DNA of 64,000 nt, taken from NCBI RefSeq assembly GCF_006363955.1, contig NZ_CP040948.1, positions 62,001 to 126,000 on the forward strand, written 5' to 3'. A program made the translations under genes and the position numbers. The DNA is from Methylophilus medardicus (GTDB taxonomy: Bacteria; Pseudomonadota; Gammaproteobacteria; Burkholderiales; Methylophilaceae). Below are positions 1-64,000 of this stretch, piece after piece. Position 1 is the first letter of the stretch; the number at the start of each line of letters is the position of its first letter. The notes beneath the pieces are model-generated. The model did no database searches. It saw only the letters and a list, made by a program, of their open reading frames with translations, and was not told the DNA's origin.

Positions 1-773
1 CTGTGCATTTTCAGAAGCCCACCCCGGTGCTGGTTCGTTTTTCAGACGCGACGGGTGTACCGAATATTCCCGATGCCAATGGCAATGCTTTTCCAAAAGG
101 GATCGCAATTCGTTTCCAATTGCCTGATGGTACGGCAACCGATATTGTGAGTATCTCCGTGAATGGGTTTCCGGCAGCCACCCCAGAAGACTTTCTAGGC
201 TTGTTGAATGCTGTCCGTGATTCGCAGGCGAGCACCGCAAAACCGAGCCCAGTGGAGCAGTTTTTGGGCACGCATCCTGCAGCCCTTAAATTTGTCAGCA
301 CTCCCAAACCAGCACCCGAGAGTTTTGCCACCCAGCCTTTTTTTGGGGTGAATGCGTTTCAATTTAGCAATGCAGGCGGAAAAAAAGTGTATGGCCGCTA
401 TCAGATTGTACCTGTCTCAGGTGCGCGTTATTTAACGCAGCAGGCCGCCGATAAGGCCGCACCAGATTACTTGATGAAAGAAATTGTGGAGCGGGTGCAG
501 ACCAAGGGTGTGCAGTATAAACTGCTGCTGCAATTGGCCGAGCAGGGCGATGATGTGAATAACGCGACCGTGGTTTGGCCGGATAGCCGTCAATTAGTTG
601 AGTTAGGCACGCTGACGCTCAATAAAGCGGTGGCGGACAGTCAAACGGCAGAAAAACCAATCATGTTTAATCCATTGCAACTGACAGAGGGCATTGCGCC
701 GAGTCAAGATCCTATCTTGCTGGCGCGACCAGCGGCGTATGCGGTCAGTTTTGGTAGACGCTTAGCCAAATAA
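1..773 (+). CDS. Catalase-related peroxidase (SrpA-like), 5' truncated
   Basis: The reading frame is open from base 3 and ends at TAA 771-773, so only the C-terminal ~256 residues are present; the start lies left of the window. The peptide opens with the segment PTPVLVRFSDATG, followed by FPKGIAIRF and VNGFPAATPEDF, which are characteristic of the small catalase-like haem proteins (SrpA type). Near the C-terminus RPAAY gives the RxxxY spacing in which the tyrosine is the proximal haem ligand of catalases. The protein ends soon after, without the NADPH-binding and flavodoxin-like domains of large catalases. It probably decomposes peroxides, possibly in the periplasm, but any signal peptide is off-window. 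Family call is firm; substrate is inferred. Confidence 0.85.
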   Translation, partial: VHFQKPTPVLVRFSDATGVPNIPDANGNAFPKGIAIRFQLPDGTATDIVSISVNGFPAATPEDFLGLLNAVRDSQASTAKPSPVEQFLGTHPAALKFVSTPKPAPESFATQPFFGVNAFQFSNAGGKKVYGRYQIVPVSGARYLTQQAADKAAPDYLMKEIVERVQTKGVQYKLLLQLAEQGDDVNNATVVWPDSRQLVELGTLTLNKAVADSQTAEKPIMFNPLQLTEGIAPSQDPILLARPAAYAVSFGRRLAK

Positions 774-802
774 TGATTCGCAACAGCACGTCGGTCAGTA
801 TC

Positions 803-827
803 ACCAACCCCGCGGGGTTGGTTTTTT
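803..827 (+). terminator. Intrinsic terminator after the catalase-like gene
   Basis: ACCAACCCC and GGGGTTGGT form a 9-bp stem closed by a CG dinucleotide loop (the stem opens slightly in practice), followed at once by a run of six T. It lies 30 bases after the stop codon of the catalase-like gene and fits rho-independent termination on the plus strand. Confidence 0.85.
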
Positions 828-1065
828 ATTGCGCTAACACCGAGGTCAGGCCATCGCCTAGGCTTAGCTAGGTTGCCTTCGCCAGGGGTTTTGACGTCTT
901 TCTGCGCCAACAACTCTTTTCTTAGGCATTTTTAGGCCGCTGCAATGATAAATCAGGGTATACCAGCGATTTCCCCTGTCTTTTTGCCACATGCAGTCAC
1001 TGCGCCGGCAGATAGACTGTTGCATAGATCATTATGGTAATGGTTGCATTGGCAGGAGACATCCC

Positions 1066-1989
1066 TTGATTGTTAGACCCAGACCGCATCTTTTTGAGTT
1101 GTTTTTTATTATCAAAGGGTCGATCGTACTCAGGATCATGCCTTTGCTGGTATTCGTGGCGGGCTTGTCTGCTGCAGTCGTTTCTATTTATACCTTCAAA
1201 CCAGATTGGTTACCAAAGTTTGATGGCGGGCCATTCGCGCTATTAGGCATCACCCTCTCTATTTTTTTAGCTTTTCGTAATAATGCTTGTTATGAACGTT
1301 GGTGGGAGGCGAGAAAGATTTGGGGCGAGTTTATGCTCACTGCGAGAAATCTGGCGCGCCTCAGCCAAATTTTAGACACCGTAGATGGCCAGGTGAGTGA
1401 CGCCCGCAAGCAACTATTGCAGCATAATATTGCTTATGCGTATGCCATGCTCATGCAGCTCAGGCCGAGTGATCAGTTGCCGAAGATCGCAAAGCTGGTC
1501 TCGCCTGCGGTGATGGCGCAGTTTCGTCAGAGTAAAAATCCACCCGAAGTGATTTTACGTGCGATGGAACGCATTTTGATTGCAGCATTGCGCGATGGGG
1601 CTATTCAACCCATTCAATTTAACTTGCTTGAAGAATTAATTCAAAAGCTGGCGCTGACCCAAGCCGCTTGCGAGCGCATACAACATACGCCGATCCCGTT
1701 TGGCTATACCTTGTTATTGCATCGCACGGCGTACACTTTTTGCTTTTTGATGCCATTTTGCTTTGCGAACACCTTGGGTTGGGCCACCCCATTTGTCACC
1801 GCGCTGGCCGCCTATACTTTGTTTGGGCTGGATGCACTTGGCAACGAACTCGAAGAACCTTTTGCCCCAATTGCCAACGCTTTGCCTATTAACGCCCTGA
1901 CTGACATCATCGCGTTAGAACTGAGAGAGGCCTTGGGTGAAACGGACATCCCACCGCTGCCGCTTCCTGAAGCATTTGTCCTGATGTAA
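1066..1989 (+). CDS. Bestrophin family anion channel (YneE/UPF0187-like)
   Basis: A 307-residue membrane protein of the bacterial bestrophin family. The N-terminus (LIVRPRPHLFELFFIIKGS) matches the family's usual IVRP opening. Hydrophobic segments follow near residues 25-45 and 50-70, then the family-typical FRNNACYERWWEARKIWGE block, and two more hydrophobic stretches at about 220-265. The C-terminal region has the ELEEPF segment expected before the cytosolic tail. The frame extends further upstream, but a TTG at 1066 is preferred because AGGAG (1054-1058) sits seven bases ahead and the protein then begins where relatives begin. Bestrophins are pentameric anion or cation channels; the ion and physiological role here cannot be told. 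It stands alone, with no co-directional neighbour close by. Confidence 0.85.
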   Translation: MIVRPRPHLFELFFIIKGSIVLRIMPLLVFVAGLSAAVVSIYTFKPDWLPKFDGGPFALLGITLSIFLAFRNNACYERWWEARKIWGEFMLTARNLARLSQILDTVDGQVSDARKQLLQHNIAYAYAMLMQLRPSDQLPKIAKLVSPAVMAQFRQSKNPPEVILRAMERILIAALRDGAIQPIQFNLLEELIQKLALTQAACERIQHTPIPFGYTLLLHRTAYTFCFLMPFCFANTLGWATPFVTALAAYTLFGLDALGNELEEPFAPIANALPINALTDIIALELREALGETDIPPLPLPEAFVLM

Positions 1990-2152
1990 TCCCTCAATTT
2001 TCATTCCATGCGCATCTTTTCCCTCATCGGTTGAGTGCGGTTGTCTGCGCGTTTGCTAGCATGATATGTTAAATATTGTTAATATATTTTGTGCCCAGCA
2101 CTCAGCACTCAGCACTCAACGCTCACCGACAAATATGGAAGGGGAATTCATT

Positions 2153-2623
2153 GTGTTTTGGATTGTATGCATCATCGTCATCGTCGTCGTATTACTTGCA
2201 TTGAGCAAACGCCCGCAGCCAAACCCATCTAAGGAAGTCTGGCCGTATTATGCAAAAAAAGTGCTTTCGGCACCCGAGCAGGTCTTGTACTTTCGGCTGG
2301 TTCAAGCCTTGCCTGATCATATCGTACTCGCCCAAGTCCAGTTATCCCGGTTTCTAGGCGTGAAAAAAGGGCAGCCATATCAAACTTGGTTAAATCGTAT
2401 CCATCAAATGAGTGCAGATTTTGTTATTTGTCAAAAGGATGCGCGTGTATTCGCCGTGATTGAACTAGATGATGCTTCACATTTGAAGCCAGCGAGAATG
2501 GCCGCGGATGCGAAAAAGGACCGCGCATTGCGCGCAGCGGAGATTCCGATTTTTCGCTGGCCTGTGAACGCGATACCAGAGGTGCAAACCCTTCGCAATA
2601 CATTGATAAACGGTACAGAGTAG
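2153..2623 (+). CDS. Membrane-anchored DUF2726 protein
   Basis: A small protein with one N-terminal transmembrane segment (WIVCIIVIVVVLLAL) and a cytoplasmic DUF2726 domain. The domain shows the expected APEQVLYFRL start, a central SADFVICQKD strand, and ELDDASH, then a lysine- and aspartate-rich helix (AADAKKDRAL) and IPIFRW. This pattern resembles the PD-(D/E)XK nuclease fold often proposed for the family; activity is not established. GTG at 2153 is chosen because GGAAGGGG (2137-2144) lies eight bases upstream; ATG at 2135 would add six residues. A short run of CAGCACT repeats lies just upstream. No operon partner is visible. Confidence 0.7.
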   Translation: MFWIVCIIVIVVVLLALSKRPQPNPSKEVWPYYAKKVLSAPEQVLYFRLVQALPDHIVLAQVQLSRFLGVKKGQPYQTWLNRIHQMSADFVICQKDARVFAVIELDDASHLKPARMAADAKKDRALRAAEIPIFRWPVNAIPEVQTLRNTLINGTE

Positions 2624-2811
2624 CGCGCGTAGCCACGTAATCACCGTCCCATCAGAGCGATTCACCCCCAAAAAGTAGTAGTGAAACCAAGCGAAGCGAT
2701 CGCCAATATCTGTGTGACACGCTTCGCCTACAAGGACAGCGGTCTTTATCACTTAAAGCGATTGATCTCACGTGACCGGCAATCATGGTCAACCTATCGT
2801 TGGTGTGATAA

Positions 2812-3765
2812 CTAAGGCTGCTTCAACCGTTTTTCTAACGCAAGCACCATTACTTCTGCTGGGTCGCATGGTGGCGCCCAGTGGGCGGTCTGTGCGGCGA
2901 TCTCTACCATGCCGGTGGGGCTAGTCACGTTCACCTCGGTCAGGTAATCACCAATCACATCCAGCCCGACCAAAAACAGGCCATGTTGTTTGAGTGTTTG
3001 ACCAACTGTTTGGGCGATTTCACGGTCCCGCTGACTCAATGGTTGCGCAACCCCTTTGCCACCAGCCGCCAGATTGCCCCTGGTTTCACCTGTTTTGGGG
3101 ATGCGGGCCAGCGCATAGGGTAACGGTTCACCATCAATGACCAGAATACGCTTGTCGCCTTTGACGATGTCAGGGATGTAACGCTGCACCATGATGGTTT
3201 GGGCTTCAAATTGGGTTAGTGTTTCAAGAATGGCGTAGATGTTCGGATCGTCTAGCCGCAGACGGAAAATACCACTGCCACCCATGCCATCTAAGGGTTT
3301 GACGATGATATCGCCATGCTCGGCCAAAAACGCCAGTATTTTCTGCTGCTGGCTGGTGACAATAAACGGGGGAGCAAACTGCGGAAAGCGGGCGACAGAG
3401 AGTTTTTCGTTCCAGCCACGAACAGATGCAGGGTCGTTGATGACGCGCGCCCCTTGTTGCTCTGCTAGGCTGAGTAAATAGGTGCTGTAGAGAAACTCAT
3501 TGTCGAACGGAGGATCTTTGCGCATCAGCACGGCATCAAAGTTCGCAGGGCGATGTGTTGTTTTATCGCCGACCGTCCAGCCGTCCTCATCAAAGCACAA
3601 TGGCTGCGCATCGGCAAACACCGCCGCATCTTGCAGGTGCAAATCATGCTGTTCACACACCCATAGCGCGTGGCCGCGGGCCTGTGCGCAGCGCATGATG
3701 GCAAGGCTGGTATCTTTATAAGCTTTAAGGCTAGCTAACGGGTCTAGAATAAACAGCAGTTTCAT
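2812..3765 (-). CDS. gshB: Glutathione synthase
   Basis: 317 residues, the usual length. GshB joins gamma-glutamylcysteine and glycine using ATP, the second step of glutathione synthesis in the cytoplasm. The ATP-grasp fold is clear: IVKPLDGMGGSGIF (about 154-167) is the glycine-rich ATP-binding loop, TRGNLAAGGKG (228-238) is the substrate lid region, and DYLTEVNVTSPTG (273-285) carries the metal ligands. It follows gshA by only 19 bases on the same strand, so the two are almost certainly co-transcribed. It is the last gene of the long minus-strand block; the 188 bases downstream to the DUF2726 gene show no obvious terminator. Confidence 0.95.
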   Translation of the reverse strand: MKLLFILDPLASLKAYKDTSLAIMRCAQARGHALWVCEQHDLHLQDAAVFADAQPLCFDEDGWTVGDKTTHRPANFDAVLMRKDPPFDNEFLYSTYLLSLAEQQGARVINDPASVRGWNEKLSVARFPQFAPPFIVTSQQQKILAFLAEHGDIIVKPLDGMGGSGIFRLRLDDPNIYAILETLTQFEAQTIMVQRYIPDIVKGDKRILVIDGEPLPYALARIPKTGETRGNLAAGGKGVAQPLSQRDREIAQTVGQTLKQHGLFLVGLDVIGDYLTEVNVTSPTGMVEIAAQTAHWAPPCDPAEVMVLALEKRLKQP

Positions 3766-3784
3766 TGCGCGCCTTTTTTATCCG

Positions 3785-5095
3785 TTATGCATTGAGCGAA
3801 CCATGGTCTTGTAGCTCCATCCCGGCAGCCAGCAAGGCCAGCCTTGCCACCACGCCATAGGCGTAGAATCGGTTAGGCGGGGCATCGGGTGCGCCGGCGC
3901 AGTCTGGCAGGGTACAGGGTTTTTCGAAGGCCAGCGGGGCAAAATGCATGCCTGGCGCGTTCAAGTTCTCATCAATACCACGGCCAGTATGTACGCGATA
4001 AAAACCGCCGACGACAAAGTGATCCATCATGTAAACCACCGGTTCAGCCACGGCGTCATTAATGGTTTCAAAGGTGTAGACGCCTTCTTGAATCATCACC
4101 TCAGACACCTGCATCCCTTCTTTGATCACCGACATTTTGTTGCGGGCTTTGCGGTTGAGGTCACGAACCTCTTCCGCCGATTTAACACTCATAATGCCCA
4201 TGCCATAGGTGCCCGCATCTGCCTTCACAATCGCAAACGGGGCTTGTGTGATGCCATATTCATCATATTTGGCTTGAATCTTTAGCAGCATGGCTTCGAC
4301 TTTTTCCGCCAACACATCTTCGCCCACACGCGCATGAAAATCCATGCCGCTGGCGGTATCAAAATAGGGATTAAGCAACCAAGGGTCGATGTTTAACAAC
4401 TGAGAAAACTCATCCACCACCTTGTTATAAGCGGCAAAGTGTTGTGACTTTCGGCGAATAAACCAACCAGCATGCAAGGGTGGAATTAAGGTTTGTTCCA
4501 GACCCTGCAACAGATCAGGGACGCCGCCAGAGAGGTCGTTATTGAGAAGAATGGCGCAGCTATCAAAGGCTGGATATTCGACCCCTTCAAATACATTGGC
4601 TTTTAATTGCAGACGATTATTAACGCGTACCAGCGGTTCTAAAATTAAAGGTAAGCCGTCATGGGTTTCCAGTTTGGTGATCTCTGTGACCTCTGGGGAC
4701 AGACTACCCACGCGAACTTCCATGCCAGCGGCTTTGAGAATGTGGCATAGCTCCACCACATTGCGCAAATAATAAGTATTGCGTGTATGGTTTTCTGGAA
4801 TCAGTAATACACGGCGTGCCTCTGGACAGATTTTTTCGACCGCCACTTGCGCCGCTTGTACGGATAAGCTCAAGAACTCCGGATTGAGATTGTTGAACCC
4901 CCCTGGAAACAAATTGGTGTCGACTGGGGCAATTTTAAAACCAGCGTTGCGCAGGTCCACACTGGCATAAAATGGGGCCGGAATCTCCTGCCATTTGCTG
5001 CGAAACCAGTGTTCGATATCGGGCATCGCCTGTAATACCCGTTTTTCTAACATGTAGAGTGGGCCGCTCAAAGCCGTGGTTAAATGTGGAACCAT
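3785..5095 (-). CDS. gshA: Glutamate-cysteine ligase, proteobacterial GshA type
   Basis: 436 residues. It matches the group of glutamate-cysteine ligases first defined in Acidithiobacillus and common in beta- and gammaproteobacteria that are unlike the E. coli enzyme. Recognisable blocks are FPGGFNNLN near residue 63, VLLIPENHTRNTYYLRNV near 140, and the ATP-grasp-like FAIVKADAGTYGMGI near 288. It catalyses the first, rate-limiting step of glutathione synthesis. The placement 19 bases ahead of gshB supports the assignment. A GC-rich hairpin without a T run lies in the gap to lipA upstream (around 5125-5142). Confidence 0.93.
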   Translation of the reverse strand: MVPHLTTALSGPLYMLEKRVLQAMPDIEHWFRSKWQEIPAPFYASVDLRNAGFKIAPVDTNLFPGGFNNLNPEFLSLSVQAAQVAVEKICPEARRVLLIPENHTRNTYYLRNVVELCHILKAAGMEVRVGSLSPEVTEITKLETHDGLPLILEPLVRVNNRLQLKANVFEGVEYPAFDSCAILLNNDLSGGVPDLLQGLEQTLIPPLHAGWFIRRKSQHFAAYNKVVDEFSQLLNIDPWLLNPYFDTASGMDFHARVGEDVLAEKVEAMLLKIQAKYDEYGITQAPFAIVKADAGTYGMGIMSVKSAEEVRDLNRKARNKMSVIKEGMQVSEVMIQEGVYTFETINDAVAEPVVYMMDHFVVGGFYRVHTGRGIDENLNAPGMHFAPLAFEKPCTLPDCAGAPDAPPNRFYAYGVVARLALLAAGMELQDHGSLNA

Positions 5096-5142
5096 AGTTG
5101 CTCCTGTGCTTGTGATGATCGGCCGGTCTTTGCCGGCACTGC

Positions 5143-6123
5143 TTATGATGATGCTTGCTCGATGACGGCGTGCGCTTGTTGGTCTGCGTGATAACTGCTG
5201 CGGACCATGGGGCCACTGGCGGCATTGTTAAAGCCCATGGCATCGGCCTGCTGTTTAAACCACTCAAAGCGTTCAGGCGTGACATAACGCATCACTGGCA
5301 AGTGGTGCACGCTGGGTTGTAAATATTGTCCTAATGTCAGCATGCTAACGCCGTGAGCACGTAAGTCTTGCATCACTTGTAGGATTTCTTCATCGGTTTC
5401 ACCTAAGCCGAGCATTAGGCCTGATTTGGTGGGCACCGTAGGATACATCTGGCTGAATTGCTTGAGCAAGTCTAAGGAATGTTGATAATCGGAGCCAGGG
5501 CGTGCCTGCTTATAAAGGCGTGGCACGGTTTCGAGGTTGTGGTTCATGACATCAGGCGGGGCTTCGCGCAAAATTTTCAGCGAGACATCCAAGCGGCCCC
5601 GGAAATCAGGCACCAAAATCTCGATTTTAATCTGCGGTGATTGCGCGCGAATCGCACGGATACAATCGACAAAGTGTTGCGCACCGCCATCGACCAAATC
5701 ATCGCGATCCACAGAGGTGACAACCACATAACGCAATTTCATTTGCGCGATGGTGCGCCCGAGATTTTCAGGCTCGTTCACATCTGGCGGCAGCGGTTTG
5801 CCGTGTGCCACGTCACAGAACGGACAGCGACGGGTGCAGATATCGCCTAAAATCATAAAGGTGGCGGTACCGCCACTAAAGCACTCGCCAATGTTGGGAC
5901 AACTGGCTTCTTCACAGACGGTATGCAGATTGTTGTCGCGTAACACCTGCTTGATTTCTTGAAATCGTGCGGAGTCGGGCACCTTCATGCGGATCCATTC
6001 CGGTTTGCGCAACATCGGTTGTGGCACAATTTTGATTGGAATGCGCGCTGTTTTAGCCGCGTCGATTTCTTTCACGCCGGCTACTTTTTTGGCTGGGCGG
6101 GTGGAGGGGTCAAGTTCTGACAT
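5143..6123 (-). CDS. lipA: Lipoyl synthase (radical SAM)
   Basis: 326 residues. LipA inserts two sulfurs into protein-bound octanoyl groups to give lipoyl cofactors. Both iron-sulfur sites are visible: the auxiliary cluster cysteines C70, C75 and C81 (CX4CX5C) and the radical SAM triad C96, C100 and C103 (CTRRCPFC). The C-terminal RSSYHA, whose serine ligates the auxiliary cluster, is present. The start overlaps the end of lipB by 14 bases, giving a lipB-lipA pair that works in sequence. Confidence 0.97.
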
Positions 6124-6727
6124 GCGTCAGTTTCACTTTCAATCGTTGGGTTAAATCTGCTGCAATGTCACTCATTGCCAGCGCGATATTCAAATCCCGG
6201 GTTTGCGTCATTTGCATGCCAGCATAACCACAGGGGTCGATGTCGGCAAACGGTTGTAAATCCATCTCAATATTCAAACTCAGGCCATGATAGCAGCACT
6301 GGTTTTTCAGGCGTAGTCCCAATGAGGCAATTTTTTTCTCATTCACATACACACCAGGCGCGTCGGTACGCGCTACTGCAACAATACCATGCGCTGCTAA
6401 AAACTCTATCAGACTGTTTTCCAAGATGGAGACGAGCGCGCGCACATTCAAGTGTCTGCGGTGAAGATCGATTAAGCAATAAATGATTAGCTGGCCTGGG
6501 CCGTGATAGGTAATTTTGCCGCCGCGATCCACCGAGATCACAGCGATCCCATTTTGCGGCAGCCGCACGCCACGGCGGTTGAGGCCTAAGGTGTACACAG
6601 GCGGGTGCTCTGTGATCCACAGCTGGTCCGGGGTTTGGTCGTTGCGTTGTGCGGTGAACGCTTGCATCTCTGCGAGCGTATGCGCATAGTCGGTCAAGCC
6701 CAATTGACGGATTTCAAGGGCGGCCAT
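6110..6727 (-). CDS. lipB: Octanoyl-[ACP]:protein octanoyltransferase
   Basis: 205 residues. LipB moves octanoate from acyl carrier protein to the lipoyl domains of target enzymes, making the substrate of LipA. Seen in the sequence: the [12 protein letters not shown] block, KKIASLGLR with the catalytic lysine, HGLSLNI, and DPCGYAG with the catalytic cysteine. It lies 16 bases downstream of the DUF493 gene and overlaps lipA, the arrangement also known in enterobacteria (ybeD-lipB-lipA). Confidence 0.96.
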
Positions 6728-6743
6728 GCGTGCGATTGCGTGT

Positions 6744-7031
6744 TTACAGCACGACCTTGACCATCGGATGGGAGGTCAGGCTGCGATAAATATCGTCGAG
6801 TTGTGGTTTCGAGACAACATACACGGTACAGGTCAGGCTCGTGTATTTGCCGTTACTGCTACCACGCATTTCAATCAAATGCGTGTCAAATTCCGGCCAA
6901 TGGCCTTGGATAATCCGCGTGATCTCGACCGTAAAGTCAACATGGCTTTCACCCATCACTTTGATCGGAAAGTTGGTGGGAAACTCAATCAGGGTCTCTT
7001 CCACCGCAGGCGTCTGGTCTTGCTGGCTCAT
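6744..7031 (-). CDS. DUF493 family protein (YbeD-like)
   Basis: 95 residues, the usual size of the DUF493/YbeD family, small alpha/beta proteins with an ACT-like fold and no settled role. Typical features are [14 protein letters not shown] near residue 14 and the C-terminal Y-R-S-L[10 protein letters not shown] tail. It sits between dacC and lipB as in many proteobacteria; a link with lipoate metabolism has been suggested from this context only. Confidence 0.88.
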
Positions 7032-7095
7032 GGGCCACCTACTTTCGTGATAACTATGCTTGATGACTGCAATGCCCAGTTACTACAGATACTTG

Positions 7096-8244
7096 TTACT
7101 GCAGATATAGGCGCACTTGGTCAATCATGCGTGAAAAGATATTGCTTGCTTCAACGGCATGCATGGTCACTAATGGCACACTATGCACGACTTTTCCACC
7201 GAGGCTGAAATCCACAGCGCCCACTGCTTGGTGTGCTTTCAGTGGCGCCTCCAGCGGTTTGGTGATGCGCAAATTTGCCTTCATATTGGCGTATTCGCCC
7301 TGAGGCAAGGTTAAATACACCGGTTTTGCAACGGTTAAATCCACTTCGTTTTCAGTGCCTTTCCAAACCTTTTGACGAGTGATTGCCTTATCCGCTGCGT
7401 AAATCAGCTTGGATTCATAAAACTGAAAACCGAAATTCAACAGTTTTTGGCTCTCAGCGGCCCGCACATTATCAGAGGTGGTGCCGAGTACCACAGAAAT
7501 CAAGCGGAAGTCACTGCGTTTGGCTGACGAAATCAAACAGTAACCCGCTGACTCGGTATGGCCGGTTTTCATGCCATCTACACTTGGGTCGAGAAACAGC
7601 AGGCGGTTACGGTTCGGTTGGGTAATGTTGTTATAGGTATACGATTTTTGTGAATACAGCCGGGCGTAATCTTGCGGAAAATCACGAATCAGCGCATTGG
7701 CCAAGATCGACAAATCTCGCGCAGTGGTCATGTGCGTCGGATCAGGCAGCCCTGTGGCATTGATGAAGTGACTATTTTTCATGCCCAGTGCTGCCGCTTT
7801 TTTGTTCATCAATGAAGCAAATAATTCTTCGCTGCCTGCGATACCTTCTGCCAGTGTGATGGCCGCATCATTGCCTGATTGAATAATCAGGCCATGTAAT
7901 AACTCATCCACCGTCACCGTCATCGTGGTGTCGATAAACATTTTAGAGCCTTCGACTTTCCAGGCTTTTTGGCTGACCGGCAAGGTTTGTGTTAATGACA
8001 AGCGTTTTTGTTTGACCGCTTCAAATGTGAGATAAGCGGTCATCACTTTGGTCAAGGAGGCAGGCTCCACCGGCATGTCAGGGTTGTTTGCCGTGAGCAG
8101 ATTGCCGGTATTGGCGTCACGTAACACAAAGGCTTTGGCCGCTAGCGTAGGCGTGGGCACGTTGCCGGGAATGGCTTCAGCCGCGCCCGTCAATAAAGGA
8201 ATAGAAAGTATAAAAGCAATGCAAAAGCGCCACATGGTCATCAT
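7096..8244 (-). CDS. dacC: D-alanyl-D-alanine carboxypeptidase (PBP5/6 family)
   Basis: 382 residues with an N-terminal signal peptide of about 24 residues. It trims the terminal D-alanine from peptidoglycan pentapeptides in the periplasm. All three active-site motifs are present: SLTK (63-66), SGN (123-125) and KTG (226-228). The C-terminal ~100 residues form the beta domain, ending in an amphipathic helix (IFSRMIDQVRLYLQ) that anchors such enzymes to the inner membrane. ATG codons at 8244, 8241 and 8235 compete as start, and no strong ribosome site separates them. Co-directional with rlpA 14 bases upstream. Whether it is PBP5 or PBP6 cannot be told. Confidence 0.92.
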   Translation of the reverse strand: MMTMWRFCIAFILSIPLLTGAAEAIPGNVPTPTLAAKAFVLRDANTGNLLTANNPDMPVEPASLTKVMTAYLTFEAVKQKRLSLTQTLPVSQKAWKVEGSKMFIDTTMTVTVDELLHGLIIQSGNDAAITLAEGIAGSEELFASLMNKKAAALGMKNSHFINATGLPDPTHMTTARDLSILANALIRDFPQDYARLYSQKSYTYNNITQPNRNRLLFLDPSVDGMKTGHTESAGYCLISSAKRSDFRLISVVLGTTSDNVRAAESQKLLNFGFQFYESKLIYAADKAITRQKVWKGTENEVDLTVAKPVYLTLPQGEYANMKANLRITKPLEAPLKAHQAVGAVDFSLGGKVVHSVPLVTMHAVEASNIFSRMIDQVRLYLQ

Positions 8245-8258
8245 TCAACGAGAAATAC

Positions 8259-9263
8259 TTAACGAGAAAAAATTAGCGTAGGTAACTGGAGTTTGTCACG
8301 CATTTGGTTGGCAGCTTGTGCTGCTAATGCCTGATTTGGATAGGGCCCCAGCACAATCTGGAACGTCTTGCCATTATACACTTTGTTGAGCTGGGATTGT
8401 GTTTCGGGGGCGGCATTCAAAATACGCTGTTGCAGGCGATCTGCATTTTCTTCTTGGCCAAACGCGCCGACTTGCACATAGAGGCCACTCGCCTCTAGCG
8501 TGCTTGCCCTAGCAGCGTTCCCAGTTGCGTTCACAGGTGCTGTTTGGGTGGCAGAATTCCCCGGTGCGGCTTCAGCCGCGCCCGCCTGTAACGGCGTTTG
8601 TTGGCTCGGATCAATTAGGCTAATCTCAACCTGCGCCGAGCCGTGGCGAATAATATCCAGTTGTTTTGCGGCGGCATAAGAGAGGTCAATAATACGATCG
8701 CGACCAAATGGGCCACGATCATTCACGCGTGCCATCACTGTTTTGCCGTTGCTGAGATTGGTAATACGGATATAACTTGGGATCGGTAACGTTCTATGGG
8801 CCGCACTCAATTTGAACATGTCGTAGGGCTCACCGCTGGCGGTTCTGCGGCCATGAAATTTTTTACCATACCAAGAGGCGTGCCCGGTTTGGGTGAACGG
8901 CGTGCTAATGGCTGACATTGGCGTTACCGTCTCACCATTCACAATATAGGGTTTGGTCGTGCCTTTGACGATAGGCTCCAACTTGGGCGTCACCGTGGTT
9001 TCCAGTGGGATATTCGGGTCGATGCCGTCCGTAGGATTGCCGGTGGTTTCTGGTTTGGGATCAATATTAATTACCTTGGGTCCGCCGGGGACTGCGCCGG
9101 TGGGTGCCGGAACGCCAATGGCTGGTGCCGTTGATGACGGCCGGTCGCTACTCGCCGGCGGCGTGGTGTCAGGCGTCGTTTGCCGCGGCGGCATGCTGCT
9201 ACTACATGCCGCAATGATGCACGCGAGCATGAGCGTGCAAGTCGGTTGCCATTTGAAAACCAT
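8259..9263 (-). CDS. rlpA: Septal ring lytic transglycosylase RlpA, lipoprotein
   Basis: 334 residues. The N-terminus has a lipoprotein signal ending IIAAC, so the mature protein should be lipid-anchored at the outer membrane. A proline/threonine-rich linker follows, then the double-psi beta-barrel domain (GHASWYGKKFHGRRTASGE and VNDRGPFGRDRIIDLS), which cuts glycan strands lacking stem peptides in Pseudomonas RlpA. The C-terminus is a SPOR domain (YVQVGAFGQEENADRL) that binds denuded septal glycan. Position between rodA and dacC is conserved. Confidence 0.93.
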   Translation of the reverse strand: MVFKWQPTCTLMLACIIAACSSSMPPRQTTPDTTPPASSDRPSSTAPAIGVPAPTGAVPGGPKVINIDPKPETTGNPTDGIDPNIPLETTVTPKLEPIVKGTTKPYIVNGETVTPMSAISTPFTQTGHASWYGKKFHGRRTASGEPYDMFKLSAAHRTLPIPSYIRITNLSNGKTVMARVNDRGPFGRDRIIDLSYAAAKQLDIIRHGSAQVEISLIDPSQQTPLQAGAAEAAPGNSATQTAPVNATGNAARASTLEASGLYVQVGAFGQEENADRLQQRILNAAPETQSQLNKVYNGKTFQIVLGPYPNQALAAQAANQMRDKLQLPTLIFSR

Positions 9264-9289
9264 CTTTATTTTTTAACCTATTGTGCGTA

Positions 9290-10387
9290 TTAATCGGTGG
9301 CTACGAGTCGTTTGTGTGATTGAACACTCATCAGTAATCCCAAGCTGAGCCCCAGTGTGAGTAGTGAGGTGCCGCCGTAACTGACAAGTGGCAAAGGGAT
9401 GCCGACCACCGGTAAAATGCCGCTCACCATGCCCATATTGACGAAACAATAAGTGAAAAAGGTGGCGGCAATGCTGCCTGCTAACAAGCGCGAGAATGTG
9501 CTTTTGGCTTGTGAGGCGATCATAAACGCACGGCCAATAATGATGGTGAACAACAGTAATAACAGACTGCAGCCAACCAAGCCAAATTCTTCGGCGAACA
9601 CTGCAAAAATAAAGTCTGTCGTCCGCTCGGGCACAAAATCCAGCTGAGATTGGGTGCCGTTCAGCCAACCTTTACCGGTGCTGCCACCAGAACCAATCGC
9701 AATGGTTGCCTGAATGATGTGGTAACCAGCGCCAAGCGGGTCTTGGCTAGGGTCGATTAGAATTTCGACCCTGCGCCGCTGATAGTCATGCAGCATCGAC
9801 CACAGAATCGGTAATGCGGCGCCGAATGCAACAGCGCTACCAAAGATAAATTTCCAGCTCAGACCCGCAAGAAAAATCACATAAAACCCGGCAGCAAACA
9901 CCAGCGTGGCCGTCCCCAAGTCGGGTTGTTTTGCAATCAATAGCACTGGTGTCAGCAGGATGATACCAGCCACGAGATAATCGCCGGTTTTAAGCATGGT
10001 TTCACGCTTTGAAAAATACCAAGACAACATGATAGGGACAGCCAGCTTCATTAACTCCGAAGGCTGAATTTTAGTGACGCCCAAATTTAACCAGCGCCGA
10101 GCACCGTGGCTGATGTCACCCACCAGTGCGACGGCAATCAGCAAGGCAAGGCCAAGCAGATAGGCCGGCAATGCAATTCGCTCAATATGTTGTGGCTGGG
10201 TATTTGCCACCAAAAACATGACGCCGAGCATCACGACGATGTTGATCAATTGAGCATTGACCTTGGCCAACGATTGGCCAGAAGCGCTATAAAGCACCAT
10301 TAAGGCTACCACCAATACCATGAGCACGGTTGCCAGTAAAATGGAGTCGATGTGCCTAATAAAATGGCCTATCCATTGTCTAATCAT
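9290..10387 (-). CDS. rodA: Peptidoglycan glycosyltransferase RodA
   Basis: 365 residues and about ten hydrophobic segments, typical of SEDS-family RodA. It polymerises lipid II during lateral wall growth and works with PBP2. Diagnostic stretches are GARRWLNLGVTKIQPSELMK near residue 95, PDLGTA near 160, the FVPERTTDFIFAVFAEEFG block near 240, and PLPLVSYGGTS close to the C-terminus. Its start overlaps mrdA by 8 bases, so the partner genes are translationally coupled. Confidence 0.97.
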   Translation of the reverse strand: MIRQWIGHFIRHIDSILLATVLMVLVVALMVLYSASGQSLAKVNAQLINIVVMLGVMFLVANTQPQHIERIALPAYLLGLALLIAVALVGDISHGARRWLNLGVTKIQPSELMKLAVPIMLSWYFSKRETMLKTGDYLVAGIILLTPVLLIAKQPDLGTATLVFAAGFYVIFLAGLSWKFIFGSAVAFGAALPILWSMLHDYQRRRVEILIDPSQDPLGAGYHIIQATIAIGSGGSTGKGWLNGTQSQLDFVPERTTDFIFAVFAEEFGLVGCSLLLLLFTIIIGRAFMIASQAKSTFSRLLAGSIAATFFTYCFVNMGMVSGILPVVGIPLPLVSYGGTSLLTLGLSLGLLMSVQSHKRLVATD

Positions 10388-12314
10388 GGGGCTCCTCCTC
10401 TACTTCTGGCGCATTGGCTACCGTGGCTTCAGGTGCAACGGTTGGGGCAGTCGGGTCGACCGGGATCTTACCCAATAAATAGTAATCCATCACTTTGCGG
10501 GCAATCGGCCCCGCTGTTGAGCCACCATGGCTGCCGTTTTCAACAATCACAGCGACGGCTATTTTGGGATCTTCTGCGGGCGCGTAGGCGATAAACCATG
10601 CGTGATCGCGATGGCGCTCAGCGATGAGTTTTTCGTTATATTTTTCGTTTTGTTTGATGCCTACAACTTGCGCCGTACCGGTTTTTGCCGCGATGTCATA
10701 GCCTGCATTGGCGCCCACCGCCGCGGCGGTGCCGCCGGGCCGGGTGACATCCATCATGCCTAGTTTCACAATCTCTAGGTTCTGCGGATTGAGGTTGAGT
10801 TGGTCAGCGATGGTATGTGGCAATAGTTTGACCTGGTTGGTTTTGGCGTTGACGATCGCATTCACCAGATGTGGTCGAATCGCTTGGCCGTTGTTGGCAA
10901 GGGTCGCCGTTGCATATGCCAGCTGCATGGGCGTCACCAAGGTATAGCCTTGGCCGATGCCAACAATCACGGTTTCCCCCATATACCAAGGCTGCTTAAA
11001 GCGTCTTTGTTTCCAAGCCGGCGTAGGGAGTAGGCCAGACAGTTCGCCCTGAATATCAATATTTGTTTTTTCACCAAAACCAAAATGGCGTACAAAATCG
11101 GTTAAGCGCTCAATGCCGAGTTCTACCGCGAGGCCATAGAAAAACGTATCACACGACACGGTGATGGCACGACGCATATCCACCGCACCATGCCCCGAAG
11201 GTTTCCAATCGCGATAATGATGGCGGCTGTTAGGCAGCGTGAAAAACCCTGGATCGCTGATGGTGAAGGGCGGCTGGCGTTTGCCAGACTCGAGGCCTGC
11301 CAGTGCAACAAATGGTTTAAAGGTTGAGCCGGGGGGGTAAATTCCCTTGAGGCTTCGATTGATTAAGGGTTTATCGGGCGAGTTATTGAGCAGGTTCCAG
11401 TTATCAAAATCAATGCCATCGACAAACAGATTGGCGTCAAATGACGGCATGCTGGCCATGGCCAGCACTTCGCCGGTTTTGGGTTGAATCGCCACCAGCG
11501 CGCCGCGGCGACCGGCAAACTCATGTTCGGCGATCTCTTGTAATTTGGCGTCCATCGACAACACGATATTGTTGCCAGAAGTGGGCGAGGCGCTAGAAAG
11601 TACGCGCACTGCGCGGCCATCGGCATCAATCTCTACCTGCTGAAAGCCAGTAATACCGTGCAAATCAGCTTCGTAAGCTTGCTCGACGCCGGCTTTGCCG
11701 ATGTGTTCGGTACCTTTGTAATTCGACAGCTGATTATTCTCTTTGAGCTGTTTGAGGTCATTTTCATTGATACGACTGATGTAGCCGATACCATGGGTGC
11801 CCAACGTGCCATAGGGGTAGTGGCGAAACAGGCGTGATTTGAGCTCAACGCCGGGGAAACGGAAGCGATTGACGGCAAACTTCGCAGCTTCGTACTCATT
11901 GAGATGGGTGCGGATTGGAATGCTTTCAAAGGTATGGCTTTGTGCGCGCAATTTTTTGAAGCGCTTTAAATCCGTGGCAGATATTTCGACCAGTTTGCCC
12001 AGTTCAGTAATGGTGTCTTGCAGGCCATCGGTTTTAGAGGGGGTGATTTCGAGCGTATACACAAAAAAATTGTGGGCAAGAATGATGCCGTTGCGATCTG
12101 AAATCAGGCCGCGATTCGGCGTGATCGGCACAATCGAGATACGATTGTTTTCTGCCAGCGTCTGGTAGTAATCGTAGCGAAACACTTGCAGGTAATAAAA
12201 ACGGCCAAGCAACGCAGAGAACGCGCTCAATACCATTAATATCAGAAAAACCAGACGAACTTTAAATTTTTGCTGTTCGTTTTGATGGTTTTTGAGTTCG
12301 GTGCTATAGCCCAT
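10380..12314 (-). CDS. mrdA: Penicillin-binding protein 2 (transpeptidase)
   Basis: 644 residues with one N-terminal transmembrane segment (about 19-38). PBP2 cross-links peptidoglycan during cell elongation. The active-site motifs are STFK (330-333), SCD (387-389, the SxD form usual in PBP2) and KTG (544-546). The N-terminal pedestal region contains PNRGLISDRNG near 66. The last ~30 residues are a proline/glutamate-rich tail. It lies four bases from mreD and overlaps rodA, within the mreBCD-mrdA-rodA operon. Confidence 0.97.
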   Translation of the reverse strand: MGYSTELKNHQNEQQKFKVRLVFLILMVLSAFSALLGRFYYLQVFRYDYYQTLAENNRISIVPITPNRGLISDRNGIILAHNFFVYTLEITPSKTDGLQDTITELGKLVEISATDLKRFKKLRAQSHTFESIPIRTHLNEYEAAKFAVNRFRFPGVELKSRLFRHYPYGTLGTHGIGYISRINENDLKQLKENNQLSNYKGTEHIGKAGVEQAYEADLHGITGFQQVEIDADGRAVRVLSSASPTSGNNIVLSMDAKLQEIAEHEFAGRRGALVAIQPKTGEVLAMASMPSFDANLFVDGIDFDNWNLLNNSPDKPLINRSLKGIYPPGSTFKPFVALAGLESGKRQPPFTISDPGFFTLPNSRHHYRDWKPSGHGAVDMRRAITVSCDTFFYGLAVELGIERLTDFVRHFGFGEKTNIDIQGELSGLLPTPAWKQRRFKQPWYMGETVIVGIGQGYTLVTPMQLAYATATLANNGQAIRPHLVNAIVNAKTNQVKLLPHTIADQLNLNPQNLEIVKLGMMDVTRPGGTAAAVGANAGYDIAAKTGTAQVVGIKQNEKYNEKLIAERHRDHAWFIAYAPAEDPKIAVAVIVENGSHGGSTAGPIARKVMDYYLLGKIPVDPTAPTVAPEATVANAPEVEEEPHD

Positions 12315-12318
12315 GCGC

Positions 12319-12795
12319 TTATAACTTCTTCGGGCGAGTCAATTCGCCAAACCAGATAACCATACATTGCCAGAGGATCAGGTCCGACACCACCGGCAAC
12401 GCGTAAGTCCAATCGGGCACTTCACTGCCAGCAAATAGTTTAAGCAATAAAATCAGCCCGCGCTGCACTCCAAACAAAAAGATGACGTATAAATAGAGCT
12501 GCCAAGGGTTGAACAGCACCAGCCGCCGCTGATAGATCAGGCCCAAAAAGCCCGTGATAGCAAACGTGAGGGCGTGTTGGCCGAGTAAGCTACCGGTCGA
12601 TAAATCGACCAGTAAGCCAGCAAACCATACCCAGCCAATGTTGCAATGATAAGGCGCCTGCAGCAACCAGTAGAGCATGATCACCAACAGAAAGTCAGGA
12701 CGGATAATCACGCCCGCATTCGACCAAGGATATAACTGGAAGATCAAGCCGACCAGCATGGTGAACAAAAAGGTGCTGAATTTAACCGGTTTCAT
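12319..12795 (-). CDS. mreD: Rod shape-determining protein MreD
   Basis: 158 residues, strongly hydrophobic with about five transmembrane segments, as expected for MreD. It is an inner membrane part of the elongasome that balances MreC. Typical family text is RPDFLLVIMLYWLLQAPY near residue 33 and GLLVDLSTGSLLGQHAL near 60. Its start overlaps the end of mreC by four bases. Confidence 0.94.
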   Translation of the reverse strand: MKPVKFSTFLFTMLVGLIFQLYPWSNAGVIIRPDFLLVIMLYWLLQAPYHCNIGWVWFAGLLVDLSTGSLLGQHALTFAITGFLGLIYQRRLVLFNPWQLYLYVIFLFGVQRGLILLLKLFAGSEVPDWTYALPVVSDLILWQCMVIWFGELTRPKKL

Positions 12796-13895
12796 GGATG
12801 CTCCGGTGCAATAGGGGCGGTGCCAGTATCCGGCGCAGTCATCGTCGTGCCAAGTGGCGTGGCGGCCACGCCTGGTTCGGTGCTCGGGGCATCTAACACG
12901 GGCGTTTCAGTGGCCGGGTGCGGGTCTACCGCAGCATTATTTTTTTGCAGTACTTCAACCACAGATTGATCGAGGTGCTGGGCGTTGTTGCGCGGCAGCA
13001 CCTGTTTGTTTTCTGTCGATGGGGTAGCCGCAGGGGTGTCCGGGATTTTTAAAATCAACACATGTTTGTGGTTATTCACACCAGCAATGGGCCGGCTAAT
13101 GATTTTAGCAAATGGCGAGTCTTGGCTTTGCTTGATCTGCGTGACCACAGCCACGGCTAGGCCTGCGGGATAGACGCCGTCAATGCCTGAGGTGACCAAT
13201 TTATCACCGACTTTAATATCAACGCTGGTCGGCAAGTATGGAATATCCAGCGTGTTGCGTTTTCCTTCGCCAAAGGCAATGGCGCGCAACTGGTTGCGTT
13301 CAATTTGAATCGGAATCGAGAGTTTTTTATCCGTAATCAGCGTGACTTCGCTGGTAAAGGTATACACGCGGGTAATTTGCCCAATCACCCCCTGCTCATC
13401 GACCACGGCTTGCCCCGCAGTGATGTGATGTCGGCTGCCGCGGTTTAAAGTAATAATGTTACTAAACGGGTCACGCCCCATGTGCAGCACTTCCCCCAGC
13501 GTGGCTTGCGGGATGATGGGCGCATCGCCAGCCAACAATGTGCGCAAATGGGCGTTCTCAGCATCCACGGTAGCCAATCGCTGCAAAGCTGCGTTGTCTA
13601 TCAGTGCTTGTTGCTTGAGTTTAAAGTTATCTTGGATGAGCTGGTTATGGGAGGTGAAGTAGGTGTTGATGTTGCGGCCCCACTCATTGGGTGCGCTGGC
13701 CAGTACTTCGAGTGGATGCAATGCCGTGTTAAACCACTGCCTCACTTGGCTTAAGTAGTCGAAACGAGCATCCACCGCCATCATGACCAGCGATAGAGTA
13801 CAAAAAAACATCAGGCGCGAGAAAGGCTTGGGGCCCTGTATAAAAAAGGCCGGGCTCTCCTGCGGATCCAGCTGTTGGTGAATGCCTTTTAGCAT
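12792..13895 (-). CDS. mreC: Rod shape-determining protein MreC
   Basis: 367 residues. After a short cytoplasmic stretch there is one transmembrane segment (FFCTLSLVMMAVDA, about 31-45), a coiled-coil (about 70-115) and the paired beta-barrel periplasmic domain (VLHMGRDPFSNIITLNRGS and GDKLVTSGIDGVYPAGL). MreC scaffolds PBP2-RodA in the periplasm. The last ~75 residues are a low-complexity Thr/Pro/Ala tail beyond the conserved domain, of unknown use. 29 bases separate it from mreB. Confidence 0.95.
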   Translation of the reverse strand: MLKGIHQQLDPQESPAFFIQGPKPFSRLMFFCTLSLVMMAVDARFDYLSQVRQWFNTALHPLEVLASAPNEWGRNINTYFTSHNQLIQDNFKLKQQALIDNAALQRLATVDAENAHLRTLLAGDAPIIPQATLGEVLHMGRDPFSNIITLNRGSRHHITAGQAVVDEQGVIGQITRVYTFTSEVTLITDKKLSIPIQIERNQLRAIAFGEGKRNTLDIPYLPTSVDIKVGDKLVTSGIDGVYPAGLAVAVVTQIKQSQDSPFAKIISRPIAGVNNHKHVLILKIPDTPAATPSTENKQVLPRNNAQHLDQSVVEVLQKNNAAVDPHPATETPVLDAPSTEPGVAATPLGTTMTAPDTGTAPIAPEHP

Positions 13896-13924
13896 GATCG
13901 GGTACGCGCCAACTGTGCCCCGAC

Positions 13925-14971
<1,047 letters not shown>

Positions 14972-15029
14972 TTATCCTGTGAAGTTTCCGACTTTAGAAC
15001 TGCCCGCTGGGTGCGGCATAAAATCAAGG

Positions 15030-15035
15030 TATAAT
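15030..15035 (+). promoter_or_regulatory. Probable -10 element for gatC
   Basis: A perfect TATAAT at 15030-15035 in the mreB/gatC divergent gap, 61 bases ahead of the gatC start. The matching -35 is weak (CTGGGT around 15007-15012). The reverse strand of the same spot reads TATTAT, so it could also serve mreB. Confidence 0.4.
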
Positions 15036-15096
15036 AGCGCAAATCGCACATGAAATTAAGATGTGCTTTCAAAATCTTACAGACAATTAACCTGAC

Positions 15097-15384
15097 ATGG
15101 CACTGAATCTAGATGATATCAAGCGCATCGCTCACTTGGCCCGTATCGAGGTCAGTGATCATGAGGCGCAAGAAACCCTCCACAAACTCTCCGGCATCCT
15201 CGGATTAATCGAGCAAATGCAAGCCGTGGATACCACCGGCATCACGCCGATGTCGCACTCGCAAGATGTGACACAGCGCCTGCGTGAAGATGTGGTGACT
15301 AAAACCAACCAGCGTGAGCTGTTTCAATCTATTGCCCCGGCGACCCAGGATGGCTTGTACCTGGTGCCCAAAGTCATCGAATAA
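15097..15384 (+). CDS. gatC: Asp/Glu-tRNA amidotransferase subunit C
   Basis: 95 residues, standard for GatC. It is the small linker that wraps around GatA and stabilises the GatA-GatB complex. Typical text: [17 protein letters not shown] at the start, [16 protein letters not shown] in the middle, and LREDVV near the end. First gene of gatC-gatA-gatB. A GatCAB enzyme implies tRNA-dependent formation of Asn-tRNA and/or Gln-tRNA in this organism. Confidence 0.97.
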
Positions 15385-15419
15385 CAGTGTGTGTCTCACG
15401 CGATTTAACGGTTAAAACT

Positions 15420-16901
15420 ATGATCAACAGCAGTCTTAAACAGCTGGGCCAGCAGTTGGCCAGCAAGCAAATCTCTAGTGTCGAGTTGACTCAAGCCTAC
15501 TTGCAGCGCATGGCGCAGCTGAATCCGACCATCAATGCCTACGTCACCTTAGACGAAGAAAAAACGCTGGCCCAAGCCAAAGCCGCCGATGCACGCATTG
15601 CCGCCGGCGACGCAGGCCCGCTCACAGGCATCCCATTGGCGCAGAAAGATATCTTCTGTGCGAAAGGCTGGCGCACCACCTGCAGCTCAAAAATGCTGGA
15701 AAACTTTATTTCCCCATATGACGCGCATGTGATCAGCCAATTTGACGCGGCCGGCGCCGTCAATCTGGGGAAAACCAATATGGATGAGTTCGCCATGGGC
15801 TCATCGAATGAAACCAGCTATTTTGGTGGCGTGAAAAATCCCTGGGATTTTGATCGTGTCCCTGGCGGTAGCTCGGGAGGCTCTGCTGCCGCAGTGGCCG
15901 CTCGCTTGTGTGCCGCCGCCACAGGCACTGACACGGGTGGGTCCATTCGTCAACCTGCGTCGCTGTGTGGGTTCACGGGCTTAAAGCCGACCTACGGTTT
16001 GGTGTCACGCTACGGCATGATCGCCTTTGCCTCATCGCTGGATCAGGCCGGTCCTATGGCCAAGTCTGCTGAAGATTGTGCCTTGATGATGAACGTCATG
16101 GCCGGGTTTGACGAGCGTGACTCGACCAGCGTCAACCGTGAGAAAGAAGACTACACGCGTGGCCTATCGGCGATGACTGGCGAGCAGCCACTCAAAGGCC
16201 TGCGCATTGGTCTGCCCAAGGAATATTTTGCTGAAGGCCTGAGTGCCGACGTCGCCAAAGTGATCGAAACTGCTGTGGCCGAGTATCAAAAACTCGGGGC
16301 TGACATTGTCGATATTAGCCTGCCAAACAACAATCTCTCTATTCCTGTTTATTATGTATTGGCGCCGGCTGAGGCCTCCAGCAACTTGTCTCGTTACGAC
16401 GGTGTGCGTTATGGTCACCGTGCCGCTGAGTATGACGACCTCATGGAAATGTACATGAAGTCCCGCGCCGAAGGTTTTGGTGCCGAGGTCAAGCGCCGTA
16501 TTCTCATTGGCACCTATGTGCTGAGCGCAGGCTACTACGATGCGTATTACTTAAAAGCACAACAAATCCGCCGCCTCATTGCGCAAGACTTTGTCGAAGC
16601 CTTTAAGCATTGTGATGTCATCATGGGACCCGCTGCCCCCTCCACGGCCTTTAAGGCGGGTGAGAAAACCAATGATCCAGTCGCCATGTACCTCGAGGAC
16701 TTGTACACCATTGCGGTTAATTTGGCGGGCTTACCAGGCATGAGTATTCCGGCAGGGTTCGCGACGAGCACAGAGGGCAAGGCATTGCCAGTGGGGTTGC
16801 AGATTATTGGTAATTATTTTGATGAAGCGCGCATGCTCGACGTCGGCCATGCCTATCAGCAAGTGACAGACTGGCACACACGTATGCCGGAGGGAATTTA
16901 A
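15420..16901 (+). CDS. gatA: Asp/Glu-tRNA amidotransferase subunit A
   Basis: 493 residues from ATG 15420. GatA releases ammonia from glutamine and passes it to GatB. The amidase-signature triad is visible: K76 ([10 protein letters not shown]), S151 in [12 protein letters not shown] and S175 in [10 protein letters not shown]. The frame stays open 33 bases upstream, but relatives start at the chosen methionine. GatB begins on the base after the gatA stop codon. Confidence 0.97.
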
Positions 16902-18347
16902 ATGCAGTGGGAAGTCGTGATCGGGTTGGAAACCCACGTACAGTTGCAAACGCATTCGAAGCAGTTCAGTGGTGCCTCGACCACGTATGGCGCTGCACCA
17001 AACACCCAAGCGTGTGAAGTCAGCATTGCCTTACCTGGTGTGCTACCCGTGCTGAACAAGAAAGCGGTCGAATGTGCCATCAAGTTCGGTCTGGCCATCG
17101 ACGCTGAAATCGCGTCACGCAGCGTCTTCTCCCGCAAGAATTACTTTTACCCCGATTTGCCAAAAGGCTATCAGATCAGCCAGTTTGAGCTGCCTGTGGT
17201 CGGCAAAGGCAAATTGATGATTCAGGTGCCAGCAAGTAAAAACGCAGAGGCCTACGAAAAACTGGTCAACATTACGCGTGCCCACCTCGAAGAGGATGCT
17301 GGTAAATCGGTGCACGGCGCGGTAGAGGGCATGTCCGGTATTGACTTAAACCGTGCAGGTACCCCCTTGCTTGAGATTGTCACCGAGCCTGATATGCGCA
17401 GCGCTGCGGAGGCCGTGGCTTATGCGAAAAAACTACACGAGCTGGTGCAGTGGATAGGCATCTGCGACGGCAATATGCAAGAAGGGAGTTTTCGTTGTGA
17501 CGTAAACGTCTCTGTGCGCCCCAAAGGCAGCGATACACTCGGCACACGCCGCGAAATCAAAAACCTGAATTCGTTTAAGTTTATGCAGCAGGCCATTGAG
17601 TATGAAACACAGTGGCAAATTGAGACTTTAGAAGACGGCGGTAAGATTCAACAGGCGACCGTGCTGTTTAACCCGGATTCGGGTGAGACGCGTGCCATGC
17701 GCAGCAAAGAGGAGGCCAACGATTATCGTTACTTCCCTGACCCCGACTTGTTACCGCTAGCGGTGACCGAGGCCGATAAACAGCGCGTGCGGGCCGACAT
17801 GCCTGAACTACCACAAGTCTTGCAGGCGCGTTTTGTAAGCGAGTACCAACTGTCGAGTTATGACGCCAGCACACTGACCGCAGCTAAAAGCGTGGCAGAT
17901 TATTTTGTGACGGTTGTCGACGCAGGCGCAGAGCCCAAGCAAGCGGCAAACTGGGTGATGGGTGCATTGTCTGCCAAACTGAATGCCGAAGAAAAAGCCA
18001 TTACGGATAGTCCGGTTGCTGCGGTGCAATTGGCGGCCTTACTTAAACGCATTGCCGACCACACGATTTCAAATAATGCGGCCAAGCAGGTGTTTGAGGG
18101 TTTGTGGGCTGGCGAGGGTGACGTGGACGCGATTATCGAGGCCAAAGGGCTCAAGCAGGTCTCTGATACTGGGGCCATTGAGGCGATCATTGCCGAAGTG
18201 CTGGCTGCCAATCAAGCCATGGTTGATGAGTACAAAGCGGGCAAAGAGAAAGCGTTTAATGCGCTGGTGGGCCAGTGCATGAAAGCTTCTAAAGGCAAAG
18301 CCAACCCTGCGCAAGTGAACGAGTTGCTGAAAAAAATGTTGGGCTAA
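16902..18347 (+). CDS. gatB: Asp/Glu-tRNA amidotransferase subunit B
   Basis: 481 residues. GatB phosphorylates the misacylated Glu-tRNA(Gln) or Asp-tRNA(Asn) and amidates it with ammonia from GatA. The N-terminus ([15 protein letters not shown]) and [15 protein letters not shown] block are the family signature; the C-terminal ~150 residues form the GatB/YqeY tRNA-binding domain, ending [13 protein letters not shown]. Ends the gatCAB operon; a strong terminator follows 23 bases later. Confidence 0.98.
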
Positions 18348-18370
18348 TTAAGCCTCTTATTGCATGCAAA

Positions 18371-18400
18371 ATAAACCCCGCTTTTGGCGGGGTTTATTTT
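18371..18400 (+). terminator. Intrinsic terminator of gatCAB
   Basis: Perfect 11-bp stem ATAAACCCCGC (18371-18381) / GCGGGGTTTAT (18387-18397) with a five-base loop and trailing T. Because the arms are flanked by A and T, it may also work for the small minus-strand gene that ends at 18432. Confidence 0.92.
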
Positions 18401-18431
18401 TGACACGACGCTCTGAGTTTTTGGATCAGAA

Positions 18432-18539
18432 TTATTTGCAATGCTCTTTGTCATGGTGATCTTTGCAGTGTTCGTCTGCAAAAGACACATTTGAGAATAC
18501 CGTCATCATTACCAGTGCAAGTAGCGCGATTTTTTTCAT
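18432..18539 (-). CDS. Micro-gene: 35-residue exported His/Cys-rich peptide
   Basis: A short frame below usual length cut-offs. Its ATG at 18539 has a good ribosome site (CTGGAGATC, GGAG seven bases upstream). The first ~21 residues form a clear signal peptide: MKKIALLALVMMTVF, then a small-residue cleavage site ending SFA. The predicted mature part is only 14 residues, DEHCKDHHDKEHCK, with two HC pairs, one HH and many acidic residues, suggesting metal binding after export. I recognise no family. The strong start signal, export signal and unusual composition argue for a real gene; alone it sits between gatB and the thiC riboswitch, pointing away from thiC. Confidence 0.65.
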   Translation of the reverse strand: MKKIALLALVMMTVFSNVSFADEHCKDHHDKEHCK

Positions 18540-18827
18540 CGTGATCTCCAGTATGGATTTCAAATTAAAAGTCTCTACGACATGTGCCGAGCACCTTTGC
18601 TAAGCACATGACTCTTTATCGGCACCCAGCACAATAACTAAATCTGGATAAACCAGCGCTAGAGACCGCAATTCATCGATTCGCCAACCGCACAGTGGCT
18701 AAAAGATCAGTTGCCATGGGTTGCTTATCAATCCAATGGTCGTCTGCACAAAGCGCACTGTGCAAAAACACACGCGCCACTTGTTTGTACTTGCCTTATC
18801 AAGCGTTTTGCCGCACAATCCATGCAT

Positions 18828-18925
18828 TGCTAGGGGTCTGCATAGCCTTCATTTATTTAAGGTTTTGCAGTGAGAAATACCCTTCGAACCTGATGCGGGT
18901 CATACCGCCGTAGGGAATGCAAGCT
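18828..18925 (+). promoter_or_regulatory. TPP riboswitch (THI element) upstream of thiC
   Basis: The conserved thiamine pyrophosphate aptamer core is readable: AGGGGTCTGCA near 18832, GTGAGAAATACCCTTCGAAC around 18870-18889, CCTGATGCGGGTCATACCGC, and the closing CGTAGGGAATGCAAG near 18908. It lies directly ahead of thiC, a standard target, so thiamine pyrophosphate should lower thiC expression. Boundaries are approximate. Confidence 0.95.
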
Positions 18926-18928
18926 ATC

Positions 18929-20842
<1,914 letters not shown>

Positions 20843-20860
20843 TGCCGGACAGCGCTAAAC

Positions 20861-20886
20861 AGCCAGCAGTGATGCTGGCTTTTTTA
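20861..20886 (+). terminator. Intrinsic terminator of thiC
   Basis: AGCCAGCA (20861-20868) and TGCTGGCT (20873-20880) form an 8-bp stem around a GTGA loop, followed by T5. Located 18 bases after the thiC stop codon. Confidence 0.92.
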
Positions 20887-21089
20887 TGTGCATGCGAGCC
20901 GCAACATCTTAAAAATGCTGCTTGTTGGACACGGTTTGCCTTGGCCGATCAGCGCTTACGCGACTACTCGGTTTGGTCGACTGGCGCTCACGCGACTATT
21001 TGGCATGTGTTTTCCACGTTTATTGATCGATTCTCGGCCTGCATGGCGCGCTATAGTCCAAGATCTACAAAGCGGCTGAGGCATATGGC

Positions 21090-22745
21090 ATGGCGGATAA
21101 TCTACAAAGCAGTATCGTGCGGGATTTTCGACAAACCTTGTTGTGGCCGATACAGTTAATGACTGAACAGCATCAAGGCCGTGCCGTGGAGCATCCATGG
21201 CAATTGCTGAAAGCCGCACCCAACACGCCTTGGACCGAGATTCAGGATGAGTTTTTACAACATTCTCCTCATCTGAGCGAAACCCGTTATCAAGAATTCG
21301 TCACTTTTTTACCGTTCGCGCAGCGCTTTCTATACGGTGAGGGCAAGCATGGCCGAGAAGCTGGCGGCTATGGTGAGTCGCCCATTCATATTTTCACCCG
21401 CAATGATATTTCACTAGTGCGCATCACGCTCCAAGACGACATCGAACCCTTGATGTTGCGCGTTTCGCACGTCGAGTTGTATTTCTTTTTTGACATTGAT
21501 GTGGCCATGCTGGCCTTTGAGGTCACCGGAAAAGATCTGCCGTTACATGCGGCCATGGAGGTGATGTATCGCCTAGGCCGCACCTACCCGAACTATTGGG
21601 ATGACACCGGTGAGGGTGGCCACTGCGCCAAGCGGATTGAATGGCTGGATGCGCATGGGCAGGTGATTGCACGTTCTGATTATGAGGATAAGCAGCGTTA
21701 CCTTGCTTATGTCAAAGAGAATCATGTGCCTTGCGTTTCGTTGCACTGGTTGGCATTGTTACAGCCTTTGGTGCCGCATTATTCAGATCAGGCGGGTGAC
21801 TTACGTTATCGTGAAATTGAATATCAGCGCATGCCACTGATGGCTTATCTGTCGTTTGACGATGTGCGTCAACTAAGTCGGGGTGACCTGATTCGACTCG
21901 GTTTGGTCTGCCAGCCTTGGAATTCCGATACGCTGCCTTTTACCGAGCAGTTTTTGCAGGATTTTGAAAAACATAATTGTTACGACCGCTATTGGGATGA
22001 AAGTCGTCAGGATGCTTGGAGCAGCACCCGCATCATGTGCACTGGACAAAATTTTGTGGTGGTGGGTAGCCAGCAGCATCGTGTATTTACTAATGAGAAA
22101 ACCGGCATCAAACGTCACTATCAAAACCAGTATTTTTTGCTGTTTTTAATTGCGCACTTTCAAAAAGCGGCTTTACTGATGCTCTCTGACCGCATGGTGC
22201 AAGCGATCAGTCGCCTCGACATTCAGAGTGAGGACTCGGTGAAGAATTTCCGTCATCGCATCCGCAATGCCACGGCCGTGTTTTTAAGATTTACCCACCG
22301 CTATTGGTTTGAGACGGTTTCTGACCAAGCCGTGGCCAAAGATCTGTTTGCGCTCATGCTTAGGCAGCTGGATTCTGTCAGCTTGTTCGAAAAAACCCGT
22401 CGCAGGATTATGGACATGGCGGAGTATCTCGAAGGTGAAGAGATCAAACGTCAAGCCGATACCGTGGTTCGGCTGACGGTGGTCACCATTTTGGGCTTAA
22501 TCGGCACCATGACCACCGGCTTGCTCGGCATGAATCTGATTGATTTGACACAGTCCAGCTTGCTGGAAAAATTAGGTTACTTCAGCATCGTATTTATCCC
22601 GGTCAGTCTGCTTACGTTCTACACCGTGATTAAATCCAGAAGGCTGTCACTTTTTCTCGATGCCCTCTCAAATGAAGGCGCTGGCCTTGGATACAAGCTG
22701 GTGAAGCTAAAAAATGTATGGATTGGAAGATTGGATGAACGTTGA
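21090..22745 (+). CDS. Large CorA-like membrane protein (GMN motif)
   Basis: 551 residues, well above the ~320 of typical CorA magnesium channels. The C-terminal part resembles the CorA family: a long charged helical region, then a first transmembrane helix ending in GMN (480-482, within GTMTTGLLGMNLIDL) and a second helix (FSIVFIPVSLLTFYTVI) with a short basic tail. The N-terminal ~350 residues are rich in aromatic residues and show no clear known domain. The canonical YGMNF reads LGMNL here. A divalent cation channel is the likely role; the ion is unknown. Start ATG 21090 has GAGG upstream. No operon partner. Confidence 0.65.
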   Translation: MADNLQSSIVRDFRQTLLWPIQLMTEQHQGRAVEHPWQLLKAAPNTPWTEIQDEFLQHSPHLSETRYQEFVTFLPFAQRFLYGEGKHGREAGGYGESPIHIFTRNDISLVRITLQDDIEPLMLRVSHVELYFFFDIDVAMLAFEVTGKDLPLHAAMEVMYRLGRTYPNYWDDTGEGGHCAKRIEWLDAHGQVIARSDYEDKQRYLAYVKENHVPCVSLHWLALLQPLVPHYSDQAGDLRYREIEYQRMPLMAYLSFDDVRQLSRGDLIRLGLVCQPWNSDTLPFTEQFLQDFEKHNCYDRYWDESRQDAWSSTRIMCTGQNFVVVGSQQHRVFTNEKTGIKRHYQNQYFLLFLIAHFQKAALLMLSDRMVQAISRLDIQSEDSVKNFRHRIRNATAVFLRFTHRYWFETVSDQAVAKDLFALMLRQLDSVSLFEKTRRRIMDMAEYLEGEEIKRQADTVVRLTVVTILGLIGTMTTGLLGMNLIDLTQSSLLEKLGYFSIVFIPVSLLTFYTVIKSRRLSLFLDALSNEGAGLGYKLVKLKNVWIGRLDER

Positions 22746-23276
22746 GTCTGGTCTCGATACGATAGCGCTCGCATCTGCTTAGTTTGGTGCTTTAGCTTCG
22801 TTGAGTAAGCCTTTTCCATCGATGCAGAATGTACGTTTGATGTTAGCCATTACCAACCTCGCATTCGTTTCTATGAATATAGTCGCTCTATTCACTACAA
22901 AACCGTCAGATCCTTCCCTAAACGGCTATTCAATATGAAAGATGACATCCAACATGCCTATGTTTGGTGTTAGCACATCTAGATTAACCATGGTCGCCGA
23001 TGCCTTGCGGCAAGCGAATTAAGATCGACGCGTATTCGCTTAAAACATTGCGTGCCTACTCGATAGATTCAGTGGCTGGTTTAACTTCCATACATTATTT
23101 AGCGAATTCAAAGCGCATCCATCCGCCATCGTATATGCCGTTAGGTATATACCGAACTACCTATATCGAGAGATTCATTCTTGCCTTGATGAATGCAAAA
23201 TGCAATGCATCGTGATTGAACAAACCTGTAAACGAGAAGACAGCAATCACATACCGTTCATTCAAGGAGAGATCGC
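22746..23276 (+). other. 531-base gap without a supported gene
   Basis: No convincing gene, RNA or terminator. Open frames here (for example 23000-23215) lack ribosome sites and resemble no family. One perfect palindrome, GGTATATACC, lies at 23144-23153 about 125 bases ahead of the next gene and may be an operator. The last bases (CAAGGAGAG) are the ribosome site of the gene at 23277. Confidence 0.5.
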
Positions 23277-23543
23277 ATGAGAAACATCATTTTTGCATCC
23301 GTTTTAGTTTCTGGTTTAGCCATGACTTTGCCAGCGATGGCATCTGAGCATGCAGTCAATGTCGCAAGTAATACCCATGCGCAACAGTTTTTGAGTAAGC
23401 GTTCTTATGCGCAGCCTTTAGTGGCATCCAAGACTGCTGCTGAGCAGGCTTGGGTGGGTGCTTCACTGATGGTTGGGCAAGACAACGCGTTGAAACAGCA
23501 GCAGGTAATGAAAATGCACATGATAGGTAAACGTGCCTATTAG
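23277..23543 (+). CDS. Small exported protein, tandem family copy 1
   Basis: 88 residues with a strong ribosome site (AAGGAGAG). A signal peptide of about 22 residues ends in PAMA before SEHAV. The mature protein shares with the next gene a block of about 45 residues: R-x-Y-x-x-P-L-V-x-x-K-x-A-x-E-Q-x-W-V-G-A-S-L-x-V-G-Q, then A-L-K-Q-Q-x-x-M-K-x-H-M-I-G-K-R-A-Y/F at the very C-terminus. I recognise no family. The conserved methionine/histidine-rich end is the most notable trait. Likely periplasmic or secreted. Confidence 0.75.
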   Translation: MRNIIFASVLVSGLAMTLPAMASEHAVNVASNTHAQQFLSKRSYAQPLVASKTAAEQAWVGASLMVGQDNALKQQQVMKMHMIGKRAY

Positions 23544-23639
23544 TCAGGTTGTTGTCAGCCTGTTGTGCAAACATGATTAAACCTTGTTGCGATGATGACA
23601 GGGCACGATTGAAAAATTTACAAATAAAGGAGCATTAAA

Positions 23640-23903
23640 ATGAGCAAACTCTTATTGGCAGTTTTTATGGTCTTCGGTGTGATGGTGAATGTGCAAGCGG
23701 CAGAGGTAGGCGGTGATGCCGGAGTCCGTAATTTGCATCACAAAAACTTTGCGGGTCAGCGCCCATATGTAAATCCTCTGGTATTTGCGAAAGCGGATGC
23801 TGAACAGCCTTGGGTGGGCGCTTCGCTGGTGGTTGGGCAAGAACAGGCACTGAAACAGCAGCACACGATGAAATTGCACATGATTGGAAAACGTGCTTTT
23901 TAG
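23640..23903 (+). CDS. Small exported protein, tandem family copy 2
   Basis: 87 residues, a paralogue of the gene 97 bases upstream. The signal peptide differs (MSKLLLAVFMVFGVMVNVQA, cut before AEV), but the mature part keeps QRPYVNPLVFAKADAEQPWVG and the shared tail ALKQQ..MKLHMIGKRAF. Ribosome site AAAGGAGCA. The stronger conservation of the mature region than of the leader argues that the mature peptide is functional. Role unknown. Confidence 0.75.
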   Translation: MSKLLLAVFMVFGVMVNVQAAEVGGDAGVRNLHHKNFAGQRPYVNPLVFAKADAEQPWVGASLVVGQEQALKQQHTMKLHMIGKRAF

Positions 23904-23961
23904 TCAATGGTGATTGGGGGTGAAGGCCCACTCAAGGTAAACCTGAGTGGACCTATTGACT
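23902..23961 (+). repeat. Long imperfect inverted repeat between copy 2 and the decayed copy 3
   Basis: Outer arms AGTCAAT (23902-23908) and ATTGACT (23955-23961) enclose an inner hairpin with arms CCACTC (23928-23933) and GAGTGG (23945-23950), extended by AGG/CCT. There is no T run, so it is not a classical terminator. It begins within the stop codon of copy 2 and could protect the mRNA 3' end. Confidence 0.45.
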
Positions 23962-23984
23962 CTCAAGTAATCAAGCAGCAAACA

Positions 23985-24182
23985 ATGCGTAAATTACGCA
24001 TCGCGGAAATGATGGCATTCGGATTGGTTGCCAATGTGCATGCAAGTAACTTATCTGAAAATGAAACTGATGTTCGTAACCTGCATCAGAAAAACTTTAC
24101 TGGCTAGCGCCCCTACGGTAAAGACTTGGAAGCGAAGCCGCAAAGCCTAGAGGCAGAGTGGGAGGGCTGGTATTGTGACTAG
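23985..24182 (+). pseudogene. Decayed third copy of the small exported protein family
   Basis: From ATG 23985 the frame gives a plausible leader and then DVRNLHQKNFTG, closely matching copy 2 (GVRNLHHKNFAG). At the position where copy 2 has CAG (Gln before RPY) this copy has TAG (24105-24107). Reading through, RPY and an AE-W-x-G-W remnant continue before a second stop at 24180-24182, and the conserved MKxHMIGKRA tail is missing. No good ribosome site precedes it. Either a dead gene or a much-shortened product of about 40 residues. Confidence 0.7.
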
Positions 24183-24285
24183 CACACCAGATAAAGGCTA
24201 CGATACACACCATTAGATGCATCTAAAAAAGCGTCCATGCATTCGAGCGCTATCAGATCAATGAACAACACAGCCCTTGAACATA

Positions 24286-24312
24286 CCCCGCATTTGCGGG
24301 GTTTTGTTTTTT
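24286..24312 (+). terminator. Intrinsic terminator after the small exported protein cluster
   Basis: CCCCGC (24286-24291) / GCGGGG (24296-24301), loop ATTT, followed by a T-rich tract broken by one G. Works for plus-strand transcription; on the minus strand it lacks a T run. Confidence 0.85.
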
Positions 24313-24318
24313 AGGGGG

Positions 24319-24852
24319 TTATTCTTTTAAAATCACTGGGCTGATTTCGAAGCTGCCGCCATCGTGACTGACCAGTATCTGACCATCTTGAATCGTAAAG
24401 CTTACTGACAGGTTGCGTGCAGCGGCAGCACTCAGTTGTTCAGTTTCTGGCAGATTAATTACCGTGACATTGTTTAACTTCAGCATCGCTTTGCTGTTTT
24501 GCGCCCACCACATTTCGGCTGTGCGGCCACCATAAAGCACTTGAATGACATGATTAGCGCGGCCACAGGCTTTGCGAATTTCACGCTCATCTGGCAAGCC
24601 AACACAAATCCAAGTTTGAATCGCGCCTGTCAAATCTTTTTGCCATAGATCAGGTTCAGTTTCATCACTGAGTCCATTGCCGAATTGCAAGGCTTCTTCT
24701 GCGTACAGCACAAAGGCAAGCAGGCGTACCATCAGTCGCTCATCGGTCTCGGAGGGATGTTTTGCCAGCGTCAGGCTGTGTTGTTGGTAATAATGTCTAT
24801 CCATGTCGGCGATATTGACATCGATTTTATAAATGGTGGATTTGAGTGCCAT
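24319..24852 (-). CDS. yaeQ: YaeQ family protein
   Basis: 177 residues from ATG 24852; the family begins MALKxTIYK, as here (MALKSTIYK). YaeQ proteins have a PD-(D/E)XK nuclease-like fold; the segment QTWICVGLPDEREIRKACGRA near residue 95 holds the family's conserved acidic and lysine residues. The E. coli gene was named from claims about RfaH suppression, and the biochemical role is unsettled. An in-frame extension upstream to 25023 exists but runs through the promoter region and is rejected. Divergent from the tetR gene. Confidence 0.9.
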   Translation of the reverse strand: MALKSTIYKIDVNIADMDRHYYQQHSLTLAKHPSETDERLMVRLLAFVLYAEEALQFGNGLSDETEPDLWQKDLTGAIQTWICVGLPDEREIRKACGRANHVIQVLYGGRTAEMWWAQNSKAMLKLNNVTVINLPETEQLSAAAARNLSVSFTIQDGQILVSHDGGSFEISPVILKE

Positions 24853-24973
24853 GTTTGTCTGCAATTGGGATGAATCGTGCTGCGAGTATAGCAAACCCTG
24901 AACAGGCCAAGCGGGTCGTGGGCGTGCTTGTATGCGGCTAGATACAATAAATGCCTTGTTTTTTATCAAAAAG

Positions 24974-25013
24974 CCCTTAAAATAAAAATGAAACGTTTTG
25001 TTTTTATTTAAGG
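24974..25013. promoter_or_regulatory. Palindromic operator candidate for the TetR-type regulator
   Basis: A 40-base near-palindrome with outer arms CCCTTAA and TTAAGGG and inner arms AAATAAAAATGAAAC (24980-24994) and GTTTTGTTTTTATTT (24995-25009), matching at 13 of 15 inner positions. It sits in the yaeQ/tetR divergent gap and reaches into the tetR translation start region, a usual place for an autoregulatory operator. Confidence 0.6.
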
Positions 25014-25029
25014 GATATTGCACGTTTTC

Positions 25030-25701
25030 ATGTCCACACCGATCGAAATCGCCAGTAAAGTCAAAGTTGGCCGCCCAAAGTCAGGCACGGCGCAAGAGCG
25101 ACATGCCCATTTATTGGAGCATTCCCTGCATATTTTTATGACAGAAGGCGTGGCTAATACCAGCATGGCGCGTATTGCCGCTGCCTGTAGTGTGTCAACA
25201 CGGACCATTTACAAACGATTTAGTAATAAATACGAACTGCTGATTGCGGCAATGAAGCACATGGTGGAGCAGGATGTGTCGGCGATGTTTCAGCTTGAAA
25301 ATTTGCAGCAGCAATCGTTGGAGCAGGTGCTCACTGATATCGGCCGGTTTATTTTGAACCGAGTGCTAGAGCCCCGGATGCTGTCATTCTTTCGGATAGC
25401 CGTGGCCGAGGTAGCCCATTTGCCAGAGCTATCGCGGGCGATGACAGTGGTGGGCCCCGAGCGTATCCATCAAATGTTGGCAGACGTTTTTAGCACCTAT
25501 GCGCGCAAGGGACAGCTGCCCGAACAGAATTTTCTGCTGGCGGCAGAGTCCTATTGCGAGCTATTGATATCTGGGCCTAGAAGAAGGGCTTTGTTTGGCA
25601 TGCAGCCTGCCGATTGGGATGTTGAAGCGCATATTCAATTTGTTGTGCAATTGTTTTTAAAGGGGTTGCAGGGAATGGAGCCGCAAAATGTTGGGCATTA
25701 A
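25030..25701 (+). CDS. TetR/AcrR family repressor of the efflux operon
   Basis: 223 residues from ATG 25030. The N-terminal helix-turn-helix is clear: HIFMTEGVANTSMARIAAA, then CSVSTRTIYKRFSNKYELL (about 35-75). The C-terminal ligand domain is all-helical, with an AefR/TetR-C-like LSFFRIAVAEVAHLPEL block. Its stop overlaps the start of the outer membrane efflux gene by 14 bases, so the regulator is the first gene of the pump operon and probably represses it. A TTG at 25018 is an alternative start but lies only two bases from AAGGGA. Confidence 0.9.
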   Translation: MSTPIEIASKVKVGRPKSGTAQERHAHLLEHSLHIFMTEGVANTSMARIAAACSVSTRTIYKRFSNKYELLIAAMKHMVEQDVSAMFQLENLQQQSLEQVLTDIGRFILNRVLEPRMLSFFRIAVAEVAHLPELSRAMTVVGPERIHQMLADVFSTYARKGQLPEQNFLLAAESYCELLISGPRRRALFGMQPADWDVEAHIQFVVQLFLKGLQGMEPQNVGH

Positions 25702-27124
25702 TATAAAGCACTGGTGGTGGTTATTATTACCGCTGGCTGGTTGCTCGGTGATTGATGAATATATTCGCCCGCCTTTAGCCACCCCGGCACAATGGCAAAC
25801 GCCACGCCCGCATGACGGCTCTGTGAACGGGCTGAAAAATTGGTGGGCACAGTTTCATGATCCGGTGTTAGACCAACTGTTGGCTGATGCGCAGCAGGAT
25901 AATCCCTCACTAGACATTGCCCTGGCAAATATCCGGGTGGCGCGTGCGAATGTGCAGTCTACCCGGGCGCAAGGGATTCCTGACCTCTCTAGCACCAGCA
26001 GCATCAACAAAAGCAAAGGCGGCGGCGGCGGCGCTTTTCCAGCCAGCACCATTGAGGTCGACTCGATTTCGTTGGATGCGAGTTGGGAGCTCGATTTGTT
26101 TGGTAAGGTAAAAGCGGCCAAACAAGCAGCCAAAGCACAGCTCGAGGCCAAGAAAATTGCATGGCATGATGCGCGCCTGACCCTAGCGGCTGAAGTCGCA
26201 AATAATTATGTGAATTATCGCGCTTGTCAGGCCTCGGTGGCTGCATTAAAACAAGCCTTGGATTCGCGGGCAGAAACAGCGCGCTTAACCGGCATTTCTG
26301 CCAAAGCAGGCTTTACTGCGCCAGCAGATTTGGCGTTAGCCGAGGCGGCCACGCGCGCCAGTGAATCGACGCTGGATGGTCAGCAAGCAGAGTGTGACGG
26401 CCTGATCAAAGCGCTGGTCGCTTTAACCAATCAGCCCGAAGCCAGCTTGCGCATGCAATTGGCGCAGGGGCCGCAAACATTGCCACAACCCGCCATGTTT
26501 GACGTCGAGACCTTGCCAGCGCAGTTGCTGGTGCGTCGGCCCGATTTGGCAATCGATGAGCGCAATCTGGCTGAAGCAAGTGCCAACATTGGTGTGGCGA
26601 AAGCCCAGCTTTACCCGAGTTTGAGCCTCACGGGCTCAATTGGCTATCGCCGGACCAACTTTAATGGCACGGTCACGCGCACCGACTCCTGGTCGTATGG
26701 CCCTAGCCTGAAATTGCCGATTTTTGATGGAGGCACTTTGCGCGCTGATCTGGCTGAAGCCCGTGCTAATTTTGATAGCCTATTGGCCACTTATCAACAA
26801 GATGTGCGCAATGCGGTGAAAGAGGTCGAGCAGGCCTTGGTCAATCTGAATAGTGCAAGTCGTCGTGCGCAGTCTGAGCAGGCGAGTGCCCAACAATATC
26901 AGCAATATTTTTCAGCCGCAGAAATCAACTGGAAGTCTGGGGGCCTAGATTTGCTCTCGCTTGAAGATGCGCGTCGCCAAAAAATCACAGCTGAGTTGAA
27001 TTTGATTACGCAGCAAAAAAATCGCGTCCTTCAGTGGATCGCCTTATATAAGGCATTTGGCGGCGATTGGCTGGAAACGCAGAATACGGTTAAACCGCCA
27101 CTGAAACCCATCGAAAAAAGGTAA
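25688..27124 (+). CDS. RND efflux outer membrane lipoprotein (NodT/OprM-like)
   Basis: 478 residues. The signal peptide ends LAGC, a lipobox, so Cys19 should be lipidated. Typical OprM/NodT blocks follow: NWWAQFHDPVLDQLL near residue 55, SWELDLFGKVKAAKQAA near 130, LVRRPDLAIDERNL near 275, and LYPSLSLTGSIGYR near 305. It forms the trimeric outer membrane exit duct for the RND pump encoded downstream. The adaptor gene follows after five bases. Confidence 0.93.
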   Translation: MLGINIKHWWWLLLPLAGCSVIDEYIRPPLATPAQWQTPRPHDGSVNGLKNWWAQFHDPVLDQLLADAQQDNPSLDIALANIRVARANVQSTRAQGIPDLSSTSSINKSKGGGGGAFPASTIEVDSISLDASWELDLFGKVKAAKQAAKAQLEAKKIAWHDARLTLAAEVANNYVNYRACQASVAALKQALDSRAETARLTGISAKAGFTAPADLALAEAATRASESTLDGQQAECDGLIKALVALTNQPEASLRMQLAQGPQTLPQPAMFDVETLPAQLLVRRPDLAIDERNLAEASANIGVAKAQLYPSLSLTGSIGYRRTNFNGTVTRTDSWSYGPSLKLPIFDGGTLRADLAEARANFDSLLATYQQDVRNAVKEVEQALVNLNSASRRAQSEQASAQQYQQYFSAAEINWKSGGLDLLSLEDARRQKITAELNLITQQKNRVLQWIALYKAFGGDWLETQNTVKPPLKPIEKR

Positions 27125-27129
27125 GAAGC

Positions 27130-28302
27130 ATGGCAAATCAACGGACAAAAAAGATTACATTTTTATTAGTGGCGGCATTGTTGGTCGGGCTCAGCTTCTG
27201 GTTTTGGCAACATCCCTTGCATCAGACGAAGTTAGCGGAAAAACGCGACCAGCGCCAAACGACAAATCAGTCAAACACCCCCGGCCAGACGACCAAAGCG
27301 GCATTGAGTGTCGAAATGACACGGCCGGCCATCGTGCAATGGCCGAAGACACTCGAAATGAATGGCAGTATTTTTCCATGGCAAGAAGCCTTGGTGAGTG
27401 CAGAAATCACTGGTTTGCGCATTCAACAAGTGTTGTCTGATGTGGGGGCCCAGGTGAGCAAAGGCCAGCCTCTCATCTTGCTAGCCGATGAGACAGTTAA
27501 AGCAGATTTACAAAAACAACTCGCCACCGTTGAAAAAGATAAAGCGGCCTTGGCCGAGGCAAAAAGTAATGCCGACCGCGCGCGTGAAATTAAAGACAGT
27601 GGTGCCTTGTCTGCGCAAAAAATTAATGAATACGTGATTGCTGAACAAACGGCCAAAGCGAATTTAGCCTTGTCTGAAGCAGAGCTGGAAAACCAAAGAA
27701 TCCGCTTACGTCAAACCAAAGTGGTGGCTCCAGACGATGGTGTGATTTCATCTCGCTCAGCCAATCTGGGCAATGTGGTGTCTGCGGGCACAGAGTTGTT
27801 CCGGTTGGTGCGCCAGGGCCGCATTGAGTGGCGGGGTGAGATCAATGCAGATCAGCAAAACGCATTGCATGCGGGCCAAGCTGTGCGCTTGCGGTTGTCC
27901 GGCGACAAAAGCGTCATCGGTAAGGTACGCCTGATTTCACCGACGGTTGACAGCAATACACGCAATGCCTTGGTGTATGTGGATATCCCCAAAGACAGTG
28001 CCAAACCCGGCATGTATGTGCAAGGTCAGGTAGATATTGGTCAGCAACAGGGCATTGCGGTACCCTTGGGCTCGGTGACCTACCGTGATGGCTTTGCTTA
28101 TGTGTTTGAGTTGACCCCTGCAGACAGCCGAGGCCTGCGCAAAGTAATTCAGCGCAAGGTGCAAACCGGTCGCACGCGCGGCGAGTTGATCGAATTGCTC
28201 AGTGGGGTGGCTGCCGAAGCCTCGTTGGTGTTGAGTGGTGGCGCCTTTTTAAATGATGGTGATACGGTGAGCGTGGTCGTCCTGGCCAAGCGCGGAGTAT
28301 AA
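27130..28302 (+). CDS. RND efflux periplasmic adaptor (membrane fusion protein)
   Basis: 390 residues. An N-terminal hydrophobic anchor (about 9-27) is followed by the split biotinyl/lipoyl domain (VSAEITGLRIQQVLSDVGAQVSKG in pieces near 90-112), an alpha-helical hairpin (about 120-195), and beta-barrel plus membrane-proximal domains. VVAPDDGVISSRSANLGNVVSAG, seen in two pieces, completes the lipoyl half. It bridges the pump and the outer membrane duct. Two bases separate it from the pump gene. Confidence 0.93.
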   Translation: MANQRTKKITFLLVAALLVGLSFWFWQHPLHQTKLAEKRDQRQTTNQSNTPGQTTKAALSVEMTRPAIVQWPKTLEMNGSIFPWQEALVSAEITGLRIQQVLSDVGAQVSKGQPLILLADETVKADLQKQLATVEKDKAALAEAKSNADRAREIKDSGALSAQKINEYVIAEQTAKANLALSEAELENQRIRLRQTKVVAPDDGVISSRSANLGNVVSAGTELFRLVRQGRIEWRGEINADQQNALHAGQAVRLRLSGDKSVIGKVRLISPTVDSNTRNALVYVDIPKDSAKPGMYVQGQVDIGQQQGIAVPLGSVTYRDGFAYVFELTPADSRGLRKVIQRKVQTGRTRGELIELLSGVAAEASLVLSGGAFLNDGDTVSVVVLAKRGV

Positions 28303-28304
28303 CA

Positions 28305-31300
28305 ATGAATTTTTCTGCTTGGTCAATTCGTCACCCGGTGCCGGCTATTTTGCTGTTTTTGGTATTGAGTGTGCTTGGTCTGAAATCCCTGAACCAGTTA
28401 GGCAAGCAAAACTTTCCGGATATCGAGTTACCAGTCATTACGGTTGCGGCTACGCTTGAAGGTGCTGCACCGCCGCAACTCGAAACCGAAGTCGCCCGTA
28501 AGATTGAAGACAAGATAGCGACCATCGGTGGGATTGAGCACATGACGACCACCATCACAGATGGCAGTGTCAGTATCGCGGTGCAGTTTACGATTGATAC
28601 CAACAGCGAAGAGGCGTTGAACCTGGTACGCAATGCGGTCGATAGCGCACGCTCAGAACTGCCTGCTGCTGTGACAACGCCCACCGTATCTAAGTTAACC
28701 ACTTCTGGCGGTGCGATTTTGACCTATGTCGCCTCGGCGCCAAATATGGATGAAGGCGAGCTGTCATGGTTTGTCGACAATGAGGTCAGCAAAGCCATGC
28801 TGGCAGTCAATGGCGTTGGCAAAATCACGCGCACCGGCGGCGTAGACCGCGAGGTGCAAGTCAATCTGGATCCCACCTTGATGGCGGGTTTAGGCGTAGA
28901 TGTCAGTGATGTATCGGCACAGCTCAAGCGTGTGCAGCAGGACGCTTCTGGCGGACGTGGCGATATCGGAGACAATATTCAATCTGTACGCACGCTAGGT
29001 GCTTTGCATAGCGCGGATGAAGTCCGACAGCTTGATATTCCGCTGGGGGATGGCCGTCATATCAAGCTGATGCAGGTCGCCGAGGTGCTGGATACTTACG
29101 CCGAACGCACTACCTATGCCAGTTATGATGGCAAGCCGGTGATCCGCTTTGAAATCACGCGCAGCAAAGGCACCAGTGAGGTTACGGTTGCTAAAGAGGT
29201 GCGTGCGGCCTTGGTCAAGTTTAAGCAGTTGCATCCGCAAGTGAGCATCATTGAAGCCTTTAACATGGTCAAACCGGTGGAAGACAACTACGAAGGCTCC
29301 ATGCATTTATTGTATGAAGGTGCCTTATTGGCGATTTTAGTAGTGTGGTGGTTTTTGCGGGATTGGCGAGCGACCCTGATTGCAGCAGTCGCCTTACCCT
29401 TGTCCATGATCCCCACTTTTGCCTTTATGCAGTATTTTGGTTTTTCGCTCAACGTACTCACCTTGCTAGCGATGGCTTTGGTGGTGGGGATATTGGTCGA
29501 TGACGCGATTGTTGAAATTGAAAACATTGTGCGTCACCTGCGGATGGGCAAAACCCCTTATCAGGCCGCGATGGAGGCGGCTGACGAAATTGGTTTTGCC
29601 GTGATTGCGACCACATTTACCTTGGTGGCAATTTTCTTACCCACCGCATTCATGGGGGGGATTCCTGGTAAATTTTTTAAACAGTTTGGCATCACGGCAG
29701 CGATTGCCATCATGGGCTCCTTGGTGGTCGCACGACTGCTGACGCCGATGATGTCGGCATACCTCTTGAAGCCGCATCCGGTGCAAGAAGCCCAAGATGG
29801 CACAGCGATGCGTGTGTACTTGCGCTGGGTCACTTGGTGTTTACGCTATCGTAAAACGGTGATGGTGGGCTTTGTGCTGTTTATTGTGGGCTCGCTCAGC
29901 CTGATGCCATTGTTGCCCAAAGGCTTTGTGCCCTCCTCTGACAGCAGCCAGACCAAGGTAAATATTGAGTTACAGCCGGGTACACCTTTAGCGCAAACGC
30001 GACAAGTGATGCAAATGGCAGAGCAAATCGTCAAACAACATCCTGAAGTCAAGGCCGTCTTTAGCGCGGCAGGCACCGCCAGCACTGGCGGTGGCGGTCC
30101 CAATGCCTCGCGTAACAGCACCGATGTGCGTAAAGGCAGCTTGGTCATTAGTTTGACTGATCGCAGCCAGCGCAAGCAAAAACAATCTGATATTGAAGCC
30201 GACTTGCGCGAACGACTGCAGCGATTGCCAGGGGCGCGGGTCACCGTGGGGATTGGCGAATCGGGTGAAAAACTGCAAATCACGCTGGCCAGTGATGATG
30301 CGAACGCCCTCACCAGCGCTAGCCAGCAATTGCAGCAACAATTACGCACCTTAAAAGGCCTAGGCAACATCACTTCTAGCGCCAGTTTACAACGGCCTGA
30401 GGTGCAGATTATTCCAGATATCGACAAGGCAGCCGAGTTAGGGGTGACCGTAGAGTCCATCGCACAAGTCATCCGTGTGGCGACGTCTGGCGACTTCACC
30501 AACACCATGCCAAAATTAAATTTGCCGCAGCGTCAGGTGCCGATTCGGGTGCGTTTAGGCCCTAGCGTGCGCACCAGTCTGCAAGAGATCGCACAACTGC
30601 GCGTGCCTGCCCGCAATGGAAGTGTGAGTTTACAAACGGTCGCCACCGTGCGGATGGGGAGTGGGCCGCAGCAGATTGACCGCATGGACCGCATGCGTAA
30701 TGTCACCTTTGATATTGAGTTGAACAAGCGTCAGATTGGCGAAGTATTGCGTGAAGTCCAACAACTCCCTGCGATGCAAAATCTGCCGCCCAGCGTCAGA
30801 CAGCTGGAAGCGGGCGACGCCAAGCGCATGAATGAATTGTTTAACAGCTTTGGTGGTGCGATGATTATTGGCATCATGTGCATTTACGTGGTGCTGGTAT
30901 TACTGTTTGGTGACTTTTTACAACCAGTGACTATTCTCGGCGCCTTGCCCTTGTCCTTGGGCGGTGCCTTTTTCGCGCTGCTGGTCACGCACAATAGTTT
31001 CTCCATGCCAAGTGTGATTGGCTTGTTAATGCTGATGGGGGTGGTGACCAAAAACTCCATTTTGTTGGTTGAATACACGATTATGGCGCGCAAAGAACGC
31101 CAGTTGAACCGATTTGACGCCATTATTGATGGTTGCCATAAACGTGCAAGGCCGATTGTCATGACCACCATCGCCATGGCGGCCGGCATGATGCCAATCG
31201 CGCTTGGTTGGAGCGCAGACCCCAGCTTCCGTGCACCGATGGCGATCACCGTGATTGGTGGCCTCATCACCTCCACCTTGCTCAGTCTGGTGGTGATTCC

Positions 31301-31376
31301 GGTGTTATATACCTATGTGGATGATTTGTTGGGCTGGTTGCGGGGTGTGGGCAGATTGGTCAGGCGGCATAGCTAG
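28305..31376 (+). CDS. RND family multidrug efflux pump (HAE1-type)
   Basis: 1023 residues, usual for an AcrB/MdtC-type inner membrane pump with 12 transmembrane helices and two large periplasmic loops. The proton relay pair D399-D400 is intact in TM4 (VGILVDDAIVEIEN). The N-terminus (SIRHPVPAILLFLVLSVLG) and GVVTKNSILLVEY in the second half are family features. With the adaptor and duct it forms a complete tripartite pump under a TetR-type regulator. Substrates (drug, solvent or metabolite) cannot be read from sequence. Confidence 0.95.
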   Translation: MNFSAWSIRHPVPAILLFLVLSVLGLKSLNQLGKQNFPDIELPVITVAATLEGAAPPQLETEVARKIEDKIATIGGIEHMTTTITDGSVSIAVQFTIDTNSEEALNLVRNAVDSARSELPAAVTTPTVSKLTTSGGAILTYVASAPNMDEGELSWFVDNEVSKAMLAVNGVGKITRTGGVDREVQVNLDPTLMAGLGVDVSDVSAQLKRVQQDASGGRGDIGDNIQSVRTLGALHSADEVRQLDIPLGDGRHIKLMQVAEVLDTYAERTTYASYDGKPVIRFEITRSKGTSEVTVAKEVRAALVKFKQLHPQVSIIEAFNMVKPVEDNYEGSMHLLYEGALLAILVVWWFLRDWRATLIAAVALPLSMIPTFAFMQYFGFSLNVLTLLAMALVVGILVDDAIVEIENIVRHLRMGKTPYQAAMEAADEIGFAVIATTFTLVAIFLPTAFMGGIPGKFFKQFGITAAIAIMGSLVVARLLTPMMSAYLLKPHPVQEAQDGTAMRVYLRWVTWCLRYRKTVMVGFVLFIVGSLSLMPLLPKGFVPSSDSSQTKVNIELQPGTPLAQTRQVMQMAEQIVKQHPEVKAVFSAAGTASTGGGGPNASRNSTDVRKGSLVISLTDRSQRKQKQSDIEADLRERLQRLPGARVTVGIGESGEKLQITLASDDANALTSASQQLQQQLRTLKGLGNITSSASLQRPEVQIIPDIDKAAELGVTVESIAQVIRVATSGDFTNTMPKLNLPQRQVPIRVRLGPSVRTSLQEIAQLRVPARNGSVSLQTVATVRMGSGPQQIDRMDRMRNVTFDIELNKRQIGEVLREVQQLPAMQNLPPSVRQLEAGDAKRMNELFNSFGGAMIIGIMCIYVVLVLLFGDFLQPVTILGALPLSLGGAFFALLVTHNSFSMPSVIGLLMLMGVVTKNSILLVEYTIMARKERQLNRFDAIIDGCHKRARPIVMTTIAMAAGMMPIALGWSADPSFRAPMAITVIGGLITSTLLSLVVIPVLYTYVDDLLGWLRGVGRLVRRHS

Positions 31377-31404
31377 CGGCGGCAGGCATGCGCAAGCAGC
31401 AGGG

Positions 31405-31833
31405 CTAGCTTTCAAGCGCGCATTTAACCCGCTCAGTCACCACCCGCTGCAATGCATCCCTGACCGCCTCGGTCAGTGGCTGCGCCTCGGAATCCCGCAT
31501 GGGCGCTCCCCAGTGGCTATTGGGGAAGTGTCTATCACCTTCGAACCTGGGTAACACATGCCAATGCAAATGTGGCGTTTTGTTGCCCAAGCTGGCCAAG
31601 TTGATTTTGTCCGGCTGTATCACTTCACGTATGGCTGTTTCGACCGCAAACACCACTTTCATCGTCCGCGCGCGTTGTGCAGGCGGCAGGTCGGTCATTT
31701 CTTTGATATGCGCCAATAGCTCAATGCGGCAATAGGCTGGATAGTCTGCATCCTGTAACAAGACCACCCGGCAAAAGTCATCTTGCCACAATAGGTCGTG
31801 CGGGCTGGTTTGGCACAATGGGCAATCAGCCAT
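31405..31833 (-). CDS. HIT family hydrolase
   Basis: 142 residues. The histidine triad HLHWH (in TPHLHWHVLPR, near residue 93) defines the family of nucleotide phosphate hydrolases. The N-terminal CPLC pair suggests a zinc site. Its ATG shares one base with the nadA stop codon (TAATG), so it is translationally coupled to nadA. The exact substrate is unknown. Confidence 0.9.
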   Translation of the reverse strand: MADCPLCQTSPHDLLWQDDFCRVVLLQDADYPAYCRIELLAHIKEMTDLPPAQRARTMKVVFAVETAIREVIQPDKINLASLGNKTPHLHWHVLPRFEGDRHFPNSHWGAPMRDSEAQPLTEAVRDALQRVVTERVKCALES

Positions 31834-32930
31834 TATGAGACTGCCAGCATTCTATCCAGGGTGAGTTTGGCGAGTTTGGCTTCGTGTTCGGGCACTTTGA
31901 TCTGGTTGACGATATTGCCCTCAGCCAGGTTTTCTAGGCACCAGGCTAAGTGCTGCGGATCGATACGCGCCATGGTCGAGCATTCGCATACAACGTGACT
32001 CATAAACTGCACCAGTTTGTTTTGCGGTTTCATCTCGTCGGCAAGACGTGTGACTAGATTTAATTCGGTGCCTACCAGCCATTTGCTGCCCGGCTCGGCT
32101 TCACTCACTGTGCGTAGGATATATTCGGTCGAGCCTACGTAGTCTGAGTTGATACACACTTCAAACGCGGTTTCAGGATGTGAAATCACCTTGCCGTCTG
32201 GGTGCTGGGCTCGAAATTGGTCAATGTTTTGTTTGCGGAACATCTGGTGCACCGAACAATGGCCTTTCCATAGCAGAATCTTGGCGTCTTTGATTTGTTG
32301 CGCAGTCAGGCCGCCCATTGGCAGATCTGGATCCCATACCGGCATTTGTTCCAACGGAATCCCCATTTTGTAACCACTCCAGCGACCTAAGTGTTGGTCG
32401 GGGAAGAACAGAATCTTTTCGCGTTGGCTAAATCCCCATTCGAGGATTTTTGGTGCATTGGTGCTGGTACAAACGATGCCACCGTGTTCGCCGCAAAACG
32501 CTTTTAAGTCCGCCGCGGAGTTGATGTAAGTGACCGGCGTGATGGTTTGATCAAAGTCGAGTACCTTGCTCAGCTCACGGTAGCTACGTTCCACTTTAGC
32601 CAAGTTGGCCATATCTGCCATCGAACAACCGGCAGCAAGGTCAGGCAGCACGACAATTTGCTCGGGACGGCTCAAAATATCCGCCACTTCGGCCATGAAA
32701 TGCACCCCTAAAAAGACGATATATTCGGCATCCAAGCTGTCACAATATTTAGAGAGCTTGAGTGAGTCACCCGTGTAGTCAGCATGGCGATAAACGCTCT
32801 CATGCTGATAGTGGTGACCCAGAATCACCAGTCGTTTGCCCAGCTTTTCGCGGGCTGCCAGAATGCGCGCCTGACAATCATCGTCCTTGGCGGCCTGAAA
32901 TTTATCAAATTGGATGGTGGCTGTTTGCAT
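31833..32930 (-). CDS. nadA: Quinolinate synthase
   Basis: 365 residues. NadA condenses iminoaspartate with dihydroxyacetone phosphate to quinolinate, the precursor of NAD. It holds a 4Fe-4S cluster; candidate ligands lie in AAGCSMADMANL, GGIVCTSTNA and HVVCECSTMARI. Other family text: LGHHYQHESVYRHADYTGDS near 38, and SHPETAFEVC near 245. NadB is not in the window. Runs into the HIT gene. Confidence 0.97.
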   Translation of the reverse strand: MQTATIQFDKFQAAKDDDCQARILAAREKLGKRLVILGHHYQHESVYRHADYTGDSLKLSKYCDSLDAEYIVFLGVHFMAEVADILSRPEQIVVLPDLAAGCSMADMANLAKVERSYRELSKVLDFDQTITPVTYINSAADLKAFCGEHGGIVCTSTNAPKILEWGFSQREKILFFPDQHLGRWSGYKMGIPLEQMPVWDPDLPMGGLTAQQIKDAKILLWKGHCSVHQMFRKQNIDQFRAQHPDGKVISHPETAFEVCINSDYVGSTEYILRTVSEAEPGSKWLVGTELNLVTRLADEMKPQNKLVQFMSHVVCECSTMARIDPQHLAWCLENLAEGNIVNQIKVPEHEAKLAKLTLDRMLAVS

Positions 32931-32974
32931 GCTTAAAGTGGATGGGCCAAGCCCGGTACGATAAAAACGTTATT

Positions 32975-33469
32975 TTACAGCTGATTAGACTGAATCCCAA
33001 TCATATTCGTGCCGGTTAAAACTTGATGGTGTTTTGCGCCTAAGCGATGCAAGGCATCGACATTGGTCCAGCTGAATACTTTTTGTGCGGCGACACGCCA
33101 GTCTACCCATTCATAGCGGGTATGTTCGTTCGGGGCGAGTGTGACGGGCAGTGGCGAGGGGAGGCATAACCCGAACAGATGCTCGGTATTTTCAATGACA
33201 CCCGGCGCATAACGATGGCGCCAGTGCGGATAAATTTCGTAGACATTGCTGATTTGCCAGTCCTGAAAGTCGTACGCCAGCGCATCCAGCCCAGTTTCTT
33301 CTTTGACCTCTCGAATCGCGGCTTGGTAAGGGGTTTCGCCAGCCTCGAGACTGCCGGTCACCGATTGCCAGAAGCCGACCCTGTCTGCGCGCTCCATTAA
33401 CAATACTTGTAAATCGAGCGTGTAAATCAAAATAAGGGCTGAAACGGGGGTTTTGTATTGTTGTGTCAT
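32975..33469 (-). CDS. nudB: Dihydroneopterin triphosphate diphosphatase (Nudix)
   Basis: 164 residues. The Nudix box is complete: a glycine at the SLEAGE segment, then the REVKEETGL core about residues 39-61. Neighbouring text (PVSALILIYTLDLQVLLMER, WQSVTGSLE) matches NudB, which removes pyrophosphate from dihydroneopterin triphosphate in folate synthesis. 44 bases upstream of nadA on the same strand. Assignment to NudB rather than another Nudix is likely but rests on resemblance. Confidence 0.85.
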   Translation of the reverse strand: MTQQYKTPVSALILIYTLDLQVLLMERADRVGFWQSVTGSLEAGETPYQAAIREVKEETGLDALAYDFQDWQISNVYEIYPHWRHRYAPGVIENTEHLFGLCLPSPLPVTLAPNEHTRYEWVDWRVAAQKVFSWTNVDALHRLGAKHHQVLTGTNMIGIQSNQL

Positions 33470-33665
33470 TCAGGTATTGTCTATAAACAACGCCCGATTG
33501 TCTATGACTGTGTGCGAACCAATATTGTCATCAATATTAGGCGTACTATTAGATAGCGTGAAAGCATGTCGGAAGCCATTATGGGTAGTCAAAATGTTTG
33601 TTACTCCCTTTGCTGTTTCCGCTATTTTCAGATGTGTGTCGGCCCAAACCTACAATGGCTTAAAA

Positions 33666-33683
33666 AAACCAAAGTGGTGGTTT
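33666..33683. promoter_or_regulatory. Candidate enhancer-binding site upstream of the sigma-54 promoter
   Basis: AAACCA (33666-33671) and TGGTTT (33678-33683) are perfect six-base inverted arms around a six-base centre. The site lies about 95 bases before the -24 element at 33765, a usual distance for an activator of sigma-54. It resembles the ACCA/TGGT ends of NtrC sites only loosely. Confidence 0.3.
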
Positions 33684-33762
33684 AAAGCAACCATTTATAA
33701 ATACAAATAAAGATTATGAAAATAAATTTTATAAGTATCAATGGGTTACTGAGGTCGGGGAC

Positions 33763-33779
33763 TTGGCACAATTCATGCA
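33763..33779 (+). promoter_or_regulatory. Sigma-54 (-24/-12) promoter of a small RNA
   Basis: TTGGCACAATTCATGCA matches the sigma-54 consensus: GG at 33765-33766, ten bases, GC at 33777-33778, with the full TTGGCAC -24 block and TGCA at -12. Transcription should begin near 33790. Confidence 0.75.
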
Positions 33780-33789
33780 GTTAAAGAGT

Positions 33790-33935
33790 AGTCATGCGAC
33801 TTGCAGGTTGCATGACCTTGCTGTCTCCAAAATGTATGAATCGAAATGGTGGTTGTACAACCACTGCGTCAAATCCCCGATTATCCTTTCCCGAGGATAT
33901 TGCTTGTCCCAAGCTTTCGAGCTTGGGTTTTTTTT
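33790..33935 (+). ncRNA. Candidate sigma-54-dependent small regulatory RNA
   Basis: About 146 bases from the predicted start to the end of a T8 terminator. Four hairpins can be drawn: 33791-33800 with 33807-33816 (10 bp, loop TTGCAG); 33849-33864 (palindrome GTGGTTGTACAACCAC); 33882-33887 with 33894-33899 (loop TTCCCG); and the terminator 33908-33915 with 33920-33927 (loop TTCG). Single-stranded TCCCC and the TTCCCG loop could pair with Shine-Dalgarno sequences. No credible reading frame with a ribosome site spans it. It resembles in concept the NtrC/sigma-54-controlled RNA NrsZ of Pseudomonas, but no homology is claimed. Confidence 0.6.
33908..33935 (+). terminator. Intrinsic terminator with UUCG tetraloop
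   Basis: CCCAAGCT / AGCTTGGG, an 8-bp stem capped by TTCG and followed by eight T. It points on the plus strand, where no protein gene precedes it for more than 2 kb, which is a main argument for an RNA gene here. Confidence 0.93.
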
Positions 33936-33998
33936 GCCTGCTTACAGCGGAGACGCCTCAGCTCAAGAACCCTTTCAGCGTGCATCCAGCTGGCATTC

Positions 33999-34955
33999 TT
34001 AGTTGCGTTTCTCAGCGTTGACCAGATTTTTCGGTAATTGAAACACGACATTTTCAACCACGCCCTGTAATTCTTCTACTTTAGCCGCGCCCATGGTTTG
34101 CAGGGCTGCAATGACTTCTTTCACCAGCACTTCTGGCGCAGACGCCCCTGCCGAGATGCCGATCTTTTTTTTGCCTTGCAGCCACTCGGCTTTTAAATGA
34201 CTGGCGTTGTCTACCATATACGCTTCTACGCCCTGATTTTTAGCAACTTCACGCAAGCGATTGGAGTTTGAACTATTCGGCGAGCCGACAATAATGACTA
34301 GGTCACAGTCTTTGGCCATAATTTTGACCGCATCCTGACGGTTTTGCGTGGCATAGCAAATGTCGTCACTTTTTGGTGCTTTAATATTGGGAAAACGTGC
34401 TTTCAGGGCATCGATCACCTGCGTCGCATCATCCACCGACAGGGTCGTTTGTGTCACAAAAGCCAGTTTGTCGGCATCCGCCACTTGCAGTGTATTGACG
34501 TCTGCTGGTGTCTCCACCAGGTGCATTCCCGCCTCAGATTGACCCATAGTGCCCTCGACTTCAGGATGGCCTTTATGGCCGATCATGATGATTTCTAGGC
34601 CATCTTTGCGCATTTTAGCGACTTCAATATGCACTTTGGTCACCAGTGGGCAGGTTGCATCAAACGCAGTCAGGCCGCGAGACTCGGCCTCTGCGCGCAC
34701 GGCCTTAGAGACGCCATGCGCACTAAAAATCACGATGCTGCCCGCCGGAATTTTTTCAAGTTCATCGACAAAAATCGCCCCTTTGTCTCGGAGTTGGCCG
34801 ACCACAAACTTGTTGTGTACGACCTCATTGCGCACATAAATCGGTGCACCGAATTTTTCTAACGCTTGTTCGACAATAATAATGGCGCGGTCAACCCCGG
34901 CGCAAAAACCACGCGGGTTTGCCAGGACAATATCAGGTGAATCCGTTGTTTGCAT
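33999..34955 (-). CDS. ispH: 4-hydroxy-3-methylbut-2-enyl diphosphate reductase
   Basis: 318 residues. IspH makes isopentenyl and dimethylallyl diphosphate in the last step of the MEP isoprenoid pathway. The three iron-sulfur cysteines are visible in [12 protein letters not shown] (C18), [10 protein letters not shown] (about 101) and [11 protein letters not shown] (about 202); PNSSNSNRL contains the substrate-binding serines. Single gene, divergent from purU. Confidence 0.97.
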
Positions 34956-35057
34956 AATTCAATTCCGTAAGGGCAGCGGCATTTGCGCCGTCGACCACAA
35001 GGTCTGGCAGGCATCAGGTATAATCAGTATTTTTGTTGCTCGTTTAAAGCCCAAGTT

Positions 35058-35912
35058 ATGAAAAACACTGCTACTTTGCTGATTACCTGCCCGGATACCA
35101 AAGGGATTGTGGCGGCGATTGCGCAATTTTTGTATGAGCACAATGCCAATATTTTACACGCAGACCAGCATCAGGATGCGGAAAATAATCTGTTTTTGAT
35201 GCGGGTGGAGTGGGATCTCAGCAATTTTAACGTTGCCGTGTCAGACTTTGAGCAAGCCTTTGCGCCGATTGCACAGCGGTTTGAGATGACTTGGCAACTC
35301 AAACTGTCCGAGCAAAAAATCCGCATGGCCATCATGGTGTCGCAGTACGATCATTGCTTGGTGGATTTGCTGCACCGGCATCATAGTGGCGAATTGGCTT
35401 GTGAAATTCCGTTGATTATCAGTAACCACCGCGATACTGAAAAGCTGGCCGCATTTTACGGCATTGATTTTCATTATCTGCCGATGAGCAAAGACACCAA
35501 GGCCGCAGTTGAAGCCCAGCAGTTTGCGCTGTTTGATCAATACGGGGTGGATTTGATTGTGCTGGCGCGTTACATGCAGATTTTGTCGCCCGACTTTGTC
35601 GCCCGTTATCCACAAAAAATCATCAATATTCATCACTCGTTCTTGCCGGCTTTTATTGGCGCACGGCCTTATCACCGCGCCTTTGAGCGCGGTGTGAAGC
35701 TGATTGGTGCGACCAGTCATTACGTGACTGAAGTGTTGGACGAAGGCCCGATTATTGAACAGGATTTGGCGCGCATTTCACACCGCGACCAAGTCGAGGA
35801 CTTGATTCAAAAAGGCCGTGACCTTGAGCGGATTGTGTTATCCAAAGCGGTGCGCTGGCATATTGAGCACCGCATTTTGCTCTATGCGAACAAAACCGTA
35901 ATTTTTGATTAA
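35058..35912 (+). CDS. purU: Formyltetrahydrofolate deformylase
   Basis: 284 residues from ATG 35058. PurU hydrolyses 10-formyltetrahydrofolate to formate and tetrahydrofolate, balancing one-carbon pools; in a methylotroph this would feed formate to dissimilation (inference). It has an N-terminal ACT domain (ATLLITCPDTKGIVAAIAQF) and a C-terminal formyltransferase fold with NIHHSFLPAFIGARPY, whose His is catalytic, and SHYVTEVLDEGPII with the catalytic Asp. An upstream in-frame extension exists but relatives begin at the chosen Met. Confidence 0.96.
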   Translation: MKNTATLLITCPDTKGIVAAIAQFLYEHNANILHADQHQDAENNLFLMRVEWDLSNFNVAVSDFEQAFAPIAQRFEMTWQLKLSEQKIRMAIMVSQYDHCLVDLLHRHHSGELACEIPLIISNHRDTEKLAAFYGIDFHYLPMSKDTKAAVEAQQFALFDQYGVDLIVLARYMQILSPDFVARYPQKIINIHHSFLPAFIGARPYHRAFERGVKLIGATSHYVTEVLDEGPIIEQDLARISHRDQVEDLIQKGRDLERIVLSKAVRWHIEHRILLYANKTVIFD

Positions 35913-35930
35913 TCTCTCGATTGCGCAATA

Positions 35931-35962
35931 AAAAAACCGAAGCTTGTCGCTTCGGTTTTTTG
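35931..35962. terminator. Bidirectional terminator between purU and lysA
   Basis: AAAAAACCGAAGC (35932-35944) / GCTTCGGTTTTTT (35950-35962), loop of five. The A-run on one side and T-run on the other let it serve both convergent genes. Confidence 0.93.
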
Positions 35963-35979
35963 TTGGGCGCGGTCGCTTG

Positions 35980-37239
35980 TTATGGCAGCGTGCGCTCAAG
36001 TTTAAACAGGTCAGCAATTTGCTCGCGCGCACGGATGACATGTACCTCAGCACCGTCGACCAATACCTCAGCGGCGCGTGCGCGAGTGTTGTAGTTGCTA
36101 GCCATGCTCATCCCATAGGCCCCGGCGGAGTGAATGGCCAAATAATCGCCTTCTGCAATGGCCAAGCTGCGATCGTGCCCTAAAAAGTCGCCACTCTCAC
36201 ACACCGGGCCGACAATTTCATACACCTGCGCCTGCGCCGTTGAGGGGGCAATGGCGGTGATGTTGTGATATGCATCGTAAAGCGCCGGGCGCATCAGGTC
36301 GTTCATCGCCGCGTCGACGATCGCAAAATTTTTGCTTTCGCCAGGCTTGAGATACTCCACTTTAGTCAGTAAAACCCCCGCGTTACCCACCAACGCACGG
36401 CCAGGTTCAAATAGCACTTTGACGTCTCGCCCAGCCAGCTTTTGTAAAATGGCTGCAGTATAGGCGGCAAAATCTGGCGGCGTTTCGTCGTTATAAGTAA
36501 TGCCGACGCCACCGCCCACATCAATATGTTGGATATGAATACCTTTTGCCGCCAAGGCATCCACCAAGCCAAGTACTTTGTCTAGCGCATCGAGAAAAGG
36601 TGAAAGCTCGGTAATTTGTGAGCCGATGTGGCAGTCCACGCCATGCACGTCAATATTAGGCAACTGCGCCGCTTTTTCGTATAAGCGCAATGCATCTTCA
36701 AATGCGACGCCAAATTTATTATTTTTGAGGCCGGTAGAAATATAGGGGTGTGTTTTGGCGTCTACATTCGGGTTGACGCGCAACGACACTGGGGCTGTTT
36801 TGCCAAGACGCGCAGCCACCTCTTGGATACGATCTAGCTCATTGGCAGACTCTACGTTAAAGCAAAAAATCCCTGCTTCGAGCGCTGCCTGAATCTCCGC
36901 ATGCGATTTACCCACGCCAGAAAATACGACCTTTTTCGGGTCGCCACCCGCTGCCAATACCCGCGCCAATTCGCCGCCGGACACGATATCGAAGCCGGCG
37001 CCTAATCTGGCAAACAGATTCAAAATGGCCAAGCTAGGGTTGGCTTTCACGGCGAAACAGATTAGGTGGTTTTGACCGATCAAGCCGGCTTGAAAGCGCT
37101 CAAACGCCTGAGTGAGTGCCGCGCGCGAGTAAACATAAGTAGGTGTTTCATGCTGACGCGCGATGTCACGCAAAGCGACATTTTCTGCATGTAGCAAGTC
37201 GTGTTGGATAGAAAAAGGGTGTGTAGAAGGCGTGGTCAC
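35980..37239 (-). CDS. lysA: Diaminopimelate decarboxylase
   Basis: 419 residues. LysA makes lysine from meso-diaminopimelate with pyridoxal phosphate. The PLP lysine is in ICFAVKANPSLAIL (near residue 63); HIDVGGGVGITY, EPGRALVGNAG and GPVCESGDFLG are further family blocks, the last containing the active-site cysteine from the partner subunit. Its ATG overlaps the stop of lptM by four bases. Confidence 0.97.
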   Translation of the reverse strand: MTTPSTHPFSIQHDLLHAENVALRDIARQHETPTYVYSRAALTQAFERFQAGLIGQNHLICFAVKANPSLAILNLFARLGAGFDIVSGGELARVLAAGGDPKKVVFSGVGKSHAEIQAALEAGIFCFNVESANELDRIQEVAARLGKTAPVSLRVNPNVDAKTHPYISTGLKNNKFGVAFEDALRLYEKAAQLPNIDVHGVDCHIGSQITELSPFLDALDKVLGLVDALAAKGIHIQHIDVGGGVGITYNDETPPDFAAYTAAILQKLAGRDVKVLFEPGRALVGNAGVLLTKVEYLKPGESKNFAIVDAAMNDLMRPALYDAYHNITAIAPSTAQAQVYEIVGPVCESGDFLGHDRSLAIAEGDYLAIHSAGAYGMSMASNYNTRARAAEVLVDGAEVHVIRAREQIADLFKLERTLP

Positions 37240-37376
37240 GATGAGGACTTATCTTGTTGAGGGGTTTGCGGATATTGGCGCTCGGGAATATACAACTCTC
37301 CCTTGAGACCGCATGCGCTTAGTTGAGCCACCAAAAGGGCAGCGGCTAGTAATCTCATCCAGAAAGAAAGCATCAT
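37236..37376 (-). CDS. lptM: Small lipoprotein, LptM (YifL) family
   Basis: 46 residues from ATG 37376 (37373 and 37358 are alternatives). A short signal ends LSAC, a lipobox, and CGLKGELYIPE is the family motif CGLKGxLYxP. LptM in E. coli binds LptD and helps mature the lipopolysaccharide export channel. The position right before lysA is conserved in proteobacteria. The frame continues upstream to 37430 but that part is not family-like. Confidence 0.85.
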   Translation of the reverse strand: MMLSFWMRLLAAALLVAQLSACGLKGELYIPERQYPQTPQQDKSSS

Positions 37377-37428
37377 GCACAGTCCAATATCAATTAACTC
37401 ATATTTTACCATTAAACCGAGAGGACTC

Positions 37429-37527
37429 ATGACTAGGCACGCCTGCCTTTCATTGCTTCACCGCTTGTCGGCGAATTTCAACCACTGGTCGGTTGCTGCT
37501 GGACATGACAAGAGACAGTTTGCATGA
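37429..37527 (+). CDS. Possible 32-codon leader frame ahead of the minor pilin operon
   Basis: ATG at 37429 preceded by GAGAGGACTC (AGAGG, about six bases away), ending TGA 37525-37527, 27 bases before pilE. The product would be a histidine/arginine-rich peptide (MTRHACLSLLHRLSANF...) with no signal peptide and no known relative. It may be chance, or a translated leader that affects pilE expression. Weakly supported. Confidence 0.25.
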   Translation: MTRHACLSLLHRLSANFNHWSVAAGHDKRQFA

Positions 37528-37554
37528 TAAGCCTATCTAAAAAGGGGTTTGATC

Positions 37555-37965
37555 ATGAAGTGCCCAAATCAACATGGATTTAATCTGATTGAAGTGATGG
37601 TGGTGGTGGCGATTATGGGCCTGTTGGCCAGTATTGCTGTGCCCGGGTATCAGGATTACATCAAAAGCGGCAACTCAATAGAGGCGCCCTCTAACTTAGC
37701 CAATTGCCGCGTGCAGGCTGAGCAATTTTTTCAAGATAACTTTACCTATGTTGGCTTTGCTTGTGTGCCAAGCGATGCTAAATATTTTGACTACAGTGTG
37801 GAAAATCAGTCTGCAACGACCTACACCCTAAGGGCGGCTGGTCGCGCAGCGCAGAATATGGGCAATTTTGATTTCACCGTGAATCAGGATAACGCCAAGT
37901 CTTCAACGTTTGATGGCACTACGGGCGCCACCTGTTGGCTGACGTCCTCTTCTGGCACTTGTTAA
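37555..37965 (+). CDS. pilE: Type IV pilus minor pilin PilE
   Basis: 136 residues. The prepilin leader MKCPNQHG is cut before F, giving FNLIEVMVVVAIMGLLASIAV, the N-terminal helix with the conserved Glu5. The C-terminal half has cysteines (CRVQ near 56, FAC, ATCW, GTC) able to form the pilin disulfides. Gene order with fimT-pilV-pilW-pilX-pilY1 identifies it as the minor pilin PilE rather than the main subunit. Position +2 is Asn instead of the common Thr. AAGGGG precedes ATG 37555. Confidence 0.85.
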   Translation: MKCPNQHGFNLIEVMVVVAIMGLLASIAVPGYQDYIKSGNSIEAPSNLANCRVQAEQFFQDNFTYVGFACVPSDAKYFDYSVENQSATTYTLRAAGRAAQNMGNFDFTVNQDNAKSSTFDGTTGATCWLTSSSGTC

Positions 37966-37982
37966 TTAAAGCATTGGCGTTC

Positions 37983-38495
37983 ATGCATCAAAAGGGATTC
38001 TCATTAATCGAATTAGTCGTGACCATGGTCGTGTTGGTCGCGGTGTCGAGCGTGGCTATTCCAGCGTTTCAAACCGGCATCGGTAACGCCCAGATTCGTA
38101 CAGTGGCCGAGTCTATCCACAGTGGTTTGCAGCAAGCCAGAATGGAAGCCATCAAGCGCAATGCCCGCGTGAAATTTACGTTGCAAAGCGATAGTGCTTG
38201 GCAAATTGGTTGCGTCACAGTGACGAGTATTTGTCCATCGACCATTACACAGAAAAACGCCACCGAAGGTTCTTCAACCAATATTACCGTCTCGGCTGAT
38301 AACAGCACGGCGGTGTTTAGCGGCTTTGGCACGCGCGACCCCGCGACGGCGGTTGGCTTGACCGTGGTGAATATCAGCAATAGCCAAGTCAAAAATGAAG
38401 AGCGCAGGGCGTTACGCGTTGTGTTGGCGGCAGGCGGCAATGCCAGAGTGTGTGATCCGACGGTGACGGCAACGGGGGATGCAAGAGCATGTTAA
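37983..38495 (+). CDS. fimT: Type IV pilus minor pilin FimT/GspH
   Basis: 170 residues from ATG 37983. Leader MHQKG then FSLIELVVTMVVLVAVSSVAIP. The GspH/FimT domain follows (NAQIRTVAESIHSGLQQARMEAIKRN). C-terminal cysteines (VCDP, ARAC) may form a disulfide. FimT-type minor pilins prime pilus assembly and in some species bind DNA during uptake. It lies 17 bases after pilE and overlaps pilV by seven. Confidence 0.88.
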   Translation: MHQKGFSLIELVVTMVVLVAVSSVAIPAFQTGIGNAQIRTVAESIHSGLQQARMEAIKRNARVKFTLQSDSAWQIGCVTVTSICPSTITQKNATEGSSTNITVSADNSTAVFSGFGTRDPATAVGLTVVNISNSQVKNEERRALRVVLAAGGNARVCDPTVTATGDARAC

Positions 38496-38899
38496 ATCTT
38501 CAAAGAGTGGCCCGGAGTGGGGCCTCACCCAATGGGCATCAACACGGCTCGGTGTTGATCGAGGCCATGGTGGCACTGGTGATTTTTAGTATGGGGGTGC
38601 TGGCGCTGGTGGGCTTGCAAAGTGCCATGGTCAAAAATAGCAGCGATAACCGCTACCGTGCGGAGGCGCAGCTGATCGCACAAACCCATATTGCAAACAT
38701 GATGGCCTATGGCGGAGATGCAGCGAATTATATTACGCAAGTAGACAAAGAAAGAATTAAAACCCAGTTGCCTAACGGCACGCTGACATTTTCAGCTTTG
38801 ACGAACACCATGGTAACGGTGACAGTCGGCTGGCAAGTCCCTGGTGGCAACCGCCATCAGGTCAATGCATCAAGTTATTTGTTTGACGTGATGCCATGA
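38489..38899 (+). CDS. pilV: Type IV pilus minor pilin PilV
   Basis: 136 residues. A longer leader ends NGHQHG before SVLIEAMVALVIFSMGVLALVG, with Glu at position 5 of the mature form. The LIEAMVALVIFSMG text is typical of PilV. Overlaps fimT by seven bases and pilW by four, so the genes are translationally coupled. Confidence 0.88.
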   Translation: MLNLQRVARSGASPNGHQHGSVLIEAMVALVIFSMGVLALVGLQSAMVKNSSDNRYRAEAQLIAQTHIANMMAYGGDAANYITQVDKERIKTQLPNGTLTFSALTNTMVTVTVGWQVPGGNRHQVNASSYLFDVMP

Positions 38900-40050
38900 T
38901 GAAGCCTATGCCAATGTTTCAGCGTATCGCGCGTTATCGCTTTCAATCTGGCCTAAGCTTGGTCGAGTTGCTCGTCGGGATGGCAATTGGTTTGGTTGCT
39001 ACGTTGGCGATTAGTAATTTATTTAGTGGTTTTGAAGCGCGTAAGCGCGTGATTGCTGGCGGCGCTGACGCACAGTCGAGCGGTATGTTAGCGATGTACT
39101 ACTTACAGCGCGATGCACAAAATGCCGGCTTCGGCTTGCCTTTGTATAACAGCAGCGATCCTTCACCTTTGTTGTGCCCGATCGACACCTCCATTAATCA
39201 AGCGGGGGTGATCATCAATCTGTCACCCGTCGTGCTGGTCGATGGGGGCGCTGGCAATGACATCGTGCGCATCCGTTATGGTAACCCAGCCAGCGGTGGC
39301 GCTTCTTTACGTGCGACAGGTACGATGACCGCGCCGGCCTTAGATGGGCGCTTGATTGGGTGTCAACCAAACGATGTGGTGCTGTTTCATCAAACGCCTG
39401 CAAATCCCAGCTGCAGTTTGGGCCGTCTACAATCGCTCAATGCGGACCGTACCATCAATACACTCGCCGAGATCAATACGACGCCGACCGCCAACCCAGT
39501 GGTGAACCTGAATGGCGCTGATTGGGTCCGGTTCTCTTGCCTCGGGGCATGGAATCAATACGAATATACGGTTAATGCTGCATTAGAGCTGAGTCGCACG
39601 GGCGGCACCGCCGGCACCGCACCTTTCCCTAACAGTGCAGCCGTGCCGGTCGCCAGTGATATTGTGTCGTTGCAAGCGCAATATGGGGTCACCAATACCC
39701 CAGATCCCACGGCCACTGGCGCCACGGCGGCCGCTTATCTGAATCGTGTCGATCAATGGGTAGACGCCACTGGCATTTATGGCCCGGCTATGGTGTTGCT
39801 GGACCGCAACCGGATTCGGGCGATTCGTATCGCCGTGGTGGCACGCGATGGCAATTTGCAAAAAAACACCGTGAGCCAAGCTTGTAATGGCAGCGCTGCT
39901 GGGGTGAGCAGGGTGTGCATTTGGCAAGCGGATGCGAATCCTGCCAGTGTGGATTTATCTGCCGTGCCGAACTGGCAGCGCTACCGTTACCGCACCTTTG
40001 AAGCCACTATTCCGCTCAGAAATATTATTTGGAACCGTGATGCCTTATAG
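38896..40050 (+). CDS. pilW: Type IV pilus minor pilin PilW
   Basis: 384 residues. Leader ends FQSG before LSLVELLVGMAIGLVATLAI, the PilW N-terminal helix. The large C-terminal region holds several cysteines and an Ala/Thr/Gly-rich stretch. PilW forms part of the priming complex at the pilus tip with PilV, PilX, FimT, PilE and PilY1. Adjacent start codons ATGATG make the first residue uncertain by one. Confidence 0.88.
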   Translation: MMKPMPMFQRIARYRFQSGLSLVELLVGMAIGLVATLAISNLFSGFEARKRVIAGGADAQSSGMLAMYYLQRDAQNAGFGLPLYNSSDPSPLLCPIDTSINQAGVIINLSPVVLVDGGAGNDIVRIRYGNPASGGASLRATGTMTAPALDGRLIGCQPNDVVLFHQTPANPSCSLGRLQSLNADRTINTLAEINTTPTANPVVNLNGADWVRFSCLGAWNQYEYTVNAALELSRTGGTAGTAPFPNSAAVPVASDIVSLQAQYGVTNTPDPTATGATAAAYLNRVDQWVDATGIYGPAMVLLDRNRIRAIRIAVVARDGNLQKNTVSQACNGSAAGVSRVCIWQADANPASVDLSAVPNWQRYRYRTFEATIPLRNIIWNRDAL

Positions 40051-40735
40051 CCCTTTACACGCTGCAAGCACACCCAAACCGCTGCTGCGCCAGACGGGCA
40101 TCGTGCTGTTTTTTGCCTTGTTGGCACTCGCTGTGATGTCGATCGCAGGGGTGGCTTTAATTCGCAGTGTCGATACCAATGCGTTGTTATCCGGCAATAT
40201 GGTGTTTAGGCAGTCAGCTAGCACGGCCACCAATGTGGCGTTGGAAGGCATTGCGCAGAATGTGGCTAAAAGTATCACCTTGGCCGCGAGCATTAACCAT
40301 CAGCCTGCGCAAGGCTATTACGCCAGTTGCAGTCAATTTGACGTGCAACCCAATGCGCTGGTGTGTGACGGTAGTCGTTTAACCACCATGACCTGGAGCG
40401 ATGCCAACAGTCGACTTGCCCCCACCCAGACCGATGGCAATGATGAAATTCGAAATGGGATTGATCGTCAGGGCAACGAAATCCGGTATGTGGTCGAGCG
40501 CATGTGCAGCTACACGGATGCTGAAATCAATGCAGGCAATGCCATTAGCGACGCATCGCGCTGCATGATGGCCAGTTCACCAAGTAACGGTGAAAACTGC
40601 TCACACAACGTCAACAATCTCGAGTTGTTCAAGCAATGTATCGCCAGCGCAGATTCTCCTTTGTATCGTATTACGTTGCGCATTGCCGGGCCGAAAAATA
40701 CGATCACTTTTATGCAATCTTTTGTCTCCAACTAA
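40040..40735 (+). CDS. pilX: Type IV pilus minor pilin PilX
   Basis: 231 residues from ATG 40040, overlapping pilW by 11 bases (GTG 40037 is an alternative). The hydrophobic helix QTGIVLFFALLALAVMSIAGVAL lacks the Glu5 of other pilins, as is usual for PilX/GspK-like tip subunits. The C-terminal part is rich in cysteine. Placement between pilW and pilY1 supports the call. Confidence 0.83.
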   Translation: MPYSPLHAASTPKPLLRQTGIVLFFALLALAVMSIAGVALIRSVDTNALLSGNMVFRQSASTATNVALEGIAQNVAKSITLAASINHQPAQGYYASCSQFDVQPNALVCDGSRLTTMTWSDANSRLAPTQTDGNDEIRNGIDRQGNEIRYVVERMCSYTDAEINAGNAISDASRCMMASSPSNGENCSHNVNNLELFKQCIASADSPLYRITLRIAGPKNTITFMQSFVSN

Positions 40736-40747
40736 ATAGGTGGAAAA

Positions 40748-43700
40748 ATGACAAGCCAATCTTGGACTAAAAAGCTGTTATGGATGGGGTTATTGTTGCC
40801 TGGGTTGTTGCAGGCAGAATTTTTGGATTTGGCCACTTTGCCGTTGCAGACCTCCGGCACTTCAGATGTCAAACCAAACTTGATGTTTGTGCTGGATAAC
40901 TCAGGCAGTATGGCTTGGGATTTTGCGCCAGACTGGGCAAACTCCTCCTCAGACTGGTTGTTTAGCAATGCTGACTACAACACGCAATATTACAACCCGG
41001 AGGTGCAGTACAGCCCGCCGCTGACCTCAACCGGGGCCAGCATGGCCAATCAAACCAATTTTGCGGCAGTGGCCAATGAGGTGAATGATCAAGGCGCCAC
41101 CAAAAATGGCACCACCGATTTGCGGTCAGTAGCAGCCTATTATGCGTATATTCCTGGGGAGTATTGCTCCACGCCCGCTTTAACGAGTTGTGTAATCGCA
41201 AAAACTGAAAGCGCAGCCTATCCTTATCCAGCCCCTATCCGCTGGTGTAACTCCAATACTGCGGCCAACAGACGCAATCTTTCTACCAATGCGTCTTGGC
41301 GCTGTCAGAAAATCCGTAATGCCAGCACTACGGTGAATGATACGGGTAACACCTACACAAATTTGCGTCGACCGTTTGCGACGTACACCTTAACTTTTAA
41401 TAAAACGAGCAATAATGCGCAGGTGCAAAGTATCAAAATCAATAATATGGAGATTTTGTCAGCCCCCGTATCGGCTGGTTCTTTTGATAATAGTAATAAC
41501 CTCACCAGTGCGGTGCGTAGCGCGATTTGCCGATCCAGCACGATGTCGGGCAATTGTACCCTTGGCGGGAATACGGTGCCTTCTCCGGGCAGTAATACAT
41601 TAACTATTACCACACCTGCGGGGGAGCCAATTAATGCGACCTCGCCTATTCAGGTGACCATGACAGGGGGCAATTTTAGCGCGCAGTTGAATACCAACAC
41701 GACTAGCGATATCCCCGGTAGTCTGGTTTATGTGCGCATTGCGAGTGACGTACCGTATGTTGCACCCGGTAAATCGGTAAAAGCTGTGGATAGAGCCGAT
41801 TGTATCAGTGTAAGCGCTTGCACCTACACCGAAGAAATGACTAACTTTGCCAATTGGTGGGCCTACTATCGTACTCGGATTCAATCGATGAAAACGGCTG
41901 CCAGCCAAGCGTTCAAGGCCTTGGATGCGCGTTATCGGGTCGGACTGGTAACGATCAACAATCCAGGATCCAACTATCTGGCTATCGCACCCTATAATGC
42001 TAGCCAAAAGCAGTCTTGGTATCAAAAGTTATTTGCGGTGTCACCGAGTGGTGGCACACCGTTGCGCACGGCACTGTCTAGCGTTGGGCGCCACTTTGCC
42101 GGTAAAAAAACATTGGGCAATGATGACCCAATGCAATATGCCTGTCAGTCTAATTTTACCTTGCTCACCACCGATGGCTATTGGAACGATTCCAGCGCTC
42201 CCACGCGCATTGATGGCACAGCGATCGGCAACCAGGATAGTGGGAGCACACTGCCGCCACAGTTTGACAGCAGTAATAAATCCAACACGCTCGCGGACAC
42301 CGCTAAGTATTTTTACGATACAGACATGCGTGACAGCACATTTTCAAATTGCACAGGTACTTTGGGGTCCTCTGTCTGCGGCACAGCCAATGATTACCCT
42401 AAACAAAACATGGTCACCATGACCTTGGGCTTGGGCATTGATGGTACCTTGGTCTATACCGATGATTATAAAAATCAGATGGCTGGCGATTACAAAGCGC
42501 TCAATTCCAATCCAATGCAAAAAAACTGGCCTGATCCAACTGCGAATGAGGATGGCACGCGCATTGATGACTTATGGCATGCAGCAGTGAATGCAGGTGG
42601 CACGTATTACAGCGCGAGCAACCCTAAACTGTTGCGAGAGTCTTTAGCCAAAGGCTTGTCTGAAATCAAATCGATTCAGGGCGCAAGTGCGGCTGCGGCG
42701 GCCAGCAGTCTGGCACCGACCAATGGTGATAACTTTCAGTATGTTGCCAGTTATCAATCGGTAAAATGGACCGGCAACCTCGAAGCGCGTACCGTCAATA
42801 CCACTTCATTGCAAACCTCAGAGTCTGCAGTGTGGTGCGTTGAAAATGTGGCTGCCGATGCTTGTACCACCCCCGCAACTTCTTACACCGGCCCAGATGG
42901 TAATTTGTATTGCAAAACGACCAATTCGGATCAATCAGGCTGCGATGGTGCCAGAGGCGCGTTGGGGGCTGCTTTAAATTTTAGTGAGCCGACCTCTTGC
43001 TATGTGCAGATTGCAAGCAGCTGCACCGGTAAGTTAAGAAGCCAGCTAAGCTCTGGCAGAAATATATTCTTCAATAGCAACAATGCGCTGGTGTCTTTCG
43101 ATGCGGGCAATTTGCCAACACAACATGTCACAGCGCTGACAAACGGATATCTGGCCCTCAGTCAAATGCAGGGCTTGCCAGCATCTGACAAAAGAATTAC
43201 CGACGCGGCAAAGGTCAACAAACTGGTTGATTACCTGAGAGGCAACAAAACTTATGAAGATAGTAGTTTAAATAGCCAGTCTGACAACAGGTTGTTCCGA
43301 GAGCGTCAGTCAGTGTTGGGCGACATTTCGCAGTCACGGCCAGCCTACTTTAAAACCTCGAACGCGGGCTATCTGGATGCGAACTATAAAGTTTATAAGG
43401 CTTCTACAGCTAACCGCACCCCAGCCGTGTATGTCGGTGCCAATGATGGCATGTTGCACGCATTTAATGCGACCAACGGCAATGAGATGTGGGCGTTTAT
43501 CCCTACGCCGGTGATCGCAAACCTGGCGAACTTGGCCGATAAAGAATATGGCTCCAATTATCACACCAACTATGTCAATGGTAGCCCAGTGGTCGCGGAT
43601 GTGTGTATCTCTGGGTGTACCGGCAGCAATGCGGTATGGCGGACGATATTGGTGTCTGGTTTGAATGGCGGCGGTCGTGGTTACTTTGCGCTTGACGTGA

Positions 43701-44800
43701 CAACGCCGACCTCCCCCGTATTGTTGTGGGAATTTTATGCACAACCTTCTGGCACCAATAGCAACTTGGGGTATACCTTTGGCAACCCGGTGGTGACTAA
43801 AATGCAAGATGGTCGCTGGGTGGTGGTGGTGACATCCGGTTATAACAACGGTAGCTATGCCCGCAAATTGAATGATGGTACGTTTGTGAACAATAGCCCG
43901 AGCGGCGATGGTGGCGGCTATTTATATGTATTAGATGCCAATAGCGGAGCATTATTGAAAACGCTCTCGACCGGGGAGGGCAGTGCCGGTAATCCGAGTG
44001 GTCTGGCCAAAATATCCGGCTATGCTGATCAAATGTTTGAAAATAACACAGCATTAAATGTCTATGGCGGCGACCTGAATGGCAATATTTGGCGCTTTAA
44101 TATCAACACCAATGCAGTGACTAAAATCGCAACCTTGCGGGATGGCAGCAGTAACCCACAAAAAGTGACTACGCAACCAGAGTTGGGCAAAGTGGATAGA
44201 AATGTGGTTGTCATGGTGGGCACGGGTAAATTTCTCGAGCCGGCAGATTTAACTAATATGCCACTCAATTCGGCTTACACCTTTAAAGATAATGGACAGA
44301 CGACTGCGATCGGGCGCAGCCAGCTCGTGCTGCAGACCATCAGCGGCGATCGACGCGTCACCAGCAGTGCGACGGTGAACTTCGATACAGGCTATGGCTG
44401 GGTACTGGATTTTCCGGCAGGGGAGCGGGTGAATCTAGATCCCATGCTGCTCAATGGTGCGCTCATGATGCCGACCATGGTGCCAAGCAGTGAGGCATGT
44501 AGCGGTGCAGGCTATGGCTGGTTTAATTTCTTTAATTACAAAAAAGGCGGCTCATTATTGACCAGTGGGATTGTATCTGAGCGCATGACCACCCCTGCCG
44601 TGGGTTATAACATTGTCTATGACGGCAATGGGGTGCCGCACGTGGTGGTCACGGGCAGTAACGATCCGACCCCACAACAACTGAGTTTGGACGATCAGAT
44701 ATTTGGCCTGTCTGGGTCGGTTAAATCCACCGAAATATTCAAGCAGAAAACCAATGGCAGTTATGGCACCAAACAAAGCTGGCATGAGTTGATACAGTAA
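40748..44800 (+). CDS. pilY1: Type IV pilus tip adhesin PilY1
   Basis: 1350 residues. A signal peptide (LLWMGLLLPGLLQA) is followed by LMFVLDNSGSM, a von Willebrand A domain MIDAS motif (DxSxS at 50-54). The middle is Asn/Ser/Thr-rich and cysteine-containing. The C-terminal ~500 residues form the PilY1/PilC beta-propeller: PAVYVGANDGMLHAFN, GGRGYFALDV, GNPVVTKMQDGRWVVV, YGGDLNGNIWRFN. PilY1 sits at the pilus tip, mediates adhesion and surface sensing, and supports pilus extension. Last gene of the operon, followed by a strong terminator. Confidence 0.93.
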   Translation: MTSQSWTKKLLWMGLLLPGLLQAEFLDLATLPLQTSGTSDVKPNLMFVLDNSGSMAWDFAPDWANSSSDWLFSNADYNTQYYNPEVQYSPPLTSTGASMANQTNFAAVANEVNDQGATKNGTTDLRSVAAYYAYIPGEYCSTPALTSCVIAKTESAAYPYPAPIRWCNSNTAANRRNLSTNASWRCQKIRNASTTVNDTGNTYTNLRRPFATYTLTFNKTSNNAQVQSIKINNMEILSAPVSAGSFDNSNNLTSAVRSAICRSSTMSGNCTLGGNTVPSPGSNTLTITTPAGEPINATSPIQVTMTGGNFSAQLNTNTTSDIPGSLVYVRIASDVPYVAPGKSVKAVDRADCISVSACTYTEEMTNFANWWAYYRTRIQSMKTAASQAFKALDARYRVGLVTINNPGSNYLAIAPYNASQKQSWYQKLFAVSPSGGTPLRTALSSVGRHFAGKKTLGNDDPMQYACQSNFTLLTTDGYWNDSSAPTRIDGTAIGNQDSGSTLPPQFDSSNKSNTLADTAKYFYDTDMRDSTFSNCTGTLGSSVCGTANDYPKQNMVTMTLGLGIDGTLVYTDDYKNQMAGDYKALNSNPMQKNWPDPTANEDGTRIDDLWHAAVNAGGTYYSASNPKLLRESLAKGLSEIKSIQGASAAAAASSLAPTNGDNFQYVASYQSVKWTGNLEARTVNTTSLQTSESAVWCVENVAADACTTPATSYTGPDGNLYCKTTNSDQSGCDGARGALGAALNFSEPTSCYVQIASSCTGKLRSQLSSGRNIFFNSNNALVSFDAGNLPTQHVTALTNGYLALSQMQGLPASDKRITDAAKVNKLVDYLRGNKTYEDSSLNSQSDNRLFRERQSVLGDISQSRPAYFKTSNAGYLDANYKVYKASTANRTPAVYVGANDGMLHAFNATNGNEMWAFIPTPVIANLANLADKEYGSNYHTNYVNGSPVVADVCISGCTGSNAVWRTILVSGLNGGGRGYFALDVTTPTSPVLLWEFYAQPSGTNSNLGYTFGNPVVTKMQDGRWVVVVTSGYNNGSYARKLNDGTFVNNSPSGDGGGYLYVLDANSGALLKTLSTGEGSAGNPSGLAKISGYADQMFENNTALNVYGGDLNGNIWRFNINTNAVTKIATLRDGSSNPQKVTTQPELGKVDRNVVVMVGTGKFLEPADLTNMPLNSAYTFKDNGQTTAIGRSQLVLQTISGDRRVTSSATVNFDTGYGWVLDFPAGERVNLDPMLLNGALMMPTMVPSSEACSGAGYGWFNFFNYKKGGSLLTSGIVSERMTTPAVGYNIVYDGNGVPHVVVTGSNDPTPQQLSLDDQIFGLSGSVKSTEIFKQKTNGSYGTKQSWHELIQ

Positions 44801-44810
44801 AACTCAAGCA

Positions 44811-44840
44811 TTAAAAAAGCCCCAATCGGGGCTTTTTTAA
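44811..44840. terminator. Bidirectional terminator after pilY1
   Basis: TTAAAAAAGCCCC (44811-44823) / GGGGCTTTTTTAA (44828-44840) with loop AATC. Runs of A and T on each side let it end both pilY1 and the small minus-strand gene at 44853-44945. Confidence 0.93.
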
Positions 44841-44852
44841 TATTTAACGACT

Positions 44853-44945
44853 TTACTTCACTTGTTTTGCAAACGCATACAAGATCAGACAAATCGCCAC
44901 CACAATACCAATGAGAGTATAAATGCCTACCGCGCCTAAAAACAT
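44853..44945 (-). CDS. Micro-gene: 30-residue single-pass membrane protein
   Basis: ATG 44945 is preceded by a near-ideal ribosome site, GCGGAGGCAACC. The product is MFLGAVGIYTLIGIVVAICL followed by ILYAFAKQVK: one transmembrane helix with a short basic C-terminus, likely inside. It looks like the small membrane subunits that stabilise larger complexes (in size like CydX or KdpF), but I recognise no family and no partner is adjacent. It shares the terminator with pilY1. Confidence 0.6.
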   Translation of the reverse strand: MFLGAVGIYTLIGIVVAICLILYAFAKQVK

Positions 44946-45092
44946 GGTTGCCTCCGCTCTTTGCTATGGTTGAGCATCGATTTTAGGCAAACACTGAACC
45001 AGTGTCCAGCGGTCTAGCCTTGCCTAATCAGCGCGGTAGATGTGAACGGGGTCAAAGCGGTTGAAACAGAGACGCTCGCAAGGATGAAAAAA

Positions 45093-45248
45093 TTACACCA
45101 CTTCGAGAGAGAGTTCAGCAGGTTTGTAAATCGCTTGAATATTATTGTCTGCCACAATATCCTCAGCCAGATACATGATGTCTTGTGCAGTCATCAGCTC
45201 AGGCACGCTGGCGGTATAGGTCAGTGGTTCATCTTGCCATTCACTCAT
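45093..45248 (-). CDS. Small acidic protein of unknown function, 51 residues
   Basis: Starts at ATG 45248 with AAGGAAG six bases upstream. The protein (MSEWQDEPLTYTASVPELMT at its start) is acidic, has no signal peptide or membrane segment, and seems to be a compact soluble polypeptide. No family recognised. The frame extends to 45293 without a better start. About 150 bases without a gene separate it from the micro-gene at 44945. Confidence 0.5.
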   Translation of the reverse strand: MSEWQDEPLTYTASVPELMTAQDIMYLAEDIVADNNIQAIYKPAELSLEVV

Positions 45249-45440
45249 GATGCTTCCTTTAAATTGGTGTGTGTACGATTGTAGTAACGACATATTTGCT
45301 CCACTCTTTAGGTTAAAAGAATGTTAATTTGTCTGTATGACGCTTTAATGAAGTCAATATGCAATTTAGATGACAAACTTCTGGTCATTGAAGACAGTCA
45401 AAGCACCAAAAATAACGTCCCTTAAAGCTTAGGAAACTCT

Positions 45441-45851
45441 ATGAAATTGTCCCGCGTGTGGTGGGGGTTAGCGCTGTTGTTGTTGGTATATGCAGGCTTT
45501 TGGTATTGGCAGTCATTGACTACCGTGGAGCCTGAGCGTGCTCAGAGTGTGGTTGCACAAACCATCAATCAATGTGATTTGATTGCCAGTAAAGCGGCGT
45601 CAGCGTTGCCAGAAGTGTTGCCGTTTCAAAAGCTAGAGAAAGCGGCCAGACAGGCGCGCGTTTTAGAGCGTTGTATGCAAGATCGGGGCTATCAGGAAAA
45701 TCCCGCATGGGTTGCTGAAGCCACCAAGCAGGCGCAAAAAATGGCGGGCGAACAAGCCATTTCAGAAGCCGAGGCCTATGAAACATTGCGTAGGCAGGGC
45801 ATGCTCGCGATGGCGCCAACGGCGATCAGTTATTGGCGTAAATCAAAGTAG
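45441..45851 (+). CDS. Uncharacterised membrane-anchored helical protein
   Basis: 136 residues. One N-terminal transmembrane anchor (VWWGLALLLLVYAGFWYW) and a helical, probably periplasmic domain with three spaced motifs: NQCDLIASKAASAL, ARVLERCMQDRGY and EAEAYETLRRQGML. The two cysteines may pair. Ribosome site TTAGGAAAC ahead of ATG 45441. No family recognised. Confidence 0.6.
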   Translation: MKLSRVWWGLALLLLVYAGFWYWQSLTTVEPERAQSVVAQTINQCDLIASKAASALPEVLPFQKLEKAARQARVLERCMQDRGYQENPAWVAEATKQAQKMAGEQAISEAEAYETLRRQGMLAMAPTAISYWRKSK

Positions 45852-45855
45852 TGCT

Positions 45856-46359
45856 TTAGCGTTTTTGGCCCAGATAGTCGGTCTTGCCTAATGGTACGCC
45901 TAAGTGGCGTAGGATGTTGTAAGCCGTGGTGGTGTGAAAGTAGGCGTTCGGCATTACCCATTTTTCTAGATAATCCAAGCCGCTAAAGGTCAAATCCACT
46001 TTTCGAATCGTCAAAGTCACTTCTTTAGTCGCGGCACCTTCGAGCTGGTGCGGTGCAATCTGCGCTAAAAAATCAATTGTTTTATCGATTCTGGCGTACA
46101 GCATGTCAAAACTGGTTTCATCATCGGCATACGCTGGCATTTCTAAGCCAGCCAGTCTTGCGCCAGCCCCTTTACTCATGTCACTGACCAGTTGCACTTG
46201 TTTGGTGAGTGAATACATATCGACAAACAGGCGACTAGTTAACAAAACCTCAGGCGCCACCTTTTTTTGCGCAGCGTATGCTTCGCCTTGTTGCAATATA
46301 TGTTTCAGGTTTTGCAGGTTGCGGATTAACGGCGCAATACTCACATCATATAACTGCAT
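45856..46359 (-). CDS. DUF1993 family protein
   Basis: 167 residues, all-helical, of the DUF1993 family (related to the DinB-like four-helix bundle). Typical text: MQLYDVSIAPLIRNLQNLK at the start, RLFVDMYSLTKQVQLVSDM and the C-terminal YFHTTTAYNILRHLGVPLGK. The histidines in YFHTTTAYNILRH are in the position of the DinB-type metal site. Function unknown. Follows comM by 12 bases. Confidence 0.85.
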   Translation of the reverse strand: MQLYDVSIAPLIRNLQNLKHILQQGEAYAAQKKVAPEVLLTSRLFVDMYSLTKQVQLVSDMSKGAGARLAGLEMPAYADDETSFDMLYARIDKTIDFLAQIAPHQLEGAATKEVTLTIRKVDLTFSGLDYLEKWVMPNAYFHTTTAYNILRHLGVPLGKTDYLGQKR

Positions 46360-46371
46360 GGCACAAGCCTT

Positions 46372-47871
46372 TCAATAATCGTGTCGTCGATATTGTAACG
46401 CTTCTGCGATGTGTGTCTCACTGATCTCCGGCACATCCGCCAAATCGGCAATTGTTCTGGCGACTTTGAGGATACGATGATAGCTACGCGCCGACAGTGA
46501 AAACTTGTGCATCGCAGTTTGCAGCAGTTGGCTGGCTTGTTCGCCAAGTTGACACGTGGTCGTAATTTCCAAAGGCCCCAGCATGGCATTCGGCTTATGT
46601 TGCCGCTCCAGTTGCCGTTCTCTCGCGCTTTGCACGCGTGCGCGCATGTCTGCGCTGCTTTCGCTGGGTTGTTGCTGGCTTAATTCTTCGGGCTTCAGGG
46701 CCGGCACCTCAATATTCATATCGATGCGATCAAGTAGCGGACCAGACAATTTATGCTTATATCTAAGAATTTGTTCAGGCGTGCAACGGCAGCGCTGATT
46801 GTAGTGGCCATAATAGCCACAGGGGCAAGGGTTCATCGCGGCGATCAATTGAAACTGTGCCGGAAAAGTGGCTTGCCTGGCTGCGCGCGAAATCGTAATA
46901 CTGCCGTTTTCGAGTGGCTCGCGTAGCACCTCCAATACTTTGCGGTCAAACTCAGGTAATTCGTCCAAAAACAACACGCCGTGGTGAGCCAAGCTGATTT
47001 CACCGGGCCGCGGCACGCTGCCGCCACCCACCAGCGCAACTGCTGAGGCGGTATGATGTGGCGCGCGAAAGGGGCGTTTCTTCCACTGGCTTGCTGGAAA
47101 TTGCCCAGTAAGAGACAGAATCGCAGCGCTCTCGAGGGCCTCTTGCGTAGTCATCGCGGGTAGGATACTGACAAAGCGTTGTGCCAGCATGCTCTTGCCC
47201 GTGCCTGGTGGCCCGCTCATGAGCAAGCTGTGTTGCCCCGCAGCAGCGATTTCAAGTGCGCGTTTGGCACGACGCTGGCCGCTGACCTCTTGAAAGTCCG
47301 GCAGATTGACGTTTTCTGTTGGGATGACCAATGGATGATTGGTTAGGTGGGCCTTATCGGATAAGTGAGCGCATACCTCAAGCAAGCTGTTCGCAGCGTA
47401 AATCGTGCAGCCTTCCACCAAACTGGCTTCATATGCACTCTCTTGGGGCAGTATGGCTGCACGTGCGCGCGCAGGGTCTTGTAGGAGTTGATAAGTCATG
47501 GCCAATGCGCCACGAATTGGTCGCAATTCGCCGGTCAATGCCAGTTCCCCGGCGATCACATAATGGGCGAGCTTTTGTTTGGGAAGCTGGCCTGAGGCCG
47601 CCAGAATGCCGAGTGCAATGGGGAGATCGTAACGGCCGCCTTCTTTGGGTAAATCTGCTGGCGCTAGGTTGACCGTGATGCGGCGAGCCGGAAATTCGAA
47701 CTGTGCGGTTTGTATCGCCGCCCGCACCCGGTCCTTGCTTTCTTTGACCTCGGTTTCAGGCAAGCCGACGATGGTAAAACTCGGCAAGCCGTTTGCCAAA
47801 TGCACTTCAACCACCACCTCGGGGGCGTCCATCCCACTCAATGCACGGCTATACAAGACCGCCAAGCTCAT
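46372..47871 (-). CDS. comM: ComM/YifB family AAA+ ATPase (Mg chelatase-like)
   Basis: 499 residues. ComM is a hexameric helicase that aids branch migration during natural transformation. The N-terminal domain (RALSGMDAPEVVVEVHLANGLP) and the AAA+ core with Walker A GPPGTGKSMLAQ (about 219-230) and Walker B GVLFLDELPEF are clear; the C-terminal Mg-chelatase-related domain includes NPCPCGYYG with paired cysteines. With the type IV pilus clusters nearby this hints at competence, though the family is also kept by non-competent species. Confidence 0.94.
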   Translation of the reverse strand: MSLAVLYSRALSGMDAPEVVVEVHLANGLPSFTIVGLPETEVKESKDRVRAAIQTAQFEFPARRITVNLAPADLPKEGGRYDLPIALGILAASGQLPKQKLAHYVIAGELALTGELRPIRGALAMTYQLLQDPARARAAILPQESAYEASLVEGCTIYAANSLLEVCAHLSDKAHLTNHPLVIPTENVNLPDFQEVSGQRRAKRALEIAAAGQHSLLMSGPPGTGKSMLAQRFVSILPAMTTQEALESAAILSLTGQFPASQWKKRPFRAPHHTASAVALVGGGSVPRPGEISLAHHGVLFLDELPEFDRKVLEVLREPLENGSITISRAARQATFPAQFQLIAAMNPCPCGYYGHYNQRCRCTPEQILRYKHKLSGPLLDRIDMNIEVPALKPEELSQQQPSESSADMRARVQSARERQLERQHKPNAMLGPLEITTTCQLGEQASQLLQTAMHKFSLSARSYHRILKVARTIADLADVPEISETHIAEALQYRRHDY

Positions 47872-47919
47872 TACGCACCCCTAGGTTTCGGAATGCTAGC
47901 AATTGTAAAGTAAAATTAA

Positions 47920-48165
47920 CTACTTAGATGCCTGTGTTTGTTCTAGCTGGCTGATTTTTTCTTCAAGCGCTTTCAATTGTTGCTGTGTACGTGCCAGTAA
48001 TGCGGATTGAATATCAAATTCTTCACGGGAAACAAGTTCCATTTTGGTGAGCGCGCCCTGAAATAGTGCATGCAAATTGTTTTCTAGCTCTGAAATGGGG
48101 CTTGAATCGACTAGCTGTTTGATTTTTATGGATAATTCTTTGATTTTTTCATTGGTAAATAGCAT
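47920..48165 (-). CDS. ubiK: Ubiquinone biosynthesis accessory factor UbiK
   Basis: 81 residues from ATG 48165. The family of small coiled-coil proteins (formerly BMFP/YqiC): an amphipathic N-terminal helix (KIKELSIKIKQLVDSSP), REEFDIQSALLARTQQQLKALEEKISQLEQ coiled coil seen in two pieces. UbiK binds UbiJ and lipid and helps aerobic ubiquinone synthesis. Divergent from the porin gene and ahead of comM. The frame continues upstream to 48234, but the homologous start and ribosome site AAAGGAG favour 48165. Confidence 0.88.
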   Translation of the reverse strand: MLFTNEKIKELSIKIKQLVDSSPISELENNLHALFQGALTKMELVSREEFDIQSALLARTQQQLKALEEKISQLEQTQASK

Positions 48166-48334
48166 GGTAATAACTCCTTTGAAGTTCATTTTAGCATGTA
48201 TCGTAGGGTGAAAAATACAATTACTACAATACACTCAGGGGATGATTTGTTTTAAAACATGAATTTAAACTGTTATTTTGATAAATAACTTAATGTTTTT
48301 TTCATAAATATATGATTTTATTTATTTATATATA

Positions 48335-48350
48335 TTGGCACGTGCTTTGC
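48335..48350 (+). promoter_or_regulatory. Sigma-54 promoter of the porin-glnK-amtB operon
   Basis: TTGGCACGTGCTTTGC matches the sigma-54 consensus almost perfectly: GG at 48337-48338, ten bases, GC at 48349-48350. Transcription should start near 48362, 63 bases ahead of the porin ATG. A nitrogen-controlled promoter (NtrC) is expected for glnK-amtB. No clear NtrC site was found by eye in the AT-rich upstream stretch. Confidence 0.85.
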
Positions 48351-48424
48351 TTTGTGGACACTGTTGTTTCATACTCGTTTACAACAAATTCAATTCAAAG
48401 ATTCCACAGAGAGAGGACTCATAA

Positions 48425-49366
48425 ATGCGTCAATCTATTTTGCTTACAGCAGTGTTAAGTACATTATCATTTGCTCAAGTTTCATATGCAGCAGAAGAAG
48501 CCAAAGAAGAAGCTTCTGACTGGACAGCGACCGCTAACATCGCGGTTGTATCTGATTACTACTTCCGCGGTATTTCTCAGTCATGGCACAAACCTACTGC
48601 GCAAGGCGGTATGGATATTACCCATTCAAGCGGCTTTTACGCAGGTGTATGGGGTTCAGGTGTGTCACCTAACACCTACCCTGATGCTAACACCGAAATC
48701 GACGTGTATGCTGGCTACAACGGTACTATTCCAGTTGTAGAGAAACTTGGCTACACCGTCGGTGTGTATGGATATATGTATCCGGGCGGTTCTTGGAAAA
48801 AATACCGGGCGTCTAATGCTGCAAACCCTAATGATGTATTAACACCACGCGGTGGTCGCTGGGATACCTATGAATTGAACGCAGGTATTTCTTATGACTG
48901 GATCAGTGCCAAAGTGTCATACACTTTGACTGACTGGTTCGGTGCGGATAAAACTACCGGTTGGGATGGCAGCACTAAGGGCTCCACTTACTTTGAGTTG
49001 AACGCGGCTTATCCTTTGCCATGGTGGGACTTGACATTGATTGGCCACGTGGGTCGATTGAATGTCGCGGGTAAATTAGATAAATCATTTACACCTGATG
49101 GCGTAAATTTCCCAAGTACATCAATTTCAGGTGCAACTGATCCAGACTACACAGACTGGAAAATCGGCCTGAGCAAAGCATTCAAAATTGGTAAAACTGA
49201 AGGTTGGAACGCCGGTGTATACTGGGTTGAGTCCGATAACTCACGCTACTGGGGTGAGTCTGGCTACGGCGGCACAAGCTTTAACGGTAAAGGCACCAGC
49301 ACTACTGCACAAAGCAAAAACCTGAATGAAGGTCGTTTGATTTTGACGGTTGGCCGTACATTCTAA
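48425..49366 (+). CDS. TorF family putative porin
   Basis: 313 residues. After a signal peptide ending SYAAEE, the protein reads as an outer membrane beta-barrel: alternating aromatic strands, VSDYYFRGISQSWHKPTAQG, SGFYAGVWGSGV and a C-terminal RLILTVGRTF ending in Phe. This matches the Gcw_chp/TIGR02001 family, often found before glnK-amtB in beta- and gammaproteobacteria. Probably a nitrogen-regulated channel for small nitrogenous solutes; substrate inferred only from context. Ribosome site GAGAGAGGAC. Confidence 0.88.
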   Translation: MRQSILLTAVLSTLSFAQVSYAAEEAKEEASDWTATANIAVVSDYYFRGISQSWHKPTAQGGMDITHSSGFYAGVWGSGVSPNTYPDANTEIDVYAGYNGTIPVVEKLGYTVGVYGYMYPGGSWKKYRASNAANPNDVLTPRGGRWDTYELNAGISYDWISAKVSYTLTDWFGADKTTGWDGSTKGSTYFELNAAYPLPWWDLTLIGHVGRLNVAGKLDKSFTPDGVNFPSTSISGATDPDYTDWKIGLSKAFKIGKTEGWNAGVYWVESDNSRYWGESGYGGTSFNGKGTSTTAQSKNLNEGRLILTVGRTF

Positions 49367-49381
49367 TAAAGCAAGTTTAGA

Positions 49382-49406
49382 TCTGGCGAGCATCGTGCTC
49401 GCCAGA
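49382..49406 (+). other. Intercistronic 11-bp hairpin between porin and glnK
   Basis: TCTGGCGAGCA (49382-49392) and TGCTCGCCAGA (49396-49406) form a perfect stem with a three-base loop. No T run follows, so full termination is unlikely. A processing or 3'-end stabilising element that lets porin message exceed glnK message is plausible. Confidence 0.6.
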
Positions 49407-49411
49407 GTTAA

Positions 49412-49765
<354 letters not shown>

Positions 49766-49780
49766 GAAAGGGCTTCAGCT

Positions 49781-51178
49781 ATGAAGAAAATTCTTTCGAT
49801 GTTATCACTGGTTGCGTTGATTGGTTTTGCAGCAACCCCAGTGAGTTATGCTGAAGAAACTGTGACTGAAACAGTCACAGTAGAAGAGACAGTGACTCAA
49901 GATGCAGCGCCAGCGGCCGAAGCGCCTGCTGCAGAAGCCGCACCGGCAGCAGCTGCGGCTGCACCGACCTTGGATGTGGGCAACACTGCATTCATGATTG
50001 TGGCCACTGTGTTGGTTATTTTAATGACGATTCCGGGGTTGGCCTTGTTCTACGGCGGCTTGGTACGCCAGAAAAACATGCTATCTGTGTTAATGCAGAT
50101 TTTCGTGGTGTTTTCAATGATTTCAGTCCTGTGGGCGGCATATGGCTACAGTCTGGCGTTTAGTGAAGGCAATATGATCATCGGTGGCTTAAGCAAGGCA
50201 TTCTTGTCTGGCATTACGGTTGACAGCTTGTCCGGCACCATCCCTGAGTATGTCTTTTTGACTTTCCAGATGATTTTTGCTGCGCTGACACCAGGTTTGA
50301 TTGTTGGTGGTTTTGCTGAGCGTATGAAGTTTTCAGCGGTCTTGCTGTTTACGGCTTTGTGGGTGACGTTTGCTTACATCCCAATCGCACACATGGTGTG
50401 GGGCGGTGGTTACTTGGCTTCACTGGGTGCTAAAGACTTTGCGGGCGGTACAGTGGTACACATCAACGCGGGTGTAGCGGCCTTGATCGGTGCCATGATG
50501 TTGGGCAAACGTCTTGGTTACGGTAAAGAAGCAATGCCTCCGCACAGCTTGGTGATGACCATGATCGGTGCTTCATTGTTGTGGGTGGGTTGGTTCGGCT
50601 TTAACGTCGGTAGTGAGTTGGCGGCAGATGCAGTCGCGGGTATGGTGTTGATCAACACACAACTGGCAACAGCGGCTGCAGTCATTGGCTGGATCTTTGC
50701 TGAGTGGCTGTTCAGAGGCAAACCAAGCATGTTGGGTGCTGCTTCTGGTGCGGTAGCTGGTTTGGTTGCAATTACCCCTGCGTGTGGTTTCATCGGCCCA
50801 ATGGGTTCTATCATCCTTGGTTTCACCGCCAGCTTTGTCAGCCTGTGGGGCGTGACCAAGTTGAAAGGTGCGCTGGGTTATGATGATTCCCTAGACGTAT
50901 TCGGTGTGCACGGTTTGGCTGGTATCTGGGGCGCAGTTGGCACCGGTGTACTGATGGCGCCAGGCTTGGGCGGTGTTGGTTATGCCGAAGGTGTCACCAT
51001 GGGTGGTCAAGTATCCACTCAGATCATTGCAGTGGTCGTCACACTGATCTGGACAGGTATCGTGAGTGTGATTCTTTACAAAGTGGTGGATGCCGTTGTC
51101 GGTCTGCGCGTGAGTGAAGAATACGAGCGCGAAGGTTTGGACACCACAGAACATGGCGAGCGTGCTTATAGCTTGTAA
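49781..51178 (+). CDS. amtB: Ammonium transporter AmtB
   Basis: 465 residues. A cleavable signal peptide ends in SYA. An unusual ~40-residue periplasmic extension follows, first Thr/Val/Glu repeats (TVTETVTVEETVT) and then an Ala/Pro/Glu tract. The Amt core with 11 helices starts near residue 65: GLALFYGGLVRQKN, FVFLT-type segments, WGGGYLA, and the pore histidines in VVHINAGVAAL and DVFGVHGLAGIWG. The C-terminal cytosolic tail (RVSEEYEREGLD) is the GlnK-binding region. Confidence 0.96.
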   Translation: MKKILSMLSLVALIGFAATPVSYAEETVTETVTVEETVTQDAAPAAEAPAAEAAPAAAAAAPTLDVGNTAFMIVATVLVILMTIPGLALFYGGLVRQKNMLSVLMQIFVVFSMISVLWAAYGYSLAFSEGNMIIGGLSKAFLSGITVDSLSGTIPEYVFLTFQMIFAALTPGLIVGGFAERMKFSAVLLFTALWVTFAYIPIAHMVWGGGYLASLGAKDFAGGTVVHINAGVAALIGAMMLGKRLGYGKEAMPPHSLVMTMIGASLLWVGWFGFNVGSELAADAVAGMVLINTQLATAAAVIGWIFAEWLFRGKPSMLGAASGAVAGLVAITPACGFIGPMGSIILGFTASFVSLWGVTKLKGALGYDDSLDVFGVHGLAGIWGAVGTGVLMAPGLGGVGYAEGVTMGGQVSTQIIAVVVTLIWTGIVSVILYKVVDAVVGLRVSEEYEREGLDTTEHGERAYSL

Positions 51179-51200
51179 TCTGTGTCTGTAGTTTGATTGT

Positions 51201-51232
51201 AAAAAAACGGCTCTTAATGAGCCGTTTTTTTT
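51201..51232 (+). terminator. Intrinsic terminator of the nitrogen operon
   Basis: AAAAAACGGCTC / GAGCCGTTTTTT with loop TTAAT, then more T. Located 23 bases after amtB. Confidence 0.93.
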
Positions 51233-51260
51233 GAGCACTGATCGCTGGAACTTATATAAT
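51231..51260 (+). promoter_or_regulatory. Sigma-70-type promoter of the secretion operon
   Basis: TTGAGC (51231-51236), an 18-base spacer and TATAAT (51255-51260), 46 bases ahead of the ABC gene. The -35 box overlaps the end of the amtB terminator T-tract. Confidence 0.55.
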
Positions 51261-51305
51261 GCTTGGATATCCATGTTGTGGGCCTGAATTAAAATAATAT
51301 TGACT

Positions 51306-52982
51306 ATGGCAAATCTATTTCCCTCGCAACTCACCCCGGTCCAACGGGTATTAAAACTAGCTAGTTTTGAAAAACAGGACATCCTGCTACTCATTTATCT
51401 CACCCTGGCTTATGGCGTATTAGGCATTGCGACCCCCGTGGCGGTGCAAACAATGGTCAATATCGTAACCATGGGGGGCGTCTTGCAGCCACTGTATGTG
51501 GTCGGTTTCGTGTTGTTTTGTTTGTTAGGATTATCTGGCGCCATATATGCGATCGAAAGTTATTTAGTCGAACTCATTCAAAGGCGCATATTTGTGCGGC
51601 ATAGTTTGCAGATTGCACAAAACACCCAACAAATTCATATTTCTGTTTACGATGAACACAATCCAGTCGAGTTGGTGAATCGCTATTTTGATATTCAGAC
51701 CGTACAAAAGTCAGTAGCGACCCTGTTAACCGTTGGCTTGACGGCCTTGTTACAGGGCTTAATTGGTAGTGTGATCTTGTTGTTTTACAGTTTGTATTTC
51801 GGTTTTCTAGTCATCATCATGTTGATCGTGTTGTGGGCGATTATTAGTTTTCTGGGTAAACAGGCCGAAGCTAGTGCGCTCAAGGAATCTAAAGCGAAAT
51901 ATGACATGGCTGCTTGGTTGGAGAGTATTGCGCGTAATCGCTGGTTGTCTAAATTTTACGGCGCAAAACAACGCACCACAGAAAACACCGAGATATTGGC
52001 GCAAAACTATCTGAATGCGCGCGTGATGCATTTTAAAGTGCTAATGACACAACTGATTGGTGCGGTGGGCATGTACGCCCTAATTGGCACTGCAATGTTG
52101 GTGCTGGGTGGCACCTTGGTGATTAAAGGTCAGATTAATCTTGGCCAATTTGTGGCGGCAGAACTCATTATTTTTGGCGTGCTGTCGGCCTTTGTTCGCT
52201 TTGTCACCAAGCTAGAATATTTTTACGATTTGCTCGCGGCGGTAGATAAAATCGGTGTGTTAGAAGCCATGCCCGTCGAAACTACGACGGATTCCCCAGC
52301 CAGTCTCGAGGGCTACCATCCTTTGAAAGTCGTGGGTTTGGGCTTTAGTCACCACGCACAGTCAGCCCTCATTAAAGAAGTCAGTTTTGAGTTGTCAAAG
52401 GGGCAGAGCTTAGCCGTGGTCGGTGGGTTGGGAAGTGGTAAAAGCACCTTGCTTGAGCTTTTAACTGGCTTGAGGCAACCCGAACAAGGCTATGTCAGCT
52501 ATCGCGGCATTGATCTGCGCCAAGTCGATATTGACCATTTGCGTGACCATATCGGTGTCGCCAATAAAGTCGAATGGCAACACGGCTCTATCATTGACAA
52601 TTTGCGACTAACCAGAGCGGACATCCCCATGGATGCCGTGGTCGATGTGCTGCAAAGCCTTGGTTTATGGGAAGACATTAGCCATTTGCCCAAAGGTCTA
52701 GACACGATATTGACCGATTATGGTGCGCCGATGACCTACACCCAGCTGCAATGCCTGATGCTGGCCAGAGCGATCATCGGCCAGCCGGATTTGCTGATCA
52801 TTGATGGTCTATTGGATGGTTTAGGCCAGCAAGAGTTGGATCAGGTGCTCACCTTGCTCAAGCGCCATCAGCAAGATTGGATGCTGATCGTCACCACTCG
52901 CTTTCAACATATCGCACAGCAGTTTCAACAAGTGTTGACCTTGGATAAACAGCGTCACCAATCAGGAGACCATCATGCATGA
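51306..52982 (+). CDS. Type I secretion-like ABC transporter with degenerate nucleotide-binding domain
   Basis: 558 residues from ATG 51306 (weak ribosome site). Residues about 25-310 form an ABC exporter membrane domain with six hydrophobic segments; there is no N-terminal C39 peptidase domain. The nucleotide-binding domain (about 340-545) keeps Walker A GGLGSGKST (373-381), but where LSGGQ is expected it reads MTYTQ (476-480), the Walker B aspartate D500 is followed by Gly instead of the catalytic Glu, and the switch histidine is Thr (VTTR, 529-532). The Q-loop Gln also seems absent. Such a domain should bind ATP but hydrolyse poorly. Overlaps the HlyD-type gene by eight bases. Confidence 0.85.
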   Translation: MANLFPSQLTPVQRVLKLASFEKQDILLLIYLTLAYGVLGIATPVAVQTMVNIVTMGGVLQPLYVVGFVLFCLLGLSGAIYAIESYLVELIQRRIFVRHSLQIAQNTQQIHISVYDEHNPVELVNRYFDIQTVQKSVATLLTVGLTALLQGLIGSVILLFYSLYFGFLVIIMLIVLWAIISFLGKQAEASALKESKAKYDMAAWLESIARNRWLSKFYGAKQRTTENTEILAQNYLNARVMHFKVLMTQLIGAVGMYALIGTAMLVLGGTLVIKGQINLGQFVAAELIIFGVLSAFVRFVTKLEYFYDLLAAVDKIGVLEAMPVETTTDSPASLEGYHPLKVVGLGFSHHAQSALIKEVSFELSKGQSLAVVGGLGSGKSTLLELLTGLRQPEQGYVSYRGIDLRQVDIDHLRDHIGVANKVEWQHGSIIDNLRLTRADIPMDAVVDVLQSLGLWEDISHLPKGLDTILTDYGAPMTYTQLQCLMLARAIIGQPDLLIIDGLLDGLGQQELDQVLTLLKRHQQDWMLIVTTRFQHIAQQFQQVLTLDKQRHQSGDHHA

Positions 52983-54282
52983 TCAACTGAAAATGACGCT
53001 GATGCGGGCGGTGCAAACGCCGCAACAATTAAGGGTCTGGATCAAACGTCTCGCTTGGTTGCTGGTCGGGTTGCCCGTGCTATTTTTATTCTTGCCCTGG
53101 CAGCAAAACGTCACTGCGTTGGGCCAAGTCACCGCGTATTCGCCATCCGAGCGGGTGCAAACGATAGATGCGCCTGTTAACGGTCTGATCAATCGCTGGC
53201 ATGTGCAAGAGGGCTCGCAAGTGAAAGAGGGCGATCTGCTGCTCGAAATCGCAGATACTGACCCTAACTTCAAACAACGGCTCGAAGCGCAGCGTGATAA
53301 CTTGCAAAGCAAGCTGGGATCAAAACTAGATGAACTGCGCAATTACGAGCTACAGAAACAAAATTTAACGGCTGCGCGTGATGCAAAAATTTCAGCCGCA
53401 CAATACAAACTAGACGTCGCCAACCAAAAAATTCGTAGTAGTCAGGAAGCAGTCAATTCTGCGCAGGCGACTTTGGATACCGCCAGTTTGCAAGTCATTC
53501 GCTTGCAACGATTATTTGCCGATGGCCTGGTGTCTAAGCGTGATCTAGAGGTGGCAGAGCGCGATCAGATTATTGCTAGCCGCAATTTGAATAGCGCACA
53601 AGCGCAATGGCAATCAGCAAAAGCAGAAGCGAGTTCTGCTGCAGCGGATATCCAACAAACGCGCTCGGATACGCAAGCCTATCTGGACTCCACCTCAGCC
53701 GTCATCAATAAAATCCGTGGTGAAACGGCAGACAGTGAAAACAGCCTGCATAACTCCGAAATTTCATTGGCCCGGCAGAACATGCAGCGCATTGTGGCAC
53801 CGCGCGATGGCACTATTTTTAGGCTGCCCGTCAATTCACAATCGCAGATCATCAAACAGGGCGACCCTTTGCTGGTGATCGTACCGCATACTTCGCAGCG
53901 TGCAGTCGAGTTATGGGTAGATGGTCGGGATGCGCCGTTGATCACCTCGCGCAGCAGTGTTCGGTTAGAGTTTGAGGGTTGGCCTGCCATTCAGGTGCCC
54001 GGCTGGGCACAGGTGGGCGTGGGCACCTTTGAAGGCGAGATTTCGTTTGTAGATCCCACGGACAATGGCAATGGCCACTTTCGTATTATGGTGGTGCACA
54101 AACCAGGCACACCGGAATGGCCGTCCGCCAGATTTTTGCGCCAAGGCATTAGTGCAAAGGGTTGGCTGATGCTAGAGCGGGTGACCATTGGCTACGAATT
54201 GTGGCGCTTGCTCAATGGCTTTCCACCGCGTATCCCGTCTGAGCCCGTCTCGATACATCAGGGTGGGGGCAAGCCGCTATGA
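52975..54282 (+). CDS. HlyD-family membrane fusion protein
   Basis: 435 residues. One N-terminal transmembrane helix (LAWLLVGLPVLFLFLPW, about 23-39), a lipoyl half (INRWHVQEGSQVKEGDLLLEI), a long coiled-coil hairpin (about 90-250, Gln/Ala-rich), and the second lipoyl half IVAPRDGTIFRLPV, then a beta-barrel. It links the inner membrane ABC protein with the outer membrane channel. Overlaps both neighbours (8 and 4 bases), so the three proteins are made together. Confidence 0.9.
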   Translation: MHDQLKMTLMRAVQTPQQLRVWIKRLAWLLVGLPVLFLFLPWQQNVTALGQVTAYSPSERVQTIDAPVNGLINRWHVQEGSQVKEGDLLLEIADTDPNFKQRLEAQRDNLQSKLGSKLDELRNYELQKQNLTAARDAKISAAQYKLDVANQKIRSSQEAVNSAQATLDTASLQVIRLQRLFADGLVSKRDLEVAERDQIIASRNLNSAQAQWQSAKAEASSAAADIQQTRSDTQAYLDSTSAVINKIRGETADSENSLHNSEISLARQNMQRIVAPRDGTIFRLPVNSQSQIIKQGDPLLVIVPHTSQRAVELWVDGRDAPLITSRSSVRLEFEGWPAIQVPGWAQVGVGTFEGEISFVDPTDNGNGHFRIMVVHKPGTPEWPSARFLRQGISAKGWLMLERVTIGYELWRLLNGFPPRIPSEPVSIHQGGGKPL

Positions 54283-56000
54283 TGCGCTGGACCTGCTTGG
54301 CATGGCTGGCGGTGGTGGGGGCGTTTGAAACCGCACATGCAAATGAAGTGACCGACAGCCGCGCGAAACAACGCCTCGAGAAATCAGAAGGGCGGGTGCT
54401 GGACAGCTATAGCCCAACGCCTGGCGTGCCATTGCATGACGCAGTCAATCAGCAACAGCAACGCAAACCAGCGGTGTCGATTGATCTGAAAAGTGCGCTA
54501 AAGCCGTTTGATAGTCCAGAAAGCGATAGCATGCTGCCCTTGACCAATGGGGCGCAGGTGAGTATTGCTGATATTCGGCAGCGGGCTTTGCAAAATAATT
54601 TACAAATCAAAGTGGCCAAGATGGATCCGGAGCTTGCGCGTCAATCGTTGCGCGAAGAACAGGCCAAGTTCGATCAGGTGATTTTCGCTTATGCGAAATA
54701 TGCCGAAAAAGACTTGCCTGCAATGTCGGGCGATAAGGTCATTCTTAAGTCGGATAATCCTGCGCTGGATGGTGAGCTGGCTAAACTCAATCTAGACCAA
54801 CAAAACAAGCAATACTGGGATATTGAGGCCGGGGTCAAAGTGCCGTTACGCACTGGTGGCACCGTCACCTTGAGTGCCCCGCTCGAAAACCGACAAAGCC
54901 TAGGCAAATTTGCCAGTGACCAATACCGGAGTGCGTTACGCTTTTCGTTTAGTCAGCCGTTGTTGCGCAATGCCGGACAACAAGCCAATGAGGCCAGCAT
55001 TCGGGTGGCGGAGCTTGACCGCGATGGCGTGCAGTTACGCACCCGCCTACAAACCATACGCATTGTGACCATGGTCGATAAAGCCTACTGGGAGCTTTAT
55101 GAGGCCTGGGCCGCGCTGGATGTACGTAAAAACCAATTTGAATATGCCAGTCAGAATCTGGCCATGGTCAAGCGCCGGGTGCAGGAGGGGCTGACCGCCG
55201 CAGTCGAAATCAACCGAGCAGGTATCGGGGTGGCTGACCGGATGGAGGCGCTGATTGTGGCTGAAACCAACCTCAAACTGGCGCAGCGGCAATTGCAGTT
55301 TTTGCTTAACGACCTGCCCGATGACCAGAGCCAATCACCATGGGTGCCGACCACCGTGCCCAGTCTGGTGAAGTTTGAGTTTGATCGTGCCCATCTAATC
55401 CGTGATGCCCTCGACAGTCGTATCGAGTTGCTAGACCAAGAATTAAAGTTAAGTGCAGACCTGATTCAAATTGATTATTTGCAGAACCAGACCCTGCCGT
55501 TGTTCACCCTCGATTATCAATATGGCGCATTGTCTGGCTCCGGGGGCCGCTTTGGCGATATTGGCCAAGACTTATTTGATGGCCGTTATCGCGACTGGTC
55601 TATTGGGCTGAAGTTTGAAATGCCTGTGAGTAATGAGGCGCGCAAAGCCAAGCTGGATCGCGCGGTCGCCCAACGCATGCAACGCTTGACCACTAAAACC
55701 TTGCAAACGCTGACGGTTAAACGTGAGATACATGATGCATTGGATAAAGTCGACCAAGATTGGCAGCGCATTATCGCCGCACGTCAGCAAGTGTTGGTGG
55801 CGGGCATTAACTATGAGGCCGAGCTCAAACAGTTTAATGAAGGACTACGCACCATGACCGAGGTGCTTGAAACCTTGACGCGTCTCGGGGAAGCGCAGCT
55901 CAAAGAAATTCGCGCGATCAGTGATTATCAGGTAGCGCTGGTTGATATGGCTTACGCGACGGGCACCGTGCTTGGTCACGGCCAAATCAGTTTGCAATAA
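54279..56000 (+). CDS. TolC-type outer membrane efflux protein
   Basis: 573 residues, longer than the ~450 of many TolC relatives. A signal peptide (LAWLAVVGAFETAHA) is followed by about 65 residues of linker before the outer-membrane efflux domain begins (ISIADIRQRAL region). Helical repeats with LRFSFSQPLLRNAG, NEASIRVAEL and WSIGLKFEMPVSNEARKAKL match the family. Third gene of the operon; no secreted substrate gene is adjacent. Converges with the gene at 56003. Confidence 0.9.
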   Translation: MMRWTCLAWLAVVGAFETAHANEVTDSRAKQRLEKSEGRVLDSYSPTPGVPLHDAVNQQQQRKPAVSIDLKSALKPFDSPESDSMLPLTNGAQVSIADIRQRALQNNLQIKVAKMDPELARQSLREEQAKFDQVIFAYAKYAEKDLPAMSGDKVILKSDNPALDGELAKLNLDQQNKQYWDIEAGVKVPLRTGGTVTLSAPLENRQSLGKFASDQYRSALRFSFSQPLLRNAGQQANEASIRVAELDRDGVQLRTRLQTIRIVTMVDKAYWELYEAWAALDVRKNQFEYASQNLAMVKRRVQEGLTAAVEINRAGIGVADRMEALIVAETNLKLAQRQLQFLLNDLPDDQSQSPWVPTTVPSLVKFEFDRAHLIRDALDSRIELLDQELKLSADLIQIDYLQNQTLPLFTLDYQYGALSGSGGRFGDIGQDLFDGRYRDWSIGLKFEMPVSNEARKAKLDRAVAQRMQRLTTKTLQTLTVKREIHDALDKVDQDWQRIIAARQQVLVAGINYEAELKQFNEGLRTMTEVLETLTRLGEAQLKEIRAISDYQVALVDMAYATGTVLGHGQISLQ

Positions 56001-56002
56001 GT

Positions 56003-56644
56003 TTATTCGGTGGCTGTTTTGCCGGGGGTGAGGGCTTCTGTCAGCTGCAGTAAGTTCATGCGGTGTATGCCTGATTTTTCACCATTTTTGCGCGGGGCGG
56101 TGCGTATATCATCGGTTTCAAAAACGCTGATGCGTTGTGTGCCAAATTTGGTTTCAACCAGCAATACCGGCACGCGTTTTCGAACCAGATCATGCTTTTG
56201 TTTGCTCGGACGGTCTGACATGCGGAACTGCTGCTCATCCAGCCGATAGGGCACATTCTGGTTCAGCAAGTAAATCTCCAGTTCTTTTCCGCTTTCAGCA
56301 AATACGTGAATATCTGTGTCCGCATACGGGCCAGCGGTTCCATCCATGACGGAACCAATCAAATGTGGGTTAAACTTTTTGAGAAGCTGCATGGTATGCA
56401 ACGCGGCTTGCCTGAGTTCGAGCAAATGTGCTGCGTCGTTTTCATCGGCGTAAAGGGCATGATATTCGCGTAACGCGCTGTCAATCTCAGCATTGGTGGG
56501 CAGCGGTGCATCTTGTTGAATGCCCATGAGTTTGACCGCCTTGCGTTTGGCGCGCGCGTAATCGCTAATGCCTTCCTCAAACATCAGGCGCGCAGCAGAT
56601 TGCGCTATTTCCTGTCGCAAATCGTTTGAAAAATCGTCAAACAT
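56003..56644 (-). CDS. Nucleotidyltransferase-fold protein
   Basis: 213 residues. HLIGSVMDGTAGPYADTDIHVF resembles the nucleotidyltransferase motif G-S-x(n)-D-x-D/N with Gly-Ser followed by a DTDIHVF strand, and later strands LVRKRVPVLLVETKFG. The N-terminal ~90 residues are helical and charged. It follows ponA by 27 bases on the same strand and may be co-transcribed. Activity and substrate are unknown; the second carboxylate is not certain. Confidence 0.6.
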   Translation of the reverse strand: MFDDFSNDLRQEIAQSAARLMFEEGISDYARAKRKAVKLMGIQQDAPLPTNAEIDSALREYHALYADENDAAHLLELRQAALHTMQLLKKFNPHLIGSVMDGTAGPYADTDIHVFAESGKELEIYLLNQNVPYRLDEQQFRMSDRPSKQKHDLVRKRVPVLLVETKFGTQRISVFETDDIRTAPRKNGEKSGIHRMNLLQLTEALTPGKTATE

Positions 56645-56671
56645 GACAATACGCCCTATTCAAAAACGATA

Positions 56672-59113
56672 TTAATTCGGGTTGAGCAGTTTTGCAGCCG
56701 GGTTGACCGGCAGCTTTTTATCCTCGGCGCTGTTCCCGCTATGTTCACCAATCAAGCGCTCGAGAAAAGACGGCTCTTCGTCCTCAGACGGATGATCTGC
56801 TTCAGGGTCGAACAGACCTGGTAGATTTTCAGGCTTGGACTGCGGTAAATGCTCTTCGTAAAAATACTCATAAATACCGGGCTCGTCTTCGCCCACTTGC
56901 GCACCCGTGTAAGCGTCCACTTTTAACTGCAACACGCCCTCAGGCACTTTGTATTGATAAATCGGTAAGCCTGTGAGGGTTTGCTGCATGTAATTGATCC
57001 AGATCGGCAATGCCGCACGCCCCCCGGTCTCACCGCGCCCTAGGTTATGTGGATTATCATAACCTACCCAGGCCACTGCGACCTCTTTTGGGTGGTAGCC
57101 TGCAAACCACGCATCAAACTGGTCATTGGTGGTACCGGTTTTACCTGCAATATCTGGGCGGCGCAGCGATAGGGCGGCTCTTGCCGTACCATCGCGCACG
57201 ACGTCTTGTAGCATGGTCGTGATGATAAACGCGTTGCGTTGGTCGATCACCCGTTGTTGCGAGACGTGTTTGCCTGCTTGCACGGCTAAAACAACTTTGC
57301 CGCGGCTGTCGATAATTTTCTCAATTAAATAGGGGTGCACTTGGTAGCCACTATTGGCAAATGTAGCGTAAGCCGCCGCCATTTGCCAAACCGAGGATGA
57401 GCCAGCCCCTAAGGCAGTCGATAGATACGCTGGATGGTCTTTGGGGTCGAAGCCAAATCGGCGCAGATAATTTTGGGCATAGCGAGCACCGATGGCATTC
57501 ATTAAGCGGATCGAAATGGTATTTTTGGATTGTGCTAAAGCCTCGCGTAAGCGCATCGGTCCGGCATACTTTTCATCGTAGTTGCGAGGTTCCCAGCTGT
57601 CGTTGCTACCGGTTTCGGTGGAGGTGAAACTGATCGGCGCATCTTCAAACACGCTTGCCGGGCTATAGCCTCTTTCGAGCGCGGCAGAGTAAATAAAGGG
57701 CTTGAAGCTAGAGCCCGGTTGGCGACGACCCTGTGTAACATGGTTATATTTGTTGCGCTGAAAGCTGAAGCCACCAATCAGTGCTTGTACCTGTCCGGTT
57801 TCTGGATTGAGCGCCATAAAGCCGCTTTCGACTTCTGGTAGTTGAACCACCGACCAGCCATCTTGTTGCTGATAGACGCGAATCACCGCACCCGGCACCA
57901 AAGAGAGCGGGGTACGTTTGGCGGGCGGCATATGGTTTTTCACCAGCAAGAGGGCCTTGTCTTGCAATCTGAGGACGGTGCCGCGTTTGGTGACCAAAGT
58001 AAGTAGGTTGGGCTCGACCTTGGTGACCAAGGCGGGCACAAACTGGTTATAAGTGACAAAATCACGCAATAAATCACTGGCGCCTCCCGCGGTCAGTTTG
58101 CCTGGCGGTAACGCAATGATTTGTTCTGCCCCCCTGAACCCATGCCGTAACTCAAAGTTAATGATGCCCTGCAGCATGGCCGTATTGGCGGCGGCCTGAT
58201 GCTTGTTATGAATCGTGGTGTAAACCCGCAAGCCGCTGGTGTAGGCCTTTTCACCGTAGCGTTTATAGAGCGACGCCCTGACAATCTCAGCAACATATTC
58301 CCCGCCCAAGGCTTGCACCTGGCGTTTCGAGGACTGAAATTTTAACGGGGTGCGCATGGCTTGCTCAAATGCAGCATCGCTGATCATGCGATAACGATGC
58401 ATATCTCGCAAAACTTCATGCTGACGCTTGATCGCATAGTCGGGATGGATATACGGGTCGTATTTGCTAGGCGCTTTCGGCAGACCGGCCAGCAGAGCGG
58501 CCTCTGCCAAGTTGATTTGCTTCAAATCCTTGTCGTAGTAGGTTTTGGCGGCGGTGGCAAAGCCGTAGGCGCGCTCGCCTAAATAAATCTGGTTGAGGTA
58601 TAGCTCGAGGATTTTGTCTTTGCTAATCGTGTTTTCAATCTTGATCGCCAACATGGCCTCTTTGATTTTGGTCCAAATGTTGCGCGGTGTATCTGGGCTA
58701 CTAAAGAAGTTTTTGGCGACCTGCATGGTAATCGTGCTGGCGCCTTCATGGCCGCGACCGGTCAGGTTGTTGCGAATGGCACGCAAAATGCCAGTGGTAT
58801 CAATCCCGTTGTGTTGATAAAAACGACGGTCTTCAATTGCCAAAATGGCATCTTTCATTACTTTTGGCGTTTGCTCAATCGGCACAAATGCGCGTCTTTC
58901 TTGGCCAAATTCCGCAATCAGGCCGCCATCAGCATCGTAAATACGCAAGGGTAGTTTTGGATGATAGTCCGTGAGCGCTTCCAGCGAGGGCAGTGATGGG
59001 TAAAGAATACTAATCATCAATACCAGCAAGGCGGCGACGATCAAGCTGCCGATAATGGAAAGAAAAAGAAGGGACTGCAACCAGTTTCTTGAGTTCATGC
59101 GTCTTGCTGCCAT
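56672..59113 (-). CDS. mrcA: Penicillin-binding protein 1A
   Basis: 813 residues, a class A bifunctional enzyme. One transmembrane helix (about 14-37) precedes the GT51 glycosyltransferase with catalytic Glu in AIEDRRFYQHNGID (E94) and EGASTITMQVAKN. An OB-like insert lies about 300-430. The transpeptidase has SSFK (468-471), SKN (in AQSKNTISIRL) and AGKTGTTNDQFDAWF. It makes and cross-links glycan in the periplasm. Divergent from pilM, as in Pseudomonas and many betaproteobacteria (ponA/pilMNOPQ). Confidence 0.96.
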   Translation of the reverse strand: MAARRMNSRNWLQSLLFLSIIGSLIVAALLVLMISILYPSLPSLEALTDYHPKLPLRIYDADGGLIAEFGQERRAFVPIEQTPKVMKDAILAIEDRRFYQHNGIDTTGILRAIRNNLTGRGHEGASTITMQVAKNFFSSPDTPRNIWTKIKEAMLAIKIENTISKDKILELYLNQIYLGERAYGFATAAKTYYDKDLKQINLAEAALLAGLPKAPSKYDPYIHPDYAIKRQHEVLRDMHRYRMISDAAFEQAMRTPLKFQSSKRQVQALGGEYVAEIVRASLYKRYGEKAYTSGLRVYTTIHNKHQAAANTAMLQGIINFELRHGFRGAEQIIALPPGKLTAGGASDLLRDFVTYNQFVPALVTKVEPNLLTLVTKRGTVLRLQDKALLLVKNHMPPAKRTPLSLVPGAVIRVYQQQDGWSVVQLPEVESGFMALNPETGQVQALIGGFSFQRNKYNHVTQGRRQPGSSFKPFIYSAALERGYSPASVFEDAPISFTSTETGSNDSWEPRNYDEKYAGPMRLREALAQSKNTISIRLMNAIGARYAQNYLRRFGFDPKDHPAYLSTALGAGSSSVWQMAAAYATFANSGYQVHPYLIEKIIDSRGKVVLAVQAGKHVSQQRVIDQRNAFIITTMLQDVVRDGTARAALSLRRPDIAGKTGTTNDQFDAWFAGYHPKEVAVAWVGYDNPHNLGRGETGGRAALPIWINYMQQTLTGLPIYQYKVPEGVLQLKVDAYTGAQVGEDEPGIYEYFYEEHLPQSKPENLPGLFDPEADHPSEDEEPSFLERLIGEHSGNSAEDKKLPVNPAAKLLNPN

Positions 59114-59249
59114 CGTGAGAATTACCCATGAATTGTAATCTTTTTTTGCCGATTCATCGCCAGTTAATTATGGAATCATATAAACAATGCGCATTGTCCT
59201 GACGACCATGAACGTGAGGATATTGCACCGTAGCCACGCAGGGCGTGAG

Positions 59250-59266
59250 TTGGCATGGTTGATGCA
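59250..59266 (+). promoter_or_regulatory. Possible sigma-54-like promoter of pilMNOPQ
   Basis: TTGGCATGGTTGATGCA has GG (59252-59253), ten bases, GC (59264-59265), one mismatch in the -24 block and one at -12. A weak sigma-70 alternative overlaps (TTGATG 59259-59264, 18 bases, TAAATA 59283-59288). Confidence 0.35.
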
Positions 59267-59307
59267 TATGGCAACGAACCGCTAAATATATATAAAGGGC
59301 AATACAG

Positions 59308-60381
59308 TTGAGTCTGGGCTTGTTACAACGCAAAAAAACCAGTTTTATTGGTGTGGATATCAGCGCAACCGCCATCAAAATGGTGGAGTTGACTGCGATC
59401 GGCAAACAGCAATTCCGACTGGATGGCTATGCCAATGTCACGCTCCCCAAAGGGGTGATCAGTGATGGCAATATCAATGACTTAGGGCAAGTCGCAGATA
59501 CCATGCGATCTGCTTGGCGTTTGCTCGGGTCTCGGGCGCGACAGGTGGTGCTCGCCCTGCCTACCGCTGCGGTGATTTCAAAGCGGGTGATTATGCCTGC
59601 GGGCCTGCGTGAAGAGGAGATGGAGCTGCAGGTGGAGTCTGAGGCAAACCAGTACATCCCTTTTCCGCTCGAAGAAATGAATCTGGACTTTCAGGTGTTA
59701 GGCCCAATGGGCAAAAGCACCGATGAGGTCGAAGTGTTGATTGTGGCAGCGAAGAAAGAAAAGATAGAAGACCGCGTTGCCGTGGCTGAAGAGGCTGGGC
59801 TAAAGGTGAGTATTGTTGATGTAGAGGCATACGCTACCGAGACTGCCTACCGTCAAATCGTCAAGCAGTTACCGCAAATGAGCAAAAAAACCGTCACCAT
59901 GATTTTGGATATCGGCGCACATGTGACACATATCAACGTTATGGTTGGGGCACATTCGGTGTATGCCCGAGAGCAGGCGTTTGGCGGCGCGATGCTATCG
60001 CAAGAGATTCAACGTCGCTTTGGTTTGTCAGCCGAAGAGAGTGAGATTGCTAAACGCCAAGGGGGCTTGCCCGATTCGTATGAGCAAGAGGTGTTACAGC
60101 CGTTTTTACAAAACCTGGCCGCTGAGGCGGCGCGTGCCGTTTCTTTCTTCACCAATTCGACGCAATACAACAAGGTTGATCACTTGCTGCTGGCAGGGGG
60201 TGTCTCTGCCACCGAGGGGCTGGCAGCCCTGATTGAAGAAAAATCAGGCGTGCACACACTGGTGGCGAATGCTTTTGAGGGCATGGCACTGGCCAACAAA
60301 ATCAAATTGTCTCAACTTGCATCAGATGCGCCTGCGCTGATGATCGCCTGTGGTTTGGCACTGCGAGGGGTGGACGCATGA
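59308..60381 (+). CDS. pilM: Type IV pilus inner membrane platform protein PilM
   Basis: 357 residues from TTG 59308, with AAAGGGC upstream. PilM has an actin-like fold: FIGVDISATAIKMVEL near residue 14, MILDIGAHVTHINVM near 197 and LLLAGGVSATEGLAAL near 295 are the nucleotide-binding parts. It is cytoplasmic and binds the N-terminal tail of PilN. First gene of pilMNOPQ; overlaps pilN by four bases. Confidence 0.95.
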   Translation: MSLGLLQRKKTSFIGVDISATAIKMVELTAIGKQQFRLDGYANVTLPKGVISDGNINDLGQVADTMRSAWRLLGSRARQVVLALPTAAVISKRVIMPAGLREEEMELQVESEANQYIPFPLEEMNLDFQVLGPMGKSTDEVEVLIVAAKKEKIEDRVAVAEEAGLKVSIVDVEAYATETAYRQIVKQLPQMSKKTVTMILDIGAHVTHINVMVGAHSVYAREQAFGGAMLSQEIQRRFGLSAEESEIAKRQGGLPDSYEQEVLQPFLQNLAAEAARAVSFFTNSTQYNKVDHLLLAGGVSATEGLAALIEEKSGVHTLVANAFEGMALANKIKLSQLASDAPALMIACGLALRGVDA

Positions 60382-60971
60382 TCAAGGTCAACTTATTACC
60401 GCATCGTCAGATCAAGCGCGCTGAGCGCCAACGTGAATTTAGCCTGATGGCTACTTTAGTGGCGATTGCCTCTGCCGCCATTTTATTTGTGAGCTGGAGC
60501 TATATCCATAACAAAATTCAGGCGCAACAGGCGCGTAATCAACGCTTGCAGGATGAGATGGTGCGGCTCGACAAGGAAATCGTCATCATTGGTAGCTTAA
60601 AAGAGCAAATCCAACATGTGTTAGAGCGCAAGCAAATTGTTGAGGGTTTGCAAAGTGACCGCAACCAAGCGGTACAGATTTTGGATGAGTTGGCCAGACA
60701 ACTGCCTGAAGGTGTTTTTCTCAAAAGCATCAAACAGCTGGCCGACGAAATTGAGCTCAAAGGGGTGGCAGATACCAATGCAAGAATCGCTACGCTGGTG
60801 CACAACCTCAGTACGGCGGCCATCATGCACAACCCTAACCTGGTTGAAATCAAGGCCAATCAGAATGCCTTGGGCAATAAAGAGTATGAGTTTGTGTTGC
60901 GGGTTTCATTAAAACGCGAAACCGCGGCGGAAGACGCCAGTAAGCAGAAGCCAGCACCGGCCAAAGGATAA
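60378..60971 (+). CDS. pilN: Type IV pilus inner membrane protein PilN
   Basis: 197 residues. The N-terminal MIKVNLLPHR is the conserved tail that binds PilM. A transmembrane helix (FSLMATLVAIASAAILFVSW) and a coiled-coil precede the ferredoxin-like periplasmic domain. PilN pairs with PilO to connect platform and secretin. Confidence 0.95.
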   Translation: MIKVNLLPHRQIKRAERQREFSLMATLVAIASAAILFVSWSYIHNKIQAQQARNQRLQDEMVRLDKEIVIIGSLKEQIQHVLERKQIVEGLQSDRNQAVQILDELARQLPEGVFLKSIKQLADEIELKGVADTNARIATLVHNLSTAAIMHNPNLVEIKANQNALGNKEYEFVLRVSLKRETAAEDASKQKPAPAKG

Positions 60972-60978
60972 TCGACAG

Positions 60979-61623
60979 ATGCAACTTTCTGACTTTAATA
61001 ATATTGATATCAAAACCGCTGGCAATTTGCCGATGCCAATGAAAGCCGCTTTGCTGGCGATCATGGCTGCAGTGTTACTGGTGTTGGGATACGTTTTTCT
61101 ACTGAGCCCAAACCTTAAAGAGCTCAAGGCTGAAAAGGAAAAAGAGCAAGGCCTGCGCGATGAATATATGGCTAAAAAAATACAGGCGATGAAAATCAAG
61201 GCTTATGAGCAACAAGTGGTCGATATTCAGCGCACTTTTGGCACCTTGCTTAAACAATTGCCTGACAAGTCGGAGATGGACGGTTTGCTGACCGATATCA
61301 ATCAGGCCGGCGTCAGCCAAGGGCTCTCTTTTGAAGGCTTTGTGCCTATGCCGGAAATTTTTGCCGAGTTCTATGCTGAAAAACCGATCAATATCCGCGT
61401 CCTTGGGCGTTATCACACGCTGGGGGCATTTGTGACTGAAGTCGCCAAACTGTCACGCATTGTCACATTGCATAATTTACAAATCCAACCTGCCGGCAAG
61501 GACGATAAGGCAGCGCACAAAGACATGTTGGTGATGGAGGCGGTCGCTAAAACATATCGCTATATGGATGCTGAGGAAGTCGCCGCTCGCAAAGCGCAAG
61601 AAACGAAGGCGGCCAAGAAATGA
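60979..61623 (+). CDS. pilO: Type IV pilus inner membrane protein PilO
   Basis: 214 residues. One transmembrane helix (AALLAIMAAVLLVLGYVFLL), a coiled coil rich in Lys/Glu, and a ferredoxin-like domain with VLGRYHTLGAFVTEVAKLSRIVTL. Partner of PilN. Seven bases after pilN and overlapping pilP by four. Confidence 0.95.
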   Translation: MQLSDFNNIDIKTAGNLPMPMKAALLAIMAAVLLVLGYVFLLSPNLKELKAEKEKEQGLRDEYMAKKIQAMKIKAYEQQVVDIQRTFGTLLKQLPDKSEMDGLLTDINQAGVSQGLSFEGFVPMPEIFAEFYAEKPINIRVLGRYHTLGAFVTEVAKLSRIVTLHNLQIQPAGKDDKAAHKDMLVMEAVAKTYRYMDAEEVAARKAQETKAAKK

Positions 61624-62147
61624 TCCGTAAACAATCCTTAATATGTTTGATTGCAGTGCTACTGAGTGCTTGTGGCGCCGCACAGAATGACGATTTGACC
61701 CAGTTTATGAATCAGGCTGACCAAGCCGTGGTGGCGCCGGTGGAGCCCTTGCCCGAGGTGCAAGGGTTTTCGCCAAGGCAATACAACGCAGATAACAGCT
61801 TGCATGATCCATTTGTCCCGCGCAAAGCAGCGGTACAAAACACCAATCAGCCGGATTTGAAACGGACGAAAGAGCCTTTGGAAGCTTACCCGCTTGAAAG
61901 CTTAAAGTTTGTCGGCGTGATGAGCAAAAAGGGCAGCATGTTTGCCACCATCCAAACGCCGGATAGCATGGTGTATCAAGTGAAACCTGGCTCGCATCTG
62001 GGTGAAAAATTTGGCGTGATCACGGCATTGGCTGAAAACAGTCAAACGCTGAAATACGAGTTAAAGATAAAAGAATCGATTCAAGACCCGGTGAGCGGGG
62101 AATGGGCCGAGCAACTGACAACACTGGAACTGCAGGAACATCAATGA
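61620..62147 (+). CDS. pilP: Type IV pilus lipoprotein PilP
   Basis: 175 residues. Signal ends LLSAC (lipobox). A flexible linker carries HDPFVPRK, and the C-terminal beta domain (YPLESLKFVGVMSKKGSMFA) binds the N0 region of PilQ. Its stop overlaps the pilQ start (ATGA). Confidence 0.95.
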   Translation: MIRKQSLICLIAVLLSACGAAQNDDLTQFMNQADQAVVAPVEPLPEVQGFSPRQYNADNSLHDPFVPRKAAVQNTNQPDLKRTKEPLEAYPLESLKFVGVMSKKGSMFATIQTPDSMVYQVKPGSHLGEKFGVITALAENSQTLKYELKIKESIQDPVSGEWAEQLTTLELQEHQ

Positions 62148-64000
62148 TGAAAAAATTAAGCGATCTTGTTACCCGGATGGCATTGTTTGCGGTGGCGCTA
62201 ACGTCACCGCTGCTGGGGATGACGGCAGAGTTGCCGACGAATAACAATCAGCTGCAAGCGGTGGAGGTGACTGCACTGCCAGGGGGGCGATTGAACGTAC
62301 AGTTGCAGATGGCACATCCCTTAGCTACGACGCCATTAAGTTTTACTTTGAGTAATCCGCCCAGAATTGTATTTGATATTCCCAATGCGACGAATGCGAC
62401 CGGTAAAAATGTACTGCCTATAAACCAAGGGGTATTAAAGTCGGTACAAGTGGCGCAAGCCAGTGACCGTAGTCGCGTGGTGTTAAATCTATCTAAACCA
62501 GTGCAGCATGCTCTGCAACTGCAGGATCAAAGCCTGATGGTGGGTTTAACCCAAGAGGGGGCAGAAGTCCCGGTTGCCGCCGTAGCAGCCAAGCGTTTTT
62601 CAGAGCAGGAAGTGGCTGCGGGACACAAAATCAACAAAATTGATTTTGTGCGTGGCAAGAATGGGGAAGGCCGTATTTTGGTCGATTTATCGGATAGCCG
62701 TGTCGGTGTTAACGTGCGTAACGCGGGCAAAACGGTGGTGATTGATTTTGCCGATACCGAATTACCAGAAGCGTTACAACGTCGCCTGAACGTGACCAAC
62801 TTTAACACGCCTGTCTTATATGTGGATGCCCTGCGCCATCATCATCAAGCACAAATTGTGATTGAGCCGCAAGGCGATTGGGAGCAGTCCGCCTACCAGA
62901 CTGATCGTCGCTTGGTGGTCGATATTCGGCCCTTGCCTAAAGACCCGAACAAACTGATTCAAGGCTCTAAGCAGGGCTATGCAGGTGAAAAGCTGTCATT
63001 GAACTTTCAGCGTGTAGATGTTAGGGACGTATTGAAAGTAATTGCTGACTTCACAGGTAAAAACATTGTGGTCAGTGACGCGGTATCTGGCAGTGTGACC
63101 ATCGGCCTGAAAGATGTGCCTTGGGATCAGGCGCTAGATGTGATCATGAAAAGCAAAGGCCTAGACATGCGTGTGAATGGCAGTGTGATCTCGATTGCGC
63201 CTGCAGAAGAATTTGCGGCCAAAGAGAAGGCACAATTGACCGCAGAAGCTGAGCGCGAAACGCTAGAGACCCTGCGCACTGAAGTGTTTTCACTCAAATA
63301 TCAGAAGGCGATGGACTTTAGAAATATGTTGTTGGGTGGCGGTGGCACTAGCGCGGGCGGCAACGCGCCCAGTATGTCAGGTGGATCGACTGCCGGGCGT
63401 ATGAACCGGATTCTTTCTCAGCGTGGCAGTGTCACCTTTGATGCCCGTACTAACACGATTTTCATACAGGATACGCCGAGAAAATTAGAAGAAATTCAGA
63501 CCATTATTAATAAGGTTGATGTGCCAGTGAAACAGGTCATGATTGAGTCACGCATGGTGATTGCCTCAAATACCTTCTCTAAAGCACTGGGCGCACGGTT
63601 TGGTATCTCGCAAACAGGCACTCCCGGGAGTAATACTAATCTGTCTGTCGGCGGTACACTGGGCAACAAGGCGACTGCATTCACCGCGCCTACCACCGCG
63701 GGCGGCAACGGCACCTTTACCCTAGGCACGCAAGGCGGTACGGTGCAGAGCGCGACGCTGGGTAACTACACCGTGAGCTCTAACGGGCAGCCAGATTTAA
63801 TGTCCAATTTGCCCGTGACCAATGCCTACGGTGGCATCGCATTGAGCTTGCTCAAATTGTCTGCCAATATGCTGCTTAATCTTGAGTTGTCCGCGTTAGA
63901 GGCAGATGCCCGTGGTAAGGTCATTTCCAGTCCACGTGTGACCACTGCGAATCAGCAGAAGGCGCGCATTGCACAGGGCGTCGAAATCCCTTACCAGACA
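62144..64000 (+). CDS. pilQ: Type IV pilus secretin PilQ, 3' truncated by the window
   Basis: The frame stays open from ATG 62144 (ATG 62147 is an alternative) to the window edge, giving 619 residues. A signal peptide is followed by two AMIN domains (AVEVTALPGGRLNVQLQ near 38 and INKIDFVRGKNGEGRILVDL near 164), an STN/N0 domain (LSLNFQRVDVRDVLKVIADF near 283), an N1 domain, and the start of the secretin core (MIESRMVIASNTFSKALG). A Gly/Ser-rich loop near 400-420 interrupts N1. PilQ forms the outer membrane pore for the pilus. The last part of the barrel is off-window. Confidence 0.95.
   Translation, partial: MMKKLSDLVTRMALFAVALTSPLLGMTAELPTNNNQLQAVEVTALPGGRLNVQLQMAHPLATTPLSFTLSNPPRIVFDIPNATNATGKNVLPINQGVLKSVQVAQASDRSRVVLNLSKPVQHALQLQDQSLMVGLTQEGAEVPVAAVAAKRFSEQEVAAGHKINKIDFVRGKNGEGRILVDLSDSRVGVNVRNAGKTVVIDFADTELPEALQRRLNVTNFNTPVLYVDALRHHHQAQIVIEPQGDWEQSAYQTDRRLVVDIRPLPKDPNKLIQGSKQGYAGEKLSLNFQRVDVRDVLKVIADFTGKNIVVSDAVSGSVTIGLKDVPWDQALDVIMKSKGLDMRVNGSVISIAPAEEFAAKEKAQLTAEAERETLETLRTEVFSLKYQKAMDFRNMLLGGGGTSAGGNAPSMSGGSTAGRMNRILSQRGSVTFDARTNTIFIQDTPRKLEEIQTIINKVDVPVKQVMIESRMVIASNTFSKALGARFGISQTGTPGSNTNLSVGGTLGNKATAFTAPTTAGGNGTFTLGTQGGTVQSATLGNYTVSSNGQPDLMSNLPVTNAYGGIALSLLKLSANMLLNLELSALEADARGKVISSPRVTTANQQKARIAQGVEIPYQT

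Follow-up and report, generated by a model that had tools for sequence, protein, structure and literature searches.

An intergenic region of Methylophilus medardicus probably encodes a trans-acting small RNA (sRNA) that, judging from sequence comparisons across the genus, would be made under, and feed back on, a single sigma-54 activator, the enhancer-binding protein (EBP) encoded at locus L112. The RNA lies in the window analysed here, a stretch of 64,000 nt of contig NZ_CP040948.1 whose positions are used below unless a genome handle is given. The gap that hosts it spans 33470-33998 and is flanked by a NudB-type gene and by ispH; an earlier note on this DNA had seen no credible gene there. 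Both neighbors lie on the minus strand and the element itself on the plus strand. The -24/-12 element reported in that note was verified as TTGGCACAATTCATGCA at 33763-33779 (plus strand) with GG-N10-GC spacing, and the predicted RNA of ~146 nt runs on the same strand from 33790, a start placed ~12 nt past the -12 GC, to 33935. Folding of 33788-33937 reproduced the four-hairpin region with its UUCG-capped terminator and T8 (-44.4 kcal/mol, z -3.27, equalled by 2 of 200 shuffles). On the plus strand, the predicted features are hairpin 1 (33791-33816, GUCAUGCGACUUGCAGGUUGCAUGAC), hairpin 2 (33849-33864, GUGGUUGUACAACCAC), a single-stranded UCCCCG forming the first C/U-rich site (33874-33879), hairpin 3 (33882-33899), whose loop bears the seed CUUUCCCGAG at 33886-33895, and an intrinsic terminator with UUCG loop and U8 (33908-33935), made up of the stem-loop CCCAAGCTTTCGAGCTTGGG at 33908-33927 followed by T8.

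Taken alone, the -24/-12 match is weak evidence, as such matches are not rare in the window: five scored at least 11 where 2.3 were expected from 30 Markov shuffles, and within the gap itself 0.012 are expected by chance. We accept the element as real because it is conserved across the genus. By blastn it is found at E <= 1.2e-10 in 14 of 22 Methylophilus genomes, its own included, and in none of 39 genomes outside the genus (best E there 0.046); a plasmid collection gave no match, and the 10 named contigs containing the core motif are all from Methylophilus or Methylophilaceae. The laboratory strain Methylophilus methylotrophus is among the genus members that carry the element. A covariance model (R1) of the 3′ part of the RNA, built from the 14 blastn-positive genomes, scored 57-95 bits in 15 of the 22 genus genomes, the fifteenth being G017 at 57.3 bits. 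In the remaining seven, four of which are only 80-88% complete, and in 165 further family genomes it reached at most 28.4 bits (search filters may drop weak matches), and on this basis we rejected a wider distribution of the sRNA in other genera. A small coding gene was also rejected, since no open reading frame is conserved among the 15 predicted transcripts and their length differences are not multiples of three.

Conservation of promoter and terminator in related genomes was the check that the earlier note had named, and both are retained. The -24/-12 motif, in the form GGCAY-N7-GC, is kept at a fixed place before the RNA in all 15 carriers, and the terminator is near-invariant in 14 genomes. 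An IHF-like site, TATCAATGGGTTA at 33736-33748 (plus strand), resembles the IHF consensus WATCAANNNNTTR, and its ATCAA-N4-TT core recurs 28-29 bp ahead of the -24 box in every carrier except G017 (14/15). The 3′ module UCCCCGAUUAUCCUUUCCCGAGGAUAUUGCUU is near-invariant in 14 genomes, whereas both the length and the sequence of the 5′ part differ among them. Not all hairpins are conserved: hairpin 3, along with the terminator, is near-invariant in 14 genomes; hairpin 1 is retained in some genomes, a subset of 8 that were aligned, and a single sequence (G000) has two of its pairs altered on both sides; hairpin 2 is found in the M. medardicus genome only. Within hairpin 3, CCUUUCCCGAGGAUAUU is unchanged across 14 genomes and altered in G017, where hairpin 3 and the terminator are also shifted in register. 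In all, the fold, the covariance model and the promoter conservation support the original description of a sigma-54-driven, terminator-ended sRNA with a third-hairpin loop complementary to ribosome sites.

Comparison with Rfam gave no family at cut-off for the element, and membership in a known family was rejected. Its best match is anti-hemB (RF02837; 23.7 bits, E 0.0016 on 321 bases, cut-off 49.5), which has a similar two-hairpin 3′ end but differs in the loop and the 5′ hairpin. The only Rfam match in the window is a TPP riboswitch at 18822-18934 (63.2 bits, cut-off 54.3).

Upstream of the promoter, the possible enhancer palindrome described at about 95 bases is present and proved to be a tandem pair, TGGCTTAAAAAAACCA at 33656-33671 and TGGTTTAAAGCAACCA at 33678-33693, the second copy 22 bp from the first and the two together ~86-108 bp upstream of the -24 box. 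These are the only two copies of TGGYT-N6-ARCCA in the window, and the tandem pattern is seen genus-wide: a search for TGGYT-N6-ARCCA-N4-30-TGGYT-N6-ARCCA returned 43 occurrences in 21 of 22 genus genomes, with none for the same pattern read backwards. Both palindromes match at least 9 of 10 defined positions in 14 of the 15 carriers, the second palindrome of G012 matching 7. Hairpin 2 (GTGGTTGTACAACCAC, 33849-33864), within the transcribed region, also resembles the palindrome, with a 4-bp spacer in place of 6 bp.

The 2.6-Mb genome of M. medardicus has exactly two copies of the tandem operator, one at the sRNA and the other ahead of the operon that a TonB-receptor gene forms with L112 (G000:C1:1175360-1179466), in which L112 is the second gene, 23 bp behind the receptor gene. 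In all 19 genomes fetched for this operon the palindrome precedes it, and in each of them the palindrome is followed by a GG-N10-GC motif of the form GGWAY-N5-TTGC, so that the -24 box here is GGWAY and not GGCAY. A single palindrome, followed by a good sigma-54 promoter at a distance of 198 bp, is also found at L074 (G000:C1:847851), where a PEP-CTERM gene lies behind one for a TonB receptor. Relatives have more tandem sites before sigma-54-like promoters, although 3 of the 14 regions inspected lack a convincing promoter; the genes there, read by eye, encode TonB receptors, a CpaC-like secretin, GT2 glycosyltransferases, an ECF sigma factor, an ANTAR regulator, an autotransporter-like protein and a PEP-CTERM-like protein (below family cut-offs). 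None of these 14 regions clearly holds a further sRNA.

Because the tandem operator in this genome is shared only by the sRNA and L112's own operon, we regard L112 as the best candidate activator of the sRNA promoter; that its product binds the palindrome is inferred from the same co-occurrence. The L112 protein has REC, sigma-54 AAA+ and Fis-type HTH domains, and no kinase gene was found among its neighbors. Genes for Hfq and RpoN are both present above model cut-offs. The presence or absence of the EBP does not discriminate, since L112-type proteins with 70-76% identity also occur in genomes without the sRNA. No solved relative was found for the part of the TonB receptor that was searched with its ligand in mind, and no NCBIfam model scored above cut-off on two searched parts of the protein.

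Five EBPs are encoded in the genome, including NtrC (716 bits, cut-off 558.6) and L112, and the same promoter and RNA could in principle answer to one of the other three: L111, an AtoC/ZraR-like EBP with an adjoining kinase, L114, which is PilR-like, or L115, which is AcoR-like and has no receiver domain. Any of these would then also have to control the receptor-EBP operon. We consider this unlikely, as among the five EBP loci fetched only the receptor-EBP operon has the palindrome, which it shows in all 19 genomes, while the four others lack it, and autoregulation by L112 is the simpler arrangement. PrsR was rejected as activator: the best protein scored 411.9 bits, below the TIGR02915 cut-off of 502.6, and motif 1 as published for PrsR and the PEP-CTERM box ends in TTTACA (PMC1569441), unlike TGGYT-N6-ARCCA.

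The receptor-L112 operon is also the predicted target of the RNA. Its leader reads ...(C)UCGGGAAA...AGG... at the ribosome site, complementary to the hairpin 3 loop and one side of the stem; the predicted counterpart of the loop CUUUCCCGAG is CUCGGGAAA, and an example of the candidate pairing region in the mRNA is ...CUCGGGAAAAAGGAUC...AUG. Among the 14 carriers read, CGGGAA is found in the leader in 13, compared with none of five non-carriers (with some doubt about the G011 start codon), and CTCGGGAAA is exact in 6 of 9 genomes. Part of this conservation is expected in any case since the site is a Shine-Dalgarno sequence, and as the split between carriers and non-carriers follows clade lines, the comparison represents few independent events. 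In G017 the loop has turned to UUACCGG and the target motif CGGGAA is missing too.

When each sRNA was paired with its own leader and with 1000 shuffled leaders, 0-1 shuffles were as good in six genomes and 4-7 in three, M. medardicus included; the count rose to 42-95 in G010, G007, G004 and G005 and to 313 in G017, and the shuffle test, which covered all carriers but G014, is thus weak in 5 of 14 genomes. None of 341 other gene starts paired as strongly in eight genomes (z -2.3 to -4.3), a set that includes none of these five. In M. medardicus the receptor leader (-24.9) is barely stronger than the best gene of the window, pilO (-24.7), whose start (60979) complements the sRNA stem perfectly over 12 nt (AAAGGATAATCG), a longer perfect match than that of the receptor leader. 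We rejected pilO as a target, since this match shrinks to 8 nt in G003 and the sequence examined holds no further copy.

It is also conceivable that the sRNA is a broad anti-Shine-Dalgarno RNA that reduces a wide set of transporter and metabolism mRNAs, with the receptor-EBP leader one target among many. Such a role would fit the double hairpin at its 3′ end and the presence of two C/U-rich sites, and RNAs of related architecture have dozens of targets (PMC11722255). Among these, S17/bdhR (ncS27, RF02278, the Betaproteobacteria toxic sRNA family) shares a C/U-rich single strand, a C/U-rich hairpin loop, a short linker and a terminator; its pairing with ribosome sites has been predicted or shown, and the gene of a sigma-54 activator is repressed by S17 (PMC11722255). 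S17 is, however, transcribed from a sigma-A promoter, in place of the sigma-54 promoter here, and its seed is CUCCUCC at the 5′ end of a short form, compared with UUUCCCG (sites UCCCCG and CUUUCCCGAG) in our RNA. RF02278 scored 11.8 bits in the window and 25.3 bits on the G003 copy, below its cut-off of 50; it exceeded that cut-off in 14 of 101 genomes, each belonging to another family of the order, with no Methylophilaceae among the matches listed. A candidate S17/bdhR-like double-hairpin RNA was noted at L066 (G016:C17:253529-253588; 31.6 bits, cut-off 50) in a genus member without a match to the sRNA.

We looked for general target enrichment of the seed complement and did not see it: CGGGAAAG lies before ATGs at 78 sites in five genomes versus 55 for the sequence read backwards, which is not a clear enrichment, and therefore we claim no broad regulon. 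The receptor-EBP leader was moreover the only gene start to recur in several genomes, among 30 of 50 matches listed, and taken together these observations make a broad role very unlikely. In M. medardicus, CGGGAAAG-N1-18-ATG occurs at 11 sites, two of them at apparent real gene starts when read by eye, namely the TonB receptor and a PEP-CTERM gene above the TIGR02595 cut-off. As the motif also spans the start of another PEP-CTERM gene in G005 (above the NF038126 cut-off), seed complements are present at PEP-CTERM gene starts in two genomes, and some PEP-CTERM surface-protein mRNAs are further candidate targets.

The earlier note had placed the RNA in the nitrogen regulon with glnK as target, and its glnK ribosome site CGGGAGA at 49415 is as described. 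The CGGGAG core is the glnK Shine-Dalgarno site, kept in 5 of 6 genomes (CAGGAG in G003), and the glnK leader pairs with the sRNA at up to -22.9 kcal/mol. In all six genomes compared, however, this pairing is weaker than that of the receptor-EBP leader (-12.2 to -22.9 versus -21.3 to -28.6 kcal/mol), and glnK is left unsupported as a target. A strong sigma-54-like promoter, TTGGCACGTGCTTTGCT, lies at 48335-48351 before the porin gene upstream of glnK, and TGGYT-N6-ARCCA is absent from it. NtrC sites have the form GCAC-N3-12-GTGC, and this motif was found upstream of neither the sRNA promoter nor the porin/glnK promoter, so that the motif test is neutral and does not discriminate. An NtrC-activated sRNA acting on glnK and other ribosome sites is highly improbable although NtrC is encoded, as the sRNA shares its tandem operator with the operon of a different EBP and the porin/glnK promoter, whose nearness had suggested the nitrogen link, lacks that operator, leaving the link unsupported.

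The circuit that we consider most probable, with L112 as the candidate activator, would run as follows. L112 would bind the tandem palindromes ahead of the promoter, IHF would bend the DNA, and E-sigma54 would transcribe the ~146-nt RNA. The hairpin 3 loop CUUUCCCGAG, probably with Hfq, would then pair with the receptor-EBP mRNA around its Shine-Dalgarno site and lower translation of the receptor, and of the EBP too if both genes are coupled. Activated L112 would raise both the sRNA and its own operon, and the outcome would be negative feedback on the activator, with some PEP-CTERM surface-protein mRNAs as possible extra targets.

This plan has a counterpart in Vibrio, where sigma-54 and the NtrC-type response regulator LuxO activate the Qrr sRNAs, which repress the LuxO mRNA (PMC2680268, PMC3262071). 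As with Qrr and LuxO, our sRNA is predicted, here from sequence, to be activated by an EBP and to target the mRNA of that EBP. In contrast to the Vibrio system there is a single sRNA gene, a different EBP and a TonB receptor-EBP operon as predicted target, no quorum-sensing parts were seen, and the likeness is in circuit plan and not in sequence; a LuxO model run on the EBPs of M. medardicus scored far below cut-off. In Sinorhizobium, the NfeR1 sRNA pairs with the start of the operon of an NtrC-type regulator, and NtrC represses NfeR1 in a double-negative arrangement (PMC10746234). Our sRNA is likewise complementary to the start of an operon for an NtrC-type regulator, but the EBP in our case is a predicted activator of the RNA and not a repressor. 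Our search of the open-access literature, with subscription papers and preprints outside its scope, found no sRNA work on these bacteria. We hold tentatively, as an idea about as easily doubted as believed, that a Qrr/LuxO-like circuit arose separately in the methylotrophic Methylophilus, with a new operator, a new sRNA family, a TonB receptor tuned together with the activator, and exosortase-type (PEP-CTERM) surface proteins linked through both operator and sRNA.

If the circuit is as proposed, a whole small circuit of activator, operator, sRNA and target would be described in Methylophilus. Natural cases of an EBP restrained by an sRNA that the EBP activates would then number two, with no sequence relation between them, and this would allow one to ask whether sigma-54 control favors such a feedback architecture. 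It would also give entry to an uncharacterised EBP regulon that, as read by eye, seems to concern surface functions, including TonB receptors, PEP-CTERM proteins, a pilus-type secretin and a glycosyltransferase.
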